Positions 1 to 64,000 of a DNA stretch of 64,000 bases are shown here, piece by piece (the first letter of the stretch is position 1; each line of letters opens with the position of its first letter). The notes below the pieces were generated by a model, which saw only the letters and a list, made by a program, of their open reading frames with translations, made no database searches and was not told the origin of the DNA. A program made the position numbers and the translations under genes. The stretch comes from Phragmitibacter flavus (GTDB lineage Bacteria; Verrucomicrobiota; Verrucomicrobiia; Verrucomicrobiales; Verrucomicrobiaceae), in contig NZ_VAUV01000004.1 of NCBI RefSeq assembly GCF_005780165.1, forward strand, positions 310,001-374,000, written 5' to 3'.

Positions 1-23
1 CTTTCTGCCGAACAGTTATTCTT

Positions 24-53
24 CGACAAGTCGTAAAGCATCACGACTCGTCG
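24..53. repeat. Hairpin in the gene-free left edge
   Basis: An 11-bp inverted repeat with one mismatch (CGACAAGTCGT at 24-34, ACGACTCGTCG at 43-53) with an 8-nt loop. No clear T-run follows on either strand, so it is not a convincing terminator. In the rest of positions 1-282 I see no gene, RNA or repeat; the gene this segment belongs to may lie outside the window. Confidence 0.4.
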
Positions 54-282
54 GTTTACGCTTATCAATTTTAGCTGCCGCGCAGTGCGTATGCACGGAA
101 AAACTTGCCCAGTTTTTGATTTTGTGGAAGGCCGATTGTTGAGGGCTTGGTCGATGGCGCGTGCTGGCAAGCCCTTTCCCCATTCATCCATCTCTCTACC
201 GGAATCCCCAACTCGTAGGACCAACCCTTACCTCGTCAAATTCAGCACCTTCTCCGTTGTCCGGCAGACCACCCACCCACCA

Positions 283-510
283 TCAGCGAAACTCCCGACG
301 CCCGCACTTCAAACAAGTCTGCAACCGATCACCCCCTTGAACCGCCACAATGATCCACACGATCAACCACAATCCCGTCATCAACGTCAGTCCAAAGTGC
401 AGCCAATGTCGCACCGCCGGTTTTCCATGCAATGTCACATCCTCACAACCCTGACATAACCGCAGCCTCACCTGCAACGGCTTGTCAATGATCTCAAAAG
501 GGAACCGCAT
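283..510 (-). CDS. Small four-cysteine membrane protein (putative zinc ribbon), 75 aa
   Basis: Begins 6 nt after the valS stop codon on the same strand, so it is probably co-transcribed with valS. The protein has a CxxC pair at residues 19-22, one hydrophobic segment at about residues 38-58 rich in Leu, Trp, Ile and Val, and a second CxxC pair at 66-69 in a short basic tail. Two CxxC knuckles at opposite ends of one membrane helix would suit a split zinc ribbon, with both ends on the same side only if the segment is a re-entrant hairpin. I do not recognise a named family. The ordered cysteines and tight spacing argue that it is a real gene; the short length keeps confidence moderate. Confidence 0.6.
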   Translation of the reverse strand: MRFPFEIIDKPLQVRLRLCQGCEDVTLHGKPAVRHWLHFGLTLMTGLWLIVWIIVAVQGGDRLQTCLKCGRREFR

Positions 511-516
511 ATACCG

Positions 517-3414
517 TCAGCTCAACGCCTCCAGCATCCCCACCAGCTTCGCTTTCTTCTCCAGCCAGTCGGTCTCACGCTGACGATGCTCCTCCAGCAC
601 CTTCGCCGGCACCTTCGCGGCAAAATTTTCATCCGCCAGCTTCGCCTGCACCTTCGCCAGTTCGCTCTCCACTTTGGCGAGCTCCTTCGTCAAACGTTCA
701 CGCTCCGCCGACGCATCGATCAGCCCCTCCAGCGGCAAAAACAGCTCTCCCATCGTCGTGATCGCCACCGGCGTGCCTTTGCCTGGCTCGAACTTCGGAT
801 CCACGTCCAGCGGCTCCGCGTTCAACAAAATCCGCAGCACCTCCACATCATGCGCCGCCAGATCCACCGACGGCTTCAGCACAAAACGCACCTTCTTGTT
901 GATGTTGAAGCTGCTCTTCAAACCACGCCCAAGGTTCACCACCTCATACTTGTTCGCCGCAATCTGCTCGTCTTCCGGCAACAACCCCATGTGTGCCAGC
1001 TCATCCTCATCAAACGGCTTCGGCCACGGCGCAAACATGATGCTCCTGCCGCCCTGCTCTTCCGGCATGTCTTCGGCAAACCCCATCCCATGCCAAAGCT
1101 CTTCCGTGATGAACGGCATGAACGGATGAAACAACCGCAAAGTCTGCCCAAGCACATGATCGATCACCGACAACGTGTTCGCCTTGCGCTTCGCATCCGA
1201 TCCCTGCAACACCGCCTTGCTCGCCTCCACATACCAGTCGCAATACTCGCTCCAGAAGAACCGGTAAAGCGTCTGCGTCGCGTCGCTAAAACGATACTCC
1301 TCCAGCGCCAGCGTCACTTCGCGAATCGCCGCGTTCAAGCGCAACAAGATCCACTTGTCGTCGCTCGACAACAACGCGCTGTTGATCTCGCCCTCCATCT
1401 CCCCGCCCTGCATCTGACGGAAGCGCGCCGCGTTCCACAGCTTCGTGCAAAAATTCCGACCCAGCTCCACATTCTTCTCATCAAACAGAATGTCCTGCCC
1501 CAGCGGCGCACTGCGCATGATCCCAAACCGCAGCGCATCCGCCCCAAAGTTCGCGATCAAATCCAGCGGATCAGGCGAATTGCCCAGCGACTTCGACATC
1601 TTGCGACCCTGCTTGTCGCGGATGATCCCCGTGTAATACACGTTTTTGAAAGGCATCTCGCCCATGTATTCATACCCCGCCATGATCATCCGGGCCACCC
1701 AGAAAAAGATGATGTCCGGACCCGTCACCAAATCCGTCGTCGGATAAAACGCCTTCAAAGTAGGAGTTGCATCCTCCTTGGCGGATTCCATCTCCCAACC
1801 CATCGTCGCAAACGGCCACAACCAGGAACTGAACCACGTGTCCAGCACATCCGCATCCTGCACAAAACCATGATGCTCCAGATGGATCGCCTGATCCTCC
1901 TCGGTCGTCGCCACAAACAAGGTGAACGCCTGCTCCTCTTCCACCCCGCCCTTCGTTTCAAAACCAAAGCTTGGATGCGACACCTCCTCGCGATCACTCT
2001 CCCGAATCACCCGCACCACACGACCTGCCTTGGCATGACCTTCCGGCGTCCAATCCAGACCGCTCCACGCAAACAACTCGGCAGCCGTCTCAGCCGGCTT
2101 CAGCACGATCCTCTTCGACCACACCGGCACCCGATGCCCCCACCACAACTGACGCGAAATGCACCAGTCCTGCAAATTGCCCATCCAATGGTCGTAAACC
2201 TTCGCCCAGCGATCCGGATAAAACTTCATCTCGCCCTTCGCCACCACCTCACGCGACGCCTCCTGACTCGGATACTTCAAAAACCACTGCTCGCTCAATC
2301 GCGGCTCGATCGGCACCCCGCCACGCTCCGAATACCCCACCTTGTTCTGATACGGCTCTTCCTTGTCGAGCGACCCCAACTCACGCAGCATCTCCACCGC
2401 CTTCTTGCGCGCCTCAAACCGCTCCATCCCCGCGAGGTCCATGCCCGCAAGCTCATTCATCACGCCATTCGGATGCATGATGTCGATCACCTCCAACCCA
2501 TGCCGGAGACCAATCTCAAAATCGTTCTTGTCATGCGCCGGCGTCACCTTCAACACCCCCGTGCCGAATTCAAAATCCACATGCTCATCACCCACAATCG
2601 GAATCGCTGCCTGATTCTCCAACGGCAACAGCCGCCGCACATGCTTCCCAATCAACTGCGCATAACGCGGATCCTTCGGATTCACCGCAATCGCCGTATC
2701 CCCTGGAATCGTCTCCGGCCGTGTGGTCGCAATCGTCAAAAACGTCCCCGGCTCCTCCACCACCTCCACTTTAAAATAATACAGGAATCCCCGCTGCTCA
2801 CGCATCTCCACCTCTTCATCACTGATCGCCGTCAACGAAGCCGGACACCAGTTCACCATGCGTTTGCCACGATAAATCAGACCTTTTTTATACAGGTCCA
2901 CAAACACCTTCTGCACTCCACGGGAATACTCCTCATCCATCGTGAACCGCTCCCGACTCCAGTCGCAGGACGCCCCCAGTTTTTTCAACTGCTGGATGAT
3001 GATCCCGCCCTTGTCGTTCTTCCATTCCCAAATCTTCTCCACCAGTTTCTCCCGACCCAAATCATCGCGATGTTTGATCTCCCCCAGTTTTTTGAGGTTC
3101 TTCTCCACCACGTTCTGCGTCGCAATTCCCGCATGATCCGTCCCCGGCAGCCAAAGCACCTCCTTGCCCAGCATCCGCGCCCGACGCGACAAAATGTCCT
3201 GAATCGTGTTGTTCAGCACATGCCCCAAAGTGAGAATTCCCGTCACATTAGGCGGCGGAATCACGATCGAATAAGCCGGACGCTTCTCACTGACCCTCGC
3301 TGGATCCGCTTCAAAGCACTTGTCATCAAGCCAGCGTAGATACCAGCGTTCCTCCGCCTCGGCGGGTGTGTAAGTTTTGCTTAGCTCAGGCATAAAAGGG
3401 CCGCCAACATGCAC
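517..3414 (-). CDS. valS: Valyl-tRNA synthetase
   Basis: Charges tRNA-Val with valine in the cytoplasm. 965 aa is normal for the family. The class I core is clear: PPPNVTG followed by TLGH (residues 62-65) in the HIGH position, GTDHAGIATQ, the CP1 editing domain with TTRPETIPGDTA, and KMSKS near residue 600. An anticodon-binding domain and a C-terminal coiled coil of about 65 residues (ERERLTKELAKVESELAKVQ) complete it. The first His of HIGH is Thr here. The start at 3414 has GGAG 9 nt upstream; an in-frame ATG at 3393 (MPELSKTY) matches the family N-terminus better but has no visible ribosome site. Its 3' neighbour is the small zinc-ribbon protein. Confidence 0.98.
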   Translation of the reverse strand: MHVGGPFMPELSKTYTPAEAEERWYLRWLDDKCFEADPARVSEKRPAYSIVIPPPNVTGILTLGHVLNNTIQDILSRRARMLGKEVLWLPGTDHAGIATQNVVEKNLKKLGEIKHRDDLGREKLVEKIWEWKNDKGGIIIQQLKKLGASCDWSRERFTMDEEYSRGVQKVFVDLYKKGLIYRGKRMVNWCPASLTAISDEEVEMREQRGFLYYFKVEVVEEPGTFLTIATTRPETIPGDTAIAVNPKDPRYAQLIGKHVRRLLPLENQAAIPIVGDEHVDFEFGTGVLKVTPAHDKNDFEIGLRHGLEVIDIMHPNGVMNELAGMDLAGMERFEARKKAVEMLRELGSLDKEEPYQNKVGYSERGGVPIEPRLSEQWFLKYPSQEASREVVAKGEMKFYPDRWAKVYDHWMGNLQDWCISRQLWWGHRVPVWSKRIVLKPAETAAELFAWSGLDWTPEGHAKAGRVVRVIRESDREEVSHPSFGFETKGGVEEEQAFTLFVATTEEDQAIHLEHHGFVQDADVLDTWFSSWLWPFATMGWEMESAKEDATPTLKAFYPTTDLVTGPDIIFFWVARMIMAGYEYMGEMPFKNVYYTGIIRDKQGRKMSKSLGNSPDPLDLIANFGADALRFGIMRSAPLGQDILFDEKNVELGRNFCTKLWNAARFRQMQGGEMEGEINSALLSSDDKWILLRLNAAIREVTLALEEYRFSDATQTLYRFFWSEYCDWYVEASKAVLQGSDAKRKANTLSVIDHVLGQTLRLFHPFMPFITEELWHGMGFAEDMPEEQGGRSIMFAPWPKPFDEDELAHMGLLPEDEQIAANKYEVVNLGRGLKSSFNINKKVRFVLKPSVDLAAHDVEVLRILLNAEPLDVDPKFEPGKGTPVAITTMGELFLPLEGLIDASAERERLTKELAKVESELAKVQAKLADENFAAKVPAKVLEEHRQRETDWLEKKAKLVGMLEALS

Positions 3415-3548
3415 TCAATCTCCACAAAAAGCAAACCCCTCAACCTTCCGTCACGATCCGGCTCCCGCGAAGTTTCACACCGCCCCCATGAACCTTCCAT
3501 CACTCCACGCAACTTCCTCCCCTCCCGCGCGTTTAACGATTCATCACC

Positions 3549-4235
3549 ATGAACCATCACCCGTTCGCCTCCTCCCTTCTCCGCGCTGCCTTGAATCGTC
3601 GCCGGTTCCTATCCCGACTCGCCCTCGGCACCGCCTTCTTCACCACCCCCGGTGCCTTTGCTGAGGCCCTCACCCTGACCCCGCGTCAAACCGAGGGCCC
3701 CTTTTATCCCGACAAACTGCCGCTCGATACCGACAACGACCTCGTCATCCTCAAAGATTCCACCACCCCCGCCATCGGTGAAATCACCTGGCTCAGCGGC
3801 CGCGTCCTCAACGAAAAAGGCCAGCCCATCAACAACGCCCTCGTTGAAATCTGGCAGTGCGACAACAACGGCGTCTACCTCCACAGCCGCAGCGGCGGCG
3901 GCACCGCCCCGCAGGACAAAAACTTCCAGGGCTACGGCAAATTCCAAACCAACAAAAACGGCGAATATCTCTTTCGCACCATCAAACCCGTCCCCTACAC
4001 CGGCCGCACCCCGCACATTCATATCAAAGTCAAAAGTGCTGCGGACAAGGAACTTCTCACCACCCAATGCTACGTCAAAGGGGTTGCCCAGAACGAACGC
4101 GACGGCATTTGGAAACGCCTCGACAAAGCCCAGCGCGATTCCGTGACCGTCGATTTCTTTCCCAAACCCGAATCCAAAACCGGCGAACTGCTCGCCAGCT
4201 TTAACATCGTCCTCGGCCAAACCCCCGCCGAGTAA
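3549..4235 (+). CDS. Exported intradiol ring-cleavage dioxygenase-like protein
   Basis: Related to catechol/protocatechuate 3,4-dioxygenases, which open aromatic diols between the two hydroxyls using non-haem Fe(III). The N-terminus has a Tat-like signal (RRRFL at 17-21, then a hydrophobic stretch ending AFA at 36-38). The family fold is seen in GRVLNEKGQPINNALVEIWQ, a beta-sandwich opening, followed by candidate iron ligands Tyr110, Tyr150, His156 and His158 (the segment PYTGRTPHIH). At 228 aa it is a single-domain form. Many exported members of this family have no known substrate, so the aromatic-cleavage role is an inference from fold and ligands. It converges with the downstream hydrolase, with 6 nt between stop codons. 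Confidence 0.85.
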   Translation: MNHHPFASSLLRAALNRRRFLSRLALGTAFFTTPGAFAEALTLTPRQTEGPFYPDKLPLDTDNDLVILKDSTTPAIGEITWLSGRVLNEKGQPINNALVEIWQCDNNGVYLHSRSGGGTAPQDKNFQGYGKFQTNKNGEYLFRTIKPVPYTGRTPHIHIKVKSAADKELLTTQCYVKGVAQNERDGIWKRLDKAQRDSVTVDFFPKPESKTGELLASFNIVLGQTPAE

Positions 4236-4241
4236 ACCACC

Positions 4242-5177
4242 TCACGACCCTTTCAAATACTGCACCCAGGCTTTGGCCGTCGCTTCACCGGGAAGCCAGG
4301 TGGCATCCCGTTTCTTGCCATGAAAACTGCCCATCGCATTCGTTTCAAAAGTTTCAGGATCACCCAACCAACCATCCGCGAGCGACATCTTCTGCAGGCC
4401 CGATCCTGATCCCGATCTGGCCGCACTACCAAATCCCAACCCACCGCCGGACGCAGGCAGACGCAACGCGATCACATCCTGCAGAAACGCGATCGCCAGA
4501 GGTTTGGTGTTGCCGGTCGAATGCCCCTCCGTCGGATGCAAAGCCAGTGTCCAGGCCGCCCGATTGGACTTGCCTTCTTCAAAATACTTCACGGCGGTAT
4601 CCACCCAATCTGGCTTGTCCGTTTTGCCCACGCAAACCAGCCAGGGAATGTCCGCCTTCTCACGCATCCAGCTCCCCGGACCCCACGTGCCTTTGATCGA
4701 CGCAATGGCCACCACGCGCTTATGGTGGAACTGACTGTATCGCTCCGCCGTGTTGGACCCCGCCGACGTTCCCCAAAACGCCAGTGGAGGATCTTTCAAA
4801 TAAGCATGCCCATTGGCCGCAGCCAGCGCATTCACCGCTTCATTAAGGACCTTGGCCGTCGACCCGTCTGGATCGCCTTGATATTTGCCACCGGGATCCT
4901 GCTGAAGCTGGCAACCCACCAGCGCAAAGCCTGTGCGAGCCGCAAACGCCTGCCATTCCGCATCCGCCACACTGTTCCGCGCATCCCCGTTGCGACCCGG
5001 AATGATCACCAACACACCCCGCAACGTTTTCGTTTCAGGCGGTGACCACCAGCGAAAAGTGGCAACGTCCAGATGAGGATTCGGCTTGGGACCAGCGTCC
5101 CATTCAGGACTTTGCGCCCTAACTTCGAATGACGCAGCCAAAACAAGGCCGGCAAAGATGATGGTTGGAACCTTCAT
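4242..5177 (-). CDS. Secreted alpha/beta-hydrolase
   Basis: A 311-aa protein with a Sec signal peptide (about residues 1-21, ending VRAQ). The hydrolase fold is shown by a strand-turn VLVIIPGRNGDARN after residue 55, the nucleophile elbow GTSAGS with Ser138, a late acid candidate in VCVGKTDKPDW and a His candidate in TEGHSTG. The C-terminal 80 residues contain a Gly/Ser-rich linker (SGGGLGFGSAARSGSGSG) followed by a short tail. It resembles PHB-depolymerase/feruloyl-esterase-type secreted esterases more than lipases, but the substrate cannot be read from sequence. It is monocistronic and convergent with the dioxygenase-like gene. Confidence 0.75.
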   Translation of the reverse strand: MKVPTIIFAGLVLAASFEVRAQSPEWDAGPKPNPHLDVATFRWWSPPETKTLRGVLVIIPGRNGDARNSVADAEWQAFAARTGFALVGCQLQQDPGGKYQGDPDGSTAKVLNEAVNALAAANGHAYLKDPPLAFWGTSAGSNTAERYSQFHHKRVVAIASIKGTWGPGSWMREKADIPWLVCVGKTDKPDWVDTAVKYFEEGKSNRAAWTLALHPTEGHSTGNTKPLAIAFLQDVIALRLPASGGGLGFGSAARSGSGSGLQKMSLADGWLGDPETFETNAMGSFHGKKRDATWLPGEATAKAWVQYLKGS

Positions 5178-5318
5178 AAAAATCGATGCGGAAAACTATG
5201 ACCCTCTCAACAAACACTCGTGCTGACTGAATAGGCCGATTCATTTGCATGCTAGATTCGCCAAATAAGTTTGGACAGGTTTTTCTTGTCAGCTCCCTAA
5301 AAAACAATGCCCATCACC

Positions 5319-6185
5319 TCATGCCCCCACCGGATGCCACACCGTCTTGAACTCAATCCCCTGACGGATCGCATCCACCGATTGCATCCCCACATCCCCC
5401 CAATCAATCCCCTCTTCAGCCTTCTTCAAAAACACCCGCTTCACACTTTCCGCCGCTCCCATGCGTATGGCCTCACGTTCCGTCGCGATCACCGCCCCGC
5501 TCAACACCCGCAAGTGCTCATGCATGGCAAACGTCGGAATCAACTCAGGTCGGAAACCCGTCAACAGATTCACCACCCCGCCGGGTAGATCGCTCGTCGC
5601 CAGCATTTCCCCCAACACAATCGCCGGATAAGGCCGTGCTGACGAAGCCAAAGCCACCGCCGTATTGCCACTGACGATCATTGGCACTACCAGGGACACC
5701 AACGCCAGCAACGGCGATTCATCCGGCGCAATGATCCCCACTACCCCGGTCGGCTCCGTCACGGTGAAATTGAAGTGCGATGAAGCGACCGGATTCACAC
5801 TGCCCAACACCTGCTCATACTTGTCCGTCCAACCCGCATAATAAACGATCCGATCAATCGACACCTGCACCTCTTCCTTCGCCAGCTCGAGCGACGATCC
5901 ATCCAACGCAATCGCCGCCGCCAGTTCCCCTGATCTCGCCTCCATCATCTCCGCAAGCCGATACAAGATCTGCCCCCGATTGTAGCCACTGCGTTTCGCC
6001 CATCCAGGACCCGCCTTCGCCGCCGCCTCCACCGCATTGCGCAGATCCTTGCGCGTGCACTGCGGGATGTTGGCGATAAATCCCCCCTCCTTGTCATGCA
6101 ATGGAAACACCCGCCCGCTCTCCGAACGAATAAAAGCTCCACCGACATAACACTTCGGCGTTTTGGTAATAGGTAAACGGGACAT
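5319..6185 (-). CDS. Half-length aldehyde dehydrogenase-like protein without the catalytic domain
   Basis: 288 aa from the ATG at 6185 (an in-frame extension to 6212 runs into the flanking repeat). It aligns with the N-terminal NAD-binding half of ALDHs: VGGAF start, YNRGQILYRLAEMME, AGWTDKYEQVLG, GVVGIIAPDESPLLALVSLV and LPGGVVNLLTG. The usual WNFP is replaced by PDESP, and the protein ends before the ELGGK glutamate and the catalytic cysteine. It therefore cannot be a standard ALDH. Its partner, the full ALDH, lies immediately upstream in the same direction, so a structural or regulatory role in an ALDH heteromer is plausible but unproven. A repeat-bounded GxxExxY gene now separates the two. 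Confidence 0.8.
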   Translation of the reverse strand: MSRLPITKTPKCYVGGAFIRSESGRVFPLHDKEGGFIANIPQCTRKDLRNAVEAAAKAGPGWAKRSGYNRGQILYRLAEMMEARSGELAAAIALDGSSLELAKEEVQVSIDRIVYYAGWTDKYEQVLGSVNPVASSHFNFTVTEPTGVVGIIAPDESPLLALVSLVVPMIVSGNTAVALASSARPYPAIVLGEMLATSDLPGGVVNLLTGFRPELIPTFAMHEHLRVLSGAVIATEREAIRMGAAESVKRVFLKKAEEGIDWGDVGMQSVDAIRQGIEFKTVWHPVGA

Positions 6186-6204
6186 AGAAAAGTTTGGCGA
6201 ATTT

Positions 6205-6660
6205 TTAACCACAGATGGACACAGATAAACACAGATAAGAGAGGGTTAACATGACTCGCTCCCACTCCAGTTTGGGTTTGTAGAAATTAATGATCAAACC
6301 CACCCGTAACTTGGTAATGCGCAGGTAATTCAACATCTGCCCTCGTTCGTGGTTGGTGATGCGATCAATTACCGTGGTGTCTACCACCACAGAGTTATCT
6401 ACAATCAGGTCAGGGATAAACTCCCCCACGGTGAAACCCTTGTAGATCAAATCAAATTTTCGCTGCTGATCAATGGCCGCCTCCTTCAACCTCAACTCCA
6501 CGATCATCGCCCTCTCATAGGGTTTCTCATGCAACCCGTGCCCCATCTCATTCAACACCTCAAATGCACAACCAATGATCAGATGCGTCAACTCCTTGTG
6601 CTCACCGTCATTAAATCTGTGTTTATCTGTGTCCATCTGTGGTTGAAAAAATTCACTCAC
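6205..6660 (-). CDS. GxxExxY-family protein, start and stop lying in inverted repeats
   Basis: 151 aa with the signature G42-L-H-E45-K-P-Y48 after HLIIGCAFEVLNEMG, and the later conserved segments LIYKGFTVGEFIPDLIV, RGQMLNYLRI and KLRVGLIINF. The family has a PD-(D/E)XK nuclease-like fold and no established function. The GTG start at 6660 overlaps the ALDH stop codon by 4 nt; an ATG at 6636 lies inside the right-hand 30-nt repeat. The last codons and the TAA at 6205-6207 fall in the left-hand repeat. The gene interrupts what looks like a deoC-ALDH-ALDH operon. It is probably part of a repeat-bounded insertion; whether the repeats move or are recognised by this protein is unknown. Confidence 0.8.
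   Translation of the reverse strand: MSEFFQPQMDTDKHRFNDGEHKELTHLIIGCAFEVLNEMGHGLHEKPYERAMIVELRLKEAAIDQQRKFDLIYKGFTVGEFIPDLIVDNSVVVDTTVIDRITNHERGQMLNYLRITKLRVGLIINFYKPKLEWERVMLTLSYLCLSVSICG
6207..6236. repeat. 30-nt ACACAGAT-type repeat, left arm of inverted pair
   Basis: Sequence begins AACCACAGATGGACACAGAT and continues AAACACAGAT, i.e. three ACAGAT units at 10-nt period. It is the exact reverse complement of 6615-6644 and covers the 3' end of the GxxExxY gene. Related copies are at 8165-8194 and 8225-8254, and a degraded copy is at 16033-16050. Confidence 0.9.
6615..6644. repeat. 30-nt ACACAGAT-type repeat, right arm of inverted pair
   Basis: Exact reverse complement of 6207-6236, covering codons about 6-15 of the GxxExxY gene. 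The two arms bracket a 378-nt core that holds most of that gene and nothing else. Confidence 0.9.
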
Positions 6661-8144
6661 CCAACCACCAAATAGTCCAACAACCCTTGTTTCCCGCCCT
6701 CTCTGCCGAACCCGCTCTCCTTATACCCACCAAACGGCGATCCCGGATCGAACTTGTTATACGTATTCGCCCACACCACCCCAGCTTTCAGCTCCGAGGC
6801 CAGCTTCAATATTTTCGAACCTTTGTCCGTCCACACCCCCGCCGACAAACCATAACTCGAATTGTTCGCTTTCTCCACCGCCTCATCCACCGTTCGAAAC
6901 GTCAACACACTCAAGACCGGCCCAAAGATCTCCTCGTTCGCGACCCGATGACTCTGTGTCACTCCCGTCAGCAAAGTCGGCTTGAAATAAAACCCCTGCT
7001 CCGGAAGCGCACACTCTGGCTGATACATCCCTGCCCCTTCTTCCACTCCACTTTCCACTAACGCTTTGATCCTCTCCAGTTGCTCACTCGAATTGATCGC
7101 TCCCACATCGGTGTTCTTGTCCATCGGATCTCCCACCCGCAACGTCGCCAGTCTCCGCTTCAACTTTTCCACCACCACCTCTGCGACGCCCTCCTGCACC
7201 AGTAAACGCGATCCCGCGCAACAGACGTGCCCCTGATTAAAAAAGATCCCGTTCACAATCCCCTCCACCGCCTGATCCAACGGCGCATCATCCAAAACGA
7301 TATTCGCCCCCTTGCCACCCAACTCCATCGTCATTTTTTTGTCCGTCGCCGCCAGCGACTTCATGATCCCCTTGCCCACCTCGGTCGACCCGGTAAATGC
7401 CACCTTCTTCGTCAACTTGTGCGTCATGATCGCCGACCCCGCATCGCCAAATCCGCTGACGATGTTCACCACCCCGGGCGGTAATTCCGCCTCCTGCAAA
7501 AGCGTGGCAAACTTCATTGCGGTGATGCTTGTTGTCTCCGCCGGCTTGATCACCACACAATTTCCCGCCGCCAATGCCGGAGCGATCTTCCATGCCAGCA
7601 TCAACAAGGGGAAATTCCAAGGAATGACCTGTCCGACAACACCATGCGGCGTCACCTTTCTTCCTGGCGCCAGATACTCCAGCTTGTCCGTCCAACCCGC
7701 ATGATAAAAAAAATGCGCCGCCGCCATCGGCACATCAAAGTCCCGCGATTCCTTGATCGGCTTTCCCCCATCCATCGTTTCCGCCACCGCAAACTCCCGC
7801 GACCGATCCTGCAACAACCTCGCGATGCGATAGAGATACTTTCCCCGCTCCGCCGCAGCGAGCTTGCTCCATGTCTTGTCATAAGCCCCTTGCGCCGCTT
7901 CACAAGCCTCATCCACATCCCGCGCATCCGCCTGCGCAATCGAAGCCAGTTTCAACCCCGTCGCCGGATTGATGGAATCAAAATATTGTTTGGAACGCGG
8001 TTTAACAGACTTGCCACCAATGAACAAATCATAACTCTCCTGTAACTTCGGGCTCGCCGTTTCTGGCGCCGGATCATACTCCCATAAATTACCAAAGATC
8101 AGTTCACGAGCACCCTTAGTTTTGGATTTGGTCGCAGTGGACAT
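6657..8144 (-). CDS. NAD(P)-dependent aldehyde dehydrogenase
   Basis: A full-length ALDH (495 aa from the ATG at 8144; a TTG further upstream at 8162 is less likely). It carries GVVGQVIPWNFPLLMLAWK, FTGSTEVGKGI in the Rossmann domain, the general base Glu in MELGGKGANIV, the catalytic Cys in NQGHVCCAGSRL and the late motif NEEIFGPV. It oxidises an aldehyde to the acid with NAD(P)+. Downstream of deoC, which releases acetaldehyde from deoxyribose 5-phosphate, acetaldehyde is the natural substrate guess. The GxxExxY gene overlaps its stop by 4 nt, and a gene-free copy of the same inverted repeat separates it from deoC. Confidence 0.95.
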   Translation of the reverse strand: MSTATKSKTKGARELIFGNLWEYDPAPETASPKLQESYDLFIGGKSVKPRSKQYFDSINPATGLKLASIAQADARDVDEACEAAQGAYDKTWSKLAAAERGKYLYRIARLLQDRSREFAVAETMDGGKPIKESRDFDVPMAAAHFFYHAGWTDKLEYLAPGRKVTPHGVVGQVIPWNFPLLMLAWKIAPALAAGNCVVIKPAETTSITAMKFATLLQEAELPPGVVNIVSGFGDAGSAIMTHKLTKKVAFTGSTEVGKGIMKSLAATDKKMTMELGGKGANIVLDDAPLDQAVEGIVNGIFFNQGHVCCAGSRLLVQEGVAEVVVEKLKRRLATLRVGDPMDKNTDVGAINSSEQLERIKALVESGVEEGAGMYQPECALPEQGFYFKPTLLTGVTQSHRVANEEIFGPVLSVLTFRTVDEAVEKANNSSYGLSAGVWTDKGSKILKLASELKAGVVWANTYNKFDPGSPFGGYKESGFGREGGKQGLLDYLVVG

Positions 8145-8164
8145 AAGAATAAACAAATACAATC

Positions 8165-8254
8165 AACCACAGATGGACACAGATACACACAGATGAGTTT
8201 CTACTAACTTCATCATTCCCTCATATCTGTGTTTATCTGTGTCCATCTGTGGTT
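8165..8254. repeat. Gene-free inverted pair of the 30-nt ACACAGAT-type repeat
   Basis: Arms 8165-8194 and 8225-8254 are the same 30-nt repeat as at 6207 and 6615 (one mismatch in the left arm). They are separated by a 30-nt spacer and fill the deoC-ALDH gap almost exactly. Transcribed, they could form a long hairpin. The structure equals the GxxExxY unit with its gene removed. Confidence 0.9.
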
Positions 8255-8258
8255 TTCT

Positions 8259-9203
8259 TCAGTAACCCTCCGTCGCATCACTAAACGCATAGGGTGCCTG
8301 ATACGCTCCCGTTCTCTGCGCCTCAAGCTGCCTCAACAAATCATTCAACAACGACGACGCCCCAAAACGATACCTCGTGTTGCTCAGCCACGCATCGCCG
8401 AGCGTCTCTTTCACCGCCACCAAAAACTGCAGCGCCTGTTTCGCTGAACGAATCCCCCCCGCCGGTTTCATCGCAATCTCCACGCCGGTTGCCAGATAGA
8501 AATCACGGATCGCCTCAATCATCACCTGATTGTTTCCCAAGGTCGCATTCGCTGAGGTCTTGCCCGTGCTGGTCTTGATAAAATCGCCATCACGCAAAAC
8601 CCGCATCGCCAGGAAACTTGCCGCGCGGATGTTGTCATAAGTCTCCAGCTCGCTCGTCTCCAAAATCACCTTCAACGTTGCCGCTCCGCAAGCCTCACGC
8701 ACTTTGCCAATCTCATCCTGCACCAGGTCCAGCTCTCCACACAAAAACGCGCCACGATTGATCACCATGTCAATCTCATCCGCCCCATCCTCCACCGCCG
8801 TCCTCACCTCCTCCAACCTTGTCTTGAGCGGTGCCTGACCCGACGGAAACGCCGTCGCCACCGATGCCACCTTTACCGACGTTCCGCTCACGATTTTCTT
8901 CGCGTGCCTCACCATCGATGGATACACACACACCGCTGCCGTCGCAGGAACATCCTCCCGATCCATCGGTCGCAAAGCTTTGCGACACAATGACTCCACC
9001 TTCCCGGGGGTGTCTTTTCCTTCCAGCGTGGTGAGATCGATCATCGTCACCGCCAGATTCAACCCGAATAACTTTGCTCCTTTCTTCAGACTCCGCGTCG
9101 TGAACTTCGCCACCCGTTCCTCCACGCCCACCGCGTCGACCGTGCCAACTTCACTCAGCAGTTTTTGAATCGCAGTCATCGGAGTGGAAATGGAATTGAT
9201 CAC
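8259..9203 (-). CDS. deoC: Deoxyribose-phosphate aldolase
   Basis: Cleaves 2-deoxy-D-ribose 5-phosphate to acetaldehyde and glyceraldehyde 3-phosphate. The Schiff-base lysine lies in DFIKTSTGKTSANATL and the second conserved lysine in EIAMKPAGGIR; DEIDMVINRG and AAVCVYPSMV are also typical. At 314 aa it is longer than the usual 220-260, with extra residues at both ends. The GTG at 9203 directly abuts the TAA of the upstream ATPase gene with GGGTGGG just before; an ATG at 9179 is the alternative. The downstream ALDH probably removes the acetaldehyde, giving deoxynucleoside catabolism. Confidence 0.95.
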   Translation of the reverse strand: MINSISTPMTAIQKLLSEVGTVDAVGVEERVAKFTTRSLKKGAKLFGLNLAVTMIDLTTLEGKDTPGKVESLCRKALRPMDREDVPATAAVCVYPSMVRHAKKIVSGTSVKVASVATAFPSGQAPLKTRLEEVRTAVEDGADEIDMVINRGAFLCGELDLVQDEIGKVREACGAATLKVILETSELETYDNIRAASFLAMRVLRDGDFIKTSTGKTSANATLGNNQVMIEAIRDFYLATGVEIAMKPAGGIRSAKQALQFLVAVKETLGDAWLSNTRYRFGASSLLNDLLRQLEAQRTGAYQAPYAFSDATEGY

Positions 9204-11693
9204 TTAACCCACCCAGAGAATTCCCACGGCATCGACCGTGATGTTCTTCTTCAGTGGCACCAACTTGGCCGTCTCCAGCACCAGCGTGTTGGTGTCATAG
9301 GTATCAATGATCTTTTGTTTCTCCTCGCTAAACTGTTTGTCCAACGCCCGGATTTGTTCTTCGAGCTGGGCTGCCTCTTCTTCCGCACTGCCCACATCCT
9401 TCGACTCACGCCAGGCACTGCCCACCTTGTTCATCGTGGTCGCACTCACCAATCCCCCTCGACTTTTGCGACCAAACAGCGATCCCAGCACCGTCGCCCC
9501 GACCGTCATAACGGTCGACCAGCGCGCGCTGCTTGCCTGTGACTTCTGCGTCTCCACTTTCTGCATCGCGCGCGTGTATTTGGTTTTTAATGCCTCCACC
9601 TGCTTGCCCATCTTCGTGCGCAACTCCTCCACCGCCTGATCCCTCAACTCCCGTGCCGTCTGCGACACGCGAATCCGGAAATCATTCGCTGCTTCTCCAA
9701 AATTCGAGTAGGCATTCAACAGCGGGCTATAAGTCACCTCCGCCTGGTAGTTTGCATAAACCCAATCCACAAATGGACGCGATTGCGCCTTGTAGACCTG
9801 ATCTTTCAACAACGCATTCGGCAGCGTTTCAAAACTCGCATCCTCTACCGGATCTTTGTCCAGTTTTGCCAGTTCGGTTTCGCGATTCAACTCCACAGAC
9901 GTGTCCCAGTCGATCTTCGCATCTGCCGTATCAATGGGATTCGCCACGGTCACATTGACCCGCGAATTGATCTTCTTCTTTTCATCAATGAAGAGAACGG
10001 TCGCCGAGCGCAACAACGCCGGTCGATAAGTTACCCTGCGTGAGTCGGTCGGAAGAAAATACTCCACGGCTGAAGCTGGTAGCTTTGGCCGGAATGCCGC
10101 ACCGCCCGCTGCGATTTCTTCCTCATCTTCGGAACGGGTCCCCGGTGGCAGAAACGCCGCGTCTTCTTCATCAACCTCGACTTCGTCCGCTACCACCTTC
10201 GACTTCCTCCTGCGCGTCGATTTCGCCGCCCCACTCGACGCCTTGGCTTTGGCGAACTTGAACTGATCCCGCTTCGGATCCATCACCTCTTTGATCTGAT
10301 TGCGGCTCAGCGGGCCCCTCAAATAAGTCATGATCCAGCGCACACTGAACACCACCGGACCATCCTCATGCACGTTGTTCATCAGAAACACCCGGCTGCC
10401 CAAGTTCGCCAGCAATCGCTCGATGTCCGCGCGTTTGAAACTCACATTCTGACTGCTTGCCGCCCCTTCCAGACCATCCAGCACGCGCATCTTGTCGCGT
10501 TCCGTCTGCAAACGACCCAGCCACCAGGTGCCAATGTTCGACAGCGCCTTGTAATCTAGATCCACCGGGTTCTGCGTCGCCAGCAAAACGCCCAAGCCGA
10601 ACGCACGCGCCTGCTTCAAAAGAATCATCATTGGCTTCTTGCTCGGCGGATTCGCGGTTGGCGGCAGATAGCCGAAAATCTCGTCCATATACAGAATGGC
10701 CCGCAAACTGGTCGTGCCACTCTGTGCGCGCATCCAGCTCAAGACCTGGTTCAGCAGCAGGCTCACAAAAAACATGCGCTGCTCATCGCTCAAATGAGCG
10801 ATGGAAAAAATGCTCACCCGGGGTTTGCCTTCGGGCGTGTAAAGCATCTGCTGCATGTCCAGCGGCACCCCTTCCAGCCAGCTCGAAAAACTCGGCGACG
10901 CAATCAGGTTGTTCAGCTTCATCGCCAGCTCGATGCGCTTCTTCTCCGAGAGAAACTCATCCACCGCCACCACCCCGATTTTGTTGAACGGCGGCTGCTG
11001 CACCATCTGCACCAGCGACTCCAAAGTCACCCCGCGCCCTTTGCTCCAGCACGCACTAAAAATGTTCGCCAGCAAGATGTGCTCCGGCGACTGCATCGGA
11101 TCCCCATCCACCCCGGCAAGACTCAACAAACTCGTCGCACAGCTCTCCACGCGCTCGTGAAAAATTTCGGCATCTTCCAACACCTCTTCGGATGGTGCAT
11201 CCAGCGATGCCACAATGCTCACCGGAATGCCCGCACTGCTGCCCGGCGTGAACACATTGACATCAATCCGGTCGCGCAACTTACGAATCCGCTCCGCCGA
11301 CTGACCCCAATCGCCCAATCCCTTGCTCCACATCGCCGCCTGTCCCGCGGCAAATTCGTCCACCGTTTTGCCTTTCTTGCGGGCATCCTCCTCATTCACC
11401 CATGGCTTGAACTCCTCAGCGCTCAGATTGGGAAACTGCAGCAGAAAGTTGGCGATGTCCCCTTTTGGATCGATTGCGATGACCGGAATCCCGTCCATCG
11501 CCGCTTCCTCAAGCAGCGCCATGCACAGGCCCGTCTTGCCGGAGCCTGTCATTCCAAGAACCACGCCGTGGGTCACCAGATCTTTTGAATCATACAGGAT
11601 CAGATCATCCTGAAGCTTTTTCGTTTCGATGTCGTAGCCACGACCGAGATAAAATGAACCTGGCAGCTCGTAGGATTCCGGGGTGATTTCCAT
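9204..11693 (-). CDS. HerA/DUF87-type ATPase
   Basis: 829 aa. The Walker A motif GMTGSGKT is at residues 47-54 and IAIDPKGDIANF follows, as in HerA/VirB4-like pumps. Walker B is in AILYMDEIFGYL, with a sensor-like LLATQNPVDLDYKALSN and an arginine-rich WWLGRLQTERDK. After about residue 480 comes a charged linker (STRRRKSK, EVDEEDAAF), then a domain with SRPFVDWVYANYQ and long coiled coils (RELRDQAVEELRTKMGKQ; SAEEEAAQLEEQIRALDKQF). The family includes helicases and protein or DNA pumps; no partner NurA nuclease is next to it. It heads the deoC operon, and I cannot assign a cellular role. Confidence 0.8.
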   Translation of the reverse strand: MEITPESYELPGSFYLGRGYDIETKKLQDDLILYDSKDLVTHGVVLGMTGSGKTGLCMALLEEAAMDGIPVIAIDPKGDIANFLLQFPNLSAEEFKPWVNEEDARKKGKTVDEFAAGQAAMWSKGLGDWGQSAERIRKLRDRIDVNVFTPGSSAGIPVSIVASLDAPSEEVLEDAEIFHERVESCATSLLSLAGVDGDPMQSPEHILLANIFSACWSKGRGVTLESLVQMVQQPPFNKIGVVAVDEFLSEKKRIELAMKLNNLIASPSFSSWLEGVPLDMQQMLYTPEGKPRVSIFSIAHLSDEQRMFFVSLLLNQVLSWMRAQSGTTSLRAILYMDEIFGYLPPTANPPSKKPMMILLKQARAFGLGVLLATQNPVDLDYKALSNIGTWWLGRLQTERDKMRVLDGLEGAASSQNVSFKRADIERLLANLGSRVFLMNNVHEDGPVVFSVRWIMTYLRGPLSRNQIKEVMDPKRDQFKFAKAKASSGAAKSTRRRKSKVVADEVEVDEEDAAFLPPGTRSEDEEEIAAGGAAFRPKLPASAVEYFLPTDSRRVTYRPALLRSATVLFIDEKKKINSRVNVTVANPIDTADAKIDWDTSVELNRETELAKLDKDPVEDASFETLPNALLKDQVYKAQSRPFVDWVYANYQAEVTYSPLLNAYSNFGEAANDFRIRVSQTARELRDQAVEELRTKMGKQVEALKTKYTRAMQKVETQKSQASSARWSTVMTVGATVLGSLFGRKSRGGLVSATTMNKVGSAWRESKDVGSAEEEAAQLEEQIRALDKQFSEEKQKIIDTYDTNTLVLETAKLVPLKKNITVDAVGILWVG

Positions 11694-11784
11694 GGGTAAT
11701 CAAGAATGGTTGGCCTGGAGCAATGAACTGACCTCGCCCGCAGTTCTGACTGTTTACCCATAAACTCACCCAAACACAAGAAAA

Positions 11785-11807
11785 GGCGCGTGAAGAATCC
11801 ACGCGCC
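11785..11807 (-). terminator. Intrinsic terminator of trxA
   Basis: Perfect 8-bp stem GGCGCGTG/CACGCGCC with a 7-nt loop. On the minus strand it is followed by TTTTCTTGTG, placing it about 65 nt after the trxA stop. Weaker T's on the plus side could make it bidirectional. Confidence 0.8.
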
Positions 11808-11870
11808 TTTAAAATCTGAATTTAGCGACCTGACTGGCAGTCTTTGAGTCGATATGTCCCGCGCCTTAAA

Positions 11871-12197
11871 TTACAGCGCCTGGACTTTGCTCAGGATGGC
11901 ACCTTTCGACTGCACACCCACGATCGTGTCTTTCTGCACACCGTCCTTAAAGAACACCAGCATCGGGATCGAACGCACATTGAACTGGGCGGCAAGATTG
12001 GAAGCCTCGTCGACATTCACCTTGGCGATCTTGACCTTGCCCGCCTGTTCGGTGGCGAGCTCTTCAAGGATTGGGGTAAGCATCCGACAGGGTCCGCACC
12101 ATTCGGCCCAAAAATCGACCACCACAGGAATGGTGGAGTTCGTGACTTCCTCGGCAAAATTTTCTTCAGTGAGGGTAATGAGATTTTCGCTGGCCAT
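11871..12197 (-). CDS. trxA: Thioredoxin
   Basis: 108 aa, the standard cytoplasmic thioredoxin length. The redox motif WCGPC is at residues 33-37, with the buried Asp28 in VVVDFWAEW, the cis-proline segment SIPMLVFF and the ending VGVQSKGAILSKV. It reduces protein disulfides using thioredoxin reductase, which is not in this window. The gene stands alone with a strong terminator 3' and the rpsU terminator region 5', so it probably has its own promoter. Confidence 0.97.
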   Translation of the reverse strand: MASENLITLTEENFAEEVTNSTIPVVVDFWAEWCGPCRMLTPILEELATEQAGKVKIAKVNVDEASNLAAQFNVRSIPMLVFFKDGVQKDTIVGVQSKGAILSKVQAL

Positions 12198-12328
12198 AGA
12201 TGCTTTCTAGTTGTGAAGAATGATTACGTGACACCGTGGCAGCCGGACGTGCGGAATCAACCAAAATCCTCGCCCCTTCTTCATCGGAATTGACATGGGT
12301 TCATCCCCATTCCCCGCACAAAAAAAGC

Positions 12329-12349
12329 CACACAGCCCGGGGCTGTGTG
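12329..12349 (-). terminator. Intrinsic terminator of rpsU
   Basis: 9-bp perfect stem CACACAGCC/GGCTGTGTG with a 3-nt loop, followed on the minus strand by GGCTTTTTTTG. T's on the plus side (12352-12356) make it usable in both directions. Confidence 0.85.
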
Positions 12350-12429
12350 ACTTTTTAGAAATGATTCGGATGAGGTTACCTGCTCAGCAGCCAAGCTGCA
12401 CAAGCCGGTTACGCCTTTGACCGGCCTTC

Positions 12430-12672
12430 TTAGGCAATCTCAGCACCGCCTTCGGCTCTTTCGCCGGCAGCAGGCTTGTTCATCGAGAAACGGAAACGGA
12501 TTTTACCACGTTTGGCAGCAGCACGGGCCTTGCGACGGGTTTTTTCAACCGGGGTCTCGAAAGCGCGCAGACGACGAACTTCTTCAAGAATACCTTCTGA
12601 CTCAAGTTTGGTTTTGAGGCGTTTGAGGGCGCGGTCGACGGGCTCTCCTTTTTTGACTTGAATCTCTGGCAT
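12430..12672 (-). CDS. rpsU: Ribosomal protein bS21
   Basis: 80 aa from the ATG at 12672 (MPEIQVKKGEPVDRALKRLK), the conserved bS21 N-terminus; the open frame continues upstream but that part is not family-like. ETPVEKTRRKARAAAKR is the basic C-terminal helix. An acidic, Gly/Ala-rich tail (GERAEGGAEIA) extends slightly past the usual end. It binds the 3' end of 16S rRNA near the anti-Shine-Dalgarno. It is divergent from fmt, with 122 nt between the starts. Confidence 0.93.
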   Translation of the reverse strand: MPEIQVKKGEPVDRALKRLKTKLESEGILEEVRRLRAFETPVEKTRRKARAAAKRGKIRFRFSMNKPAAGERAEGGAEIA

Positions 12673-12794
12673 GGTGGCTTGGGTTGACTTTGGTTGGGCT
12701 TGAAACGAAAGGAAAAATTGAAAATTGGGCTGGTAAAGTTGCCCATCAATTGGCTTCGTCAACTAAAATTGCAGTTTCCCTTCTTTTCCCATCC

Positions 12795-13736
12795 ATGCGT
12801 CTTGTTTTTCTCGCCACCGGTGACATCGGACTTCCCTCCCTTGAAGCCCTCATCGCCTCCAAAGATCACGAACTGGTGGCCGTTGTCACCCAGCCCGACA
12901 AACCGGTGGGACGCAAACTGGTGCTCACGCCGCCTCAAATCAAAGTGCGCGCGCTCGAAGCCGGACTCCCCGTTCTCCAACCCGAAAAGATCCGCCTCGA
13001 ACTCGACGCCCTCAAAGCTCTCAACGCCGATGTTTTTGTGGTCGTCGCCTATGGACAACTGCTGCCTGCGAGCGTGTTGAACATCCCCCGGTTGGCCTGC
13101 CTGAACATCCATGCCTCTCTTCTGCCGCGGCATCGCGGTGCCTCACCCATCCAGGCCGCCATCCGCGAAGGAGATTTCGCCTCCGGCATCACCATCATGT
13201 GGATGGATGAAGGCCTCGACACGGGCCCCATTCTTCTTCAACACGAAACCGTGCTGCAGCCCGATGACACCGGAGGTAGCTTGCACGACCGCCTCGCCGC
13301 CATGGCCCCAGCCGCCCTCGCCGAGGCCCTCGCACTCATCAGCAGTGGCAACGCTCCGAAGATTGCCCAAGACCACGATCTCTCCACCCACAGTCGCAAA
13401 CTCGAACGCGCCCACGGGAAAATCGACTGGTCGCTCGATGCCCTCCGACTAGAGCGGCTCATCCGAGCTTATCAACCCTGGCCCGGCACTTATTGTCTCA
13501 TTCCGACCAAAAACGGCGTTCAGGCCACTTTGAAAATCCACAGTGCCCACGTCGTCGAACACAGCGACGCCTGCCCCATCGGCGGCACCATCCTTTCCAC
13601 CGACGGTCATCTTCTCATGGCCTGCGGCAGCGGCGTCCTAGAACTCAGGGAAGTGCAACTTGAAGGCCGCAAACGCATGCCCGCCGCCGAATTCGTCCGT
13701 GGTCAAGGCTTGCGCGCCGGTGACGTGTTGAGTTGA
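12795..13736 (+). CDS. fmt: Methionyl-tRNA formyltransferase
   Basis: 313 aa from the ATG at 12795, which gives the family start RLVFLATGDIGLPSLEAL; upstream in-frame codons lie in the spacer. It formylates initiator Met-tRNA using 10-formyl-THF. Diagnostic segments are VVTQPDKPVGRK, the catalytic Asn-His pair and formate site in CLNIHASLLPRHRGASPIQ, and DTGPILLQ. The C-terminal OB-fold domain follows (RLERLIRAYQPWPGT). No def gene is adjacent. A large repeat hairpin lies directly downstream. Confidence 0.97.
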   Translation: MRLVFLATGDIGLPSLEALIASKDHELVAVVTQPDKPVGRKLVLTPPQIKVRALEAGLPVLQPEKIRLELDALKALNADVFVVVAYGQLLPASVLNIPRLACLNIHASLLPRHRGASPIQAAIREGDFASGITIMWMDEGLDTGPILLQHETVLQPDDTGGSLHDRLAAMAPAALAEALALISSGNAPKIAQDHDLSTHSRKLERAHGKIDWSLDALRLERLIRAYQPWPGTYCLIPTKNGVQATLKIHSAHVVEHSDACPIGGTILSTDGHLLMACGSGVLELREVQLEGRKRMPAAEFVRGQGLRAGDVLS

Positions 13737-13751
13737 AGCAATTCCGGAAAG

Positions 13752-13814
13752 GGACCGCGAAGTTTCACTTCGCTTAACTCACCAACTTCAGAGCGAAGTA
13801 AAACTTCGCGGTCC
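13752..13814. repeat. Family A repeat, paired double hairpin
   Basis: Arms of 22 nt (13752-13773 and 13793-13814, one mismatch) around a 19-nt loop. Each arm starts or ends with GGACCGCGAAGT and is itself a small hairpin (GCGAAGT/ACTTCGC), so the unit can fold as one long stem or a cruciform. A single arm with the exact right-arm sequence occurs at 22709-22730. It could terminate fmt transcripts. Confidence 0.85.
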
Positions 13815-13864
13815 TTTCAGCGTCTCCACAACCCCCTTCACACTGACTCGCATACACAAAAAAA

Positions 13865-13885
13865 GCCCGCTTTCATCAAGCAGGC
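13865..13885 (-). terminator. Intrinsic terminator of the rplU-rpmA operon
   Basis: 8-bp stem (GCCTGCTT/AAGCGGGC on the minus strand, one G-U pair) with a 5-nt loop, followed by seven T's. It lies about 40 nt after the rpmA stop. Confidence 0.85.
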
Positions 13886-13925
13886 CTTTTCTAAAATGAG
13901 TCTTCTCGAACGAGTCGAAAGAGAA

Positions 13926-14186
13926 TTAAGCGGTCACCACTTCAGCAGCGTCCACATTGATGCGACGTCCACCTTTGTCGAAACGCACCTGACCGTCCAC
14001 CAAGGAGTAGATCGTGAAGTCTTTTCCGAGGCCGACGTTCTTGCCTGGGGTCCATTTGGTGCCACGCTGACGGCAAATGATGTTGCCGGCGATGACGATT
14101 TCAGAACCGAATTTTTTGATGCCGAGGCGTTTGCTTTGGCTGTCGCGACCGTTTTTAACGGAACCTTGTCCTTTTTTGTGAGCCAT
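13926..14186 (-). CDS. rpmA: Ribosomal protein bL27
   Basis: 86 aa. The N-terminus [20 protein letters not shown] reaches the peptidyl-transferase centre in the family and needs no cleavage here (no Firmicutes-type leader). [19 protein letters not shown] and [13 protein letters not shown] are diagnostic. It follows rplU by 49 nt on the same strand, the usual rplU-rpmA pairing, and a strong terminator follows. An AGGAGATCTCC palindrome sits just before the start and supplies the ribosome site. Confidence 0.97.
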
Positions 14187-14235
14187 GAGGAGATCTCCTT
14201 AAAAAATATGTGCAGTAGCTGCTTTGCGCTGCGGG

Positions 14236-14550
14236 TTAGGCGTTGATGCTGGTGATTCGGATGTGCGTCAATTGCTGACGGTGACCTTTGGTCTTGTGGT
14301 AGCCTTTGCGGCGTTTGAATTTGAAAGCGGTCACTTTAGGAGCGCGGAATTGTTTCAACACTTCAGCCACCACGGTCGCGCCACTGATGAAAGGAGCGCC
14401 AATGTTGAGGGTGTCGCCTTCGCCAGCTGCCAGAACTTGGTCAAAAGTCAAAGAAGCACCCTGCTCACCTTCGAGCTTTTCGATTTCCAAATGTTCGCCC
14501 ACGGAAACTTTGTATTGTTTCCCGCCGGTTTTGATGACTGCGTATGCCAT
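14236..14550 (-). CDS. rplU: Ribosomal protein bL21
   Basis: 104 aa from the ATG at 14550 (MAYAVIKTGGKQYKVSVGE), the universal bL21 start; 27 further upstream in-frame residues are not conserved. FKRRKGYHKTKGHRQQLTHIRI is the rRNA-binding C-terminus (quoted in part: KRRKGYHKTKGHRQ). It binds 23S rRNA with bL20. It leads the rplU-rpmA operon. The 132 nt between its start and the radical SAM gene end should hold the promoter, but I cannot pick a convincing -35/-10 pair. Confidence 0.97.
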   Translation of the reverse strand: MAYAVIKTGGKQYKVSVGEHLEIEKLEGEQGASLTFDQVLAAGEGDTLNIGAPFISGATVVAEVLKQFRAPKVTAFKFKRRKGYHKTKGHRQQLTHIRITSINA

Positions 14551-14682
14551 AAGACTAAAAATTGATCGGTTAAGATGCCCTGCCTTGGTAAGAAAGGGCC
14601 GGTAAACTGACACAGTGTTGGGGGAGAGCAACCTATTTTTAAAATAATTGCCTCTGCCCCAGCTTAACCGAAGGCAAACCTA

Positions 14683-15951
14683 CTATTTTGCACCCGCCAG
14701 GACTGGCTCAACCGCCGCTTTCACCGGCTGCACAGGCGCGGCGGCGGTCGGTGATAGTTTTTTGTAAACGCCGAAGTCCTGATAAAAAAACCGCTTGGCG
14801 ATCCAATACATCCAGTGTTTTTCCGGCACCTGCTCCTCCTCGACCCATTGACTCGGACGCGGGCTCATCCGATCCAGCTCGGCCACCGCACTCTGACGAA
14901 TCGTCGTATCTTTCGCGCCATGCTTCTGCGCCAGTTCCTTCACCAAATCCGGACGCTCCAACACGATGCAACCGCGCGTGTGTCTCGCCGCCGTCTCACG
15001 AAAATCGGCGAGGAAGGCACTATTCGTGAAGGTCTCATACAAACCGCGCTTGTCCTTGATGTCCTCCGTCGCGAATTGAATGATCGGACAAGGCTCGATG
15101 TGCCCGCCCGGACTGACGTGGTGACTGATCCCCGTCGCCATCGGACACAAGGCCTGCCCCGCATGATCGTAATAGGCGTCGACAATCGCAATCGGCTTTT
15201 TCGCCCGCATGTTGACCACAAACCGGCGCACTTTTTTGATCTGTTCAGGACTCAGCGCCAGGTTGGCATTGATCTTCGGTCCCACCGGACGGTAGGTGTG
15301 AAACCAAGTGTAATGCACGCCCATGTCGATGAGCTTGTCGAGCCACGACTCCGTCAGCAAATCATCCACATTGCTCTGACAAAGACTGGTCGCCACGCCA
15401 GTGAGGAGCTTCTCGTCGAGGCAATTCTGCAATCCCCGCAACGTGCGGTTCAGAACATTTTTATTGCCGCGCCGTTCATCGCTCACCGTCGAAGTGCCTT
15501 CAATGCTCACCAGCGGCGTCGCATTGCCAAGCTGCCGCAGCGATTTCGCGGTTTTCTCGGTAATCATCTGCCCATTGGTAAAGACTTGGAAATAACAATC
15601 CGGATGCTGCGCCAGCAAATCGAGCAATTCCGGGTGCATGAACGGTTCTCCGCCAAGAATGCCAAAAAACGAATTCCCATGTTCACGGGCGTCATTGATC
15701 GTGCGATTTAATGTATCGAGATCAATCGCCGTGCGCGGTGCCTCGACATCCACCCAGCACCCCTGGCATCGCAAATTGCAGGAGTTCAGGATGCTCACAT
15801 AAAGAAACGGCGGAAAATAAATCCCCTTTTTCATGCGCTGCCGAAACAGCAAAACCGACCGCGCCCCTTTGAATCCAAAGTTCCAAGCGACTTTCGCCAG
15901 GCACTGCGGGTCCACTGTCGTCAGCATTCGGTTGGTGAGGGAAAAAATCAT
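14683..15951 (-). CDS. Radical SAM protein of unknown specificity
   Basis: 422 aa. The cluster motif CNLRCQGCW (CxxxCxxC) follows PPFLYVSILNS, and SAM-binding segments are FFGILGGEPFMHPEL and YFQVFTNGQMI. A C-terminal region with CPMATGISHHVSPGGHIEPC could be a small auxiliary-cluster or SPASM-like module, but it has fewer cysteines than anaerobic sulfatase-maturating enzymes. Family context would allow a peptide- or lipid-modifying role; no substrate gene is adjacent. An amphipathic, aromatic C-terminus (HWMYWIAKRFFYQDFG) may touch a membrane. The sulfatases at 56-60 kb need a maturase, but this gene lacks the expected cysteine set. Confidence 0.8.
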   Translation of the reverse strand: MIFSLTNRMLTTVDPQCLAKVAWNFGFKGARSVLLFRQRMKKGIYFPPFLYVSILNSCNLRCQGCWVDVEAPRTAIDLDTLNRTINDAREHGNSFFGILGGEPFMHPELLDLLAQHPDCYFQVFTNGQMITEKTAKSLRQLGNATPLVSIEGTSTVSDERRGNKNVLNRTLRGLQNCLDEKLLTGVATSLCQSNVDDLLTESWLDKLIDMGVHYTWFHTYRPVGPKINANLALSPEQIKKVRRFVVNMRAKKPIAIVDAYYDHAGQALCPMATGISHHVSPGGHIEPCPIIQFATEDIKDKRGLYETFTNSAFLADFRETAARHTRGCIVLERPDLVKELAQKHGAKDTTIRQSAVAELDRMSPRPSQWVEEEQVPEKHWMYWIAKRFFYQDFGVYKKLSPTAAAPVQPVKAAVEPVLAGAK

Positions 15952-16032
15952 AAAGCGACTCTAAACAATAACGCCGCCCGGCGTGAAGTGATACAGCAGA
16001 TTTGTGATGTCGCCGGAATCGACTGAATTCTC

Positions 16033-16050
16033 ATCTGTGTTCATTTGCGG
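16033..16050. repeat. Degraded copy of the ACACAGAT-type repeat
   Basis: ATCTGTGTTCATTTGCGG matches the last 18 nt of the 30-nt repeat at 6615-6644 except at three positions. It lies in the gene-free stretch 15952-16177 next to a family B repeat. Confidence 0.4.
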
Positions 16051-16100
16051 CCCTTAACCTCTTCAAATTGCAGACAAATTCGCATTCGCCATTCCCCAAA

Positions 16101-16159
16101 GTAGAAGGCTCGTCCCGAGCCTTTCATCCAAACGGCAAGGGCCGGGACGGCCCTTCTAA
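16101..16159. repeat. Family B repeat, paired double hairpin
   Basis: Left arm GGCTCGTCCCGAGCC and right arm GGGCCGGGACGGCCC are each hairpins, and the two halves (16103-16123 and 16137-16157) also pair with each other at 18 of 21 positions. A second copy is at 50745-50805. Here it lies 3' of the GcvH-like gene. Confidence 0.85.
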
Positions 16160-16177
16160 TTTCAACCACGCATAGTC

Positions 16178-16645
16178 TCAATGCCCCTCATCATCGCCAT
16201 AACCCGCTTCCTGCATCTTCCGAATCGTCTCCTCCAGCAGCGCCAAATACCCCTGCCCATCCATCGATTCCTCCTCCGGTTCTCCCCGCGCCGCATACAA
16301 CCAGCCCACCACATACGGATCCTTTTTCACAATGCACGCGTCCGCCTGCAGCTCCGGATTGGTGCTCGCAAAGCTCCCATTCATCACACAATACACATCG
16401 CTCGCGGCCTTGAACCCTTCGACGCTGCCGATATTTTGACCCGACTCAATCGTGTCGCCTTCCTTCACCGAAAACTCACTGTCCACCAATTCACCCAACA
16501 TCCGCGTGGCAAATTTGGTGAACCCCACCCGCCACAGCCCCGGTTCGCCTTCCACCGGTGCCATCCAATAATGACTCGGCGAATAACGGTAGTGCTCCGG
16601 AAAACGGGCGGAAAAGCGGGCGTGTTTGAAGCGAAGAAAATTCAT
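16178..16645 (-). CDS. Glycine-cleavage H-like lipoyl carrier protein
   Basis: 155 aa from the ATG at 16645. The GcvH fold is shown by SHYWMAPVEGEPGLWRVGFT, GELVDSEFSVKEGD, and the lipoylation site SVEGFKAASDVYCVMNG with the central Lys. WLYAARGEPE and ALLEETIRKMQEAGY form the end, about 25 residues longer than classic GcvH. No gcvT, gcvP or lpd gene is near, and the N-terminus (NFLRFKHARFSARFPEHYRY) is unusual. It may be a stand-alone lipoyl carrier rather than the main GcvH. It is divergent from ridA across a 108-nt spacer with a large palindrome. Confidence 0.85.
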   Translation of the reverse strand: MNFLRFKHARFSARFPEHYRYSPSHYWMAPVEGEPGLWRVGFTKFATRMLGELVDSEFSVKEGDTIESGQNIGSVEGFKAASDVYCVMNGSFASTNPELQADACIVKKDPYVVGWLYAARGEPEEESMDGQGYLALLEETIRKMQEAGYGDDEGH

Positions 16646-16658
16646 GGAGGAGACAAAA

Positions 16659-16740
16659 GACAAAAGACTTGAAGACACAAGAAACGGATCACAAAGTCAC
16701 CGTTTCAGGTCTTTTGTCATTTGTCTTCAAGTCTTCTGTC
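16659..16740. repeat. Interrupted palindrome between divergent gcvH-like and ridA starts
   Basis: Outer arms 16659-16677 and 16722-16740 pair at 18 of 19 positions (GACTTGAAGACA core). Inner arms GAAACGG (16681-16687) and CCGTTTC (16700-16706) pair perfectly over a 12-nt loop. The right side carries an extra GTCTTTTGTC unit. Both genes start within 32 nt of an outer arm. Confidence 0.8.
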
Positions 16741-16753
16741 CATTTTTTATTTT

Positions 16754-17131
16754 ATGCAAATCATCGCCACTCCTCTCGCTCCGGCCGCTGTGGGTCCCTA
16801 TTCCCAAGCCGTTCGCACCGGCAATTTGTTGTTCTGCTCCGGCCAGATCCCGATCAATCCGACCTCCGGCAAGATCGAAGCCGAAGACGTGGAAGCCCAG
16901 GCACGCCAGGTGATCTCCAACATCAAAGGTCTGCTCGGCAGCGAAGGATTGAGCATCCAGAACGTGGTGAAATCCACCATGTTCCTTCAGGACATGGGCG
17001 ACTTCGCCAAAGTGAACGCCATCTACGAAGAAGGCTACGAAGGCCACAAGCCCGCGCGTTCCACCATCCAGGTTGCCAAACTTCCCCTCGGTGCCCTCGT
17101 CGAAATCGAAGTGATCGCCGAATACCCTTGA
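16754..17131 (+). CDS. ridA: RidA/YjgF family enamine/imine deaminase
   Basis: 125 aa from the ATG at 16754; upstream in-frame residues come from the palindrome. The family start PLAPAAVGPYSQAVRTGNLLFCSGQIP, the segment FLQDMGDFAKVNAIYEEGY and the active-site Arg in KPARSTIQVAKLP, with EIEVIAEYP at the end, are all present (motifs quoted in part: GPYSQAVRTGN, SGQIP). It hydrolyses reactive 2-aminoacrylate and related imines released by PLP enzymes. It is a single-gene unit convergent with the kinase gene. Confidence 0.96.
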   Translation: MQIIATPLAPAAVGPYSQAVRTGNLLFCSGQIPINPTSGKIEAEDVEAQARQVISNIKGLLGSEGLSIQNVVKSTMFLQDMGDFAKVNAIYEEGYEGHKPARSTIQVAKLPLGALVEIEVIAEYP

Positions 17132-17204
17132 TCGGAATCGCAGCGCGGAAGCTCTCGTCCGCATCGTCTGCCACTCCAGCGGGCAAGTTGCCCGCGGTCT
17201 CTGC

Positions 17205-19700
17205 TCACTCCAGGATATTGTCGCGCACCACCAAATCCGGTGACGTGTCCTCGGTCCCGATCCCGGTCAGATGATTCCCGCTCACCGTATTGCCGGTGAT
17301 GGTCCCCGCGCAACCTTCCGCCACGAAAATGCCGTGCTGGGCGTTCATCGTGCAGGTGTTTGAGGTGACCTCCGGTTTAAATCCTTTGCCGAAGACCGTG
17401 ATGCCATGACCGCCATTGGCAGAACTCTTGTTGTCGCTCAACCGCAAAACTCCATCCGCAGCGCCTGTGGCAAAGATGCCAAACAGCTTGTTTTTTTCGA
17501 CGATATTGGCTTCCGCCACACTGTCATTCGACGCTCCGTCAAACACCAGACCCGCCTCCTTGCACTCGCGCAATGTCGACCCGCGAATGCTGCCCAAGGC
17601 ACCGTTCAAAACGGAAATGCCCACCAGATTGTTTTCACAAGTCGCGCCTTGAACCGTGATCGAAACCCCGTCCCCATCCGCAGCAAGACCCGCTTCCACG
17701 TTGCCTTTCGCCACCGTGCCATCACCAAAAGTGGCCGAGGCTGCATCCACCACAATCGCGCCGGAACCGCCGTTGCCCTCAAATACACACTGCGCAAACG
17801 TCGGTGCCGTGCCGATGAATCGCACCGCCGCTCCGCTGCCGCCGTTCTTGCGCAACTCACAACCCGTCACCTGCGCCGTGGCACCGCTCTCCAGCACCAG
17901 CCCATGACCCACGTTGTTGCGGAACACACATTTTTTTAGCTCCACCTGCCCGGTGCCAGTCACGACCACTCCGTCGCCCACGCCCTTCTCTACGGTGCAG
18001 TCGCTCAACACCACACTGCTCGCTTTCAGATAAACGACCGGCCAGGTTTTCTCATCGGACACCTCCAACCCGGTATGCTGAAACACCAAACCGCTGATGC
18101 TGACATCGCGACACCCTTCCGCCAACAGTGCAGGGCCACTCTCGCCATCCGCCTGCACAATCACCTTGCCAGCGGTGGCCGCCTTCAGTTTCACGCCATT
18201 CTGGAGGCGCACCTGCTCATCGTAAATTCCGTCGGGTATGGAGATCGTCTCGCCCGGCTTGGCCGTTCTTATGGCGTTTTGAATGGTGGTGAAAACAGGC
18301 GCAGCGGGCGCTGGCTCGGGCTCGGGCACCGGGTCCGGCGTTGGTTTCGGCGGTGTGGGCACGTCAGGCTTGGTTTCCACCATCGGTTTCGGATCAACTG
18401 GAACCGGAACTGGCTCTGGGTCAGGGGTTGGCTCAGGCTCAGGCGTCGGTTGGGGATCTTCCTCCACCTTCTTCGGCAGATCCTTGACCACCTCCTGCTT
18501 GCCTTTGAAAAACGGGGTGTTGTGATAAATCCACCATCCCGAGGCTCCCAGCGCCCCCACCGCAAGCATCAACATCACCAAAGCCACCCACAACCAAACC
18601 ATCCCACTGCCACCTTGGGCTTCGTTCTCGACGGAGGGAGTTTTCGACTTCGTTTCCGCTTCAGTCGGTTTAGCAGCAACAACTTCTTTCGGAACCGGTG
18701 GAGGTGCGATCACTGGCTGAGATACGGATCCCGCTTCCACCTCCTTCGGCAACGCTGGCGGACGACGCGCCACTGGCATCGTTCCCACCACGGCCTCAAG
18801 CCCCAGCAGCGCCGCGATCTCCCCCGCATCCGCCGGACGCTTGGCCGGATCTTTATCCAAACACGCCAGCAACGTCTCCTCCCAAATCGGCGGGATCACC
18901 TCCAAATCCGTCAGTCCAAACTCCGCCCGCCGCTCTGTTGCACTCACCGCCGCTTCATGGCGCAATTGAAGCCCAATGTTGCCACTGTGAAACGGGGGTT
19001 TGCCCGTCAGCAATTCATAGATCGTGCTCGCAAAAGCATACAAATCATCGGTAATCTCCGGCTTGCGACCATCCGCCTGCTGCGGACTCATATAGGCAAG
19101 CGTTCCCGTCGAATTGCCCACCGCCAGCGTCGCGCGGTTGATCGCATCCGTGATGCTTCGTGCGATCCCAAAATCGGTCACCTTCAAATCCCCGGCGCGA
19201 TCCACCATCAAGTTCGCCGGCTTCAGATCCCGATGAATCACCCCCACGCTGTGATGCGCATAACCCAACGCCGCCAACAGCTGCGCCACCCATTTTTCGA
19301 TCTCGCGAACTTCAAAAATCCGCTTCGGCTGCTTCGCACGCAAACCCGCCAGACTCTCCCCGTCAATGAATTCCATGCTAATCGCCGCATTCTCCTCATC
19401 CAAGAGGAAATCATACGTCTTCACGATGTGCGGATGCCCCAAAAGCAAACCCTTGCGCGTCTCGTCCTTTAGCTCCTCCACCGCCACTTCGTCATAGCGG
19501 ATCAACTGCGGTGCAAACTTCAACGCCACCTCGCGCTTGAGCCGCTCATCCAGCGCCAGCCAGACCACACCCATCCCGCCGCGACCCAGCAACTTTTGCA
19601 GCATGAACCGGTCAAACACCCGGTCACCCTTCTGGTGGCCCCGCATGGTGGGGCCAAAATCGATGTCGTCGAGATTGATGGGAGGCACTTCGTCAGCCAT
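17205..19700 (-). CDS. Membrane Ser/Thr protein kinase with extracytoplasmic beta-helix domain
   Basis: 831 aa from the ATG at 19698-19700 (an open frame further upstream is not kinase-like). The cytoplasmic Hanks kinase is complete: GRGGMG at 39-44, Lys61 in VALKF, HRDLKPANL, DFGIARS and a MSPQQADG activation-loop end. A single membrane helix (VALVMLMLAVGALGASGWWIY) starts near residue 400, followed by a Pro/Glu/Asp-rich rod (PTPEPEPTPDPEPVPVP). The C-terminal 320 residues are a right-handed parallel beta-helix of NosD/Pbl type with repeated G-x-G/N motifs (ENNLVGISVLNGALG). It may sense a carbohydrate or wall ligand outside. It is divergent from an ECF sigma gene. Confidence 0.93.
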   Translation of the reverse strand: MADEVPPINLDDIDFGPTMRGHQKGDRVFDRFMLQKLLGRGGMGVVWLALDERLKREVALKFAPQLIRYDEVAVEELKDETRKGLLLGHPHIVKTYDFLLDEENAAISMEFIDGESLAGLRAKQPKRIFEVREIEKWVAQLLAALGYAHHSVGVIHRDLKPANLMVDRAGDLKVTDFGIARSITDAINRATLAVGNSTGTLAYMSPQQADGRKPEITDDLYAFASTIYELLTGKPPFHSGNIGLQLRHEAAVSATERRAEFGLTDLEVIPPIWEETLLACLDKDPAKRPADAGEIAALLGLEAVVGTMPVARRPPALPKEVEAGSVSQPVIAPPPVPKEVVAAKPTEAETKSKTPSVENEAQGGSGMVWLWVALVMLMLAVGALGASGWWIYHNTPFFKGKQEVVKDLPKKVEEDPQPTPEPEPTPDPEPVPVPVDPKPMVETKPDVPTPPKPTPDPVPEPEPAPAAPVFTTIQNAIRTAKPGETISIPDGIYDEQVRLQNGVKLKAATAGKVIVQADGESGPALLAEGCRDVSISGLVFQHTGLEVSDEKTWPVVYLKASSVVLSDCTVEKGVGDGVVVTGTGQVELKKCVFRNNVGHGLVLESGATAQVTGCELRKNGGSGAAVRFIGTAPTFAQCVFEGNGGSGAIVVDAASATFGDGTVAKGNVEAGLAADGDGVSITVQGATCENNLVGISVLNGALGSIRGSTLRECKEAGLVFDGASNDSVAEANIVEKNKLFGIFATGAADGVLRLSDNKSSANGGHGITVFGKGFKPEVTSNTCTMNAQHGIFVAEGCAGTITGNTVSGNHLTGIGTEDTSPDLVVRDNILE

Positions 19701-19825
19701 GACAGGAACAGCCCCGCATTGTCGGAGAAACCCGTCCGAATGCAAACAACCGTTGCAATGGATCACTCCGGCTGAAGGCGAAGGCCAACCCCAGCCTTTG
19801 TCAGGCGTCACGATCTGCAAAAAAA

Positions 19826-19853
19826 TTCACGCACATTTGCACGATTCTAGTAT
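19826..19853 (+). promoter_or_regulatory. Candidate promoter of the ECF sigma gene
   Basis: TTCACG (19826-19831), a 16-nt spacer and TAGTAT (19848-19853). It would start transcription only a few nt before the ATG at 19866, giving a nearly leaderless mRNA. The match is fair, not strong, and an ECF-type self-regulated promoter could lie elsewhere in 19701-19865. Confidence 0.3.
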
Positions 19854-19865
19854 GCTGGACCCGTC

Positions 19866-20612
19866 ATGAGCGACACCACCAGGACTCCAGGGGCCAACGA
19901 TCCCAATTTTGTCACCAAATGGGACGTCGTGAACCGCGCCAAAGGCGGCGGGCACGATCGCGACTCCGCCAGCGCCCTCGAAGAGCTCTGCCGCATCTAC
20001 CGCCACCCGCTCTACGTCGCCCTGCGCTTCAAACATCAATACAGTCACCACGACGCCGAAGACCTCGCGCAAACCTTCATCGCCTGGCTCATCCACGGCG
20101 GTTACCTCACCCGCGCCGACCCCGAAAAAGGCCGCTTCCGCTCCTTCCTCCTCAGCTATCTCGACAACTTTGTCGCCAATCACCGTCGTAAAATTCACGC
20201 TCAAAAACGCGGTGCCGGTGCCATCCACGTCCCTGCGGATTTCCCCACCGAAACCAACGGCTTCGGCGTCGTCCCCAAGGACGAAAACACTCCAGACCGC
20301 GAATTCGACCGCGCCTGGACACTCGCCACCTTCCGCGAAGCCCTCGACCGGCTCCGCGCCAAATTCGCCGAAGAAGGCAAATCTGAAGAATTCGACATCC
20401 TCCAGGAGTTCCTGCTGCGTAAACGAGACAAGGGCGACAGCTACGCCGATGCCGCCGCCCGCCTCGGCATCAACGAAGTCGCCATGCGCCAGCGCGTCTC
20501 CCGTTTTGGCCGCAAATTCCGTCAAACGCTGGAAGACATCATCCGTCCCATGGTCGCCGAAAACGAACTGGATGACGAAATGAGTTACCTCTGGCGCTGC
20601 TTCGAAAAATAG
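19866..20612 (+). CDS. ECF-type RNA polymerase sigma factor
   Basis: 248 aa. Region 2 is seen in HPLYVALRFKHQYSHHDAEDLAQTFIAWLI (core-binding part AEDLAQTFIAWLI), followed by RGRFRSFLLSYLDNFVANHRRK-like promoter-melting residues (GRFRSFLLSYLDNF). Region 4 is the helix-turn-helix SYADAAARLGINEVAMRQRVSR. A long inter-domain linker (residues about 115-160) and a charged tail are larger than in minimal ECFs. No anti-sigma gene is adjacent. The divergent Ser/Thr kinase is the likely controller, as in sigma groups that are phosphorylated or partnered with kinases in Planctomycetota and Verrucomicrobiota. Two protease-like genes follow in the same direction. Confidence 0.9.
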   Translation: MSDTTRTPGANDPNFVTKWDVVNRAKGGGHDRDSASALEELCRIYRHPLYVALRFKHQYSHHDAEDLAQTFIAWLIHGGYLTRADPEKGRFRSFLLSYLDNFVANHRRKIHAQKRGAGAIHVPADFPTETNGFGVVPKDENTPDREFDRAWTLATFREALDRLRAKFAEEGKSEEFDILQEFLLRKRDKGDSYADAAARLGINEVAMRQRVSRFGRKFRQTLEDIIRPMVAENELDDEMSYLWRCFEK

Positions 20613-20637
20613 ACCTGCTTCGCTTCCAACCAAATTC

Positions 20638-21636
20638 ATGTTCGCTCCAAGGATCAACGCCCTCCCCCGGCGTTTGCTCCCCGCACTCGCGGGTCTGTGG
20701 CTGACGACCGCCGCTGCCACCGCTTCTCAGGTCGAAGCGACCGCGCCCGCTCCCATCACCATCGATCAACTCCGTGATGTCCAGCAACGCGTCCAGACCG
20801 CGCTCAAGTCCGCCGAAAAGACGCTCGTTTCCATCGAATGCGGCACCGGCACCGCCAGCGGCGTCATCGTCAGTCCCGACGGACTCGTGCTCACCGCCGC
20901 CCATGTCACCACCGAAGTCGGCAAAAAATACAAAGTCACTTTGCCGAACGGACGCAATGTCGAAGGCACCTCCCTCGGTCTCGACACCGCCACCGACGCC
21001 GCCATGCTGCAACTCCCGGCCCCCGCCAAGGAGTGGCCCTACGCCAGCATCGATCGCGAAACCCACCGCCTCAAACCCGGTGCCTGGTGCTTCGCCATCG
21101 GCCATCCCGGCGGCTACAACAAATCCCGCGGTCACGTCCTGCGCATCGGCCGACTCGTCAAAATTTCCGCCAACATGATCCAAAGCGACTGCGTCCTGAT
21201 GGCCGGCGATTCCGGCGGACCGCTGTTCAATCTCGACGGCGAAATCATCGGCATCCACAGCCAGATCTGGCAGGGTCGCGAACAAAATCTCCACGTCGGC
21301 ATGTCCCCCTTCCTGCGTTCTTGGGACGCCATGAAACGCGGCGAAACCATCCGCGTCTGGGCCCAGGGCAGTGGTGGCTGGATCGGCCTCGGCAACGTTG
21401 CCAAACCCGACGGACTCGTCATTCAGGAAGTGGTCGCCAACTCCCCCGCCGCCCTCGCCCAGCTGCAAACCGGCGACCGCATCCTCACCATCAACAACCA
21501 GCCGGTCACCGTCCCTGCCGACTTCTCCACCGCGATCCGACGCCGCGCCGCCGGGGAAATCGTCACCCTGCAGATCCAACGCGACGGCCAGTTGCGAACC
21601 GTCGACATCAAACTGCAACCCCGACCGGAGCCTTGA
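20638..21636 (+). CDS. Secreted trypsin-like serine protease with PDZ domain
   Basis: 332 aa with a signal peptide (about residues 1-30). The chymotrypsin-fold triad is intact: His in LTAAHVTT, Asp in DTATDAAML and Ser in MAGDSGGPLFN. A PDZ domain follows from about residue 240 (GLVIQEVVANSPAALAQLQTGDRILTINN). This is the DegP/HtrA architecture with one PDZ. It lies 25 nt after the sigma gene and 4 nt before a degenerate paralogue, so all three are likely one transcript. It probably acts in the periplasm, either in quality control or in regulated proteolysis linked to the sigma/kinase pair. Confidence 0.92.
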   Translation: MFAPRINALPRRLLPALAGLWLTTAAATASQVEATAPAPITIDQLRDVQQRVQTALKSAEKTLVSIECGTGTASGVIVSPDGLVLTAAHVTTEVGKKYKVTLPNGRNVEGTSLGLDTATDAAMLQLPAPAKEWPYASIDRETHRLKPGAWCFAIGHPGGYNKSRGHVLRIGRLVKISANMIQSDCVLMAGDSGGPLFNLDGEIIGIHSQIWQGREQNLHVGMSPFLRSWDAMKRGETIRVWAQGSGGWIGLGNVAKPDGLVIQEVVANSPAALAQLQTGDRILTINNQPVTVPADFSTAIRRRAAGEIVTLQIQRDGQLRTVDIKLQPRPEP

Positions 21637-21640
21637 ACTG

Positions 21641-22669
21641 ATGGCCCATAAAAAACTCATCTCTGCCCTCGCGTTTTTTTCGGTGGCGCTCATCGCGCTG
21701 CCGGTTGCAGCCGATGTGCTTCCACCCCAGCAACGCACCAACGGCAGCGCCACCCTCCAGCCCCTTGAACCCCTGCGCCAAAGCGCCAGCTCCAGCCGCG
21801 TCGCCATCGGCCAATCCCGCGACGCCACCCTCAGCGGCGTGTTCGTCGCCGAGGACGGCTACATCCTCACCAAAGCCAGCGAAGCCGAACAGTTCAAACC
21901 GTGGAAAATCTTCTTGGAAGACGGCACCGACCTCGACGCCCGCCTGGTCAAACGCGATCAAAAGCTCGATCTCCTCCTCCTCAAAATCGAACGCCAGGGC
22001 TTGAAAGCCATCGAGTGGAGCCAGACCATCGCCACCCAGGCCGGCGACTGGCTTTGCTCCCTCACCGATAGCGGCCGCCAGATCCGCCTCGGCGTCCTCA
22101 GCGCCAAAAGCCGCAACATTCCCGACTCCGGCGTCGTCCTCGGCGTGTTGATGGGACCCAACGAAGACGAAGATGGTGTCCTTATTGAAGAAGTCGCCGA
22201 AGACAGCCCCGCCCAGCTCGCTGGATTGAAGCCCGCCGACCTCGTCATCTCCATCGACGGCGAACCCGTCACCACCAACAAGATGCTCAATCAAATGGTC
22301 AACTCCCGCCTCGCTGGCGACGTCGTCAAACTGCGTTACCTGCGCGAAGGCAATCCCGGTGAATGTGAAGTCCGCCTCGCCAGCCGCAGCCGCGTGATGA
22401 TGAACTGGGGTGGCGAAGATTTTGCCAACGGCGGCACCTCCGTCCGCACCGACAATTTCCCTAAGATCCTTCAACACGAAATCCCCCTCCAGCCCGCCGA
22501 CATGGGCAGCGCCCTCTACAATCTCGACGGCCAGGCCATCGGCCTCAACATCGCCCGCGTCGACCGCGTCACCACCTACGCCCTACCCGCCGACCTGTTC
22601 AGCGAGGACCTGCAAAGTTGGATAAAGGAAGACCGGGAACGGGAGTTGCCAGTGGGCAGTAGGCAGTAG
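21641..22669 (+). CDS. Catalytically dead HtrA-like paralogue (pseudoprotease) with PDZ domain
   Basis: 342 aa, ATG at 21641, 4 nt after the active protease gene. It has a signal peptide (ALAFFSVALIALPVAA) and the same fold order. The catalytic His position reads LTKASEAE (His to Ser) and the Ser position reads ADMGSALYNLDG (GDSGG to ADMGS, Ser to Met), while the Asp region KLDLLLLKI remains. A PDZ domain (VLIEEVAEDSPAQLAGLKPADLVISIDG, core EDSPAQLAGLKP) sits in the middle. Loss of two triad residues with the rest conserved suggests a binding or regulatory role, perhaps in a complex with the active enzyme. The stop codon TAG and the last four residues come from a GGCAGTA tandem repeat. Confidence 0.88.
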   Translation: MAHKKLISALAFFSVALIALPVAADVLPPQQRTNGSATLQPLEPLRQSASSSRVAIGQSRDATLSGVFVAEDGYILTKASEAEQFKPWKIFLEDGTDLDARLVKRDQKLDLLLLKIERQGLKAIEWSQTIATQAGDWLCSLTDSGRQIRLGVLSAKSRNIPDSGVVLGVLMGPNEDEDGVLIEEVAEDSPAQLAGLKPADLVISIDGEPVTTNKMLNQMVNSRLAGDVVKLRYLREGNPGECEVRLASRSRVMMNWGGEDFANGGTSVRTDNFPKILQHEIPLQPADMGSALYNLDGQAIGLNIARVDRVTTYALPADLFSEDLQSWIKEDRERELPVGSRQ

Positions 22670-22676
22670 GCAGTCG
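22641..22676. repeat. GGCAGTA tandem array, left member of an inverted pair
   Basis: Three 7-nt units (22655-22675) preceded by GGGAGTTGCCAGTG. The array supplies the TAG stop of the pseudoprotease gene. A shorter inverted counterpart, CGACTGCCCACTCCC, is at 22774-22788. Confidence 0.75.
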
Positions 22677-22708
22677 TCTGCGATTACATTTGCACGGGCC
22701 AGCAAAAA

Positions 22709-22730
22709 GGACCGCGAAGTTTTACTTCGC
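22709..22730. repeat. Family A repeat, single arm
   Basis: GGACCGCGAAGTTTTACTTC plus GC: identical to the reverse complement of 13793-13814. By itself it folds into a small hairpin (GCGAAGT/ACTTCGC). It lies inside the inverted GGCAGTA pair. Confidence 0.85.
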
Positions 22731-22773
22731 ATCAACGCTACACCTTGGCATTTTACCCCCGCCTCCCAATTCC

Positions 22774-22788
22774 GACTGCCCACTCCCA
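22774..22788. repeat. Inverted counterpart of the GGCAGTA array
   Basis: CGACTGCCCACTCCC is the reverse complement of the ends of 22641-22676 with the internal units missing. It runs up to and touches the first base of the M24 peptidase start codon (22788). Confidence 0.6.
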
Positions 22789-24071
22789 TGTCCTCAATCG
22801 CCCGCAAAAATCTCGTTAAAAAACTCGCTCCAAAATCGCTGGCCATCCTCCACGCCAACGACGTCTACCCCACCAACGCTGACGGCACCCTGCCCTTCAT
22901 TCAAAACAGTGACCTCTTCTACCTCACCGGCATCGACCAGGAAGAAACCATCCTCATCCTCGCCCCTGACGCGCCCGACAAGAAACTCCGCGAACTGCTT
23001 TTCCTGCGCGAGACGAACGAGCACATCGCCATTTGGGAGGGGGAGCGCCTCAGCAAGGAGGAAGCCTCGCGCATCAGCGGCATCCCGATGGAAAACATCC
23101 ACTGGCTCGACCAGTTCGACCGTCATTATCACGCCCTCATCCGTCAGGCCGATCACGTCTATCTCAACACCAACGAACACGCCCGTGCTGTGGTCGAAGT
23201 CGAAACCCGCGACACCCGCTTCATCCGCCGCTGCCAGCGCGAATACCCCCTTCACCGCTACGAACGCCTCGCCCCGCTTCTGCAATCCCTGCGCATCATC
23301 AAAAGTGTTGCCGAAATCGCGGTGATCAAACAAGCCATCGCCGTCACCGAATCCGCCTTTCGCCGAGTTCTGAATTTCGTCAAACCGGGTGTCATGGAAA
23401 ACGAAGTCGAAGCCGAGATCATCCACGAATTCATCCGCAGCGGTGCCCAGGGACACGCCTTTTCCCCGATCATCGCCAGCGGCAAAAACGCCTGCGTGCT
23501 CCACTACGTGCAAAACAATCGACGTTGCGAAGCCGACACCCTTTTGCTCCTCGATTTCGGTGCACGATTTGGAGGCTACAATGCCGACCTCACCCGCACC
23601 ATTCCCGTCAGCGGTCGCTTTACCAAACGTCAACGCGAAGTCTACAATGCCGTTCTGACCGTCCATCGCGCCGCCAGAAAACTTCTCAAACCCGGCGTGC
23701 TCCTGCGCGAATACCAGGAACAGGTTGGCCTCGCCATGCAGGAGGAACTCATCAAACTAAAACTCCTCGACCGCGCCGCCGTCAAAAAACAGGACAAGGA
23801 CAAGCCCCTCTACAAAAAATATTTCATGCACGGCACCAGTCATCATCTTGGCCTTGATGTCCACGATGTTGGCGACCCCATGCAACGCGTCGCCCCCGGC
23901 ATGGTGTTCACTATCGAGCCCGGCATCTACATCCGCGAAGAAGGCCTCGGCATCCGTCTGGAAAACGACGTCCTCATCACCAAAACTGGCAACGCCGACC
24001 TCATGCCCACCATCCCCATCGATCCCGACGAGATCGAATCGCTCATGCAAACCACCAAAGTCCGTCGCTGA
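22788..24071 (+). CDS. pepP: Xaa-Pro aminopeptidase (M24B)
   Basis: 427 aa, typical for bacterial aminopeptidase P, which removes an N-terminal residue next to proline. The creatinase/aminopeptidase N-domain (NSDLFYLTGIDQEETILIL) is followed by the pita-bread domain. Dinuclear metal ligands are visible: Asp in LLDFGARFGGYNADLTRTI (both Asp), His in GTSHHLGLDVHD, Glu in TIEPGIYI and Glu in IRLENDV. No signal peptide, so it is cytoplasmic. It starts right after the GGCAGTA/family A repeat block and appears monocistronic. No ribosome site is seen; CACTCCC precedes the ATG. Confidence 0.95.
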   Translation: MSSIARKNLVKKLAPKSLAILHANDVYPTNADGTLPFIQNSDLFYLTGIDQEETILILAPDAPDKKLRELLFLRETNEHIAIWEGERLSKEEASRISGIPMENIHWLDQFDRHYHALIRQADHVYLNTNEHARAVVEVETRDTRFIRRCQREYPLHRYERLAPLLQSLRIIKSVAEIAVIKQAIAVTESAFRRVLNFVKPGVMENEVEAEIIHEFIRSGAQGHAFSPIIASGKNACVLHYVQNNRRCEADTLLLLDFGARFGGYNADLTRTIPVSGRFTKRQREVYNAVLTVHRAARKLLKPGVLLREYQEQVGLAMQEELIKLKLLDRAAVKKQDKDKPLYKKYFMHGTSHHLGLDVHDVGDPMQRVAPGMVFTIEPGIYIREEGLGIRLENDVLITKTGNADLMPTIPIDPDEIESLMQTTKVRR

Positions 24072-24239
24072 TATCCTTGGATCTCGAAACTCTGGCAAAA
24101 AGCCTGGAACCCCGACAGTCAGTTAGCATGGATAAATTGGCAATTCTACTTTTTGCCAAACAGGGTTGTCTTTTCATCAAAATCTTGCACGATGAATCAT
24201 TAAATCGGCCCCTGCCGATGATTTCACGATTTTCCTCGT

Positions 24240-25025
24240 ATGAAAAACAGCCCAGCCTCCCTACTCCGCCTGCTCTGTCTTCCGCTCGTCTGCGTCGGAC
24301 TCGCCGCCGCTCCTGCAGTCGACCTCAAGAACCTGCGCCCCGACAGCACCGAGGCCATCGGTGGAAAATTCGCTGACAAAAAAGCCGAAGGAACCCTGCG
24401 CGTGCTCATCGTCGGAGCTGGCAGTTCCCACAACTTCCCCAAATATTTCATCGGCACGGACTCCGAGACCCTCAACGCCCAGCCCGGTCTGGAGACGGCC
24501 GCCACCCTGAACGCAGCTGAAGCTCTCGCTTTGCTCCCCTCCGCTGACGTGCTGGTCTTCAGCGGAAATGATGGATCTTTCGGATCGCTCACCTTCCAGA
24601 AAGCTCTCAACGAATTTGCCGATGCTGGCAAAGGAATCGTCCTCGTGCATGCTGCCGCATGGTCACACCCTTGGACAGGCTACAACCAAAGATTCGTCGC
24701 CGGTGCCTCGAGAGGCCACGGCTATGGCGAATTTGAAGTCACCGTCAAACAAGCAGAACATCCCGTCATGCAAGGCGTGCCAGCCTCCTTCAAAATCACC
24801 GACGAGAGCTACCACCATGAATTCCTGCCCGGTGCGCAAGTTGAAATCCTCGCTGAAAATGCCCCCGACGACAAAACTCGAAAACCCCACGCCAGCGTCT
24901 GGGTCGTCAAGGATCCAAAAACCCGGATCGTCTGCATCACCCACGGCCATGCCGAGGAAGCACACGCCAATCCCGCCTATCAAACGATCCTGACAAACGC
25001 CGTCCGCTGGGTCGCTGGGCGCTGA
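24240..25025 (+). CDS. Secreted ThuA-domain protein
   Basis: 261 aa with a Sec signal peptide (about residues 1-24, LCLPLVCVGLAAA). The ThuA/DUF1080-associated glutamine-amidotransferase-like fold is shown by LRVLIVGAGSSHNFPKYF, DVLVFSGNDG, GKGIVLVHAAAWSHPW, and THGHAEEAHANPAYQTILTNAVRW (core HGHAEEAHANPAYQTI). Such proteins are very common in Verrucomicrobiota and Planctomycetota sugar-utilisation sets; a trehalose or keto-sugar role is known for the rhizobial founder, but activity is not established here. It is preceded by a 168-nt spacer in which I see nothing specific. Confidence 0.88.
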   Translation: MKNSPASLLRLLCLPLVCVGLAAAPAVDLKNLRPDSTEAIGGKFADKKAEGTLRVLIVGAGSSHNFPKYFIGTDSETLNAQPGLETAATLNAAEALALLPSADVLVFSGNDGSFGSLTFQKALNEFADAGKGIVLVHAAAWSHPWTGYNQRFVAGASRGHGYGEFEVTVKQAEHPVMQGVPASFKITDESYHHEFLPGAQVEILAENAPDDKTRKPHASVWVVKDPKTRIVCITHGHAEEAHANPAYQTILTNAVRWVAGR

Positions 25026-25233
25026 ACCTGCGAGCCTGGGTCACTGAGGCAATTGATCCCGCGCCTGCGGCCCGGCCATTCCACCATGCTGGTTGCCATG
25101 GACGTCGCGGAGAGGCAGATCTTGTGCCCGGCTGGAATCAACAAAAACACCACGTCACATCACGATGGTGTGCCATCCGAAGATTGCTTTTCCTGGCCAT
25201 CAATGATCGACTGCATGGAGTCCGAATTTGTTC

Positions 25234-26229
25234 ATGCACGTCAAAATTTGTCTTCTCGTCATTGCATCGCTGCTGTCTGTCCCGCCAGCGGTGGAGGAGA
25301 GATTCCGTTTCGAGCGTCCACTTATGGGCACGCGTTTCATCGTGGTCGTTTATGCGAATGATCAAACCGTTGCCGCAAACGCCGCCAACACCGCTTTTGA
25401 ACTGGCCGAAAATCTGAACGCCGTCGTCTCCGACTACCTTCCCGACAGCGAACTCGCGTCGCTCACCTCAAAACCCATCGACACCCCCATTTCCCTTTCA
25501 CCGTTGCTCTACGGCTTGCTCGATCATTCACGCCGCATCGCCGAAGCCACCGACGGAGCCTTCGATCCGACCCTGGGTTCCCTCACCAAACTCTGGCGCG
25601 AGACCCGCGACCATCGCTGCCTGCCCGATCCCGAAAGACTTAGAACGGCCCAAGCCAGCGTCGGATGGCGTCACTTCTCCCTCGATCCAACCACCCGCAC
25701 CATCACCCTGCACCGGCAAAACATGGCTTTTGATCTTGGCGGCATGGCAAAAGGTTATGCCGCCGACCTCATGCTCGGATCCCTCGCCTCAAACGGCATC
25801 ACCAAAGCCATGATCGCCGCCGGGGGCGACATCCGACTCGGCGATCCACCACCAGGTCGCGCAGGCTGGCGCGTGGCCTTGCAGACCTTCGACCTCGCTC
25901 GTCACGATGAAGTCGTTACGCTTTCGAATGCCGCCGTTTCCACCTCCGGCGACCTTCATCAATCCGTAGAAATCGACGGCATCCGCTACTCCCACATTCT
26001 CGATCCCCACACCGGTCTCGGCCTGACCCGGCGGATCGCCGCCATCGCGATCGCCGACGAAGCGAAACTCAGTGATCCCTTCGCCACCGCCGCCAGCGTG
26101 CTTGGGCCGGACGCTGGCGAAAAGCTGCGGACTTTCCCCGGACTGCGCGAACTCAAATGGCGAACTCCGCAAGATTCCCTCACCCAAACCCTTAAAAATA
26201 CTCCACGCAACTCGCGATCCACTCCATGA
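25234..26229 (+). CDS. apbE: FAD:protein FMN transferase
   Basis: 331 aa from the ATG at 25234 (an in-frame TTG lies 6 nt upstream). A short signal peptide (LLVIASLLSVPPAV) exports it. ApbE transfers FMN from FAD to a Thr/Ser of target flavoproteins. Family motifs are RPLMGTRFIV, DGAFDPTLG, FDLGGMAKGYAAD, MIAAGGDIRL, STSGDLHQ, YSHILDPHTG and the Mg-binding end ATAASVLGPDAG. Its TGA overlaps the next ATG (ATGA), so the downstream Tat flavoprotein is translationally coupled. I do not see a clear flavinylation motif (D-G-x-T/S-x-A-T) in either downstream protein, so the real target is open. Confidence 0.95.
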   Translation: MHVKICLLVIASLLSVPPAVEERFRFERPLMGTRFIVVVYANDQTVAANAANTAFELAENLNAVVSDYLPDSELASLTSKPIDTPISLSPLLYGLLDHSRRIAEATDGAFDPTLGSLTKLWRETRDHRCLPDPERLRTAQASVGWRHFSLDPTTRTITLHRQNMAFDLGGMAKGYAADLMLGSLASNGITKAMIAAGGDIRLGDPPPGRAGWRVALQTFDLARHDEVVTLSNAAVSTSGDLHQSVEIDGIRYSHILDPHTGLGLTRRIAAIAIADEAKLSDPFATAASVLGPDAGEKLRTFPGLRELKWRTPQDSLTQTLKNTPRNSRSTP

Positions 26230-27488
26230 AAAGCAACCGCAGAAACTTCCTTCAACATTCCCTCCTGGGCACCACCGGTTTGGGCTTGGGCATGAGCATC
26301 GCCTCCACCACCGAAGTGACCGCCGCTGCGGTGCCTGGTGCTGCCGAACTCGAGATCAACGAACAAGTCGATGTGCTGGTGGTCGGCGGCGGGACGGCGG
26401 GAACCATTGCCGCCATCCAGGCCGGTCGCGCCGGGGCGAGCGTTTTGCTGGTGGAGCGACACAGTCAACTTGGCGGCACGATGACCACGGGAGGCGTCGC
26501 TTTTCCGGGACTTTTCGATGCCTGGGGCAAACAGGTCATCGCCGGCATCGGCTGGGAGCTGGTCAAAGAAAGCGTGGAACTCGATCAGGGCACGTTTCCG
26601 GATTTCGCGAAAGTCCCGCAGCGTCACTGGCACAATCAGGTTTTCACCAACCAGTTCCTCTACGCCATCCTGTCCGAGGAGAAGTGCGAAAAAGCGGGCG
26701 TCAAAATCGCCTATTACGAATTCCCACAATCAGTTACCAAAACCGACAGCGGCTGGCAGGTCGATTGCGTCGGCTTCGGCACCAAACGTCGGGTGAACTG
26801 CAAACAAATCATCGACTGCACCGGCGGCGCTGAAGTCGTCGGACTGCTGGGACTGCCGCGCTTGAAGGAGGAAGAACGCCAGCCCGGCTCCTACCTTTAC
26901 ATGAGAGGCGAAGCTCACGAGCCGGGGCGGAATCAGATTCACCGGCTCTACGTCCACGGCGCCGATTCCACCAACTCCCGCACCGTCACCCACGCCAATC
27001 TCACCGGACGGAAAACCATCCTCGCCGAGTTGCGTGAAAAAGGCGGCAGGCTCATGCACCTGCAACCAGAAACCGGCTTCCGCGAAAGCTATCGCATCGA
27101 AGGCGAAACGATCGTGACCGTCAACGACTACCGCTCCGGTAAAAAGTTCGATGACGCCATCTGCTACGCTTTCTATCCGGTCGATCTCCACACCAAAACC
27201 GGCGTGAAACCCGAGCCTCTCAAACCCGGCACCATCGCCACTGTTCCGTTGCGCGCTCTGATCCCCAAGGGCAGCCGCAATCTCATGGTCGCCGGACGTA
27301 GTGTCAGCAGCGACCGCCTGGCGAACTCCGGATTGCGCGTTCAAGCCCCATGCATGGGCATGGGTCAGGCCGCCGGTGCCGCCGCCACCCTCGCGGCAAA
27401 GTCGGGAACGACTCCGCTGGAAGTGCCGCTCAAGGACATTCACGACCTGCTTCGCACCCACGGTGCGATCATCCCCGGCGATGTCTAA
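26226..27488 (+). CDS. Tat-exported FAD-dependent oxidoreductase
   Basis: 420 aa. Twin-arginine signal SNRRNFLQHSLLG, then the dinucleotide fold VDVLVVGGGTAGTIAAIQAG with the adenine-binding Glu in VLLVERHSQLGGTMTTGG. It belongs to the FAD_oxidored group (PF12831-like); NLMVAGRSVSSDRLANSGLRVQAPCMGMGQAAGAAA is the C-terminal flavin segment (core AGRSVSSDRLANSGLR). Substrate unknown; many relatives are annotated only as xanthan-lyase-linked or putative oxidoreductases. It overlaps apbE upstream by 4 nt and a membrane protein gene downstream by 8 nt, so the three products are made together. Confidence 0.9.
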   Translation: MKSNRRNFLQHSLLGTTGLGLGMSIASTTEVTAAAVPGAAELEINEQVDVLVVGGGTAGTIAAIQAGRAGASVLLVERHSQLGGTMTTGGVAFPGLFDAWGKQVIAGIGWELVKESVELDQGTFPDFAKVPQRHWHNQVFTNQFLYAILSEEKCEKAGVKIAYYEFPQSVTKTDSGWQVDCVGFGTKRRVNCKQIIDCTGGAEVVGLLGLPRLKEEERQPGSYLYMRGEAHEPGRNQIHRLYVHGADSTNSRTVTHANLTGRKTILAELREKGGRLMHLQPETGFRESYRIEGETIVTVNDYRSGKKFDDAICYAFYPVDLHTKTGVKPEPLKPGTIATVPLRALIPKGSRNLMVAGRSVSSDRLANSGLRVQAPCMGMGQAAGAAATLAAKSGTTPLEVPLKDIHDLLRTHGAIIPGDV

Positions 27489-28431
27489 ATACAGCTCAAA
27501 GCCCCAGCTCGGCACGCTGCGTCGGCGCGTCGTTTCATTGCTCACCGCCCTGACTTTTCTGGTCCTCGCGGTGACGGGAGTAATCGCCTTCATCCAGCCT
27601 TTTTCCATTGGAATCATCGGACTGCACGCACTGATGGGCTTTATCTTCATCGGGCTAATCGCGCTCCACATCCTCAACAATAGCCGCCCGCTGAAAAGCT
27701 ACCTGCACAGCCGGGCATTGTGGGTCACCCTCGCCGTCACCGTTGTCCTCACCCTGCTTTTCTGGCTACAACCTCCGCCCGTGAAAACCGTGCTCGGCTG
27801 GAGCGGCAACCTCGGTCCGGCGATGGAGCGCTTCGAAATGAACGAAGACGAGATGGTTTTCGATTACCGCCCTTCTCCAGAATACAAAATGCGGCTTACC
27901 GTCAAAACCGGTCCCTCCTATCACACCAACCCGCCGCCGCAGGTCGCGATCTGGCTGGAGAACCAGGGCGGATATCACATCAAAACCCTTCTCGCACCCG
28001 CCAACAATACTGGCGAACTCCCTTACTGGGCCTTCAAACATGCAGGCTGGGAAAAAGCGAAGCGCGACGCCGAGAAACTCGGCGAGATCGATGCCGTTTC
28101 ATCCCCGACTCCAAACGGCTCCTTCGACCCTGCCGATTACGTCCTCCCCGCCGCTGCGAAAGACTCCACTCCCTACAGTTTGCTATTAGAAATCAACCAG
28201 CCAGGGGACAATCAGCCCTCCCTCGTCCATACCGTCGAAATCGACAACCGTCTGCCTCGAACCTTTCAACTGCTGGAACTGCGAGGTTATCCCAAACGTG
28301 AAGCCGATGGTGAAAAGGAAACCTGGGGACTTTATTTCGTCGATGAGTCATTCACCTCTGCCCTCGACCTTATCGACAGCGCCCTGCTGACCATCCAGCG
28401 TAGGATCAGTTCTGAACAAGCAATCGATTAG
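27481..28431 (+). CDS. Membrane protein with DUF4405-like and DUF2271-like parts
   Basis: 316 aa, ATG at 27481 overlapping the flavoprotein stop by 8 nt. Residues 15-90 hold three hydrophobic helices with conserved histidines (GLHALMG, ALHILNN), like DUF4405/cytochrome b561-type haem-binding bundles. After about residue 110 comes an extracytoplasmic domain with PPPQVAIWLENQGGYHIKTLL, TPYSLLLEINQPGD and RGYPKREADGEKETWGLY, resembling DUF2271. Together with apbE and the Tat flavoprotein it suggests a membrane-to-periplasm electron route. Domain names are my pattern matches, not search results. Confidence 0.75.
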   Translation: MSKYSSKPQLGTLRRRVVSLLTALTFLVLAVTGVIAFIQPFSIGIIGLHALMGFIFIGLIALHILNNSRPLKSYLHSRALWVTLAVTVVLTLLFWLQPPPVKTVLGWSGNLGPAMERFEMNEDEMVFDYRPSPEYKMRLTVKTGPSYHTNPPPQVAIWLENQGGYHIKTLLAPANNTGELPYWAFKHAGWEKAKRDAEKLGEIDAVSSPTPNGSFDPADYVLPAAAKDSTPYSLLLEINQPGDNQPSLVHTVEIDNRLPRTFQLLELRGYPKREADGEKETWGLYFVDESFTSALDLIDSALLTIQRRISSEQAID

Positions 28432-28489
28432 CCCACGCATTCTCCCTCGCGATTCATTGCCAAAACACGTAGTTCCGCGCGCAGCGCTG

Positions 28490-28597
28490 TGGACTGCTGC
28501 GGCCTGCCGCCGCCGTTCCCCAACCGGCCTGCCGGTTTGTTCCCCCGCAGCGCAGCAGGCTGCTCCCTCGACAGCGGCGGCAAGCCGCAGCACTCCA
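28490..28597. repeat. GC-rich inverted repeat between convergent genes
   Basis: Arms 28490-28512 and 28575-28597 pair at 21 of 23 positions (TGGACTGCTGCGG against CCGCAGCACTCCA at the ends). Internal CGGCCTGCCGG and GCAGCGCAGCAGGCTGC add smaller hairpins. No T-run follows. It fills the 200-nt gap between the DUF2271-like gene and the hydroxylase gene and may end both transcripts or be another dispersed repeat. Confidence 0.7.
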
Positions 28598-28631
28598 GGA
28601 CGACTGCGTGTAAGCCACGCCATGCTTGGGT

Positions 28632-29471
28632 TCACTCAGGGTCCACTTTTTTCTTCTGCTTTAGCAACCAACCAAAGGGAGCCCACATCTGCCGGAAATA
28701 CCCATCTGGCATCGGCTCACAAATCCCAAAATTCTCGGGGTAGCGGCCTTTCGGCATGTAATAAGTGCCAAAAATGATGTCCCACACCGGCAATAATCCG
28801 GCAAAATTTTTGTCCCATGCCTCACGTTCCCTCGAATGATGCCAGCGGTGAAATACCGGCGAAGCCAGCACGCTGCGAAACGGCCCCAGATCCCAGTTCA
28901 CATTCGCGTGAATAAAGATCGAATAAAAAGTCAGCACCGGCGCCGTGCTCAACGTCACCAACGGATCATACCCCATCAACAACACCGGCGTCACCTGCGC
29001 CAGTTTGTTGATCAGATCATTCACCGGATGCACCCTCAAGCTCGCCAGCCAGTCCAGATCCTCCGAACTGTGATGCACTGCATGAAACGGCCACCACCGT
29101 CCGCGATGGAAAAGCCGATGGATCCAGTAAGACGCGAAATCGACCAGCAGATAAATCTGGATCGCCTGCAACCAGCCCGGCTGGCGGCTTAAAGGACCAA
29201 AGCCGTCATAAGTTCCCAGCTTCAACACATCGACTGAAGTTACCCCGGAAATAATCAAGATGCTTAGCGGGACAATGAGCATCAGCCGCACCAGAGGTTT
29301 GGTCGCAAGGATCGTCATGAACCAATACACCACATCCGTTTTCCAGCCCCTTCTCCACAAGGGTTGCACGCGATTTCGACCACGCCCCAGCACCCGCTCA
29401 ATCAAAAAAAAGATCGCAAAGAAAATCAGCAGCACGACCAGCACACCAACAAAAGTTTGATCCGGTTTCAT
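28632..29471 (-). CDS. Fatty-acid hydroxylase/sterol-desaturase family membrane protein
   Basis: 279 aa. The di-iron histidine boxes are all present: HRLFH, HAVHH and HRWHH, with a fourth histidine in RVHPVND. At least four hydrophobic segments (VLVVLLIFFAIFFLIE at the start; LMLIVPLSILIISG) place it in the inner membrane. Family members hydroxylate or desaturate lipids, carotenoids or sterol-like molecules with O2. The substrate is unknown; the adjacent divergent methyltransferase is a hint toward lipid or quinone chemistry but nothing more. Confidence 0.93.
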   Translation of the reverse strand: MKPDQTFVGVLVVLLIFFAIFFLIERVLGRGRNRVQPLWRRGWKTDVVYWFMTILATKPLVRLMLIVPLSILIISGVTSVDVLKLGTYDGFGPLSRQPGWLQAIQIYLLVDFASYWIHRLFHRGRWWPFHAVHHSSEDLDWLASLRVHPVNDLINKLAQVTPVLLMGYDPLVTLSTAPVLTFYSIFIHANVNWDLGPFRSVLASPVFHRWHHSREREAWDKNFAGLLPVWDIIFGTYYMPKGRYPENFGICEPMPDGYFRQMWAPFGWLLKQKKKVDPE

Positions 29472-29636
29472 AAGGGCGTCCGATTACTTCACTTCACTCC
29501 ACTCCCCTCCAAAACCCGTCTCCACTCTAAAAGTTCCTTCGATTTTACAATTCTCGCAATCCAATTGATTGATGGAACGCCGAACTGGAATAGTATTAGC
29601 TGTTTTTATCGAACCAAAAATCAAGCCGACTCCGCC

Positions 29637-30440
29637 ATGAAAGCCGTCTCCAAAGAGATCTACAACCGGATCGACAACGATTTGTATAATGCTCCGGAAG
29701 ATCCGTGGTGGTCTGGAAATAGCGCACTGTCCCTGTTGAAGACAACCGTCAATCCGCTGCGCGTTGGCTATTTCAAGCGCAAGCTGTTTCAAGAGATGAA
29801 CATCGATCCCACGGGGAAAACCGCGTTGGAAGTGGGTTCTGGCGGCGGCATTCTTACGGAGGAGATCGCCGGGATGGGGTTTATCACCACAGGCATTGAT
29901 CCATCAGAAAACTCTGTGGCGGTTGCTCGCGACCATGCCCAACAAAGCGGTCTGGACATTCGCTACGACGTTGGCAGCGGCGAAGCCCTTCCTTATGCGG
30001 ACGCCTCATTTGACGTGGTGTTTTGCTGCGACGTGCTGGAACATGTCACCGACCTGCCCAAGGTGATTGAGGAAATCACCCGCGTGTTGAAGCCCGGCGG
30101 CGTGTTCGCCTTCGACACCATCAACCGCACCTTCGTCAGCAAACTGGTCGCCATCAAAATCTGGCAGGAATGGAAACGCTGGGCCTTCATGCCCGCCAAT
30201 CTCCACGTTTGGGAAATGTTCATCAAACCCGCCGAGCTAAAAGCAGTGATGGAAGCAAAAGGACTCACAGTGAAAGAATTTCGAGGTTCGAAACCTTCGG
30301 CGTCCATTCCGACCATGCTCAAATACCTGCGCAAACGAGCCAAGGGCGAATGGACCTTCAAACAACTAAGCGAAAAATTCCTGCTAATCGAAGACAAGGA
30401 CATGAACATCCTCTACATGGGCCTGTCCGTGAAGCCGTAG
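29637..30440 (+). CDS. UbiG-like SAM-dependent O-methyltransferase
   Basis: 267 aa from the ATG at 29637; the frame is open further upstream but that part overlaps the divergent gene. The class I SAM site is ALEVGSGGGILTEEIAGMG, with the acidic loop TGIDPSENSVAVA, and FDVVFCCDVLEHV as motif II. RVLKPGGVFAFDTINRTFVSKLVAI (core KPGGVFAFDTINRT) is the UbiG-specific stretch. UbiG methylates ubiquinone precursors, but Verrucomicrobiota normally use menaquinone, so the true substrate is probably another hydroxylated aromatic or lipid. Neighbouring UbiB-like and hydroxylase genes fit an isoprenoid-lipid theme. Confidence 0.85.
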   Translation: MKAVSKEIYNRIDNDLYNAPEDPWWSGNSALSLLKTTVNPLRVGYFKRKLFQEMNIDPTGKTALEVGSGGGILTEEIAGMGFITTGIDPSENSVAVARDHAQQSGLDIRYDVGSGEALPYADASFDVVFCCDVLEHVTDLPKVIEEITRVLKPGGVFAFDTINRTFVSKLVAIKIWQEWKRWAFMPANLHVWEMFIKPAELKAVMEAKGLTVKEFRGSKPSASIPTMLKYLRKRAKGEWTFKQLSEKFLLIEDKDMNILYMGLSVKP

Positions 30441-30446
30441 CCCTAC

Positions 30447-30833
30447 TTATGCAGAGTCACCCTGCATCCGAGTCACTTCGGCCTGATAAGCTTGGATCAG
30501 GTCAACCAGCTGGGATTGAAACGTGTCCTGGGCGGAAAAAAGATCACCCACTTGTTTGGCAAACTCTTTCTGTTTAAGTTCATCTCCCACCGTGAGCATC
30601 ATCTCAGCGAGACGCTCCAATGTGGCACGGGAATGGAAATCCATGTCTTTCAACAGGGTGAGCACCTTGACCGATCCTTCCAGACCCGCAGGGGCTGATT
30701 GGGGAGCTTCTGAGGCGGTGGCGTTCTCATCGACCTCACCGGGAGCCGTTGTCTCAGCCTCGTCGCTGTGATGCTTTTTTTCCTTTTCCTGGCTTACTTT
30801 TTTGTCGTGGGCGGCGTTACGAGGATCTGACAT
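30447..30833 (-). CDS. Hypothetical protein, acidic N-terminus and helical C-terminus
   Basis: 128 aa with no family that I recognise. Residues 1-50 are charged and low in hydrophobics (KKVSQEKEKKHH, then many Glu, Ala and Pro). Residues 50-125 are predicted-looking amphipathic helices (GSVKVLTLLKDMDFHSRATLERLAEMMLTVGDELKQKEF, core LAEMMLTVGDELKQKEF). No cysteine, no signal peptide. The ATG at 30833 is preceded by a weak AT-rich leader. It converges with the methyltransferase gene, 6 nt apart. It could bind another protein, but there is no evidence of function. Confidence 0.65.
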   Translation of the reverse strand: MSDPRNAAHDKKVSQEKEKKHHSDEAETTAPGEVDENATASEAPQSAPAGLEGSVKVLTLLKDMDFHSRATLERLAEMMLTVGDELKQKEFAKQVGDLFSAQDTFQSQLVDLIQAYQAEVTRMQGDSA

Positions 30834-30972
30834 AAATTTTTCTAGATGAGGCGCGTGAGCCTTAGGTTTTTTGAAAACAAGCGCGTGGTTGCAGCCTGCC
30901 TTTTCTTTGACTCTGACTCTGCTGGATCGCGCACCGGATCAATAACGGCCTCGTTTATCGGCACCTTCCGCC

Positions 30973-32778
30973 TCATAGCTTCTCGTAAACCTCCGTCGTT
31001 TCCTCCAGATCTCCCATGTCGCTGCCCGTTTCACAAGCCTCGATCCATGCCCGCACAAGAATCTTGCTGGTGTCGCTGCAAGCCTGTAACCCGTAGGAAT
31101 AAGGTCGAATTCCGGAAACGTGCGGAAAGGCGATGTCGAAGAGGCGGGGATGCGGCTCCCCTTTTTCATCAATGATCCGATAGCTGCTGTCGATGGCCAG
31201 CCCGCCAATCTGATAGCCCGTCCGATTTCCATCTCGAACAATGAGCTCCTTTTTCTCCTGCTTGATTTCGTCTGCCTCTTGCGGATCAGCAAACTCCGCC
31301 ACTGCCAGGCTCACCAATCCGCCCTCCACCAAACTCGGAAACGGATAATCCTCCAACCCCAACTCTTTCTGCCCGCTGCTATCAATGAACAATCGATACT
31401 CCGCCGTGCTTTTTTCTCCTTCCTCTGATTCAATCTCAATCGAAGTTTTTCCCTTTGCCTCCTGCTTTTTTGGCACCGAAACCTTGCCTGACACCATCTC
31501 AATTTTGCCCGCATCGCGCAACGCCAGAATGATATCTCCAGAAGGCAGCGGCATGGCGGCGATCACATTCATCTGGAATGGCATCAGTTGCGATTGAAGC
31601 AACAGATGATCCTCCGCCGGCAACAATTCGGCGTGGAAGTTGAGGGTATACATGAGGTCATCAATCACCTCCTTCCAATGGATGGGCCGATGCTGAAGAA
31701 CCGATTCCCGGGCCTCAACCATCTCGATCCGCATGCCTTCAAATGCATCCGAGTATTCATGCTTGTCGGACATCTTTTCGATGAACTCCTTCAACCCAAA
31801 TTCGGCCCGCTGTAGATCTTTCACCACCTCAGGAAGTTCGTCCTTTTCAAACGCCTCCATCAACGCAGGCCGGCAGACCGTGTCAAAATATCGACCAATC
31901 CTCAGATACCCATCATCATCGACCAGGCCCAACATCTCGTCCCGATTGGTATGACGGTAGATCTCACGAAACGGCTCCTCCTGATCAAATTGAAGGTGAG
32001 GCAACGTCCCGTTGGAGGAATGCAAGACCACCTTAAAATGCTCCGCGTCAGGATGGGGTCGATAACTCAACTTGCCCGATTTCTTGACGAACTCCCCATG
32101 CCGATGAGCCAGTGAAGAAACCACATCAAATGCGCTCAACGACGCGCCCAATATTCCCACCGGGAAATCATGAAAAGCATTCTCTTCAGGGAACAGTTTG
32201 AAGATCGGCCACGGTGAAGCATAAAACCCTTGCTCGGGACGATCCTTACCAATCCAGCGATGGCCCGTCGCAATGATCACTTGGTCAGCTTCATGAGCTA
32301 CTCCTGATTTCGTCACCACTCTTACCCTGCCGACCTCAGGCAGATCCTGAATATCGGTCACCTCACACCCGGAGTGCTTCCTGATCGTCATGCCACTTTG
32401 AGTCATGCGATCAAGAATTCCCCGATACTGATCACAAAGATAACCGCCCAAAGCCAGCCGACTATAAACCTCGCTGTCACTAATCTCGTCTTTGTTGATC
32501 CCCCATCCCTCCAGCATCTCCCGGGGCTGCAACCTCAACCAATCCGCAAAGCTGATTTCCAACGGCGGAATTTCTTCCGATGAAATGTTCGAGAGGTTGT
32601 GGCGCTCGGTCGTCTCCGGACTGTAAGGCATCCCAATTCCCATCACCTTGCTTTTCTCAAAGATGGAAATGACCTCAAAGTGCTCCTTAAAAAAATCCTT
32701 CTCATCCAACAGATGTTTGAGCAGGTAAATGGATGAAGGCCCGCTGCCAATGATTGCGATGTGCCGTCGTGATTTCAT
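30973..32778 (-). CDS. FAD/NAD(P)-binding protein, HI0933/NAD_binding_9 type
   Basis: 601 aa from the ATG at 32778 (upstream frame is spacer). The N-terminal dinucleotide site is HIAIIGSGPSSIYLLKHL, with IGMPYSPETTERHNLSNISSEEIPP typical of this lysine/ornithine-oxygenase-like superfamily (core GMPYSPETTERHNL), QVIIATGHRW and PVGILGASLSAFDV as the second Rossmann element. The C-terminal 200 residues are charged and helical. The substrate is unknown. It is divergent from a MOSC-domain gene with 154 nt between the starts; the pairing suggests redox or sulfur-transfer chemistry but this is only context. Confidence 0.85.
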   Translation of the reverse strand: MKSRRHIAIIGSGPSSIYLLKHLLDEKDFFKEHFEVISIFEKSKVMGIGMPYSPETTERHNLSNISSEEIPPLEISFADWLRLQPREMLEGWGINKDEISDSEVYSRLALGGYLCDQYRGILDRMTQSGMTIRKHSGCEVTDIQDLPEVGRVRVVTKSGVAHEADQVIIATGHRWIGKDRPEQGFYASPWPIFKLFPEENAFHDFPVGILGASLSAFDVVSSLAHRHGEFVKKSGKLSYRPHPDAEHFKVVLHSSNGTLPHLQFDQEEPFREIYRHTNRDEMLGLVDDDGYLRIGRYFDTVCRPALMEAFEKDELPEVVKDLQRAEFGLKEFIEKMSDKHEYSDAFEGMRIEMVEARESVLQHRPIHWKEVIDDLMYTLNFHAELLPAEDHLLLQSQLMPFQMNVIAAMPLPSGDIILALRDAGKIEMVSGKVSVPKKQEAKGKTSIEIESEEGEKSTAEYRLFIDSSGQKELGLEDYPFPSLVEGGLVSLAVAEFADPQEADEIKQEKKELIVRDGNRTGYQIGGLAIDSSYRIIDEKGEPHPRLFDIAFPHVSGIRPYSYGLQACSDTSKILVRAWIEACETGSDMGDLEETTEVYEKL

Positions 32779-32932
32779 AAACTGGCGGCCGGGAAATAAG
32801 ATCGCCCCATGCCAAGTCAGAATACGCAGTTGCCAATATTCGTGGCTTTGTCCATCCGCGTGATTTTGCGAATAACGGAACCAGCCTTCACCGCCGCCGC
32901 GATTTTTTCCCAAAAGCCATTGCCGCCGCCTC

Positions 32933-33469
32933 ATGGATGATTCCTCGCCTGACTCCGTTTCTGAAAATCCTCCCATCTCCTCCAACCACCTGGAATGGAC
33001 GGACGCCAGGGTTATCCACATCTACGTGTCGTCGGGCCACGACTATTGGGGCAAACAAGGCGAAGGTCGCATGCAACACGGCATTCAGGAAGTATCGGAA
33101 ATCGAATGCGTGAGAGACAAGGGATTAAAGGGAGATCGCTATTTTGGTTATCGTCCCAATTTTAAAGGTCAGGTCACCTTCTTCGATATGGCGGTGGTGG
33201 ACGAGGTTCGTGAATCGTTCAAGCTGAAGCGCCTTCCCGCTTCCGTGTTTCGAAGGAATGTCATCGTAGAGGGGATGGATCTTCGCGCGTGTTTAGGTAA
33301 TCGGTTCTTCCTCCAAGGCATTGAATTTGAGGGCAGCCAAGAATGCAAACCCTGCCACTGGATGGACCGCGCCATCGCTCCCGGCGTCCAAGACTATCTC
33401 GCAAAACAGTTTCGCGGCGGCTTGCGGGCCAAGGTGCTGAGCACCGGAAACCTCCACCGCAATGGCTGA
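32933..33469 (+). CDS. MOSC-domain protein
   Basis: 178 aa. MOSC domains carry a sulfane sulfur or Mo-cofactor-sulfurase activity on a conserved Cys. Seen here: GLKGDRYFGY, GQVTFFDMAVVDEV, FRRNVIVEGMDLRACLGNRFFL and the terminal EGSQECKPCHWMD with two cysteines, then GGLRAKVLSTGNL. The first 25 residues are acidic and not conserved. No molybdopterin genes are nearby. A perfect DnaA-box-like TTATCCACA lies inside the coding sequence near 33012, probably by chance. It converges with the UbiB gene, 8 nt apart. Confidence 0.9.
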   Translation: MDDSSPDSVSENPPISSNHLEWTDARVIHIYVSSGHDYWGKQGEGRMQHGIQEVSEIECVRDKGLKGDRYFGYRPNFKGQVTFFDMAVVDEVRESFKLKRLPASVFRRNVIVEGMDLRACLGNRFFLQGIEFEGSQECKPCHWMDRAIAPGVQDYLAKQFRGGLRAKVLSTGNLHRNG

Positions 33470-33477
33470 ACACGCAC

Positions 33478-35136
33478 TTATTTTTGGGACGTGTCACTTC
33501 GGACAATTTGAACCGCCAGTCCTATCCCTCCGATCATCGCAAAGATGAACAGGATCATGCCAACGCCGGGATAACCAAGGATGCGAAATTCGGTATCGAC
33601 CCGCATCATCAAGGATGCGCTGACAATCATCGCCGCCAGGATCAGCCCGAGAGTGATTCGATTGGCGATCTTCTGAAAACTCGTAGTCAAGAGGTTCTCA
33701 TTGATGGAGTCGACCTTGATGCGAACCTTGTTGGTGGCGACCAGTTCGATGAATTGATTCAATCGATTCGGCAACTGCTCCACCAGTTCCTTGGCATCCA
33801 GCAACACCGACAACAAATTGGCCGGAGCCAGACTCTGTTTGGTTCGATCATGAAGAATCTTGGCCGCATTGCGACGAATCGAGTCGTTCGGATTAAACTG
33901 GGGCGACAACGTCCTGCCCACCAAGTCGAGGTTGAGCAGAGTTTTGCCAAGCAGCGTCAGTTGCGGAGGAACGCTCAAGCCACAGTCCGCAGAAATCCGC
34001 TGCACATCCATCACCACCTTGCCAATCTCCAAATTTTCCAGCGGCCTTTCTTTTTGAAGCATTACCAGCTCCGCGATGCGGTTGCGGAATTGTTGTTCAT
34101 CAAAATCTTCATCCGGCGTGCCCATCTTCACCGCCGTCTCTGCCGCGCGTTCCCCATTGCCTTCACTGATGGCCAGAAGCAGTTTGAGCAAATGGGTCTG
34201 AATCGCGCCCTCCAGCCGTCCGACCATGCCGAGATCTAACAACGCGATGCGATGATCCTGAGTAAGAAAGACGTTTCCGGGATGCGGGTCCGCATGGAAA
34301 AATCCCACCACCAAAATCTGATGCAGATAAGCCCGGAAAAGATCTTCAGCCAACTGATCCCCTTCGAGCTCCAGGCGCACCAACCGGCTCATCTTGGTGA
34401 TCTTCACACCGCTCACGTATTCCATCGTCAGCACCCGGCCACTTGAATAATCTTCAATCGGCTGCGGCACCATGATGGTGTCGAACTCTGCCAGCGCGGC
34501 CTTCATCGTTTTAAGGTTCGCCAGCTCCAGCCGGTAGTCGAGTTCCTGCAACAATGCCTTGCGCAGCTCGCTCACAATATTGCTGAAGTGGTAGCGTTTG
34601 CCCACCTCGGTGTGAAGATCCAGAAACTCTGCCAGTTCTGTCATCGCTTCAAGGTCATCGGACACTAACTCCCGAGCTCCCGGCCGCTGCACTTTGACAA
34701 CAACGCGTTGACCGCTGCGAAGCACGGCATGGTGCACCTGACCTAGAGACGCAGTCGCGAACGGCACAGGATCAAACTCCTGAAAAGCCTTGTTGAGCCG
34801 CACCCCGATCTCCACCGAAATGATGTCCTGAACATTCTCAACGGGAACCGGATCAGCACTGTCCTGCAACCGCGACAACGCCTGCATGTAAGCGGCGGGA
34901 ATGAGGTCGGCACGGGTGGAAAGCAACTGGCCTAGTTTGATGTAGGTCGGCCCCAGCTTCTCCAAGTCCTTGGCAAAATCATCCGCTTCCAACGGCACCG
35001 GCGGCGCGACGGCATGAGGCAGCGGATCATCCACAATAGGTGCCTTTTGCACCAGATCCCCATGCCCGTATTTGTAGAACAAGGCGATGAGATCGCGATA
35101 ACGTTTGAGACTGCTGGGACGAAGCGAAAGAGTCAT
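33478..35136 (-). CDS. UbiB/ABC1-family atypical kinase
   Basis: 552 aa. Hallmarks are the KxGQ helix (PTYIKLGQLLSTRADLIP), VVVKVQRPG as the ATP-site lysine, and HADPHPGNVFL with LLDLGMVGRL as catalytic and metal loops. Two C-terminal membrane helices (ITLGLILAAMIVSASLMM; YPGVGMILFIFAMIGGIGLA) anchor it. The family supports ubiquinone biosynthesis or isoprenoid-lipid handling; in a likely menaquinone organism the exact role is unclear. A PAP2 phosphatase gene lies 111 nt upstream on the same strand. Confidence 0.95.
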   Translation of the reverse strand: MTLSLRPSSLKRYRDLIALFYKYGHGDLVQKAPIVDDPLPHAVAPPVPLEADDFAKDLEKLGPTYIKLGQLLSTRADLIPAAYMQALSRLQDSADPVPVENVQDIISVEIGVRLNKAFQEFDPVPFATASLGQVHHAVLRSGQRVVVKVQRPGARELVSDDLEAMTELAEFLDLHTEVGKRYHFSNIVSELRKALLQELDYRLELANLKTMKAALAEFDTIMVPQPIEDYSSGRVLTMEYVSGVKITKMSRLVRLELEGDQLAEDLFRAYLHQILVVGFFHADPHPGNVFLTQDHRIALLDLGMVGRLEGAIQTHLLKLLLAISEGNGERAAETAVKMGTPDEDFDEQQFRNRIAELVMLQKERPLENLEIGKVVMDVQRISADCGLSVPPQLTLLGKTLLNLDLVGRTLSPQFNPNDSIRRNAAKILHDRTKQSLAPANLLSVLLDAKELVEQLPNRLNQFIELVATNKVRIKVDSINENLLTTSFQKIANRITLGLILAAMIVSASLMMRVDTEFRILGYPGVGMILFIFAMIGGIGLAVQIVRSDTSQK

Positions 35137-35247
35137 GTGGGAGATGAAGTTGAAGATGACTGCGAAAGCCTTCGCCTCCGCATGAGTGAATCGGAGCGCA
35201 GGGAAAAGTCGGACGGTTTTTGTTCGTTGTGGGCTTTGAATAAATCG

Positions 35248-35982
35248 TCACGAGCCTGGCTGGGCTGCGGAAGTTTCGTCAGCCGACTCCACCGCGCCTT
35301 TGCGCTGAAGCCAGCGGGCCGCCATCACACAAAGGGATGCCCAAACGAGACCGGCACACCAACCAGCGAGAACATCCGTCGGATAATGCACGCCGAGATA
35401 GATTCGACTGATCCCGATCAAAACACTCAGAGCAACCGCCCCCACAAGGTAATAAGCTTTTTCATACGGATTGCGCGTCGTCCTCGCGAGAAGTGCTCCC
35501 AAGGTCAAATAGGTGACGGCTGCCAGCATCGAATGTCCGCTGGGGAACGAGGGCGAGGTCACCGTCGTCAGGTGTTCGACCACGGAAGGCCGCTCCCGAT
35601 CGAAGAGGTTTTTCAGTGTCGTGGAAATGAAACCACCCCCAACGACCGATGCCAGGACGAGCCACATCAACGCATGTTTGCCACGCAACCAAAAGAAGCC
35701 GAGCACGGCGATGGTGACTAGCGTGATGATCGTGCCGCCGCCAAGCGCGGTGATGTCACGGGTCGCCTCTGGAAGCCAGTGTGGTCCAACCGGCAGTGTG
35801 TTGTCGCCAGCAACGCGAAACATCAAAAGCACCTTTTCATCAAATGGCCGACTGTCGTTGTCGACAATTTCATCGGCCAGCTCCGCAAAGCCCCAGACGC
35901 CGCTGATCACGCACAAGAGAGCGAGCAACAAGGTCCGTTCGGGAAAGGGAATTTTGCGCAGAAGACTGAAAAGAGAATTCAT
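35248..35982 (-). CDS. PAP2-family phosphatase
   Basis: 244 aa. The three PAP2 signatures are intact: KNLFDRERP, PSFPSGHSM and SRIYLGVHYPTDVLAG. Six hydrophobic segments put it in the membrane, with the active site facing out as in lipid phosphatases. Candidates are phosphatidic acid, phosphatidylglycerol phosphate or undecaprenyl diphosphate. It is upstream of the UbiB-like kinase and possibly co-transcribed. The 226-nt gap to the divergent Gfo/Idh gene contains nothing that I can name. Confidence 0.93.
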   Translation of the reverse strand: MNSLFSLLRKIPFPERTLLLALLCVISGVWGFAELADEIVDNDSRPFDEKVLLMFRVAGDNTLPVGPHWLPEATRDITALGGGTIITLVTIAVLGFFWLRGKHALMWLVLASVVGGGFISTTLKNLFDRERPSVVEHLTTVTSPSFPSGHSMLAAVTYLTLGALLARTTRNPYEKAYYLVGAVALSVLIGISRIYLGVHYPTDVLAGWCAGLVWASLCVMAARWLQRKGAVESADETSAAQPGS

Positions 35983-36208
35983 GGATGATATCGAGAAGGA
36001 GGCTGATCAAAAAATCTGGACGTCTTCATGAATCGGAAATTTGGGCTGCCCCGCTTGTGCCAAAATAGACTCGCCGGAACGACCATTTGGCATCCGGCAA
36101 ACCACCTGCCAGGGCATCAGGTGATCCGTGTCGCGCATTTCTACAGGTCCAACGCCGTGACCCGTTTCGACCCCATTATGAAACACCAACGCCCAAAGCC
36201 CTCCTGGT

Positions 36209-37420
36209 ATGAACACAATCCGCAGCAGTCGCCGCCAGTTCCTTCTTTCCGCCTCCAGCATCGTCGGCATGGCGGGGATCTCCCCGCAGTCGCCAATCCT
36301 GGCAAATCAGGGGGCGTCCTCATCATCATCATCCACGAACATCCCCCTCGCGCCACCCGACAAACAGCCTCCGAATTTGCACATCCCCAAAAAGGCTGAA
36401 AAAACCATTGGGTGGGCGATCGTCGGATTGGGCGAACTGGCCTTGGCAGAAATCATGCCGGCCTTCGCGGAATGCCAGTTATCCAAACCCGTTGCCCTGG
36501 TCAGCGGTCATCCCGACAAAGCCCGCAAAGTCGCCGCCCTGCACGGCATCGCCGAGGACGCCATTTATAACTACGACAATTACGACAAGCTCGCCGCCGA
36601 CAACCGGGTCGATGCCATTTACATCGTTTTGCCCAACAGCATGCACGCCGAGTTCACCATTCGTGGCCTCAAGGCAGGCAAACATGTGTTGTGCGAAAAA
36701 CCCATGTCGGCCACCGTCGCTGAAGCGGAACAGATGATCGCCGCCGCAAAAGCGGCCGACAAAAAGCTCATGATCGCCTACCGCCTGCACTACGAACCCT
36801 TTAACCAAAAGGCGATGGAGTTGTGCAAAAGCGGTGCCTTGGGCAAGATCAAAACCTTCGTCTCCACCAACGCCCAAAACGTCAAAGCGCCCAACATTCG
36901 ATTGAGCGGTGAACTGGCAGGCGGGCCGGTGGGCGATGTGGGAGTGTATAGCATCAACGCCGCGCGCTATACCCTGGGTGAAGAACCCGTCGAGGTTTTC
37001 GCCACCGCCCATCAACCCAAAGACGACCCCCGATTCCGTGAAGTGCCGGAGAGCGTCACCTTCATCCTGCGCTATCCCTCCGGTGCCTTGGCGCATTGCG
37101 ATTGCTCATTCGGAACTTCGGAAAGCCGCTTCTTCCGCGTGCTTGGAACCGAAGGTTATCTTCGCATGGATCCTGCCTTCAGCTACCGGGGCTTGCGACT
37201 GCACATGAAGGAAGGCGATGCCAAAAGCGGAGACGCCGAGGTCAAGGAACTGGTGCTGCAACCCGTCAATCATTTCGCCGCAGAAATGGACCACTTCTCT
37301 TCGGTCATCTTGAACGGCGACAAATGTTTAACTCCTGGAGAGATGGGATTGGCCGACATGAAAATTGTCGAAGCCATCGAGAAATCCTGGAAGACCAACG
37401 AGCCGGTCAAGTTGTCCTGA
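36209..37420 (+). CDS. Tat-exported Gfo/Idh/MocA-family oxidoreductase
   Basis: 403 aa. Twin-arginine signal SSRRQFLLSASSIVG, a Ser-rich spacer, then the Rossmann start GWAIVGLGELALAEIMPAF. EKPMSATVAEAEQMI supplies the family lysine and YRLHYEPFNQKAMEL the following segment; GGPVGDVGVYSINAARYTLG is the substrate-domain motif. It resembles glucose-fructose oxidoreductase (periplasmic, tightly bound NADP), so sugar oxidoreduction is the best guess. It sits 27 nt upstream of an SDR gene and may share its transcript. Confidence 0.93.
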   Translation: MNTIRSSRRQFLLSASSIVGMAGISPQSPILANQGASSSSSSTNIPLAPPDKQPPNLHIPKKAEKTIGWAIVGLGELALAEIMPAFAECQLSKPVALVSGHPDKARKVAALHGIAEDAIYNYDNYDKLAADNRVDAIYIVLPNSMHAEFTIRGLKAGKHVLCEKPMSATVAEAEQMIAAAKAADKKLMIAYRLHYEPFNQKAMELCKSGALGKIKTFVSTNAQNVKAPNIRLSGELAGGPVGDVGVYSINAARYTLGEEPVEVFATAHQPKDDPRFREVPESVTFILRYPSGALAHCDCSFGTSESRFFRVLGTEGYLRMDPAFSYRGLRLHMKEGDAKSGDAEVKELVLQPVNHFAAEMDHFSSVILNGDKCLTPGEMGLADMKIVEAIEKSWKTNEPVKLS

Positions 37421-37447
37421 CACAAACCATAAGCCGCCCTATCCGCC

Positions 37448-38323
37448 ATGCCCCAGATGCAACAAAACGAAAAGCCGGTGCGTCCGGAACAGAAGCAGAA
37501 CCAACAACCCGGGATCGAATCCGCGATGGTGCCCGCACCTGAATCGCAGCCGCGCGCCTCCTCTGCCGTTCCCAAACTCAAGAACAAAGTGGCGCTCATC
37601 ACCGGCGGTGACAGCGGCATCGGCCGGGCGGTGGCACTGGCCTTTGCCAAGGAAGGTGCCAAGCTGGCGATTTGCTATCTCTCCGAAGAATCCGATGCCA
37701 ACGATACGCTGGAGGAATTGAACTCCATGGATTGCGACGCCATCAAATTGTCCGGAGATATTGGAGATGAGAAAGTTTGCCGGGAGCTGGTCAAGAAAGT
37801 CATCGCGACCTACGGACGAATCGACATCCTCGTGAACAACGCCGCCGAACAACACCCGCAGGAAAACTTCGAAGACATCTCTGCGGAGCAACTGGAGCGC
37901 ACTTTTCGAACCAACCTCTTCTCCATGTTTTTCCTCACCCAGGCTGCGCTTCCCCATCTGGAAAAAGGAGCGGCCATCATCAACACCACCTCTGTCACCG
38001 CCTATCGCGGTAGCTCCAGTCTTGTCGATTACTCCGCCACCAAAGGTGCCATCGTTTCCTTCACCCGATCCCTGGCGCACGCGCTGGTCAAGCGCGGCAT
38101 CCGGGTCAATGCCGTGGCACCAGGACCGATCTGGACTCCGCTGATTCCTTCGACCTTCGATGCGGACAAAGTGGCGACCTTCGGTTCCGATGTTCCCCTT
38201 GGTCGCGCTGGAGAGCCGAATGAAGTGGCTCCCAGTTATGTGTTTTTGGCGAGCCATGCCGACTCGTCCTACATCACAGGCCAGGTGCTGCATCCGAACG
38301 GTGGAGAGATCATCAACGGATGA
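37448..38323 (+). CDS. Short-chain dehydrogenase (general-stress type)
   Basis: 291 aa. A 45-residue Gln/Pro/Glu-rich N-terminal extension (RPEQKQNQQPGIES) precedes the Rossmann motif LITGGDSGIGRAVA. NNAAEQH, Ser in NTTSVTAYRG, and Y-x-x-x-K in DYSATKGAI complete the active site. HPNGGEIING is the usual end of the YhdG/YdaD-like subgroup found in stress-linked loci. Cofactor NAD(P)H, substrate unknown. It is followed by a pair of alternative hairpins and a small membrane protein. Confidence 0.93.
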   Translation: MPQMQQNEKPVRPEQKQNQQPGIESAMVPAPESQPRASSAVPKLKNKVALITGGDSGIGRAVALAFAKEGAKLAICYLSEESDANDTLEELNSMDCDAIKLSGDIGDEKVCRELVKKVIATYGRIDILVNNAAEQHPQENFEDISAEQLERTFRTNLFSMFFLTQAALPHLEKGAAIINTTSVTAYRGSSSLVDYSATKGAIVSFTRSLAHALVKRGIRVNAVAPGPIWTPLIPSTFDADKVATFGSDVPLGRAGEPNEVAPSYVFLASHADSSYITGQVLHPNGGEIING

Positions 38324-38332
38324 AGAAACACG

Positions 38333-38368
38333 CGCATCAACCGTGGTTGATGCGATTTATCATCAACC
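38333..38368 (+). promoter_or_regulatory. Two mutually exclusive hairpins upstream of the small membrane-protein gene
   Basis: CATCAACC at 38335-38342, GGTTGATG at 38345-38352 and CATCAACC again at 38361-38368. The middle copy can pair with the first (10 bp, 2-nt loop: too tight as RNA without opening) or with the third (8 bp, 8-nt loop). The ribosome site AAGGAG follows at 38376-38381. It could be a protein operator with three half-sites or an RNA switch. Confidence 0.5.
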
Positions 38369-38392
38369 AACCATCAAGGAGTAAACCATCCC

Positions 38393-38602
38393 ATGAGAGA
38401 CCAAGCCCCTGGCGAACCTTCCGATGCGCAACCTAAGTCAACCAAAGGATGTGCCATCATGCTCGTCATTGGACTGCTGCTTGGCCTCGGCCTTCTTGGC
38501 TGGTTTTTTCTATGGGGTCAGGCCATTCCGGAAGGTGAGGAATCAAATAGCAAAGATTCGGCGAACGCGGCGATAACTCTCTCATTTAGGCAGCCGGTTT
38601 GA
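38393..38602 (+). CDS. Small single-pass membrane protein, 69 aa
   Basis: ATG at 38393 with AAGGAG 11 nt upstream, one of the better ribosome sites in the window. A polar N-terminus (residues 1-18) precedes a Cys and one strong hydrophobic helix (IMLVIGLLLGLGLLGWFFLW), then a polar tail rich in Glu, Ser and Asn. Its 3' end overlaps the tail of queC on the other strand by 17 nt. No family recognised. The upstream alternative hairpins suggest regulation. Confidence 0.6.
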   Translation: MRDQAPGEPSDAQPKSTKGCAIMLVIGLLLGLGLLGWFFLWGQAIPEGEESNSKDSANAAITLSFRQPV

Positions 38603-39272
38603 CCGGCAAAGGACCGGCATCCAGATACTTGGTAGGATCGGCGAGATCGGCCAGCTGAAAAGCCTCGCGGCGTTCAACACAGGTCCCGCACTGGCCGCAA
38701 TGGATCTCGCCGCCTTTGTAACAACTCCAGGTCATCGCATAGTCAATGCCCATGGCGTTGCCGCGCCGCGCGATCTCGGTTTTGTCGGCATCAATGAATG
38801 GCCGCAGCAACTTTATGCCCACATAGGTGCCGTGTTTCATTGCATCCGCCATGGCCAGCATGAACGGTTCACGGCAGTCGGGATAAATCGCGTGATCGCC
38901 GGAATGAGCGGCAATCACCAACGCGTCGGCCTCGCGACTTTCCGCAACGCCGCACGCAATGGAAAGCATGATGCCATTACGAAAGGGAACCACCGTGCGC
39001 TTCATGCTTTGTTCTTCATAATGCCCATCCGGAATGTCGCCGCCGCTCTGCAATAGATCGGACGTAAAAAGACGGTTGATGAAGTCCAGCTCAATGACGT
39101 CATGGGGGATGCCCAGTTGCTGCGCATGCCAGGCAGCCATGGGGATTTCGTTGGCATTGTGTTTCGAGCCATAATCGAAGCTCACCGCACCCACCACGTC
39201 ATGTTCGCGAGCGGCCCAATAGAGGGCGGTCACGGAATCCATGCCACCAGAGAGCAATACCAAGGTCTTCAT
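38586..39272 (-). CDS. queC: 7-cyano-7-deazaguanine synthase
   Basis: 228 aa from the ATG at 39272; a GTG two codons upstream is possible. QueC makes preQ0 from 7-carboxy-7-deazaguanine with ATP and ammonia, for queuosine tRNA modification. It shows the PP-loop LLSGGMDSVTALYW, FDYGSKHN, RNGIMLSIA, AAHSGDHAIYPDCR, and the zinc site TWSCYKGGEIHCGQCGTCVERREAF (Cys residues in CYKGGEIHCGQCGTC). No queD, queE or folE is adjacent. I looked for a preQ1 riboswitch in the 52-nt leader and found none. Confidence 0.97.
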   Translation of the reverse strand: MKTLVLLSGGMDSVTALYWAAREHDVVGAVSFDYGSKHNANEIPMAAWHAQQLGIPHDVIELDFINRLFTSDLLQSGGDIPDGHYEEQSMKRTVVPFRNGIMLSIACGVAESREADALVIAAHSGDHAIYPDCREPFMLAMADAMKHGTYVGIKLLRPFIDADKTEIARRGNAMGIDYAMTWSCYKGGEIHCGQCGTCVERREAFQLADLADPTKYLDAGPLPVKPAA

Positions 39273-39324
39273 CGCCACACCTATCCACGCAGTTTGGGAA
39301 ATGTCGATGCTTGAGCCGGTTACT

Positions 39325-40902
39325 TTACTTTGATTTCGGGCGCAGGATTAACAATCGACCCGGGGTGCCAATTCCCGCAGCAAAGGTGACGCCGCGACAG
39401 TATTCCGCGATAAGGATTTGATGACCAGGCAGCACCAGAAGATCGATGGGCCGACCAAGCGGTGCCAGCAAGGTGGTGACCTTGGCGCTGCGATTCGATG
39501 ACTCATTGGGTTGAATGTGAACCACGTCAAAACCCACATCCTTTTCGCGTTTGAGAAGATTGCCGAAACGGGCCGTCAACAAAGTATCGGCAAAGGGTTT
39601 GGGCCAGGTGTGATCCAGCCAGATAATCCCCGACGGACAGGAATGCGCCTCGAAGGTGGAAAGAGAGTCGGTAGAATTTCGGATGGGTTGAGTGACTTCG
39701 ATTCCCGCAGGCAGGTCCGGGCTGTGAGGATATGGCTTGTTGGTCCAGTCGGCATACTGATACGGGAAGCCATAGTGCCTGCCTTCTTCGATGAGGTTGA
39801 GTTCTTCAGGAGGGTCGGCATCGGGTCCGTTTTCGGTGGCAAAAAGGCGGCCCCGATTATCCCAACAGAAACCGTAGCTGTTGCGCAGTCCACGGGCAAA
39901 GATCTCGATTCGAGGGGGTGTCTCATCGGGATTGAGCCGCCAAAGAGTCGCAGTGAGATGATGTTCGCCTGATTGATCGTAATTCGGCAGATCACCGGAT
40001 TCGCCGCCATCCGTGCGGGCACCGCTGGTGACATACATCATGCCGTCCGGACCTTGGGCGATGTGCGAAAGCCCATGGTTGTAAGGTCCGATGCCAAAAG
40101 GATAACTCGCGCGAAGCCAGGGCGTGAACTTTTGCCAGGAACGATCATCTTCCTTCGACCACGGTTCACTGCGAAAGATGGTCACCTCATTGCTGACCGG
40201 ATTGGTCTTCTCATTGCGCTGATTGCAGGTCACATAAAGCCTGCCCTCGCGATCAACCGTTAATCCCATGGACGATGGCGAGCCGAGCGATGGGTCGAGA
40301 TAACTCGACGCTTCGATCAATCGCGTCAGGTGAGTTTGATCAGGATTCCACAACCAGATGTCGCCTTGTCGCGAAAGTGCAAGCACCTGCCGACCATTGG
40401 CATGCATGGCAAGACGCACCGGCGAAAAGCTCAGTTCCGCAGCAACCCGCAAATCCCATCCTTCCGGCGGTGTGGGGAGCTGTTGACCCACCATGGATGC
40501 CTGCAAAGAATCGAGCGTCGGATGTTTTGTCTTCGCCCGCAGACTTCGGATCTCTTCGACAGAAGGTGCCGGAAGCTGATTGCCCCACGAGGAAAAGACA
40601 TATGAAAACACCGCCGCAAGATCCTCATCACCGAGCAACACCGGCGGCATGGCACCGTGATAGGCAACGCCATTGACGGTGATCTTTTCCGACAATCCCT
40701 CCAGAGGAGCACGCAGCGACTTTTCGCGATGACTCTTCAAAAAATCCGCGTTGGCCAGTGGCGGAAACACGCCGGGAATGCCGGTGCCCTGCACGCCGTG
40801 ACAAAGAGCACAGTGTTGCTCGTAAAGTTGGGCTCCGTTCGAAGCCGCATGAAGCGGCAAACTTAGCCCTAGGAAGATAAGAATGGAGCGAAGGATCATC
40901 AT
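39325..40902 (-). CDS. Exported cytochrome c fused to a sorbosone-dehydrogenase-like beta-propeller
   Basis: 525 aa from the ATG at 40902. Signal peptide SILIFLGLSLPLHA, then a class I cytochrome c domain (haem site C31-A-L-C34-H35, axial Met in GAMPPVLLGDEDLAAVFSYV, core YHGAMPPVLLG). From about residue 150 it has a six-bladed beta-propeller like soluble glucose/L-sorbosone dehydrogenases (GLSHIAQGPDGMMYVTSG, RGLRNSYGFCWDNRGRLFATENG in parts). It would oxidise a sugar and pass electrons to the cytochrome; PQQ is likely but not shown. It follows a GH99-like gene by 10 nt. Confidence 0.9.
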   Translation of the reverse strand: MMILRSILIFLGLSLPLHAASNGAQLYEQHCALCHGVQGTGIPGVFPPLANADFLKSHREKSLRAPLEGLSEKITVNGVAYHGAMPPVLLGDEDLAAVFSYVFSSWGNQLPAPSVEEIRSLRAKTKHPTLDSLQASMVGQQLPTPPEGWDLRVAAELSFSPVRLAMHANGRQVLALSRQGDIWLWNPDQTHLTRLIEASSYLDPSLGSPSSMGLTVDREGRLYVTCNQRNEKTNPVSNEVTIFRSEPWSKEDDRSWQKFTPWLRASYPFGIGPYNHGLSHIAQGPDGMMYVTSGARTDGGESGDLPNYDQSGEHHLTATLWRLNPDETPPRIEIFARGLRNSYGFCWDNRGRLFATENGPDADPPEELNLIEEGRHYGFPYQYADWTNKPYPHSPDLPAGIEVTQPIRNSTDSLSTFEAHSCPSGIIWLDHTWPKPFADTLLTARFGNLLKREKDVGFDVVHIQPNESSNRSAKVTTLLAPLGRPIDLLVLPGHQILIAEYCRGVTFAAGIGTPGRLLILRPKSK

Positions 40903-40912
40903 GAACGTTGCC

Positions 40913-42184
40913 TCAAGGCTCAATGGGAACCTGCGGTGGCACCTGAACTTTCTCCCGCAGCCGTCTGGTTGCTTCCCCCACCAGCCGCAGATACCAGTCG
41001 GACGGCAAACCTTCATAAGTTCCAAGACTGGCCTGAACGGGTGGATCATTGGTCACCTTGAAAATCGCCGTCGCTTCATCCACTTCATCAAACATCGCCA
41101 CCATGGCGCTATCAGCACCGAGCTTCGACAACTCGTGAAACTGCTCCCACAAAAAATTTCCACCACGACGCGGAATTCCCGATTTCCCCTGCGCCTGTTT
41201 CTTCAAATTGTCCCAGCCAAAACCGGGATAAACGGTCGGAATCCACAGGATGTCGTGCGCATCGCATTCCGCCTTGTCGGCCGCCCAATAGTTGGTGGTG
41301 GCGCGCTTCTCACCATCGGCCCGGACTTCATAATTGCCGGGATTCCAAGGCGAAATCGCATCCAAACGACGGAACACTTTTTGCCATGCAGGATCGTCAT
41401 TGCGGCGCCAATGCCACTCACCAGCACCGCCCAAAAAGGCTTGATAAGGACCCGGCTGCTGGAAGAAATCGATCAACTGATTCGCCACCTCGGTCGTCAT
41501 GTCGTTGACGGTTGATTGCCGGTAAAGCCCAAACAACATCACCACCGGTTTGCCGTTTTCATGAACATACCGTCCGTCCTTCAAAATGCCTGCATCGACG
41601 AGTTTTTTCCACTCAGGGATGATCAGATCAACGACCTTTGCCGCCTTGATGCCCGTCATATCGAAAGTCAGTGCCCACACGCGACCGGTGGCTTTCGCAG
41701 CATCACGGACATGTTGAAGCACGCGCAACCGCGACTCATATCGGGACTCATATCGGGACTCCGCCGGAGCACCGGGAAGGTCCACCACAAAATGCTGCAA
41801 CCACACGCCGTCGATGCCGTAATCCCGCATCCACTTAAAATGACGTTTCACCGTCTTGGGATGGTCCGAACTGAACAGATATGCCTGCAAACCATCCCGG
41901 TGCGTCCATCCTGGTGCCGCGAATTTTTCTTCAACCGAGTATTCCGCCATGTCCGGCCACATCTCGACCGACAGCGTTTCTGCGGTGATCTTTTTATCAT
42001 CGCGGCTCCAATGAATCCACCCCACATTCTGCGCATCCCCCGGCGCACGAAACCATCCCTGATAACCCGCCAACACCTTGCCGCGAAGCGAAGTCGCATC
42101 AACGACATCTCCGCCTAGAGCGATGACTGACCCGCCACCCACACCCATCAAGACGGCGGCGAGATGAATCCAAAAAGCGCTCAT
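40913..42184 (-). CDS. Exported GH71/GH99-like glycosidase-family protein
   Basis: 423 aa with a signal peptide (AAVLMGVGGGSVIALGG). VLAGYQGWFRAPGD, YGIDGVWLQHFV, ALTFDMTG, and ADSAMVAMFDEVDEATAIFK match the barrel of GH71/GH99-like proteins (endo-alpha-mannanase relatives). An insert reads ESRYESRYESR because a 12-nt unit is tandemly repeated (41733-41761). Substrate unknown. It lies 10 nt from accD upstream and 10 nt from the cytochrome/propeller gene downstream, so a sugar released by it might feed that dehydrogenase. Confidence 0.82.
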   Translation of the reverse strand: MSAFWIHLAAVLMGVGGGSVIALGGDVVDATSLRGKVLAGYQGWFRAPGDAQNVGWIHWSRDDKKITAETLSVEMWPDMAEYSVEEKFAAPGWTHRDGLQAYLFSSDHPKTVKRHFKWMRDYGIDGVWLQHFVVDLPGAPAESRYESRYESRLRVLQHVRDAAKATGRVWALTFDMTGIKAAKVVDLIIPEWKKLVDAGILKDGRYVHENGKPVVMLFGLYRQSTVNDMTTEVANQLIDFFQQPGPYQAFLGGAGEWHWRRNDDPAWQKVFRRLDAISPWNPGNYEVRADGEKRATTNYWAADKAECDAHDILWIPTVYPGFGWDNLKKQAQGKSGIPRRGGNFLWEQFHELSKLGADSAMVAMFDEVDEATAIFKVTNDPPVQASLGTYEGLPSDWYLRLVGEATRRLREKVQVPPQVPIEP

Positions 42185-42194
42185 CGAAACCGAC

Positions 42195-43037
42195 CTAACG
42201 GCTCACGCCATTCAGCAAATAGCCGAGCACCCGAGCGAGCGTTTGCTGCATCTCATGACGCGGCACGATCATGTCGATGAGCCCGTGGTCCTTGAGAAAT
42301 TCTGCAGTTTGGAAACCCGGAGGAAGATCGCTGTGCGTCGTCTCTTTCACCACCCGTGGACCCGCAAAGCCAATCATGCATTTCGGCTCGGCGAGGTTGA
42401 GATCGCCCACTGTGGCAAAACTCGCCGTGACCCCGCCCGTCGTCGGATGCGTCAGCACGGAAATGTAAGGAAGCTTGGCATCGTGATGACGCGCCAGAGC
42501 ACCGCAAGTTTTGGCCATCTGCATCAGGCTGAGAATCCCCTCGTGCATCCGCGCACCGCCTGAGGCCGAAAAAACGATCACCGCCCGATTCTCCGTCGTC
42601 GCCGTTTCAATCGCGCGGGTGATTTTCTCCCCCACCACACTGCCCATGCTGGCGCCGAGGAACCGGAAATCCATGATCGCCAACACCACCCGGTGGCCAC
42701 CAATCGTCGCACGTCCGGTGACAACGGCCTCCGTCAGCCCGGTTTTGGCCTGATACGCCTTCACCTTGCCCAAATAATTGTCAAAACCCAGCGGATTCAC
42801 CGAATCCAGCGCCGCATCGATTTCTTCAAAACTCTCCTCATCCACCAGAGTTTCGAGCCGCTCGGCCGCGCTCAGCGTGAAGTGATAACTGCAATGCGTG
42901 CAGACACGCATGTTTTTGGCCAGCGTCTGATCGTAAAGGCTTTCGCCGCAGGAAGGGCATTTGACCCAGACGCCCTCAGGCATGTCCTTTTTCTTTTCGC
43001 CAAGCTCGTTAAGAGAACGTTTTTTGAAGAATCCCAT
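42195..43037 (-). CDS. accD: Acetyl-CoA carboxylase carboxyltransferase subunit beta
   Basis: 280 aa from the ATG at 43037 (GFFKKRSLNELGEKK); a few in-frame codons lie upstream. The zinc ribbon VKCPSCGESLYDQTLAKNMRVCTHCSYHF (two CxxC pairs: CPSC, CTHC) is followed by crotonase-fold segments GGHRVVLAIMDFRFLGASMGS, FSASGGARMHEG and LTHPTTGGVTASFA. With AccA (not here) it transfers CO2 from carboxybiotin to acetyl-CoA for fatty-acid synthesis. It lies between comF and a glycosidase-like gene in a closely spaced run. Confidence 0.97.
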   Translation of the reverse strand: MGFFKKRSLNELGEKKKDMPEGVWVKCPSCGESLYDQTLAKNMRVCTHCSYHFTLSAAERLETLVDEESFEEIDAALDSVNPLGFDNYLGKVKAYQAKTGLTEAVVTGRATIGGHRVVLAIMDFRFLGASMGSVVGEKITRAIETATTENRAVIVFSASGGARMHEGILSLMQMAKTCGALARHHDAKLPYISVLTHPTTGGVTASFATVGDLNLAEPKCMIGFAGPRVVKETTHSDLPPGFQTAEFLKDHGLIDMIVPRHEMQQTLARVLGYLLNGVSR

Positions 43038-43066
43038 GGGCTGTTGTTGCAAAGTGAATCGCCATA

Positions 43067-43837
43067 CTAACTGCGGGCGAGGCTGATCACAACCACCTTT
43101 TCAACCTCTCCTTCGCGACGCAGCACTTTTGCACACTCATTGGTCGTGGAACCGGTGGTCAACACATCGTCCACCAGCAGCACCTTTTTGCCCTTCAACA
43201 CCCCGCGCCAGCGTTCCATCTGACGCAACGCAAAACTGCTGCCCAGATTCTCCAGCCGCGCCCTGCGGGTCAACTTCGCCTGCGCTTTGGTGAATTTTAC
43301 CCGTTTTAACCCATTGACCGTCTTTATCCCGCTGATTCGCGACAACTCCCGGCACAGCTCCCACGACTGATTGAACCCCCGATACCACTGGCGCAACGCA
43401 TGCAATGGCACCGGCACCAGCACCCACTCCGCCGCATTCAAGTCCCGCAACCGCGCATCGCGAAACACCTGCGAAGCCAGCCGACCCAGCAGCCCGCGCA
43501 AATGCAGCTCCCGCTGATATTTGAACCGGTGCACGAGATGCCGCAACGCCCCCTGCGCCTGAAACGCCGCCACCGCGAACTCAAAATGGAAGGTTCGCTC
43601 TCGACAGTTCCCACACTGGAATTCATCCGTGATTTGCCCGTCAAAAGCCTCCCCGCAAACCTTGCAATAGGGAGGTGCCAGCACTGGCAAGCTGTCCCAG
43701 CACGTCCAGCAAAGCCACCGTTCCGCCCCCTCGCGAACCCCATGCAGACTTTGATCGCAAACCTCACAATGCGGCGGAAACACCAGATCCATCAGCCTCG
43801 AAGCCGACCTGGAGATTGCTGCGGGAAGTCGAAGCAT
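43067..43837 (-). CDS. comF: ComF-family phosphoribosyltransferase-like protein
   Basis: 256 aa. An N-terminal cysteine-rich zinc region (CEVCDQS, CWTCW, CKVCGEAF, CGNC) precedes the double-zinc and PRTase parts. VLVPVPLHALRQWYRGFNQSWELCREL is the ComF central motif (core PVPLHALRQWYRGFNQS) and VLLVDDVLTTGSTTNECA is the PRPP loop. ComF supports DNA uptake in competent bacteria; here it may simply be a conserved housekeeping copy. It starts a minus-strand run comF-accD-GH99-like-cytochrome-queC with gaps of 29, 10, 10 and 52 nt. Confidence 0.93.
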   Translation of the reverse strand: MLRLPAAISRSASRLMDLVFPPHCEVCDQSLHGVREGAERWLCWTCWDSLPVLAPPYCKVCGEAFDGQITDEFQCGNCRERTFHFEFAVAAFQAQGALRHLVHRFKYQRELHLRGLLGRLASQVFRDARLRDLNAAEWVLVPVPLHALRQWYRGFNQSWELCRELSRISGIKTVNGLKRVKFTKAQAKLTRRARLENLGSSFALRQMERWRGVLKGKKVLLVDDVLTTGSTTNECAKVLRREGEVEKVVVISLARS

Positions 43838-43954
43838 GCCAGCCCCACGGAGCGCAGACCCGCAACCCTGTCAAAGCAATTGAACAGCAATCCCACCCGC
43901 TCATTCCAAAACCCCCATTGTAAAATCGCACTGGTCCAGCGTATGCTATGATTG

Positions 43955-46900
43955 ATGACCACGCGATTCCGTCGCTTCCTTGCCCTGGCACTCGCCCTTA
44001 CCGGTGCCCTTTGGTCACCATCCCCACTCCCCGCCCAGACCACCACATCTTGGACCGACAAGGAAACCCGTCTCGCCACTGAATACCTCGGCCTGCTGGT
44101 TGAAAAACCCGACGACACCCGCGTCCTCGACCTCCTCTGGTCCCTCTACGACAAACACCAGCAGACCCCTTTTCTGCTCGAAAGCATCGCTGCCCAAGCC
44201 GCCCAGCAGCCCCATCCCAACGTCATCCTCATCCACGCCCAGCTCCTGCAAAAAGCCGGACGCCTCGACGAAGCCCTCGCCCGCTACCAGGAACTCCTCA
44301 AACAACAACCCGAACACCCCGCCGCCCTCACCGCCGTCAGTGAACTCATGCAGCAAAACGGCGATCCCGCCACCGCCCTCACCTACCTGCAAAAACTCAC
44401 CGCCACCGTCCCCAGCACCGATCCCCGCCACGCCCAACTCCTCCTCCAGCAAGCCACCCAGCTCCTCGCCCTCAACCGCCCGGACGACGCCGCCAAAGCC
44501 TGCGAACAAGCCCTCGCCCTTCGTCCTGCCGACACCACCCTGCTGCGCGAAGCCTCCCGACTGCTCCTCGGCGCCGGGATGATCGACAACACCCTCGCCA
44601 TCATGCAGCGCCTCGTCGAAGCCGCGCCCGATCCCACCGTCAAACTCGACGCCCTCTTTGATCTCTCCCGCCTGCACGAACAGGCCGGCCAATTCAAACC
44701 CGCCGCCGCCGCCCTGCAACAAGGCCTCGACCTCCTCCACGACAAAGACTGGCGCTACGGCCAGTTCTTCCAACGCCTCGTCAAACTCCACGAACGCTTC
44801 GACCAGCTGGACGCCCTCAAACAACAACTGCTCCGCGACGCCGCGCAAAAACCGGTCACCGAAAAGGCCCTCAACAACCTCGCCCGCTACGCCTCCCAGG
44901 TCGTCGACGGCGAAGAGCGCATCAAATGGCTGCGCGAACTCGTCACCCAGTTTCCCGACAACCTCGCCCATCGCTGGGAACTCGTCACCGCGCTCATCGA
45001 CCACAACGAAGCCGCCGAAGCCGCCGCCCTCATCGACCCCTACCTCAAACGCGACGGCAGCGACCGGGCCCAACTCATCCTTCTGCGCGCCCAAACCCAC
45101 CTTCTTCTCACCGAAACCGACAAGTCCATCGCCCTCCTCCAGCAACTTCTCCAACAACAGTCCGCCGACCCCGAAGTCGAAAAACTAGTCCTCACCTTCG
45201 CCCGTCAAAAATCCCTCGATCCCCTCATCGAATCCATCCTCGAAAAACGCATCGACCGCACCCCCGGCAAACCCGAGTCCCTCTTCGAACTCGCCACCTT
45301 CCAGCGCACCCGCGGCAACCACAAAGCCGTCGAACAGCTTTTCGAGCGCTACATCCAGACTTCCCCACCCGAGGAAAAACAACGCCGCCTCAACGACGTC
45401 GCCAGCTTCCTCTCCAGCAGTCCCGACCTGCAAGCCGCCGAAAACGCCGCCCGCAGCGCCCTCGCCACCCCCGAAGCCGGACAGCCAGAACTGCTCCGCC
45501 TCGCCGATGTCCTCGCCCAACGCAACGCCACCGATGAAGCCCACAGCCTCCTCGAACGCGCCTGGACCCTCAGCACCACCGACGAACAACGCGCCGATGT
45601 CGACGAACGACTCGCCTCCGTGCTTAGCGGCGAACAGGGAGCCAAACTCCTCACCAATCCCGTCGAGCCCCCCACTGAGTTTACCCTTCCCGCCATGTTC
45701 TCCGGCGAAGGTTTTGGCAGCGAAGCCCCTCCCGAAAAACCACCCACCGTCCCCGAAACCCTCACCGACTACGCGCAAAATCTCGCCACCTCTGCCCTCC
45801 ACCAGATTTACCGCCCGCTCCTCCGGCTCGCCCTCACCGCCGCCCCTTCACCTTTCGATTCCTGGCTCCGCGATGGCCTGACCACCCCATCCTCCCCTCC
45901 CCCCGACCCCCAACGCATCCAACGCGCCGCTTGGTGGAGCCTGCGCACCGGCCAGCCCGGCACTGCCACCCTGCTGCTCCAGCACCTCACCCACGGCCCC
46001 GCCGGCCAGCGGCTCGACCCCACCCTCGAAGTCGAAAAACTCTATCTCGAAGTCCTCCTCCTCAATGCCGACAAACAACCTGAGCCCGCCATCGCCCAAC
46101 TGCGCCGCCTCGCCCAGCTCGATCCCGCCAGTCGCACCGCCTGCCACCTCCGTCTTGCCGAACTTGAAGCCCGCCGCAACGGCCAGCAAGGCCTCCTCAC
46201 CGCCGTCACCATCCTCGAAGACCTCATCAATACCGATCCCGCCAACGACACCATCCTTTCCGCCCTCGCCCAGTTCTACCTCGAAAGCGGCCAGCGCGAC
46301 AAAGCCCTCGCCCTCTGGGAAAATGCCGCCCGCAATGCCGTCGGAAAAACCAGCCCCATCCTCGAACGCTACGGCGAACTCCTCATCGCCCAGCGCCGCC
46401 ACGACGAATACCTTCAAACTCAGATCCGCCTGATCGAACAGGAGCCCGACATCAAACGCCGCCGCGACTTCTTCCAACGCGCCATCGAACGCCTCCTCTG
46501 GGCCGACGCCGTGCAGGGCGAACTCCCCGAAGACGAACGCATCGCCCGCCTCTCCAAAATCAAAATGCTCCTCCTCGACCGCGCCCGCCGCGATCCCTTC
46601 GAAGCATTCTGGAACGAAGCCCTCGCCCACATCTATCAGCGCGAAGGCGACGACACCAAAGCCTTCGCCGCCATGAAGCAGGCCTACTACACCGCCCCCG
46701 ACACCCCCTTCTCCCTCGACCAGCTGCGCCTCGCCGCCTTGCGCGTCGGCGACATCAAAAGCGCCATCTATTTCCAAAAACAAATCGCCGCCCTCGCCGC
46801 CGCTCCCGATCAAGCCACCGAATGGCGCCAGCTCGTCCAGCTTCTCGAAAGCGACTTCCGCATGGGCGAAGCCGACCTCGCCCGCCGCCGTCTCGAAGCC

Positions 46901-49900
46901 CGCTTCTCCCAGGACCCCACCGCCCTCGAAGAACTTGCACTTTATTACACCGAAACCGCCCAGGACGACGCCGCACGACGCGTCCTCGAACAACTCGTGC
47001 GCATCCGCAGTTGGGACGCCACCCACCTCCTGCGCCTCGCCCTCCAGCAGAAAAAACTCGGCGACCACCCAGCTGCGCGCAACACCCTGATCCGACTGCT
47101 CGCCACCATCCCCGCCACCGTCAACCCCGACCTAGCCAACACTCCCGAACGCTGGCCATGGCCCATCTTCGACGAAAAATTCCCCTCGCCCACCAGTCCC
47201 AGCCTGCTCATCAACTCCCTCGAAAGCGCCCCCGGCCTCGAACCCGCCGAACGCGACCGCCTGCGCCTCTTCCTCAGTCTTCCGCGCCCCGAATTCGTCG
47301 AACTCCCCGACGACCCCGCCCCCGTCCGCCTGCGCGCCATCCAGGAGCTCGTCACCCTTCCCAACCCACCCGCTCTCGCTCTGCCCGACGGCCTCAGCGA
47401 AATCGAGAGCGCCTGGTTCCACTACTTCAGTCAAAACCGCGACGCCCTGCGCGAACAAATCACCCGCCTCCTCTACCTTCGCAAAAACCTCGAAAGCCGC
47501 TTCCTCCTCGTCTGGCTTGCCCTCAAATCCCACAACCCCAGCCTCATCGTCGACTGGATCATTAACGCCCCCGACAACGACCGAACCGCCCGCAAAAACC
47601 TCGCCTACGCCGCCCTCACCGTTATTTGCGACGAACACACCTTCCACCTCACCCCCCAGGACGCCCGCACCCTCGGCAGCAGCCGCATCTTCAGCAACAC
47701 CGAGATCATCGAACTCGCCAAAAAACTCGAAAACCGCCACGACCACGACCTCGCCCTGGACCTCGCCGAAGCCATGCGCGAGATCTCTGCGCCGCTCTCC
47801 GTCGAACATCTCCTCGAACTCGCCCGCATCGCCGAAAGCAGCCGCCAGGGCAACCGCCAGCGCCCTTACTACCTCGAAATCTGGTCCCGCCCCCTCCATC
47901 CCGCCGTCGGCGACCATCATCAGGGTTTCATCCAAAGCTTCAGCCGCCTTTGGGGCCTCAGCACCGACCCGCACGAACGCGAACACCTCCTGAGCGAAAG
48001 CCTCCGCCGCCTCAATCAACTCCCTCCCTCCACCGCCGACGACCTGCGCAAAGCCCGTCTCCTCGGTATCGCCGGCATCACCGAACCCAGCGCCCGCCAG
48101 CTTAGCCGCATCGCCGCCGTCCAGCTTCCCGCCGCCCGCGCCTTCGCCGAACCCCTCATCGGACGCCTGCCGCCCGGCGTGAACCCAGGACCGCGCATCG
48201 ACTCCCTCACCCACATGCGCGATTACTGGACCGACCTCCGCCAATACGCCGAAATCTTTCGCTATGACGGCCTCAGCCCCATCCTCGATCAACTCAACGA
48301 CGCCACCAACCGTCGCAACGCCGGCGTCGCCCTCGGCTCCCGCGCCACTTTTGAGTTTAACGCCTGGCGCAACAGCGTCCTCCTCCGCCAGCTGCGTTTT
48401 GCTGACTACCCCGAACGCCTCCGCCTCGTCCGCAACGTTTTGCAATCCGACGACAGCGTCGACTTCATGCTCGATCTCGGCAACTTCCTCGAAAATCAGG
48501 GTTATTCCCGCGAAGCCATCGAAGTTTACCAACGCCTCATCCCCCGCTCCCCCGCCAACGACGAATACAGCCAGCAATTCCGCCGCGCCTGCGAAAACTC
48601 CGGGGAAAGCGCCGTCGCGATTGAATACATCGAAAAAACCCTCCCCGCCCAGGTCCACTTCAAACCCCAGGGAATCGACGAGACCCTGCGCGAAGAACAC
48701 TCCCGCCATCTTGCCCGCCTTCACGATCTCGCCCGCCTGCGCCAGCTCGCCTATCTGCCCGACACCAGCACCAAAAGTTCTCCCGGTCGCGTCCCCGAAC
48801 CCGTCCCCTACCTGAAAGAACTCGCCCTCATGCTCGAAGCCCGCAACGACCACCCCGGAGCCCTTGCCGCCTGGGAGGAAATGCACCGGCTCTGGCCACG
48901 CGACCTCGAAGCCAGCCTGCACCGCGCCCGTCTTCTCCGCCGTCAGGGCAATCGCAACCGCGCCCTTGCCGCCCTGCGTGAGATCCCGCTCATCAACTTT
49001 TGGAACGATCCCGTCCGTGAAGCCTTCGAAATGCGCGCCGAACTGGTCGCCGAAACCGGCCTCTGGGACGAAATGCGCCAGCTCATGAACGTCGTCTCCG
49101 GCACCCCCGGCAGCCGCGTCACCACCGCCTCCTCAAACGCCAATTCTCTGTCCATCTCCAACCCCGGTGCCCCCGGCTCCAGCGGACCCACCTACACCGG
49201 CGGCGTGCTCATCCTCAGCCGCGTTCTCGCCGAGCACCAGCGCCTCACCGAAGCCCAAAGCCTGCTGCTGCGCGCCGAACGCGCTGTGCGCGACAATACC
49301 GAACGCTTCAAACTTCGCCTCGAACAACTCCGCCTCGCCGCCATCAACCCCAGCTGGTCCCCCGCCACCGACCAGCCCCGCATTGCCGCCTGGCTGCGCG
49401 CTTTCACCGATGATCGCGACGCCCTCACCGCCATGACCACCTTCCTGCAACGCGAGTCCACCGGTCCCCGCGCCCAGGCCTGGCTGAAGGTTCTCCGTCA
49501 GCCCAACCTCCCCCGCCACCCCGTCACCTCCCTCGCCCTCGCCACCTTTGCGCCCCTCCTCACCGACTCCGACCTCACCAACCTCTCCCGTCCTTGGGAA
49601 AATCCCGCCACTCCCGTCGAAAACGCCCGCGAACTCACCGTCACCACCCTGCTCAACCATCAAAAACCCCAGTGGGCCCTGCAAACCGCCCTCACCGGCG
49701 AAGACGGCGGGTTGCGCAACTCCCCTGCCATCCTTCCCGTCCATCACGCCCTCGGCGACCGCCATTCCATTGACGAACTTTTCGCCCGACTCGTCCGCAC
49801 CACCTTCCCCGGCAGCTCCAACACCGCCCCCTACGCCGAGGCGTTCGCCCAAATCGGTCGCAACGACCTCGCTGAAGAACTCTACGACTTCTCGCTTCAA

Positions 49901-50185
49901 CGCCTGCGCAACACCGCCAGCAGCCATCCCCCCCTCATCGAAAGCCACGCCCGCTTTCTCCTGCGGCAGCACCGTTACGAAGCCGCCGAAAACCTCCTCC
50001 TTAAAGAACACCACGGCATGACCGAAGGCCTCGCCCCCCTGCTCGTCGAACTCTATCGCGGATGGAACAAGCTTGACCAACTCCCCACTCAACTGGCAAA
50101 ATACCACCTGCCAGACAGCGTGCTGCAAGAAGCCCTGTTCCTGGCCAGCCAGCCACCCGCCCCCGCCCCCGCGCCGCCATCATGA
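43955..50185 (+). CDS. Giant exported TPR-repeat protein, 2076 aa
   Basis: ATG at 43955 (an in-frame TTG at 43952 precedes it). A signal peptide (FLALALALTGALWSPSPLPAQ) is followed by almost pure helical repeat sequence. Typical TPR pairs occur from residue 90 (AGRLDEALARYQELLKQQPE, DPATALTYLQKLTATVP, DDAAKACEQALALRP) and again near 700-900 and 1500-1700 (REAIEVYQRLIP). Linkers rich in Pro/Ser separate blocks near residues 570-640 and 1720-1750. No enzyme motif was found. The gene ends ATGA, overlapping a lipoprotein start. Such a size suggests a scaffold in the periplasm or at the outer membrane. Sense-strand third positions are extremely C-rich. Confidence 0.9.
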   Translation: MTTRFRRFLALALALTGALWSPSPLPAQTTTSWTDKETRLATEYLGLLVEKPDDTRVLDLLWSLYDKHQQTPFLLESIAAQAAQQPHPNVILIHAQLLQKAGRLDEALARYQELLKQQPEHPAALTAVSELMQQNGDPATALTYLQKLTATVPSTDPRHAQLLLQQATQLLALNRPDDAAKACEQALALRPADTTLLREASRLLLGAGMIDNTLAIMQRLVEAAPDPTVKLDALFDLSRLHEQAGQFKPAAAALQQGLDLLHDKDWRYGQFFQRLVKLHERFDQLDALKQQLLRDAAQKPVTEKALNNLARYASQVVDGEERIKWLRELVTQFPDNLAHRWELVTALIDHNEAAEAAALIDPYLKRDGSDRAQLILLRAQTHLLLTETDKSIALLQQLLQQQSADPEVEKLVLTFARQKSLDPLIESILEKRIDRTPGKPESLFELATFQRTRGNHKAVEQLFERYIQTSPPEEKQRRLNDVASFLSSSPDLQAAENAARSALATPEAGQPELLRLADVLAQRNATDEAHSLLERAWTLSTTDEQRADVDERLASVLSGEQGAKLLTNPVEPPTEFTLPAMFSGEGFGSEAPPEKPPTVPETLTDYAQNLATSALHQIYRPLLRLALTAAPSPFDSWLRDGLTTPSSPPPDPQRIQRAAWWSLRTGQPGTATLLLQHLTHGPAGQRLDPTLEVEKLYLEVLLLNADKQPEPAIAQLRRLAQLDPASRTACHLRLAELEARRNGQQGLLTAVTILEDLINTDPANDTILSALAQFYLESGQRDKALALWENAARNAVGKTSPILERYGELLIAQRRHDEYLQTQIRLIEQEPDIKRRRDFFQRAIERLLWADAVQGELPEDERIARLSKIKMLLLDRARRDPFEAFWNEALAHIYQREGDDTKAFAAMKQAYYTAPDTPFSLDQLRLAALRVGDIKSAIYFQKQIAALAAAPDQATEWRQLVQLLESDFRMGEADLARRRLEARFSQDPTALEELALYYTETAQDDAARRVLEQLVRIRSWDATHLLRLALQQKKLGDHPAARNTLIRLLATIPATVNPDLANTPERWPWPIFDEKFPSPTSPSLLINSLESAPGLEPAERDRLRLFLSLPRPEFVELPDDPAPVRLRAIQELVTLPNPPALALPDGLSEIESAWFHYFSQNRDALREQITRLLYLRKNLESRFLLVWLALKSHNPSLIVDWIINAPDNDRTARKNLAYAALTVICDEHTFHLTPQDARTLGSSRIFSNTEIIELAKKLENRHDHDLALDLAEAMREISAPLSVEHLLELARIAESSRQGNRQRPYYLEIWSRPLHPAVGDHHQGFIQSFSRLWGLSTDPHEREHLLSESLRRLNQLPPSTADDLRKARLLGIAGITEPSARQLSRIAAVQLPAARAFAEPLIGRLPPGVNPGPRIDSLTHMRDYWTDLRQYAEIFRYDGLSPILDQLNDATNRRNAGVALGSRATFEFNAWRNSVLLRQLRFADYPERLRLVRNVLQSDDSVDFMLDLGNFLENQGYSREAIEVYQRLIPRSPANDEYSQQFRRACENSGESAVAIEYIEKTLPAQVHFKPQGIDETLREEHSRHLARLHDLARLRQLAYLPDTSTKSSPGRVPEPVPYLKELALMLEARNDHPGALAAWEEMHRLWPRDLEASLHRARLLRRQGNRNRALAALREIPLINFWNDPVREAFEMRAELVAETGLWDEMRQLMNVVSGTPGSRVTTASSNANSLSISNPGAPGSSGPTYTGGVLILSRVLAEHQRLTEAQSLLLRAERAVRDNTERFKLRLEQLRLAAINPSWSPATDQPRIAAWLRAFTDDRDALTAMTTFLQRESTGPRAQAWLKVLRQPNLPRHPVTSLALATFAPLLTDSDLTNLSRPWENPATPVENARELTVTTLLNHQKPQWALQTALTGEDGGLRNSPAILPVHHALGDRHSIDELFARLVRTTFPGSSNTAPYAEAFAQIGRNDLAEELYDFSLQRLRNTASSHPPLIESHARFLLRQHRYEAAENLLLKEHHGMTEGLAPLLVELYRGWNKLDQLPTQLAKYHLPDSVLQEALFLASQPPAPAPAPPS

Positions 50186-50748
50186 TTCTCCGCCCCATCG
50201 CCACCTTCCTCCTCCTGTTACTCACGGCCTCCTGCTCCAGCAACGGTTCCAGTGCCAGCAAAGACACCGAACAGCCCCGACTCGAAGGCCGCCTCACCAA
50301 CGTGAAATGGGACACCTCCCGTCGCAGCAGCTTCGAAGGCACCAACAAAAGCGTCAAAACCGACAAACAATACCGCACCGGAGCCGACTTCCGCACCACC
50401 GACTACCGCAGCGGCAAAAAACAAAAGTTCACCTCCGGCAAAAAGGAAATCAAAGAAGGCACTTTCCAGGGGGCCACCAAAACTTCTCGCGACGCCAGCT
50501 CCACCTTCAACGGATCAGACGACCAATTTCGCGATTCCGACAGCACCTTCGCCACCAGCAACAGCCGCTTTCAAAACCAGGAAAACCGCAACAGCGGCAG
50601 CACCTTCCGCGAATCCGGCAACGTTTTCCGCACCCGCGACGAACCCACCGCCCGCAAAGCCCTGGAGACCAGCAATCGTCCCTACATGGAACAAACCAAC
50701 AAGCCCGGCTACACCGAAGACGAAGTCAAAAACATCCTGAGAAAGTAG
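50182..50748 (+). CDS. Lipoprotein with aromatic heptad-like repeats, 188 aa
   Basis: Lipobox LTASC with Cys18 after a Leu-rich signal (FLLLLLTASC). The mature part is polar and low-complexity, with Phe recurring every seven residues in the middle (STFNGSDDQFRDSDSTFATS and SNSRF), and further spaced F/Y before and after. It is probably disordered or adopts a regular, partner-bound form. Its ATG overlaps the TPR gene stop by 4 nt, so both are made together and likely act together. The TAG stop codon is contributed by the family B repeat that begins at 50745. Confidence 0.85.
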   Translation: MILRPIATFLLLLLTASCSSNGSSASKDTEQPRLEGRLTNVKWDTSRRSSFEGTNKSVKTDKQYRTGADFRTTDYRSGKKQKFTSGKKEIKEGTFQGATKTSRDASSTFNGSDDQFRDSDSTFATSNSRFQNQENRNSGSTFRESGNVFRTRDEPTARKALETSNRPYMEQTNKPGYTEDEVKNILRK

Positions 50749-50805
50749 AAGGCTCGTCCCGAGCCTTTCCTTGAAAATCCCACAAGGGCCGGGACGGCCC
50801 TTCTA
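50745..50805. repeat. Family B repeat, second copy, with T-run
   Basis: Same paired hairpins as at 16101-16159 (GGCTCGTCCCGAGCC and GGGCCGGGACGGCCC). It contains the lipoprotein stop codon, and seven T's follow on the plus strand (50807-50813), so here it could act as the operon terminator. Confidence 0.85.
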
Positions 50806-50812
50806 CTTTTTT

Positions 50813-51271
50813 TCACTCCTCATCCTCCGGGCCGCGCTTCTGGATATCCTCCAGCGCATCGCCCACATCGTCTACCGCCTCCCAAACCTCACGCGCCACA
50901 AAGATCGGCGCATTTTGTGCCACCGCCAGGGCAATGCTGTCACTCGGACGCGCATCCAGCTCCACCACCTTGCGCTGCTGCACCTCGTTCTCCGCGCTCA
51001 AAATGATGCGCGCATAATACACCCCGCCATCCAGCGCATTGATGATCACCCGGTCGATTTTTGCCCCAAACGCCATCATCATATGGCCCACCAGGTCATG
51101 CGTCATCGGCCGCTCCTGCACCCGACCGCGCATCGACATGCTGATTGCCTTGCCCACTGATTCATCGACAAAAATCACAAAGGTCTTCTCCTCATTCCCC
51201 AAAAACACCGCATGACCCTGGTCCATCGCCAGCACATTGCGCAGCTTCACAGCAACCACATCCTTGTTCAT
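50813..51271 (-). CDS. Bifunctional nuclease family protein (DUF151)
   Basis: 152 aa. The family (PF02577-like) includes plant and bacterial proteins with DNase and RNase activity. Seen here: KTFVIFVDESVGKAI, RPMTHDLVGHMMMAFGAKIDRVIINAL, YYARIIL, and LDARPSDSIALAVAQNAPIFVAREV (core DARPSDSIALAV), the most conserved segment. No signal peptide. An acidic tail (EDIQKRGPEDEE) ends it. It stands alone; the gene's stop codon touches the T-run of the family B repeat. Confidence 0.92.
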   Translation of the reverse strand: MNKDVVAVKLRNVLAMDQGHAVFLGNEEKTFVIFVDESVGKAISMSMRGRVQERPMTHDLVGHMMMAFGAKIDRVIINALDGGVYYARIILSAENEVQQRKVVELDARPSDSIALAVAQNAPIFVAREVWEAVDDVGDALEDIQKRGPEDEE

Positions 51272-51320
51272 CCCTCCACTCTAGCAAGCCCCCGCCCCCT
51301 CTCAAACCCAAATCTCAAAT

Positions 51321-51842
51321 TCAAATCTCGTATCCCAACTCCTTGAACCTCCCCGACGACTCCACATACTTCGCCGCCAGCGCCACGTTGCGCTCCTGTT
51401 CCTCCTCACTCAACGCCCGCACCACCTTCGCCGGCGCCCCCATCACCAGCGAGCCATCCGGCACCACCATGCCCTTGGTCACCAATGCTCCCGCCGCAAT
51501 CACACATCGCGCCCCGATCACCGCCCCGTCCATCACAATCGCCCCCATCCCCACCAGCGTCTCGTCACCAATCGTGCAAGCATGGATGATCGCCCGATGC
51601 CCAATGCTCACCCGCGCGCCCACCACTGCGGCAAAATCGTCCGAAACATGCACAATCGTCCCGTCCTGCACGTTGCTCTCAGGCCCGATTTCAATGTGAT
51701 TGATGTCCCCCCGCAACACACAGCCAAACCAGACACTTGCCCGCGCTCCAATTTTCACCGATCCCACCACCACCGCACCCTTCGCCACGAAGGCAGACGC
51801 ATCAATTTCAGGCGCATGTTCAGGCAGCAAAAAGCGTTTCAT
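51321..51842 (-). CDS. Gamma-carbonic-anhydrase-like hexapeptide protein
   Basis: 173 aa left-handed beta-helix (YrdA/PaaY/CaiE group). Hexapeptide turns include VVVGSVKIGARASVWFG and VLRGDINHIEIGPESNVQDG; metal-ligand histidines lie in TIVHVSDD, VSIGHRAIIHACTIGD. MGAPAKVVRALSEEE and an amphipathic end close it. Some relatives are active carbonic anhydrases or thioesterases, many are untested. It is divergent from the HU gene, and the HU promoter lies just upstream of its start. Confidence 0.92.
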   Translation of the reverse strand: MKRFLLPEHAPEIDASAFVAKGAVVVGSVKIGARASVWFGCVLRGDINHIEIGPESNVQDGTIVHVSDDFAAVVGARVSIGHRAIIHACTIGDETLVGMGAIVMDGAVIGARCVIAAGALVTKGMVVPDGSLVMGAPAKVVRALSEEEQERNVALAAKYVESSGRFKELGYEI

Positions 51843-51870
51843 GGAGGAAGCAAAATCTATCGATTTGAAG

Positions 51871-51899
51871 TTGACGCTACCGTTGAATCCTTTGATAAC
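51871..51899 (+). promoter_or_regulatory. Sigma-70-type promoter of the HU gene
   Basis: TTGACG (51871-51876), 17-nt spacer, GATAAC (51894-51899). It would give a leader of about 65 nt before the HU ATG at 51970. The spacing is ideal and the -35 is one base from consensus. Confidence 0.5.
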
Positions 51900-51969
51900 A
51901 ACAGCGAAACCTCGCGTGAACTTCCGCTGAGGACGCTACATCAACCCTAGATCACTTCTATAACACATC

Positions 51970-52242
51970 ATGAACAAGGCAGAACTTACTGAAGCCATCC
52001 AAAAAATCCTCGGAGGCGACACCTCCAAACGCGCCGCCGGCGAAGCCCTTGACGCCGTCCTCAAAGCCATTGCCAAAGGTGTCAAAACCAGCCCTGTCCA
52101 GCTCATCGGCTTCGGCACCTTCAAAGTCGCCAAACGCGCTGCCCGCACCGGTCGCAACCCAAAGACCAAGCAGCCCATGAAGATCAAAGCTTCGAAAACC
52201 GTTCGTTTCGTTCCTTCTTCCAAGCTCAAAGCGACTCTGTAA
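51970..52242 (+). CDS. hup: HU-family DNA-binding protein
   Basis: 90 aa, standard HU length. MNKAELTEAIQKIL, QLIGFGTFKVAKRAARTGRNPKT (core IGFGTFKVAKRAARTGRNP, the DNA-clamping arm) and the end RFVPSSKLK are diagnostic. It bends and packs DNA as a dimer. Own promoter at 51871 and own terminator at 52272. IHF-like assignment is less likely because the arm region reads as HU. Confidence 0.96.
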   Translation: MNKAELTEAIQKILGGDTSKRAAGEALDAVLKAIAKGVKTSPVQLIGFGTFKVAKRAARTGRNPKTKQPMKIKASKTVRFVPSSKLKATL

Positions 52243-52271
52243 TCGAATCTGGGAGAAACTCAGCCCTTTCC

Positions 52272-52305
52272 AATCGCCTGCCGCCCGTTGTGGTCGCAGG
52301 CGATT
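52272..52305 (+). terminator. Intrinsic terminator of the HU gene
   Basis: 10-nt arms AATCGCCTGC (52272-52281) and GCAGGCGATT (52296-52305), perfect, with a 14-nt loop and T's to 52308. It lies 30 nt after the HU stop. Confidence 0.9.
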
Positions 52306-52315
52306 TTTGTTTCCG

Positions 52316-52352
52316 CCTCTTACTCCTACTCCTACTCCTCCTCTTACTCCCC
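52316..52352. repeat. TACTCC-type microsatellite (array A)
   Basis: CCTCTTACTCCTACTCCTAC and onward, hexamers of TACTCC with a CCT variant. It is the inverse of the GGAGTA array at 52523-52562. It follows the HU terminator directly. Confidence 0.85.
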
Positions 52353-52411
52353 ACACCCAACACCTCCATCTCCCAGCGTCATCAAATCACCCCACGCACC
52401 TCCCCAAAAAA

Positions 52412-52444
52412 TCGTCTTCGTCCTCGTTCTCCTACTCGTCCTCG
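52412..52444. repeat. 33-nt pyrimidine-rich arm (array B)
   Basis: Begins TCGTCTTCGTCCTCGTTCTC. It is the reverse complement of 52624-52656 at 32 of 33 positions. Arms A-B-A'-B' are interleaved, so the two pairs cannot form simple nested hairpins together. Confidence 0.88.
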
Positions 52445-52522
52445 AAATCCACGCATCTCCAGAGCTGCACGTGTTCAGACCGCAATCTCATTAGGCAGCG
52501 AGTCAGCCTCCGACCCGCCAAA

Positions 52523-52562
52523 GGGGAGTAGGAGTAGGAGTAGGAGTAGGAGTAGGAGGAAG
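52523..52562. repeat. GGAGTA microsatellite (array A')
   Basis: Five perfect GGAGTA units (52525-52554), then GGAGGA. It is inverted relative to 52316-52352 and to 53571-53608; with the latter it brackets the SDR gene. Confidence 0.92.
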
Positions 52563-52623
52563 ATCCGGCCAAGATCGTCTCTCCTTCCTCGAAATCCCAA
52601 CGTTCCAGCGAAGCGCTGCGTGG

Positions 52624-52656
52624 CGAGGACGAGTAGGAGAACGAGGACGAGGACGA
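52624..52656. repeat. 33-nt purine-rich arm (array B')
   Basis: CGAGGACGAGTAGGAGAACG and onward; inverted partner of 52412-52444. It lies 7 nt before the SDR stop codon. Apart from these arrays and the HU terminator I see no gene in 52243-52663. Confidence 0.88.
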
Positions 52657-52663
52657 TTTCCCT

Positions 52664-53455
52664 CTACTTCTTCACCACCATCGCCTTCGTCGCTCCACCA
52701 CTGATCCCACCATCCACCAACAGCGTCTGTGCGGTCACATAACGACTCTCCTCGCTTGCCAAAAACAGCAGCGGGCCATCCAAATCATTCACTGCACCCG
52801 GACGCTTCACCGGAATCCGGTCACTCAAATACTCCACCCACTCCTGGTTTTCATAAAGCACGGCATTCTGCGCCGTCTTGAACCATCCTGGCGCCAGCAC
52901 GTTCACCGTGATCCCGTGAATCCCCCAGTCATCCGCCAGACTCATCGCCAGCTGCTTCACCCCACCGCGACTCGCCCCATACGGCGCCAGCCCGGCATAT
53001 CCCGACACACAAGTCACCGATCCAATCAAAATCACCCGACCATACCCCGCATCAATCATCAGCTCCTTCGCCGCCTGCTGAGCCAGGAAGAAGCTGCCAC
53101 GCAGGTTGGTGTCCAAAATCAAATTCCAGTCGTCCCAAGTCACGTCCACCGCCGGTTTGCGCACATTGCACCCCGCATTGCACACCAGGATGTCCAGCTT
53201 CCCATAAAACGCCTTCGTCTCCTGCATCGCCGCCACAATGCTGTCCAGCGACCGCACATCCAGCTCCACTCCAAGACACCGACGCCCCATCCCCACGATC
53301 TTCTCCTGCACATCGCGCAGTGAATCCAGCGTCCGACTGGTGCAAACAATGTCTGCGCCTGCCTCTGCCAGCGTTAACGCAAAACGTTGACCCAACCCAC
53401 GCGAAGTGCCCGAAACAAAAGCCACCCGACCAGCCAGAGGAAGTGAAGAAGACAT
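52664..53455 (-). CDS. Short-chain dehydrogenase with Tyr-x-x-x-Arg active site
   Basis: 263 aa. Rossmann motif FVSGTSRGLGQRFA, LDVRSLDS, VCNAGCN and GSVTCVSGYAGLAPYGASRGG (active Tyr in PYGASRGG) identify a classical SDR close to gluconate 5-dehydrogenase/3-oxoacyl reductases. The catalytic lysine of YxxxK is Arg here, read directly from CGC. NVLAPGWFKTAQ and LLVDGGISGG are the usual later motifs. It may be inactive or use another lysine (KQL three residues on). GGAGTA-type arrays bracket the gene in inverted orientation. Confidence 0.92.
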   Translation of the reverse strand: MSSSLPLAGRVAFVSGTSRGLGQRFALTLAEAGADIVCTSRTLDSLRDVQEKIVGMGRRCLGVELDVRSLDSIVAAMQETKAFYGKLDILVCNAGCNVRKPAVDVTWDDWNLILDTNLRGSFFLAQQAAKELMIDAGYGRVILIGSVTCVSGYAGLAPYGASRGGVKQLAMSLADDWGIHGITVNVLAPGWFKTAQNAVLYENQEWVEYLSDRIPVKRPGAVNDLDGPLLFLASEESRYVTAQTLLVDGGISGGATKAMVVKK

Positions 53456-53570
53456 ACGCCATCCTGTAGCCTCAAATCCCCAATTTCAAATTTCAATCAT
53501 TCCTCAATCACCCATTCCTTGCAGACAGAGAAAAACCCCTCTCGTCGTCGCGTATACACCCCGCTGCCCG

Positions 53571-53608
53571 CCTCCTCCTCTTACTCTTACTCCTACTCCT
53601 CCTCCCTC
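53571..53608. repeat. TACTCC-type microsatellite touching the esterase start codon (array C)
   Basis: CCTCCTCCTCTTACTCTTAC, then TCCTACTCCTCCTCCCTC, ending at the base before ATG 53609. It has the same orientation as array A and occupies the place where a ribosome site should be, yet contains no purine-rich motif. Confidence 0.88.
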
Positions 53609-55732
53609 ATGCAAACCTTCCGACTCCTCTTCCCCCTCGCGCTTCTGTTCCTCCACATTCCCATCCCCCTCCCCGCTCAAGACCTCCCCGCACAAGACCT
53701 CAAAGACCTCAAGGGCTACTTCCCGTTCAATCCCCCAACTTCCCTCACCGCATGGGAGCCCCGCAAAACCTACGTCCGCCGCCAGATCCTCGTCTCCCAA
53801 GGCCTCTGGCCGTTACCCACCAAAACCCCGCTCAACCCCGTCATCCACAGCCCCATCGACTGCGGCACCTACACCATTGAAAAAGTCTACTTCCAAAGTG
53901 CCCCCGGACTCTTCGTCACTGGCAATCTCTACCGACCCAAAAATCCCCGAGGCAAAGTCCCCGGCATCCTCTTCGCCCACGGCCACCGTAAAGACGCCCG
54001 ATTCGATCTCGAACCCGAACTCACCGTCCGCAAAAACATCGCCATCGGCGCCGAACGCTTCACCCGCGGCGGACAAAGCACCTTTCAATCCCTCTGCCAC
54101 CAACTCGCCTCCATGGGCTGCGTCGTCTGGCAATGGGACATGCTCAGCGACTCCGACGCCCAACAGTTCTCCGAAGAAATTGTCCACAAATTCGCCAAAC
54201 AACGCCCCGAGATGAACACCGTCGAAAACTGGGGCCTCTACAGTCCGCAAGCCGAAGCCCACCTCCAAAACATCATGGGCATCCAAACCTGGAACGCCAT
54301 CCGCAGCCTCGACTTCCTTCTCACCCTTCCCGAGGTCGACCCCACCCGCACCGCCATCACCGGAGCCAGCGGAGGCGGCACCCAAACCATGCTTCTCGCC
54401 GCCATCGACGACCGCATCCAGCTTTCCTTCCCCGTCGTCATGGTCAGCACCGCCATGCAAGGCGGCTGCACCTGTGAAAACGCCTCCCTTCTTCGCATCA
54501 ACACCGGCAACGTCGAATTCGCTGCCCTCTTCGCCCCCAAACCCCAAGGCATGAACAGCGCCGACGACTGGACGAAAGAAATGGCCACCAAAGGCTTCCC
54601 GGAGCTTCAAAAACTCTACCAACTCTACAACGCCCCCAAGGATCACCTCCTCCTCCAACGAGGCGAAATCTTTCCCCACGCCTACAACGCCGTCAGCCGC
54701 TCCGCGTTTTACACCTTTCTCAATCACCACTTCAAACTCGGCTTCGAATCCCCCATCATCGAAACCGATTTCGAACCGCTCACCCGCGAGCAACTCACCG
54801 TCTGGAATGCCGAGCACCCCGCCCCCAAATCCAACGGCACCGACTTCGAACGCACCCTCCTCCGCTGGTTCGATGACGACGCCCAAAAACAGCTCCAACA
54901 CCCCCAAGCCCTCAAACAAATCATCGCCCCCGCCCTCGAAGTGATGATCGGCCGCACCTACGCCCAAGCCGGTGAAGTCACCTGGGGCCTCGAAGAAAAA
55001 ACCGAACATCCCACCCATCTCGAAATGCAAGGCAGCCTCACCAACACCACCCATCACGAAACCATTCCGACCACCTGGCTCTACCCCAAACAAGGCAGCC
55101 AGCGAGTCATCCTCTGGCTCGACAACGACGGCCGCAATTCCCTTCGCGAGGCCAATGGCAAACTCAAACCCACCGTCCAAACCTTGCTCGACCAAGGCAA
55201 CATCATCCTCAGTGCCGACCTCCGCCTCCAGCCTCAAACGCCTCAACAAACTCCTATCGTCGACAACCCTCGCCAATTCGCTGGCTACACCCACGGCTAC
55301 AATCCCGCCCTCTTCGCCCAACGCACCCACGATCTCCTCACCCTCACCACCTTCCTGCAGAACAGCAAAGTCGGCAACCATCCGAACCCCAACCGCATCG
55401 ACGTCATTGCCCTCGGCGAAACCGGACCCATCGCCATCGCCGCCCGCGCTCTCACCGGCAATGCCATCAATCACCTCGCCGCCCAAACCAACGGCTTCCG
55501 TTTCTCCCAGATCCTCGACTATCGCCACCCCCAATTCCTCCCCGGTGCCGCCAAATACCTCGACCTTCCCGGCCTCATCGCCCTCAACGCCCCGCACCCG
55601 ATCCTTCTCATCGGCGAATCCGATTTCAAAGATGTCGTCGCTGCTCCATCCCTCACCCAATTGCCCTCAGACTCCCCAGCGGAAACTGCCATCGTCCACT
55701 GGCTCCAAAAATCCGACGCCTCCGCAAGGTAA
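53609..55732 (+). CDS. Secreted acetyl-xylan-esterase-like alpha/beta-hydrolase, 707 aa
   Basis: ATG at 53609 gives a clean signal peptide (LLFPLALLFLHIPIPLPAQ); the open frame upstream only translates the microsatellite (YSYSYSSS). The hydrolase domain has KVPGILFAHGHRKDARF, MGCVVWQWDMLSDSDA, and nucleophile Ser in AITGASGGGTQTM. A second half (residues about 400-707) with RVILWLDNDGRN and HPILLIGESDFKDVV may be a decayed second hydrolase domain. Likely a polysaccharide deacetylase or glucuronoyl-type esterase; substrate not known. It is divergent from the SDR and upstream of the sulfatase cluster. Confidence 0.87.
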   Translation: MQTFRLLFPLALLFLHIPIPLPAQDLPAQDLKDLKGYFPFNPPTSLTAWEPRKTYVRRQILVSQGLWPLPTKTPLNPVIHSPIDCGTYTIEKVYFQSAPGLFVTGNLYRPKNPRGKVPGILFAHGHRKDARFDLEPELTVRKNIAIGAERFTRGGQSTFQSLCHQLASMGCVVWQWDMLSDSDAQQFSEEIVHKFAKQRPEMNTVENWGLYSPQAEAHLQNIMGIQTWNAIRSLDFLLTLPEVDPTRTAITGASGGGTQTMLLAAIDDRIQLSFPVVMVSTAMQGGCTCENASLLRINTGNVEFAALFAPKPQGMNSADDWTKEMATKGFPELQKLYQLYNAPKDHLLLQRGEIFPHAYNAVSRSAFYTFLNHHFKLGFESPIIETDFEPLTREQLTVWNAEHPAPKSNGTDFERTLLRWFDDDAQKQLQHPQALKQIIAPALEVMIGRTYAQAGEVTWGLEEKTEHPTHLEMQGSLTNTTHHETIPTTWLYPKQGSQRVILWLDNDGRNSLREANGKLKPTVQTLLDQGNIILSADLRLQPQTPQQTPIVDNPRQFAGYTHGYNPALFAQRTHDLLTLTTFLQNSKVGNHPNPNRIDVIALGETGPIAIAARALTGNAINHLAAQTNGFRFSQILDYRHPQFLPGAAKYLDLPGLIALNAPHPILLIGESDFKDVVAAPSLTQLPSDSPAETAIVHWLQKSDASAR

Positions 55733-55912
55733 ATGGAAGCAGACAACTGCCGCGCATGGCTTGCGCCCATGAATGAGGCGCAGCAGCACCCTGACCGCTC
55801 GGCGCGACCCTCAGTTCTGAATGCCAGCATTGGTCCGGTGCGGATTGCCGATGGGAAATGAGTTTTTGAAAGAATAACAAAAGGTTGAGATGGATGGCTT
55901 CGTTTCCCGGGG

Positions 55913-57367
55913 ATGCGCTTCTGGAGAATTCTGATGTTGACGGGTGTTGGTCTGGCCGCTTTTGCCGTGCCGAACTTGCGGGCGGAGGAGCGTCCGAATT
56001 TTGTGGTGATCCTTTGTGATGACCTCGGTTGGGGAGACTTGGCTAGTTATGGGCATCCGCATATCAAGACACCGAATCTCGACCGGCTGGCGGTGGAAGG
56101 GATGCGGTTGACCAGTTTCTACTCGGCGGCTCCGGTGTGTTCGCCTTCGCGGGTGGGGTTGTTGACGGGGAGGAATCCGAACCGGGCGGGGGTTTATGAT
56201 TGGATTCCGCATGTGGAACAGCGCAATCAGTCGGGCAAGGCGAGCCGTGCATTGGTGCACATGCGCAAAGAAGAGGTGACGTTGCCGCAGGTGCTGCAGA
56301 AAGCGGGGTATGCGACGGCGCTGTCGGGCAAGTGGCATTGCAATGCGGACTTCAATACGGCGGGACAGCCACAGCCTGGGGAGGCGGGCTTTGATCACTG
56401 GTTTGCGACCCAGAACAATGCGGCGCCTTCGCACGAGAATCCGGTGAATTATGTGCGCAATGGCAACGAGGTGGGGCCGCTGGAGGGATATAGCTGTCAG
56501 TTGGCGGCGCGTGAGGCGATTGATTGGATCGAGGCTTTGCCGAAGGAAAAACCGTTCTTTTTGTATCTGGCGTTCCATGAGCCGCATGAGCCGGTGGCGT
56601 CTCCGCCGGAGTTGGTGAAAGGATATGAGGGGATTGCGCGCAACGAGGACGAGGCAGAGTATTTTGCCAATGTCGAGAACATGGACCGGGCGGTGGGCGA
56701 GCTGATGGCGACGCTGGACCGGTTGAAGCTGGCGGAGAATACGGTGGTGGTGTTTAGCAGTGACAACGGGCCGGAGACATTGAACCGGTATCGGGCTTCC
56801 AACCGTTCTTACGGAACGCCGGGGCCATTGCGGGGAATGAAGTTGTGGACGACGGAGGCGGGTTGCCGGGTGCCGGGGATCGTGCGCTGGCCGGCGAAGA
56901 TCAAGCCGGGGCAGGTGAGCGATGAGGCGGTGAGTTCCTTGGATTTTCTGCCGAGCTTTGCCTCGCTGGCGGGGGCGTCGTTGCCGGAGGGGCTGGCATT
57001 GGACGGGGCGGACATGATGGCGGCTTTAAACGGAGGCAAGGTGGCGCGGGAGAAGCCGTTGTTCTGGATCTACTTCAATGCGCTCAACGAGCAGCGGGTG
57101 GCGATGCGGGAGGGGGACTGGAAGATTCTGGCGAAGCTGAATGGCGGAAAGTTGCCGACAGTGAGCAACGTTACGGAGGGTTCGGCAGCGAAGGTGCGGC
57201 AGGCGGTGTTGACGGATTTTTCGCTGTTTGAGATTGCGAAGGACCAGGGAGAGGAGCGGGATCTGGCGCAGGAGCAGCCGGACAAATTGAAGGAGATGCA
57301 GGGTAAACTTGAGGCGGCTTACCGGGAGTTGACGGGGTCGATGTTTGTGTGGCCGGATGTGGATTGA
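55913..57367 (+). CDS. Secreted sulfatase 1
   Basis: 484 aa with a signal peptide (LMLTGVGLAAFAVPNLRA). Type I sulfatase: metal Asp pair in VVILCDDLGWGDL and the formylglycine site C76-S-P-S-R80 followed by VGLLTGR. Further active-site segments are LSGKWHCNADFN, FLYLAFHEPHEPV and FSSDNGPETLNR. It removes sulfate esters, probably from algal or host glycans, after a maturase converts Cys76. It leads a three-gene run. From here on the plus strand is G-rich, unlike the preceding 55 kb. Confidence 0.95.
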   Translation: MRFWRILMLTGVGLAAFAVPNLRAEERPNFVVILCDDLGWGDLASYGHPHIKTPNLDRLAVEGMRLTSFYSAAPVCSPSRVGLLTGRNPNRAGVYDWIPHVEQRNQSGKASRALVHMRKEEVTLPQVLQKAGYATALSGKWHCNADFNTAGQPQPGEAGFDHWFATQNNAAPSHENPVNYVRNGNEVGPLEGYSCQLAAREAIDWIEALPKEKPFFLYLAFHEPHEPVASPPELVKGYEGIARNEDEAEYFANVENMDRAVGELMATLDRLKLAENTVVVFSSDNGPETLNRYRASNRSYGTPGPLRGMKLWTTEAGCRVPGIVRWPAKIKPGQVSDEAVSSLDFLPSFASLAGASLPEGLALDGADMMAALNGGKVAREKPLFWIYFNALNEQRVAMREGDWKILAKLNGGKLPTVSNVTEGSAAKVRQAVLTDFSLFEIAKDQGEERDLAQEQPDKLKEMQGKLEAAYRELTGSMFVWPDVD

Positions 57368-57393
57368 GTTATCAGTTATTGGAGGTTCTATTT

Positions 57394-58968
57394 ATGATGA
57401 AGTGGCTGGTTTGGCTTTTGATGGGTGGATTGGTCACTGGCGTGGAGGCGCAGGAGCGTCCGAATGTGGTGGTGATTCTTGTGGATGACATGGGGTTTTC
57501 GGATGTGGGATGTTACGGCGGGGAGATACCGACGCCGAACCTCGACAGGCTGGCGGCGGAGGGCGTGAGGTTCAGCCAGTTTTACAATGCGGGACGTTGT
57601 TGTCCGTCGCGGGCGTCGTTGCTGACGGGACTGTATTCGCATCAGGCGGGCATTGGACACATGGCGCAGGATCGCGGTTTGCCCGCGTATCGCGGGGCGT
57701 TGAATGACCGGTGTGTGACGCTTGCGGAGGTGTTGCGGGAGGCGGGTTATTTTACGGCGCATACCGGCAAGTGGCATGTGGGGGATCGCGATGAGTCCAT
57801 GTGGCCGTTGCAGCGTGGGTTTGATCGCTTTTATGGTTCGCCGACGAGCAATGCGTCTTATTTCGGAGTGAAGAAGGGTCGAATGATTTTGTCGGGCAAT
57901 GAGCGCTTGTATGATCATGAGAATCCGCCGCCGGAGGGGTGGCATTCAACGGATGCGTGGACATCAAAAGGGTTGGAGTTTGTTGATGAGGCGTTGAAGG
58001 AGAAGAAACCGTTCTTTTGGTATCTGGCACACAATGCTCCGCATTTTCCATTGCAGGCGGAGCCGGAAGATATTGCGAGGTTTCGTGGCAAATATCGAAA
58101 GGGATGGGACAAGGTGCGGGAGGAGCGGCATGCGCGGCAGCAGGAGCTGGTTTTGATGAAGGGGGTGGGTTTGTCGGCGCGTGATGAATCGGTGCAGGCC
58201 TGGGAGGCGCTGGATGAGCAGCAAAAGGATGAGCTGGATTTGCGCATGGCGATTTATGCGGCGGTGGTGGAGCGCCTGGACAAGTCGATTGGCGTGCTGG
58301 TGGAGGGTTTGAAAGCGCGCGGGGTTTTTGAGAACACGTTGTTGATGTTCTTGAGTGACAACGGGGCGTCGGATGAAGGTGGGGTGTATGGGAAGTTTGG
58401 CGATGGGGATGGGGAGCCGGGATCGCTGGAGTCAGATGTGTATGCGGGCAGGGCCTGGGCGAATGCGAGTGACACGCCATTTCGGTTGTATAAGAGCTTC
58501 ACTCACGAGGGTGGAATCGCGACGCCGTTGGTGGTGCATTGGCCGGCAGGGTTGAAGGCGAGAGGGGAGTGGCGGCATGAGGTGGGGCATGTGGTGGATG
58601 TGATGCCGACCTTGGTGGAGCTGTGTGGGGCGGCTTATCCGAAGAGCTGGAAAGCGCGGGAGATTTTACCGATGGAGGGGAGCAGTCTGGCGGCGGTGTT
58701 GCAGGGGGAGAAGGTGCAGGGGCGGACCTTGTTTTGGGAGCATGAAGGGAATGCGGCGGTGCGGGAGGGAGATTGGAAGCTGGTGAGGTCGAAGCGTGAG
58801 GGGCTGAAGTGGCGGCTCTATGATTTGAAGGAGGATCGGACGGAGCTGAAGGATGTGAGTGCGGGAAATGCGGCGAAGGTGGAGGAATTGCGGATGAAGT
58901 GGAAGGGATGGGCAGAGCGGGTGGGGGTGGTGCCTTTTCATGAGTTGCAGGGCGGTATGAAGAAATGA
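57394..58968 (+). CDS. Secreted sulfatase 2 (arylsulfatase-like)
   Basis: 524 aa from the ATG at 57394, with GGAGG at 57381-57385 (8-nt gap) deciding the start. Signal peptide WLVWLLMGGLVTGVEAQ. VVILVDDMGFSDVGCYGGEI carries the metal site (core VDDMGFSDVGCYGGE), and C69-C-P-S-R73 the formylglycine site, followed by SLLTGLYSHQAGIGHM. HTGKWHVGD and LSDNGASDEGG are conserved. The insert around residues 230-290 is longer than in sulfatase 1. It starts 26 nt after sulfatase 1. Confidence 0.96.
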   Translation: MMKWLVWLLMGGLVTGVEAQERPNVVVILVDDMGFSDVGCYGGEIPTPNLDRLAAEGVRFSQFYNAGRCCPSRASLLTGLYSHQAGIGHMAQDRGLPAYRGALNDRCVTLAEVLREAGYFTAHTGKWHVGDRDESMWPLQRGFDRFYGSPTSNASYFGVKKGRMILSGNERLYDHENPPPEGWHSTDAWTSKGLEFVDEALKEKKPFFWYLAHNAPHFPLQAEPEDIARFRGKYRKGWDKVREERHARQQELVLMKGVGLSARDESVQAWEALDEQQKDELDLRMAIYAAVVERLDKSIGVLVEGLKARGVFENTLLMFLSDNGASDEGGVYGKFGDGDGEPGSLESDVYAGRAWANASDTPFRLYKSFTHEGGIATPLVVHWPAGLKARGEWRHEVGHVVDVMPTLVELCGAAYPKSWKAREILPMEGSSLAAVLQGEKVQGRTLFWEHEGNAAVREGDWKLVRSKREGLKWRLYDLKEDRTELKDVSAGNAAKVEELRMKWKGWAERVGVVPFHELQGGMKK

Positions 58969-58986
58969 ATGAACTTGGAGAATGCG

Positions 58987-60411
58987 ATGAAGATGAAAAA
59001 ATTGCTGATGGTTTTGTTGTTGGTGTCGGTGGGGTTGTCTTCATGGGCGGCGAAGCCGAATGTGCTGTTCATTGCGGTGGATGACATGAACAACGATCTG
59101 GGGTGTTATGGGCATCCGTTGGTGAAGTCGCCCAACATTGACCGGTTGGCGAAGATGGGGACGCGGTTTGACCGGGCGTATTGTCAGTTTCCGCTTTGTT
59201 CACCGAGCCGGACTTCGGTGATGACGGGGTTGAGGCCGGATGCAACCAAGGTGTTTGATCTGAGAAAACATTTTCGCGAGGTAATGCCAGAAGTGGTGAC
59301 GATGTCGCAGGCGTTCAGGAATGAGGGGTATTTTGTGGGGCGGGTGGGGAAGATTTATCACTATGGGAATCCGGGGGACATCGGCACGAACGGGTTGGAT
59401 GATGAGGCGTCGTGGGATAAGCGGGTGAATCCGTATGGTCGGGACAAGGTGGAGGAGAAGTTGATCATTAATCACACGCCGAAGCGTGGGTTGGGGAGTT
59501 CGTTGAGTTTTCTCAAAGCCGAAGGGACGGATGAGGAGCAGACGGATGGGATGGTGGCTACGGAGGTGATCAAAATGATGAAGGAGAAGCGCGATAAGCC
59601 ATTCTTTGTGGCGGCGGGGTTTTATCGTCCGCATTGTCCGTATGTGGCGCCGAAGAAGTATTTTGAATTGTATCCGTTGGAGAAGGTCGGGATGCCGAAG
59701 CGGCCTTGGGAGTATCTGAAGAAGGTGCCTATGGCGGCGCTGGCATCAACGAAACCCTGGCCCTGGTTTGGGGTAACGGAGGAGCAGTCGAGGGAGGCGT
59801 TGCAGGCTTATTGGGCGACGATTTCGTTTGTCGATGCGCAGGTGGGCCGGTTGCTGGATGCGCTGGAGGAGAACAGATTGGCGGACAACACGATTGTGGT
59901 GTTTTGGAGTGACCACGGTTATCATGTGGGGGAGCACGGATTGTGGAAGAAGCAAAGTTTGTTTGAGAACTCGGCGAGGGTGCCAATGATCATTGCGGCT
60001 CCGGGGCAGAAGATGCGCGGTGGTGAGTCGGGTCGGGTGGTGGAACTGGTGGATCTGTATCCAACGCTGGCGGATTTGTGTGGGGTGAAGGCGCCGTCGA
60101 ATTTGGCGGGGAAGAGCTTGCGGCCGTTGTTGGATGCGCCGGATGCGGAGTGGGACAAGCCGGCGTTTACGCAGGTGTGGCGAGGGAAGTTTGCGGGTCA
60201 CAGTGTGCGGACGGAACGGTATCGGTATACGGAATGGGAAGGCGGGAAGGAGGGAGCGGAGCTTTATGATTATGAGACGGACCCGGAGGAGATGATCAAT
60301 TTGATGGGAGATTCAGCGCAGGCGGAGAGGTTGGCCAGTTTGAAGAAGCTGGTGAAGGAAAATTGGACGCAGGAATTTCGTCCGAAGCCGAACAAGAAGG
60401 CTGGCAGGTAG
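58987..60411 (+). CDS. Secreted sulfatase 3 (iduronate-2-sulfatase-like)
   Basis: 474 aa. The ATG at 58987 is chosen because GGAG lies 6 nt upstream and a Lys/Leu signal peptide starts there (MKMKKLLMVLLLVSVGLSSW); an ATG at 58969 overlapping the previous stop is the alternative. Metal site FIAVDDMNNDLGCYGHP, formylglycine site C71-S-P-S-R75 with TSVMTGLRPD, then FFVAAGFYRPHCPYVAP and WSDHGYHVGEHGLW, both typical of iduronate-2-sulfatases. It probably desulfates a uronic-acid-containing glycan together with its two neighbours. It converges with pta. Confidence 0.96.
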   Translation: MKMKKLLMVLLLVSVGLSSWAAKPNVLFIAVDDMNNDLGCYGHPLVKSPNIDRLAKMGTRFDRAYCQFPLCSPSRTSVMTGLRPDATKVFDLRKHFREVMPEVVTMSQAFRNEGYFVGRVGKIYHYGNPGDIGTNGLDDEASWDKRVNPYGRDKVEEKLIINHTPKRGLGSSLSFLKAEGTDEEQTDGMVATEVIKMMKEKRDKPFFVAAGFYRPHCPYVAPKKYFELYPLEKVGMPKRPWEYLKKVPMAALASTKPWPWFGVTEEQSREALQAYWATISFVDAQVGRLLDALEENRLADNTIVVFWSDHGYHVGEHGLWKKQSLFENSARVPMIIAAPGQKMRGGESGRVVELVDLYPTLADLCGVKAPSNLAGKSLRPLLDAPDAEWDKPAFTQVWRGKFAGHSVRTERYRYTEWEGGKEGAELYDYETDPEEMINLMGDSAQAERLASLKKLVKENWTQEFRPKPNKKAGR

Positions 60412-60428
60412 CGGTCGATCGATGCGAT

Positions 60429-62525
60429 TTACTCCTGGCCGGCCTGGATGGCGGTGAGGGCGATGGTGTAGAGGATGTCTTCAACCAGGGCGCCGCGGGA
60501 GAGGTCGTTGACGGGGCGTTTCATGCCTTGCAGCATGGGGCCGATGCTGATGACGTTGGCGCTGCGCTGAACGGCTTTGTAGGTGGTATTGCCGGTGTTG
60601 AGGTCGGGGAAGATGAACACGGTGGCTTTGCCGGCGACGGGACTGTTGGGGGCTTTGGACGCGGCGACGTCGGCGATGGCGGCGGCGTCGTATTGGAGGG
60701 GGCCGTCGAGGAGGAGGTCGGGACGTTTTTGCTGGGCCAATTGGGTGGCCTGGCGGACTTTGTCGACGTCGGCTCCAGTTCCGGATTCGCCGGTGGAGTA
60801 GCTGATCATGGCGACGCGTGCTGGGAGGCCGAAGGTGATGGCGGAGTCGGCGCTTTGAATGGCGATGTCGGCGAGGGTTTCGGCGTCGGGATCGGGATTG
60901 ACGGCGCAGTCGCCGTAAACGAGGACCTGGTCGGGGAGGCACATGAAGAAGATGGAGGAGACAACCTTGGCACCGGGTTTGGTTTTGATGATCTGCAGGG
61001 CGGGCCGGATGGTGTTGGCGGTGGAGTGAACGGCACCGGAGACGAGACCGTCGACTTCGCCGAGGGCGAGCATGACGGTGCCGAGCCAGACATGGTCGTC
61101 GAGGAGGTCGGCGGCGGCTTCGGGGGTGAGGCCTTTGTGTTTGCGCATTTCGACGAGGGGGCTGACGTAGTGCTGGCGGATGTGGGTGGGGTCGAGGATT
61201 TCGATGTTGGCAGGGAGTTCGATCTGCTGGCCTTTGGCAACGCGGTGGATTTCTTCGGGGTTGCCGATGAGGACGCAGCGGGCGATGCCGCGCTGGGCGC
61301 AGAGGGCGGCGGCGCGGATGGTGCGGGGTTCGTTGCCTTCGGGGAGGACGATGCGTTTGTCGGCGGCGCGGGCGAGTTCGGTGAGTTTGAAGCAGAAGGC
61401 GGCGGGGGAGAGGCGGGCTTCGATGGGGATGGCGGCGTGGGTGGCGATCCATGCGCTGTCGATGTAGCTGGCGACGAAGTCCATGCTGAGCTCGACGCGT
61501 TCGAGGTCGTCGGCGGGGACCTCGTGGCTCATTTTGGCGATGTCGGTGGCGGTGTGCCAGCTGTTGGATTCGACGTGGAGGATGGGGAGGCCGGTTTCGA
61601 TGGCGGGTCGGCAGAGGTCGAAGATGCCGGGGGGGACTTCGGTTTCGCCGGTGAGCAGGAGGCCGGCGAGGTTGATGTCGTTGAGGCTGGCAAGGCAGGC
61701 GGCGACGATGACATCGCTGCGGTCGGAGGGGGTGATGAGAAGGTTGCCGGGCACAAACGCGTTGAGCATGTTGGGCACGGTGCGGGCGAGCAGGTTGAAT
61801 TTTTTGACGCGACGCGTTTTCATTTCGCCTTCAAAGAGCGTGGTGGCGTTGAGGTAGCGGGCGACGTCGATGGTGCGGCAGGAGCTGATTTCGGTGTTTT
61901 CGGGGACGGCACCGATGAGGTGGAAGCCGGGGCTGCCGATGAAGCGACTGTGGGCGCGGAGTTCGTCGACGAGTGTCGCGAAAGGTTTGTTGTTGGCGTT
62001 GGGGACGCGGTTGATGATGCAGCCGATGACGGCGGTGCCATCGATGCCGCCGAAGGGTTTGGCGGCGTATTCGAGGCGGGCTTCAAATTCGTCGAGCGTG
62101 AGGCTGCCGAGGGAGCCGGCGAGGATGATTTCGGCGCTGAGGGTTTTGGCGAGCTGGAGATTGAGGTCGTCGGCGTGGGGGTCGTCGGGCGTGTGGACGA
62201 GACCTTCGACGATGACGACATCGGCATCGGCGGCGGATTGATGGTAGATGCCGACGACGCGTTCGAGGAGTTCGTCGACGCGACCGGAGGAGATAAGGCG
62301 TTCGGCTTGTTCGAGGGGGATGGGTGAGGCGGGTTTGAGGGAGGTGGCCTGGCGGACGAAGTGGGTGGAGCGTTCGGGGCCGAGGTCGCCGCCTTCGGGC
62401 TGGCCGATGGGTTTGCAGAAGGCGACGCGCACGCCGCGTTTGTCCAGGGCACGGACGAGGCCGAGGGCGAGGGAGGTGAGTCCGGCACCGGAGCCGCTGG
62501 GGGTAAGGTAAAGGGTGTGGGGCAT
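60429..62525 (-). CDS. pta: Phosphate acetyltransferase (long form)
   Basis: 698 aa. Interconverts acetyl-CoA and acetyl phosphate. The N-terminal P-loop-like (BioD-related) domain begins TLYLTPSGSGAGLTSLALG, the DRTGG domain sits in the middle (LLITPSDRSDVIVAACLAS), and the C-terminal PTA_PTB domain has RIVLPEGNEPRTIRAA, VSSIFFMCLPDQVLVYGDCAVNPDPDAETLA (core YGDCAVNPDPDAETLADIA) and ARVAMISYSTGESGTG. It lies 15 nt after ackA in a standard two-gene operon. A long open frame on the opposite strand is a coding shadow. Confidence 0.97.
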   Translation of the reverse strand: MPHTLYLTPSGSGAGLTSLALGLVRALDKRGVRVAFCKPIGQPEGGDLGPERSTHFVRQATSLKPASPIPLEQAERLISSGRVDELLERVVGIYHQSAADADVVIVEGLVHTPDDPHADDLNLQLAKTLSAEIILAGSLGSLTLDEFEARLEYAAKPFGGIDGTAVIGCIINRVPNANNKPFATLVDELRAHSRFIGSPGFHLIGAVPENTEISSCRTIDVARYLNATTLFEGEMKTRRVKKFNLLARTVPNMLNAFVPGNLLITPSDRSDVIVAACLASLNDINLAGLLLTGETEVPPGIFDLCRPAIETGLPILHVESNSWHTATDIAKMSHEVPADDLERVELSMDFVASYIDSAWIATHAAIPIEARLSPAAFCFKLTELARAADKRIVLPEGNEPRTIRAAALCAQRGIARCVLIGNPEEIHRVAKGQQIELPANIEILDPTHIRQHYVSPLVEMRKHKGLTPEAAADLLDDHVWLGTVMLALGEVDGLVSGAVHSTANTIRPALQIIKTKPGAKVVSSIFFMCLPDQVLVYGDCAVNPDPDAETLADIAIQSADSAITFGLPARVAMISYSTGESGTGADVDKVRQATQLAQQKRPDLLLDGPLQYDAAAIADVAASKAPNSPVAGKATVFIFPDLNTGNTTYKAVQRSANVISIGPMLQGMKRPVNDLSRGALVEDILYTIALTAIQAGQE

Positions 62526-62540
62526 GGGGACGGAAGATGA

Positions 62541-63770
62541 TTAGGGTTGGAGAAGGCGTTGGGTTTCCCGGGCGATGACGAGTTCTTCGTTGGTGGGGAC
62601 GACGAGGGCAGTGAGGGCGGAATCGGTGGTGGTGATGCGACCGGCGGTGTGGCGACCGTGGGCCGAGTTGAGGTCGTGGTCGAGGGTGGGTTTGAGGACT
62701 TTTAGGTGAGCAAGGGTGCGGGCGCGGATAGGGGCGGAGTTTTCGCCAATGCCTCCGGTGAAGATGAGGGCGTCGATGCGGTCGAGGGCGGCAGCGAGGC
62801 CAAGGATGCCTTTGGCGAGTCGGTAGCAGAAGACATCAATGGCGAGTTCGGCGCGGGAGTGGCCGTTGTCGGCGGCTTCGAGGAGGGTGCGCATGTCGTT
62901 GCTGAGGCCGGAGAGGCCGAGGAGACCGCTGTCGCGATTGAGGAGGTCGGTGACTTGACGAATGTCGCGTCCGGTTTGTTCGACGAGGAATTGGATGAGG
63001 TTGGGGTCGACATCGCCGCTGCGGGTGCCCATGGCGAGGCCTTCGAGGGGGGTGAGGCCCATGGTGGTGTCCATGCTCTGGCCGTTTTTGATGGCGCAGG
63101 CGCTGCAACCGTTGCCGAGGTGGGCGGTGATGATTTGGAGTTCGGTGAAGGGCTTATCAAGGAGGGTGGCGGCTTGTTCGGCGACGAAACGATGGCTGGT
63201 GCCGTGGAAGCCGTAGCGGCGGACCTGGTGGGTTTTGTAGAGGTCGTAGGGCAGCGCGTAGAAGTAGGCGTGCGGGGGCATGGTTTGATGGAAGGCGGTG
63301 TCGAACACGGCGACGTGCGGGAGTTCCGGGAAATTTTCCATGGCGGCGCGGATGCCGGTGACGTGGGCGGGATTGTGCAGAGGCGCGAGAGCGCGGCAGG
63401 CGTCGATTTTGGCGACGGCGTCTTCATTGAGCAGGACACTGGCGGAGAAGAATTCGCCGCCGTGGACGACGCGGTGGCCGATGCCGGCGATGGGGATGTC
63501 ACCGAGCGAAGCAAGGATGGCGGCCATGGCTTTGGCGTGATTTATGTAGGGGATGGCTTGGCTGCCGAGCGGCTGAACCTTCAATAGAGCATCCGGGGAA
63601 TTGAGGCGTTCGGCGATGCCCTGGATGAGCACCTGGGTGCTTTCGGGATCGATGACGGCGAACTTGAGGGACGAGCTGCCGCAGTTGATGACGAGGATGT
63701 TGTGGGACAAGTTTACAGTCACGGGGTTGATCAAGCAGATCACATGCCCCGGGGTGAGGTGTTTGTCCAT
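62541..63770 (-). CDS. ackA: Acetate kinase
   Basis: 409 aa. Makes ATP and acetate from acetyl phosphate. ILVINCGSSSLKFAV is the N-terminal phosphate loop; GHRVVHGGEFF, FDTAFHQTMPP, RYGFHGTSHRFV, IITAHLGNGCS, LEGLAMGTRSGDVDP and FTGGIGENS are all canonical. The ATG at 63770 has GGAG 9 nt upstream and gives about 25 extra N-terminal residues; GTG at 63722 would be family-length but lacks a ribosome site. With pta it forms the acetate-overflow pathway and can recycle acetyl phosphate. Confidence 0.97.
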   Translation of the reverse strand: MDKHLTPGHVICLINPVTVNLSHNILVINCGSSSLKFAVIDPESTQVLIQGIAERLNSPDALLKVQPLGSQAIPYINHAKAMAAILASLGDIPIAGIGHRVVHGGEFFSASVLLNEDAVAKIDACRALAPLHNPAHVTGIRAAMENFPELPHVAVFDTAFHQTMPPHAYFYALPYDLYKTHQVRRYGFHGTSHRFVAEQAATLLDKPFTELQIITAHLGNGCSACAIKNGQSMDTTMGLTPLEGLAMGTRSGDVDPNLIQFLVEQTGRDIRQVTDLLNRDSGLLGLSGLSNDMRTLLEAADNGHSRAELAIDVFCYRLAKGILGLAAALDRIDALIFTGGIGENSAPIRARTLAHLKVLKPTLDHDLNSAHGRHTAGRITTTDSALTALVVPTNEELVIARETQRLLQP

Positions 63771-63842
63771 CCGTCAGCGCTCCAACGATTTTGACACATG
63801 GGATTGAAGCGGGCGCGGGAGCGGGAGCAAGTCACAAAAAAA

Positions 63843-63865
63843 GGACGCATGCGAGGCATGCGTCC
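63843..63865 (-). terminator. Intrinsic terminator of the PEP-CTERM gene
   Basis: Perfect 10-bp stem GGACGCATGC/GCATGCGTCC with a 3-nt loop, followed on the minus strand by seven T's. It lies 32 nt after the stop at 63898. Confidence 0.92.
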
Positions 63866-63897
63866 GATTTAAAACGAATAGGAGACGGGGCGTTAAC

Positions 63898-64000
63898 TCA
63901 GCGACTGCGGCGAAGCAGTCCTAAGAATACTGGAAGGCTGAGCAATAGCATGCCGGAAGGCTCAGGCACCGCCGACACTGAATCAACCGACATGGTAACG
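63898..64000 (-). CDS. C-terminal end of a PEP-CTERM protein (runs off the window)
   Basis: On the minus strand the last 34 residues before the TGA at 63898-63900 are readable. They end with VPEPSG, a hydrophobic helix (MLLLSLPVFLGLL) and RRSR. This is the PEP-CTERM tripartite sorting signal: Pro-Glu-Pro, membrane helix, basic tail. Such proteins are exported and processed by an exosortase, which is not in this window. The N-terminal part and its function lie beyond position 64000. The strong terminator downstream supports a real gene end. Confidence 0.88.
   Translation of the reverse strand, partial: VTMSVDSVSAVPEPSGMLLLSLPVFLGLLRRSR

Follow-up and report, generated by a model that had tools for sequence, protein, structure and literature searches.

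Four adjacent genes of Phragmitibacter flavus, encoding a kinase (KIN), a sigma factor (SIG), an exported protease (PROT), and a catalytically dead protease paralogue (DEAD), raise the question of which of them belong together as a functional unit. They occupy positions 17205-22669 of the window, the 64,000-nucleotide stretch of DNA analyzed here, and a preliminary description had read them as a single module. The four open reading frames that it listed were all confirmed at their ends (Table 1). Its remark that no anti-sigma gene is present also held for the flanking genes examined, among which Pfam searches detected none; these genes (radical SAM, GcvH-like, RidA, and aminopeptidase P) are housekeeping-like.

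Table 1. Features of the KIN-SIG-PROT-DEAD locus, in window coordinates
Feature	Position	Strand	Basis
KIN, transmembrane Ser/Thr kinase with periplasmic right-handed beta-helix (probable start)	17205..19700	-	Pfam Pkinase, Beta_helix; orthologue homology start
KIN/SIG divergent intergenic region, ~165 bp	19701..19865	.	
SIG, ECF-like sigma factor, DAED intact	19866..20612	+	sub-cutoff NCBIfam match; orthologues 72-80% identical
PROT, exported serine protease of the HtrA type with complete triad and a single C-terminal PDZ	20638..21636	+	Pfam; alignment A3; DegP/MucD matches
DEAD, exported pseudo-HtrA with His->Ser and Ser->Met, PDZ predicted to be nested in dead protease barrel	21641..22669	+	
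Nested PDZ of DEAD, approx. residues 166-247	22136..22381	+	Pfam PDZ_2 167-247 (searched frame); strands between barrel-2 halves (model)

PROT follows SIG after 25 bp and DEAD follows PROT after 4 bp, and these short gaps suggest that SIG, PROT, and DEAD likely form a single operon in the window genome. The longest open reading frame of KIN reaches 19820 (17205-19820(-)); homology to its relatives runs from about residue 38-41 onward, and the true start is probably the ATG at 19700, so that about 165 bp separate KIN from SIG. The surroundings showed some further features. A 25-nt intergenic repeat, AAAGGACCGCGAAGTTTTACTTCGC, of which no copy is expected by chance, occurs in three copies (window 13748-13774, 13792-13817, and 22705-22730), each capable of forming a hairpin; it resembles an interspersed repeat of the REP type, and one copy lies directly 3' of the protease genes. 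An inverted repeat, GACAAAAGACTTGAAGAC..., is located at window 16659-16740, where the GcvH-like and RidA genes diverge. At window ~54000-56000, the GC skew jumps from about -0.33 to +0.33, a sharp change of sign like that at a replication origin or terminus.

PROT has the features of an HtrA-type serine protease, namely, a trypsin fold (Trypsin_2, E=7.8e-26), the His-Asp-Ser triad H89/D120/S192, and a C-terminal PDZ domain, preceded by an N-terminal signal sequence as judged by eye. Membership in the Do (DegP) subfamily, NCBIfam TIGR02037, was rejected at 139.1 bits versus a cutoff of 416.2. DEAD comprises a degenerate trypsin domain and a PDZ domain (Pfam and NCBIfam), and the intact catalytic His and Ser of an HtrA-type serine protease are missing from it, with His replaced by Ser and Ser by Met in the window copy. 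Among 36 aligned DEAD proteins, the catalytic His position is occupied by Ser in 35 and by Glu in the remaining one, and 35 have exchanged the catalytic Ser for Met, Ile, Val, Cys, Ala, or Leu. The DEAD of locus L117 has Ser in the nucleophile column but no GDSGG context. Active copies in the same alignment retain His, Asp, and Ser. In the fused DEAD halves of loci L118 and L119, Cys was found at the nucleophile position (QCGG and ACGG, respectively), and His is absent. Conservation in the f1 family of DEAD proteins lies in noncatalytic motifs (T.ASE, RTDxFPxxxQHxxPLxPxDMGG, and NIARxDRVxxxALP), with T.ASE and a long C-terminal motif invariant or nearly so.

The PDZ domain of DEAD occupies an unusual place. 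In a comparison of the DEAD profile with 22kg, a DegP-like chain, positions 65-167 of the profile matched 95-200 and positions 277-313 matched 202-238, and the intervening positions 179-249 matched the PDZ domain at 290-360. This order of matches therefore has the PDZ domain of DEAD splitting protease parts that are contiguous in normal HtrAs. In an AlphaFold model of DEAD (pLDDT 77.6, pTM 0.59), computed from a shallow input alignment of 11 rows, the barrel-2 strands at residues 137-158 and 276-316 flank the PDZ domain. Residues 36-334 of this model superimposed on the PDZ-less protease domain of DegQ (3sti) over 178 of 184 residues with an rmsd of 2.7 and a Z score of 20.6 (VIA-align), and Z scores of 20-22 versus HtrA protease domains identify a chymotrypsin-like HtrA fold. 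Judged from profile and model, the PDZ domain is inserted inside the second barrel of the dead protease domain. It shares ~34% identity with the PDZ domain of PROT over 72 residues. The preliminary description had recognized an inactive protease copy in DEAD but had missed this nesting.

We searched the DEAD profile (A1) and the PROT profile (A3) in the same 288 sampled genomes of the phylum, with score thresholds of our own choosing. PROT and DEAD were found in an identical set of 30 genomes, in equal copy numbers in every one of them (55 and 55 in total). A PROT gene on the same strand adjoins 54 of the 55 DEAD genes, with PROT first in all but one case; in genome G021, PROT and DEAD lie on different contigs. 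Nine genomes of the genus g10 possess neither gene. At four loci, both proteins are fused in a single frame, in the order PROT-DEAD in L116, L118, and L119 and in the order DEAD-PROT in L117. A multi-FHA-domain-like protein is encoded just upstream of the latter fusion (L117, 2570-3769). The earlier view of an active protease paired with its inactive copy is thus strongly borne out across the sampled genomes, even though adjacency and co-occurrence, mostly within one taxonomic order, partly reflect shared descent. In a tree of the protease domains, from which the PDZ domains had been excised, all DEAD proteins fell on one side of a split with a support of 1.0 and a branch of 1.25, and PROT formed a separate clade, a topology that fits a single old duplication.

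The distribution of PDZ domains within the pair varies. In all 13 g10 genomes that carry the pair, PROT of the best-scoring pair has no PDZ domain, its profile match ending near position 232 of 322, and the sole PDZ domain of that pair is supplied by DEAD. An AlphaFold model of a fused PROT-DEAD protein (pLDDT 80.7, pTM 0.72; input alignment of 26 rows, likewise shallow) is compatible with a defined arrangement of the two parts; its pTM says little about an interface, because MAFFT had placed the N-terminal halves of DEAD rows onto the PROT half of the fusion. No nested-PDZ protein or pseudo-HtrA pair of Verrucomicrobia came up in our search of the open-access literature. PROT and DEAD constitute a real conserved unit, apparently not described before, whose pseudoprotease is unusual in its nested PDZ domain.

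From the comparisons and structural models, we consider it probable that the conserved functional unit at this locus is PROT plus DEAD, a two-subunit periplasmic protease in which DEAD is the PDZ-bearing regulatory subunit. The strict co-occurrence of both proteins, their fusion in either order, and the complementary pattern of PDZ loss are read most simply as signs of a physical complex. PROT would be the catalytic HtrA subunit and DEAD its partner, an ancient pseudo-HtrA that retains the chymotrypsin-like fold without the catalytic His and Ser and has a PDZ domain in the second barrel. DEAD would co-assemble with PROT via an HtrA-type interface, its nested PDZ domain might bind substrate tails or stress peptides, and DEAD might in this way recruit the substrate, switch PROT on, or both. 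The customary picture of HtrA proteases is one of homo-oligomers with regulatory PDZ domains of their own. Whether PROT and DEAD represent a new two-subunit type of HtrA, that is, an obligate partnership with a pseudo-HtrA, with substrate recognition moved to the dead subunit and the subunits sometimes fused, is in our judgment evenly balanced. If true, a conserved dead copy with an inserted PDZ domain would show that regulation can pass to a pseudoenzyme, and Verrucomicrobiota would offer a genetically tractable system in which this occurs.

DEAD might also act in the opposite direction, as a pure chaperone, a scaffold, or an inhibitor that restrains PROT in the manner of a decoy or adaptor, with its PDZ domain tethering the pair to a membrane or cell wall partner. 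A pseudoenzyme can be an inhibitor just as it can be an activator, and the invariant noncatalytic motifs of the f1 family point to a surface for binding. However, the loss of the PDZ domain from PROT and its retention in DEAD in g10 genomes favor a positive, shared role in substrate binding, and we regard restraint by DEAD as rather unlikely.

What, then, of SIG and KIN? SIG scored below threshold in Pfam (region 2, 20.4 bits versus 24; region 4_2, 18 versus 25.7) and in the NCBIfam sigma70-ECF family (34.1 bits versus a cutoff of 42.9). Despite these scores, the sequence of SIG is that of a sigma factor: both region 2 and region 4 are present, and the DAED motif is intact. DAED is present in the window SIG and in L011 and L012, and the alignment excerpt of L009 has DSED. 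Of the 68 genomes of the family, 8 contain an orthologue with 72-80% identity, and these are spread over five genera; a scan of the genome contigs with SIG returned three loci only. KIN matched Pkinase (E=1.4e-41), Beta_helix (E=1e-29), and NosD (E=9.3e-16) in Pfam and has HRD and DFG motifs and one transmembrane segment, characterizing it as a Hanks-type kinase. It was rejected as a PASTA kinase (PknB/Stk1) at 209.4 bits versus the curated 450, with the beta-helix in place of PASTA repeats. A kinase/beta-helix homologue at L079 (G097:C20:57522-59960) matched with one in-frame TGA, which might be a boundary effect or indicate a damaged gene.

The preliminary description had linked all four genes in one circuit, in which the kinase, on detecting a ligand such as glycan or wall material through its external beta-helix, would phosphorylate the sigma factor, and the sigma factor would in turn activate the PROT-DEAD operon; taken as a module of one lineage, this is the next reading to be weighed. 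The gene order and the very short gaps between SIG, PROT, and DEAD speak for it, as does the existence of kinase-paired ECF groups (PMC8999054). We compared the eight genomes with a SIG orthologue, drawn from a collection without another genome of the window's genus; the Phragmitibacter MAG among them was entered twice, as G142 and G399. KIN adjoins SIG, in divergent orientation, in the window and in this MAG, and in the remaining six (G017, G045, G137, G052, G063, and G417), KIN and SIG are on separate contigs or hundreds of kilobases apart. PROT-DEAD adjoins SIG in three of the eight (the window, G052, and G063), is found away from it in G017, G045, G137, and G142, and is absent from the SIG-bearing contig of G417. 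In two genomes of the genus g5, SIG precedes PROT-DEAD by ~600 bp, which again speaks for the circuit. Yet the full set of four was found in the window alone, and PROT-DEAD is widespread in genomes that have no SIG orthologue. KIN, for its part, has a different conserved neighborhood in four other genera, where a conserved lipoprotein gene and one further conserved gene accompany it (G045, G052, G063, G137, G017, G059, and G097). MAFFT alignments of the regions upstream of SIG and PROT in relatives revealed no common motif, and an upstream promoter scan gave a single sigma-70-like match, near chance.

On the basis of the eight SIG-bearing genomes, we reject the four-gene module; its genes occur independently in relatives. 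A kinase-sigma pairing fared better. A kinase gene is located within 1.5 kb in 9 of 27 nonorthologous SIG homologues, and, within the family, KIN and SIG orthologues are found in an identical set of five genera, including genomes in which they are unlinked, but the two adjoin in only a quarter of the SIG orthologues. The overlap in genera fits a functional link, and shared descent alone could explain it; a SIG-KIN link is plausible but weak. We regard the complete circuit as unlikely. In the best explanation of the gene neighborhoods, KIN and SIG became neighbors of PROT-DEAD through lineage-specific rearrangement, and control of PROT-DEAD by SIG may have been acquired locally in the window genome. 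The result corrects the tempting but wrong view of four adjacent genes as a single signalling module. An ordinary HtrA duplication with a decaying second copy, to which the loss of catalytic residues from DEAD might point, is highly improbable given the identical His->Ser change in nearly all copies, the long-term retention of DEAD, the fusions in both orders, and the strict co-occurrence with PROT.

Known systems resemble parts of this locus. In the ECF43 pairs EcfP/PknT and EcfK/PknS, phosphorylation confers charge on a sigma factor that has no DAED motif, whereas other kinase-linked groups (ECF59, ECF61, ECF62, ECF217, and ECF283) retain DAED (PMC8999054). SIG and KIN are similar to the ECF43 pairs in that a sigma factor gene lies beside a transmembrane Ser/Thr kinase gene with no adjacent anti-sigma gene. 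They differ from them in the infrequent adjacency of their orthologues and in the DAED motif of SIG, which it has in common with the other groups; this motif, retained in region 2.2, rules out an ECF43-type phospho-switch.

PDZ domains placed inside or against a protease domain are found in S41 Ctp and M50 RseP proteases. These have other protease folds, whereas in DEAD a whole PDZ domain is predicted to split a chymotrypsin-like barrel. In SpoIVB, a PDZ strand reaches into the protease core (PMC12502668). DEAD differs from SpoIVB in the predicted insertion of the entire PDZ domain in its barrel.

PROT shares its trypsin fold, triad, and C-terminal PDZ domain with DegP, DegQ, MucD, and DegS, and DEAD shares the fold. 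These proteases act as homo-oligomers. PROT, in contrast, has a conserved dead partner, and it remains far from the Do family by score (139 versus 416 bits). The closest likeness to such a partnership is in magnetotactic bacteria, where the dead HtrA MamO is required for MamE-dependent proteolysis, binds metal, and needs its C-terminal transporter domain for activation (PMC4794232). In both cases, an active HtrA is conserved together with a catalytically dead HtrA homologue. PROT and DEAD come from a different phylum and differ further in their natural fusions and in the loss of the PDZ domain from some of the catalytic partners. Pfam found no transporter domain in DEAD, which ends after the barrel and has the nested PDZ domain instead. 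Because the nested PDZ domain takes the place of the MamO transporter domain, the role of DEAD is likely to be the binding of substrates or stress peptides coupled to PROT, and MamO offers, by analogy, a precedent for a dead copy acting as the activator of its catalytic partner.
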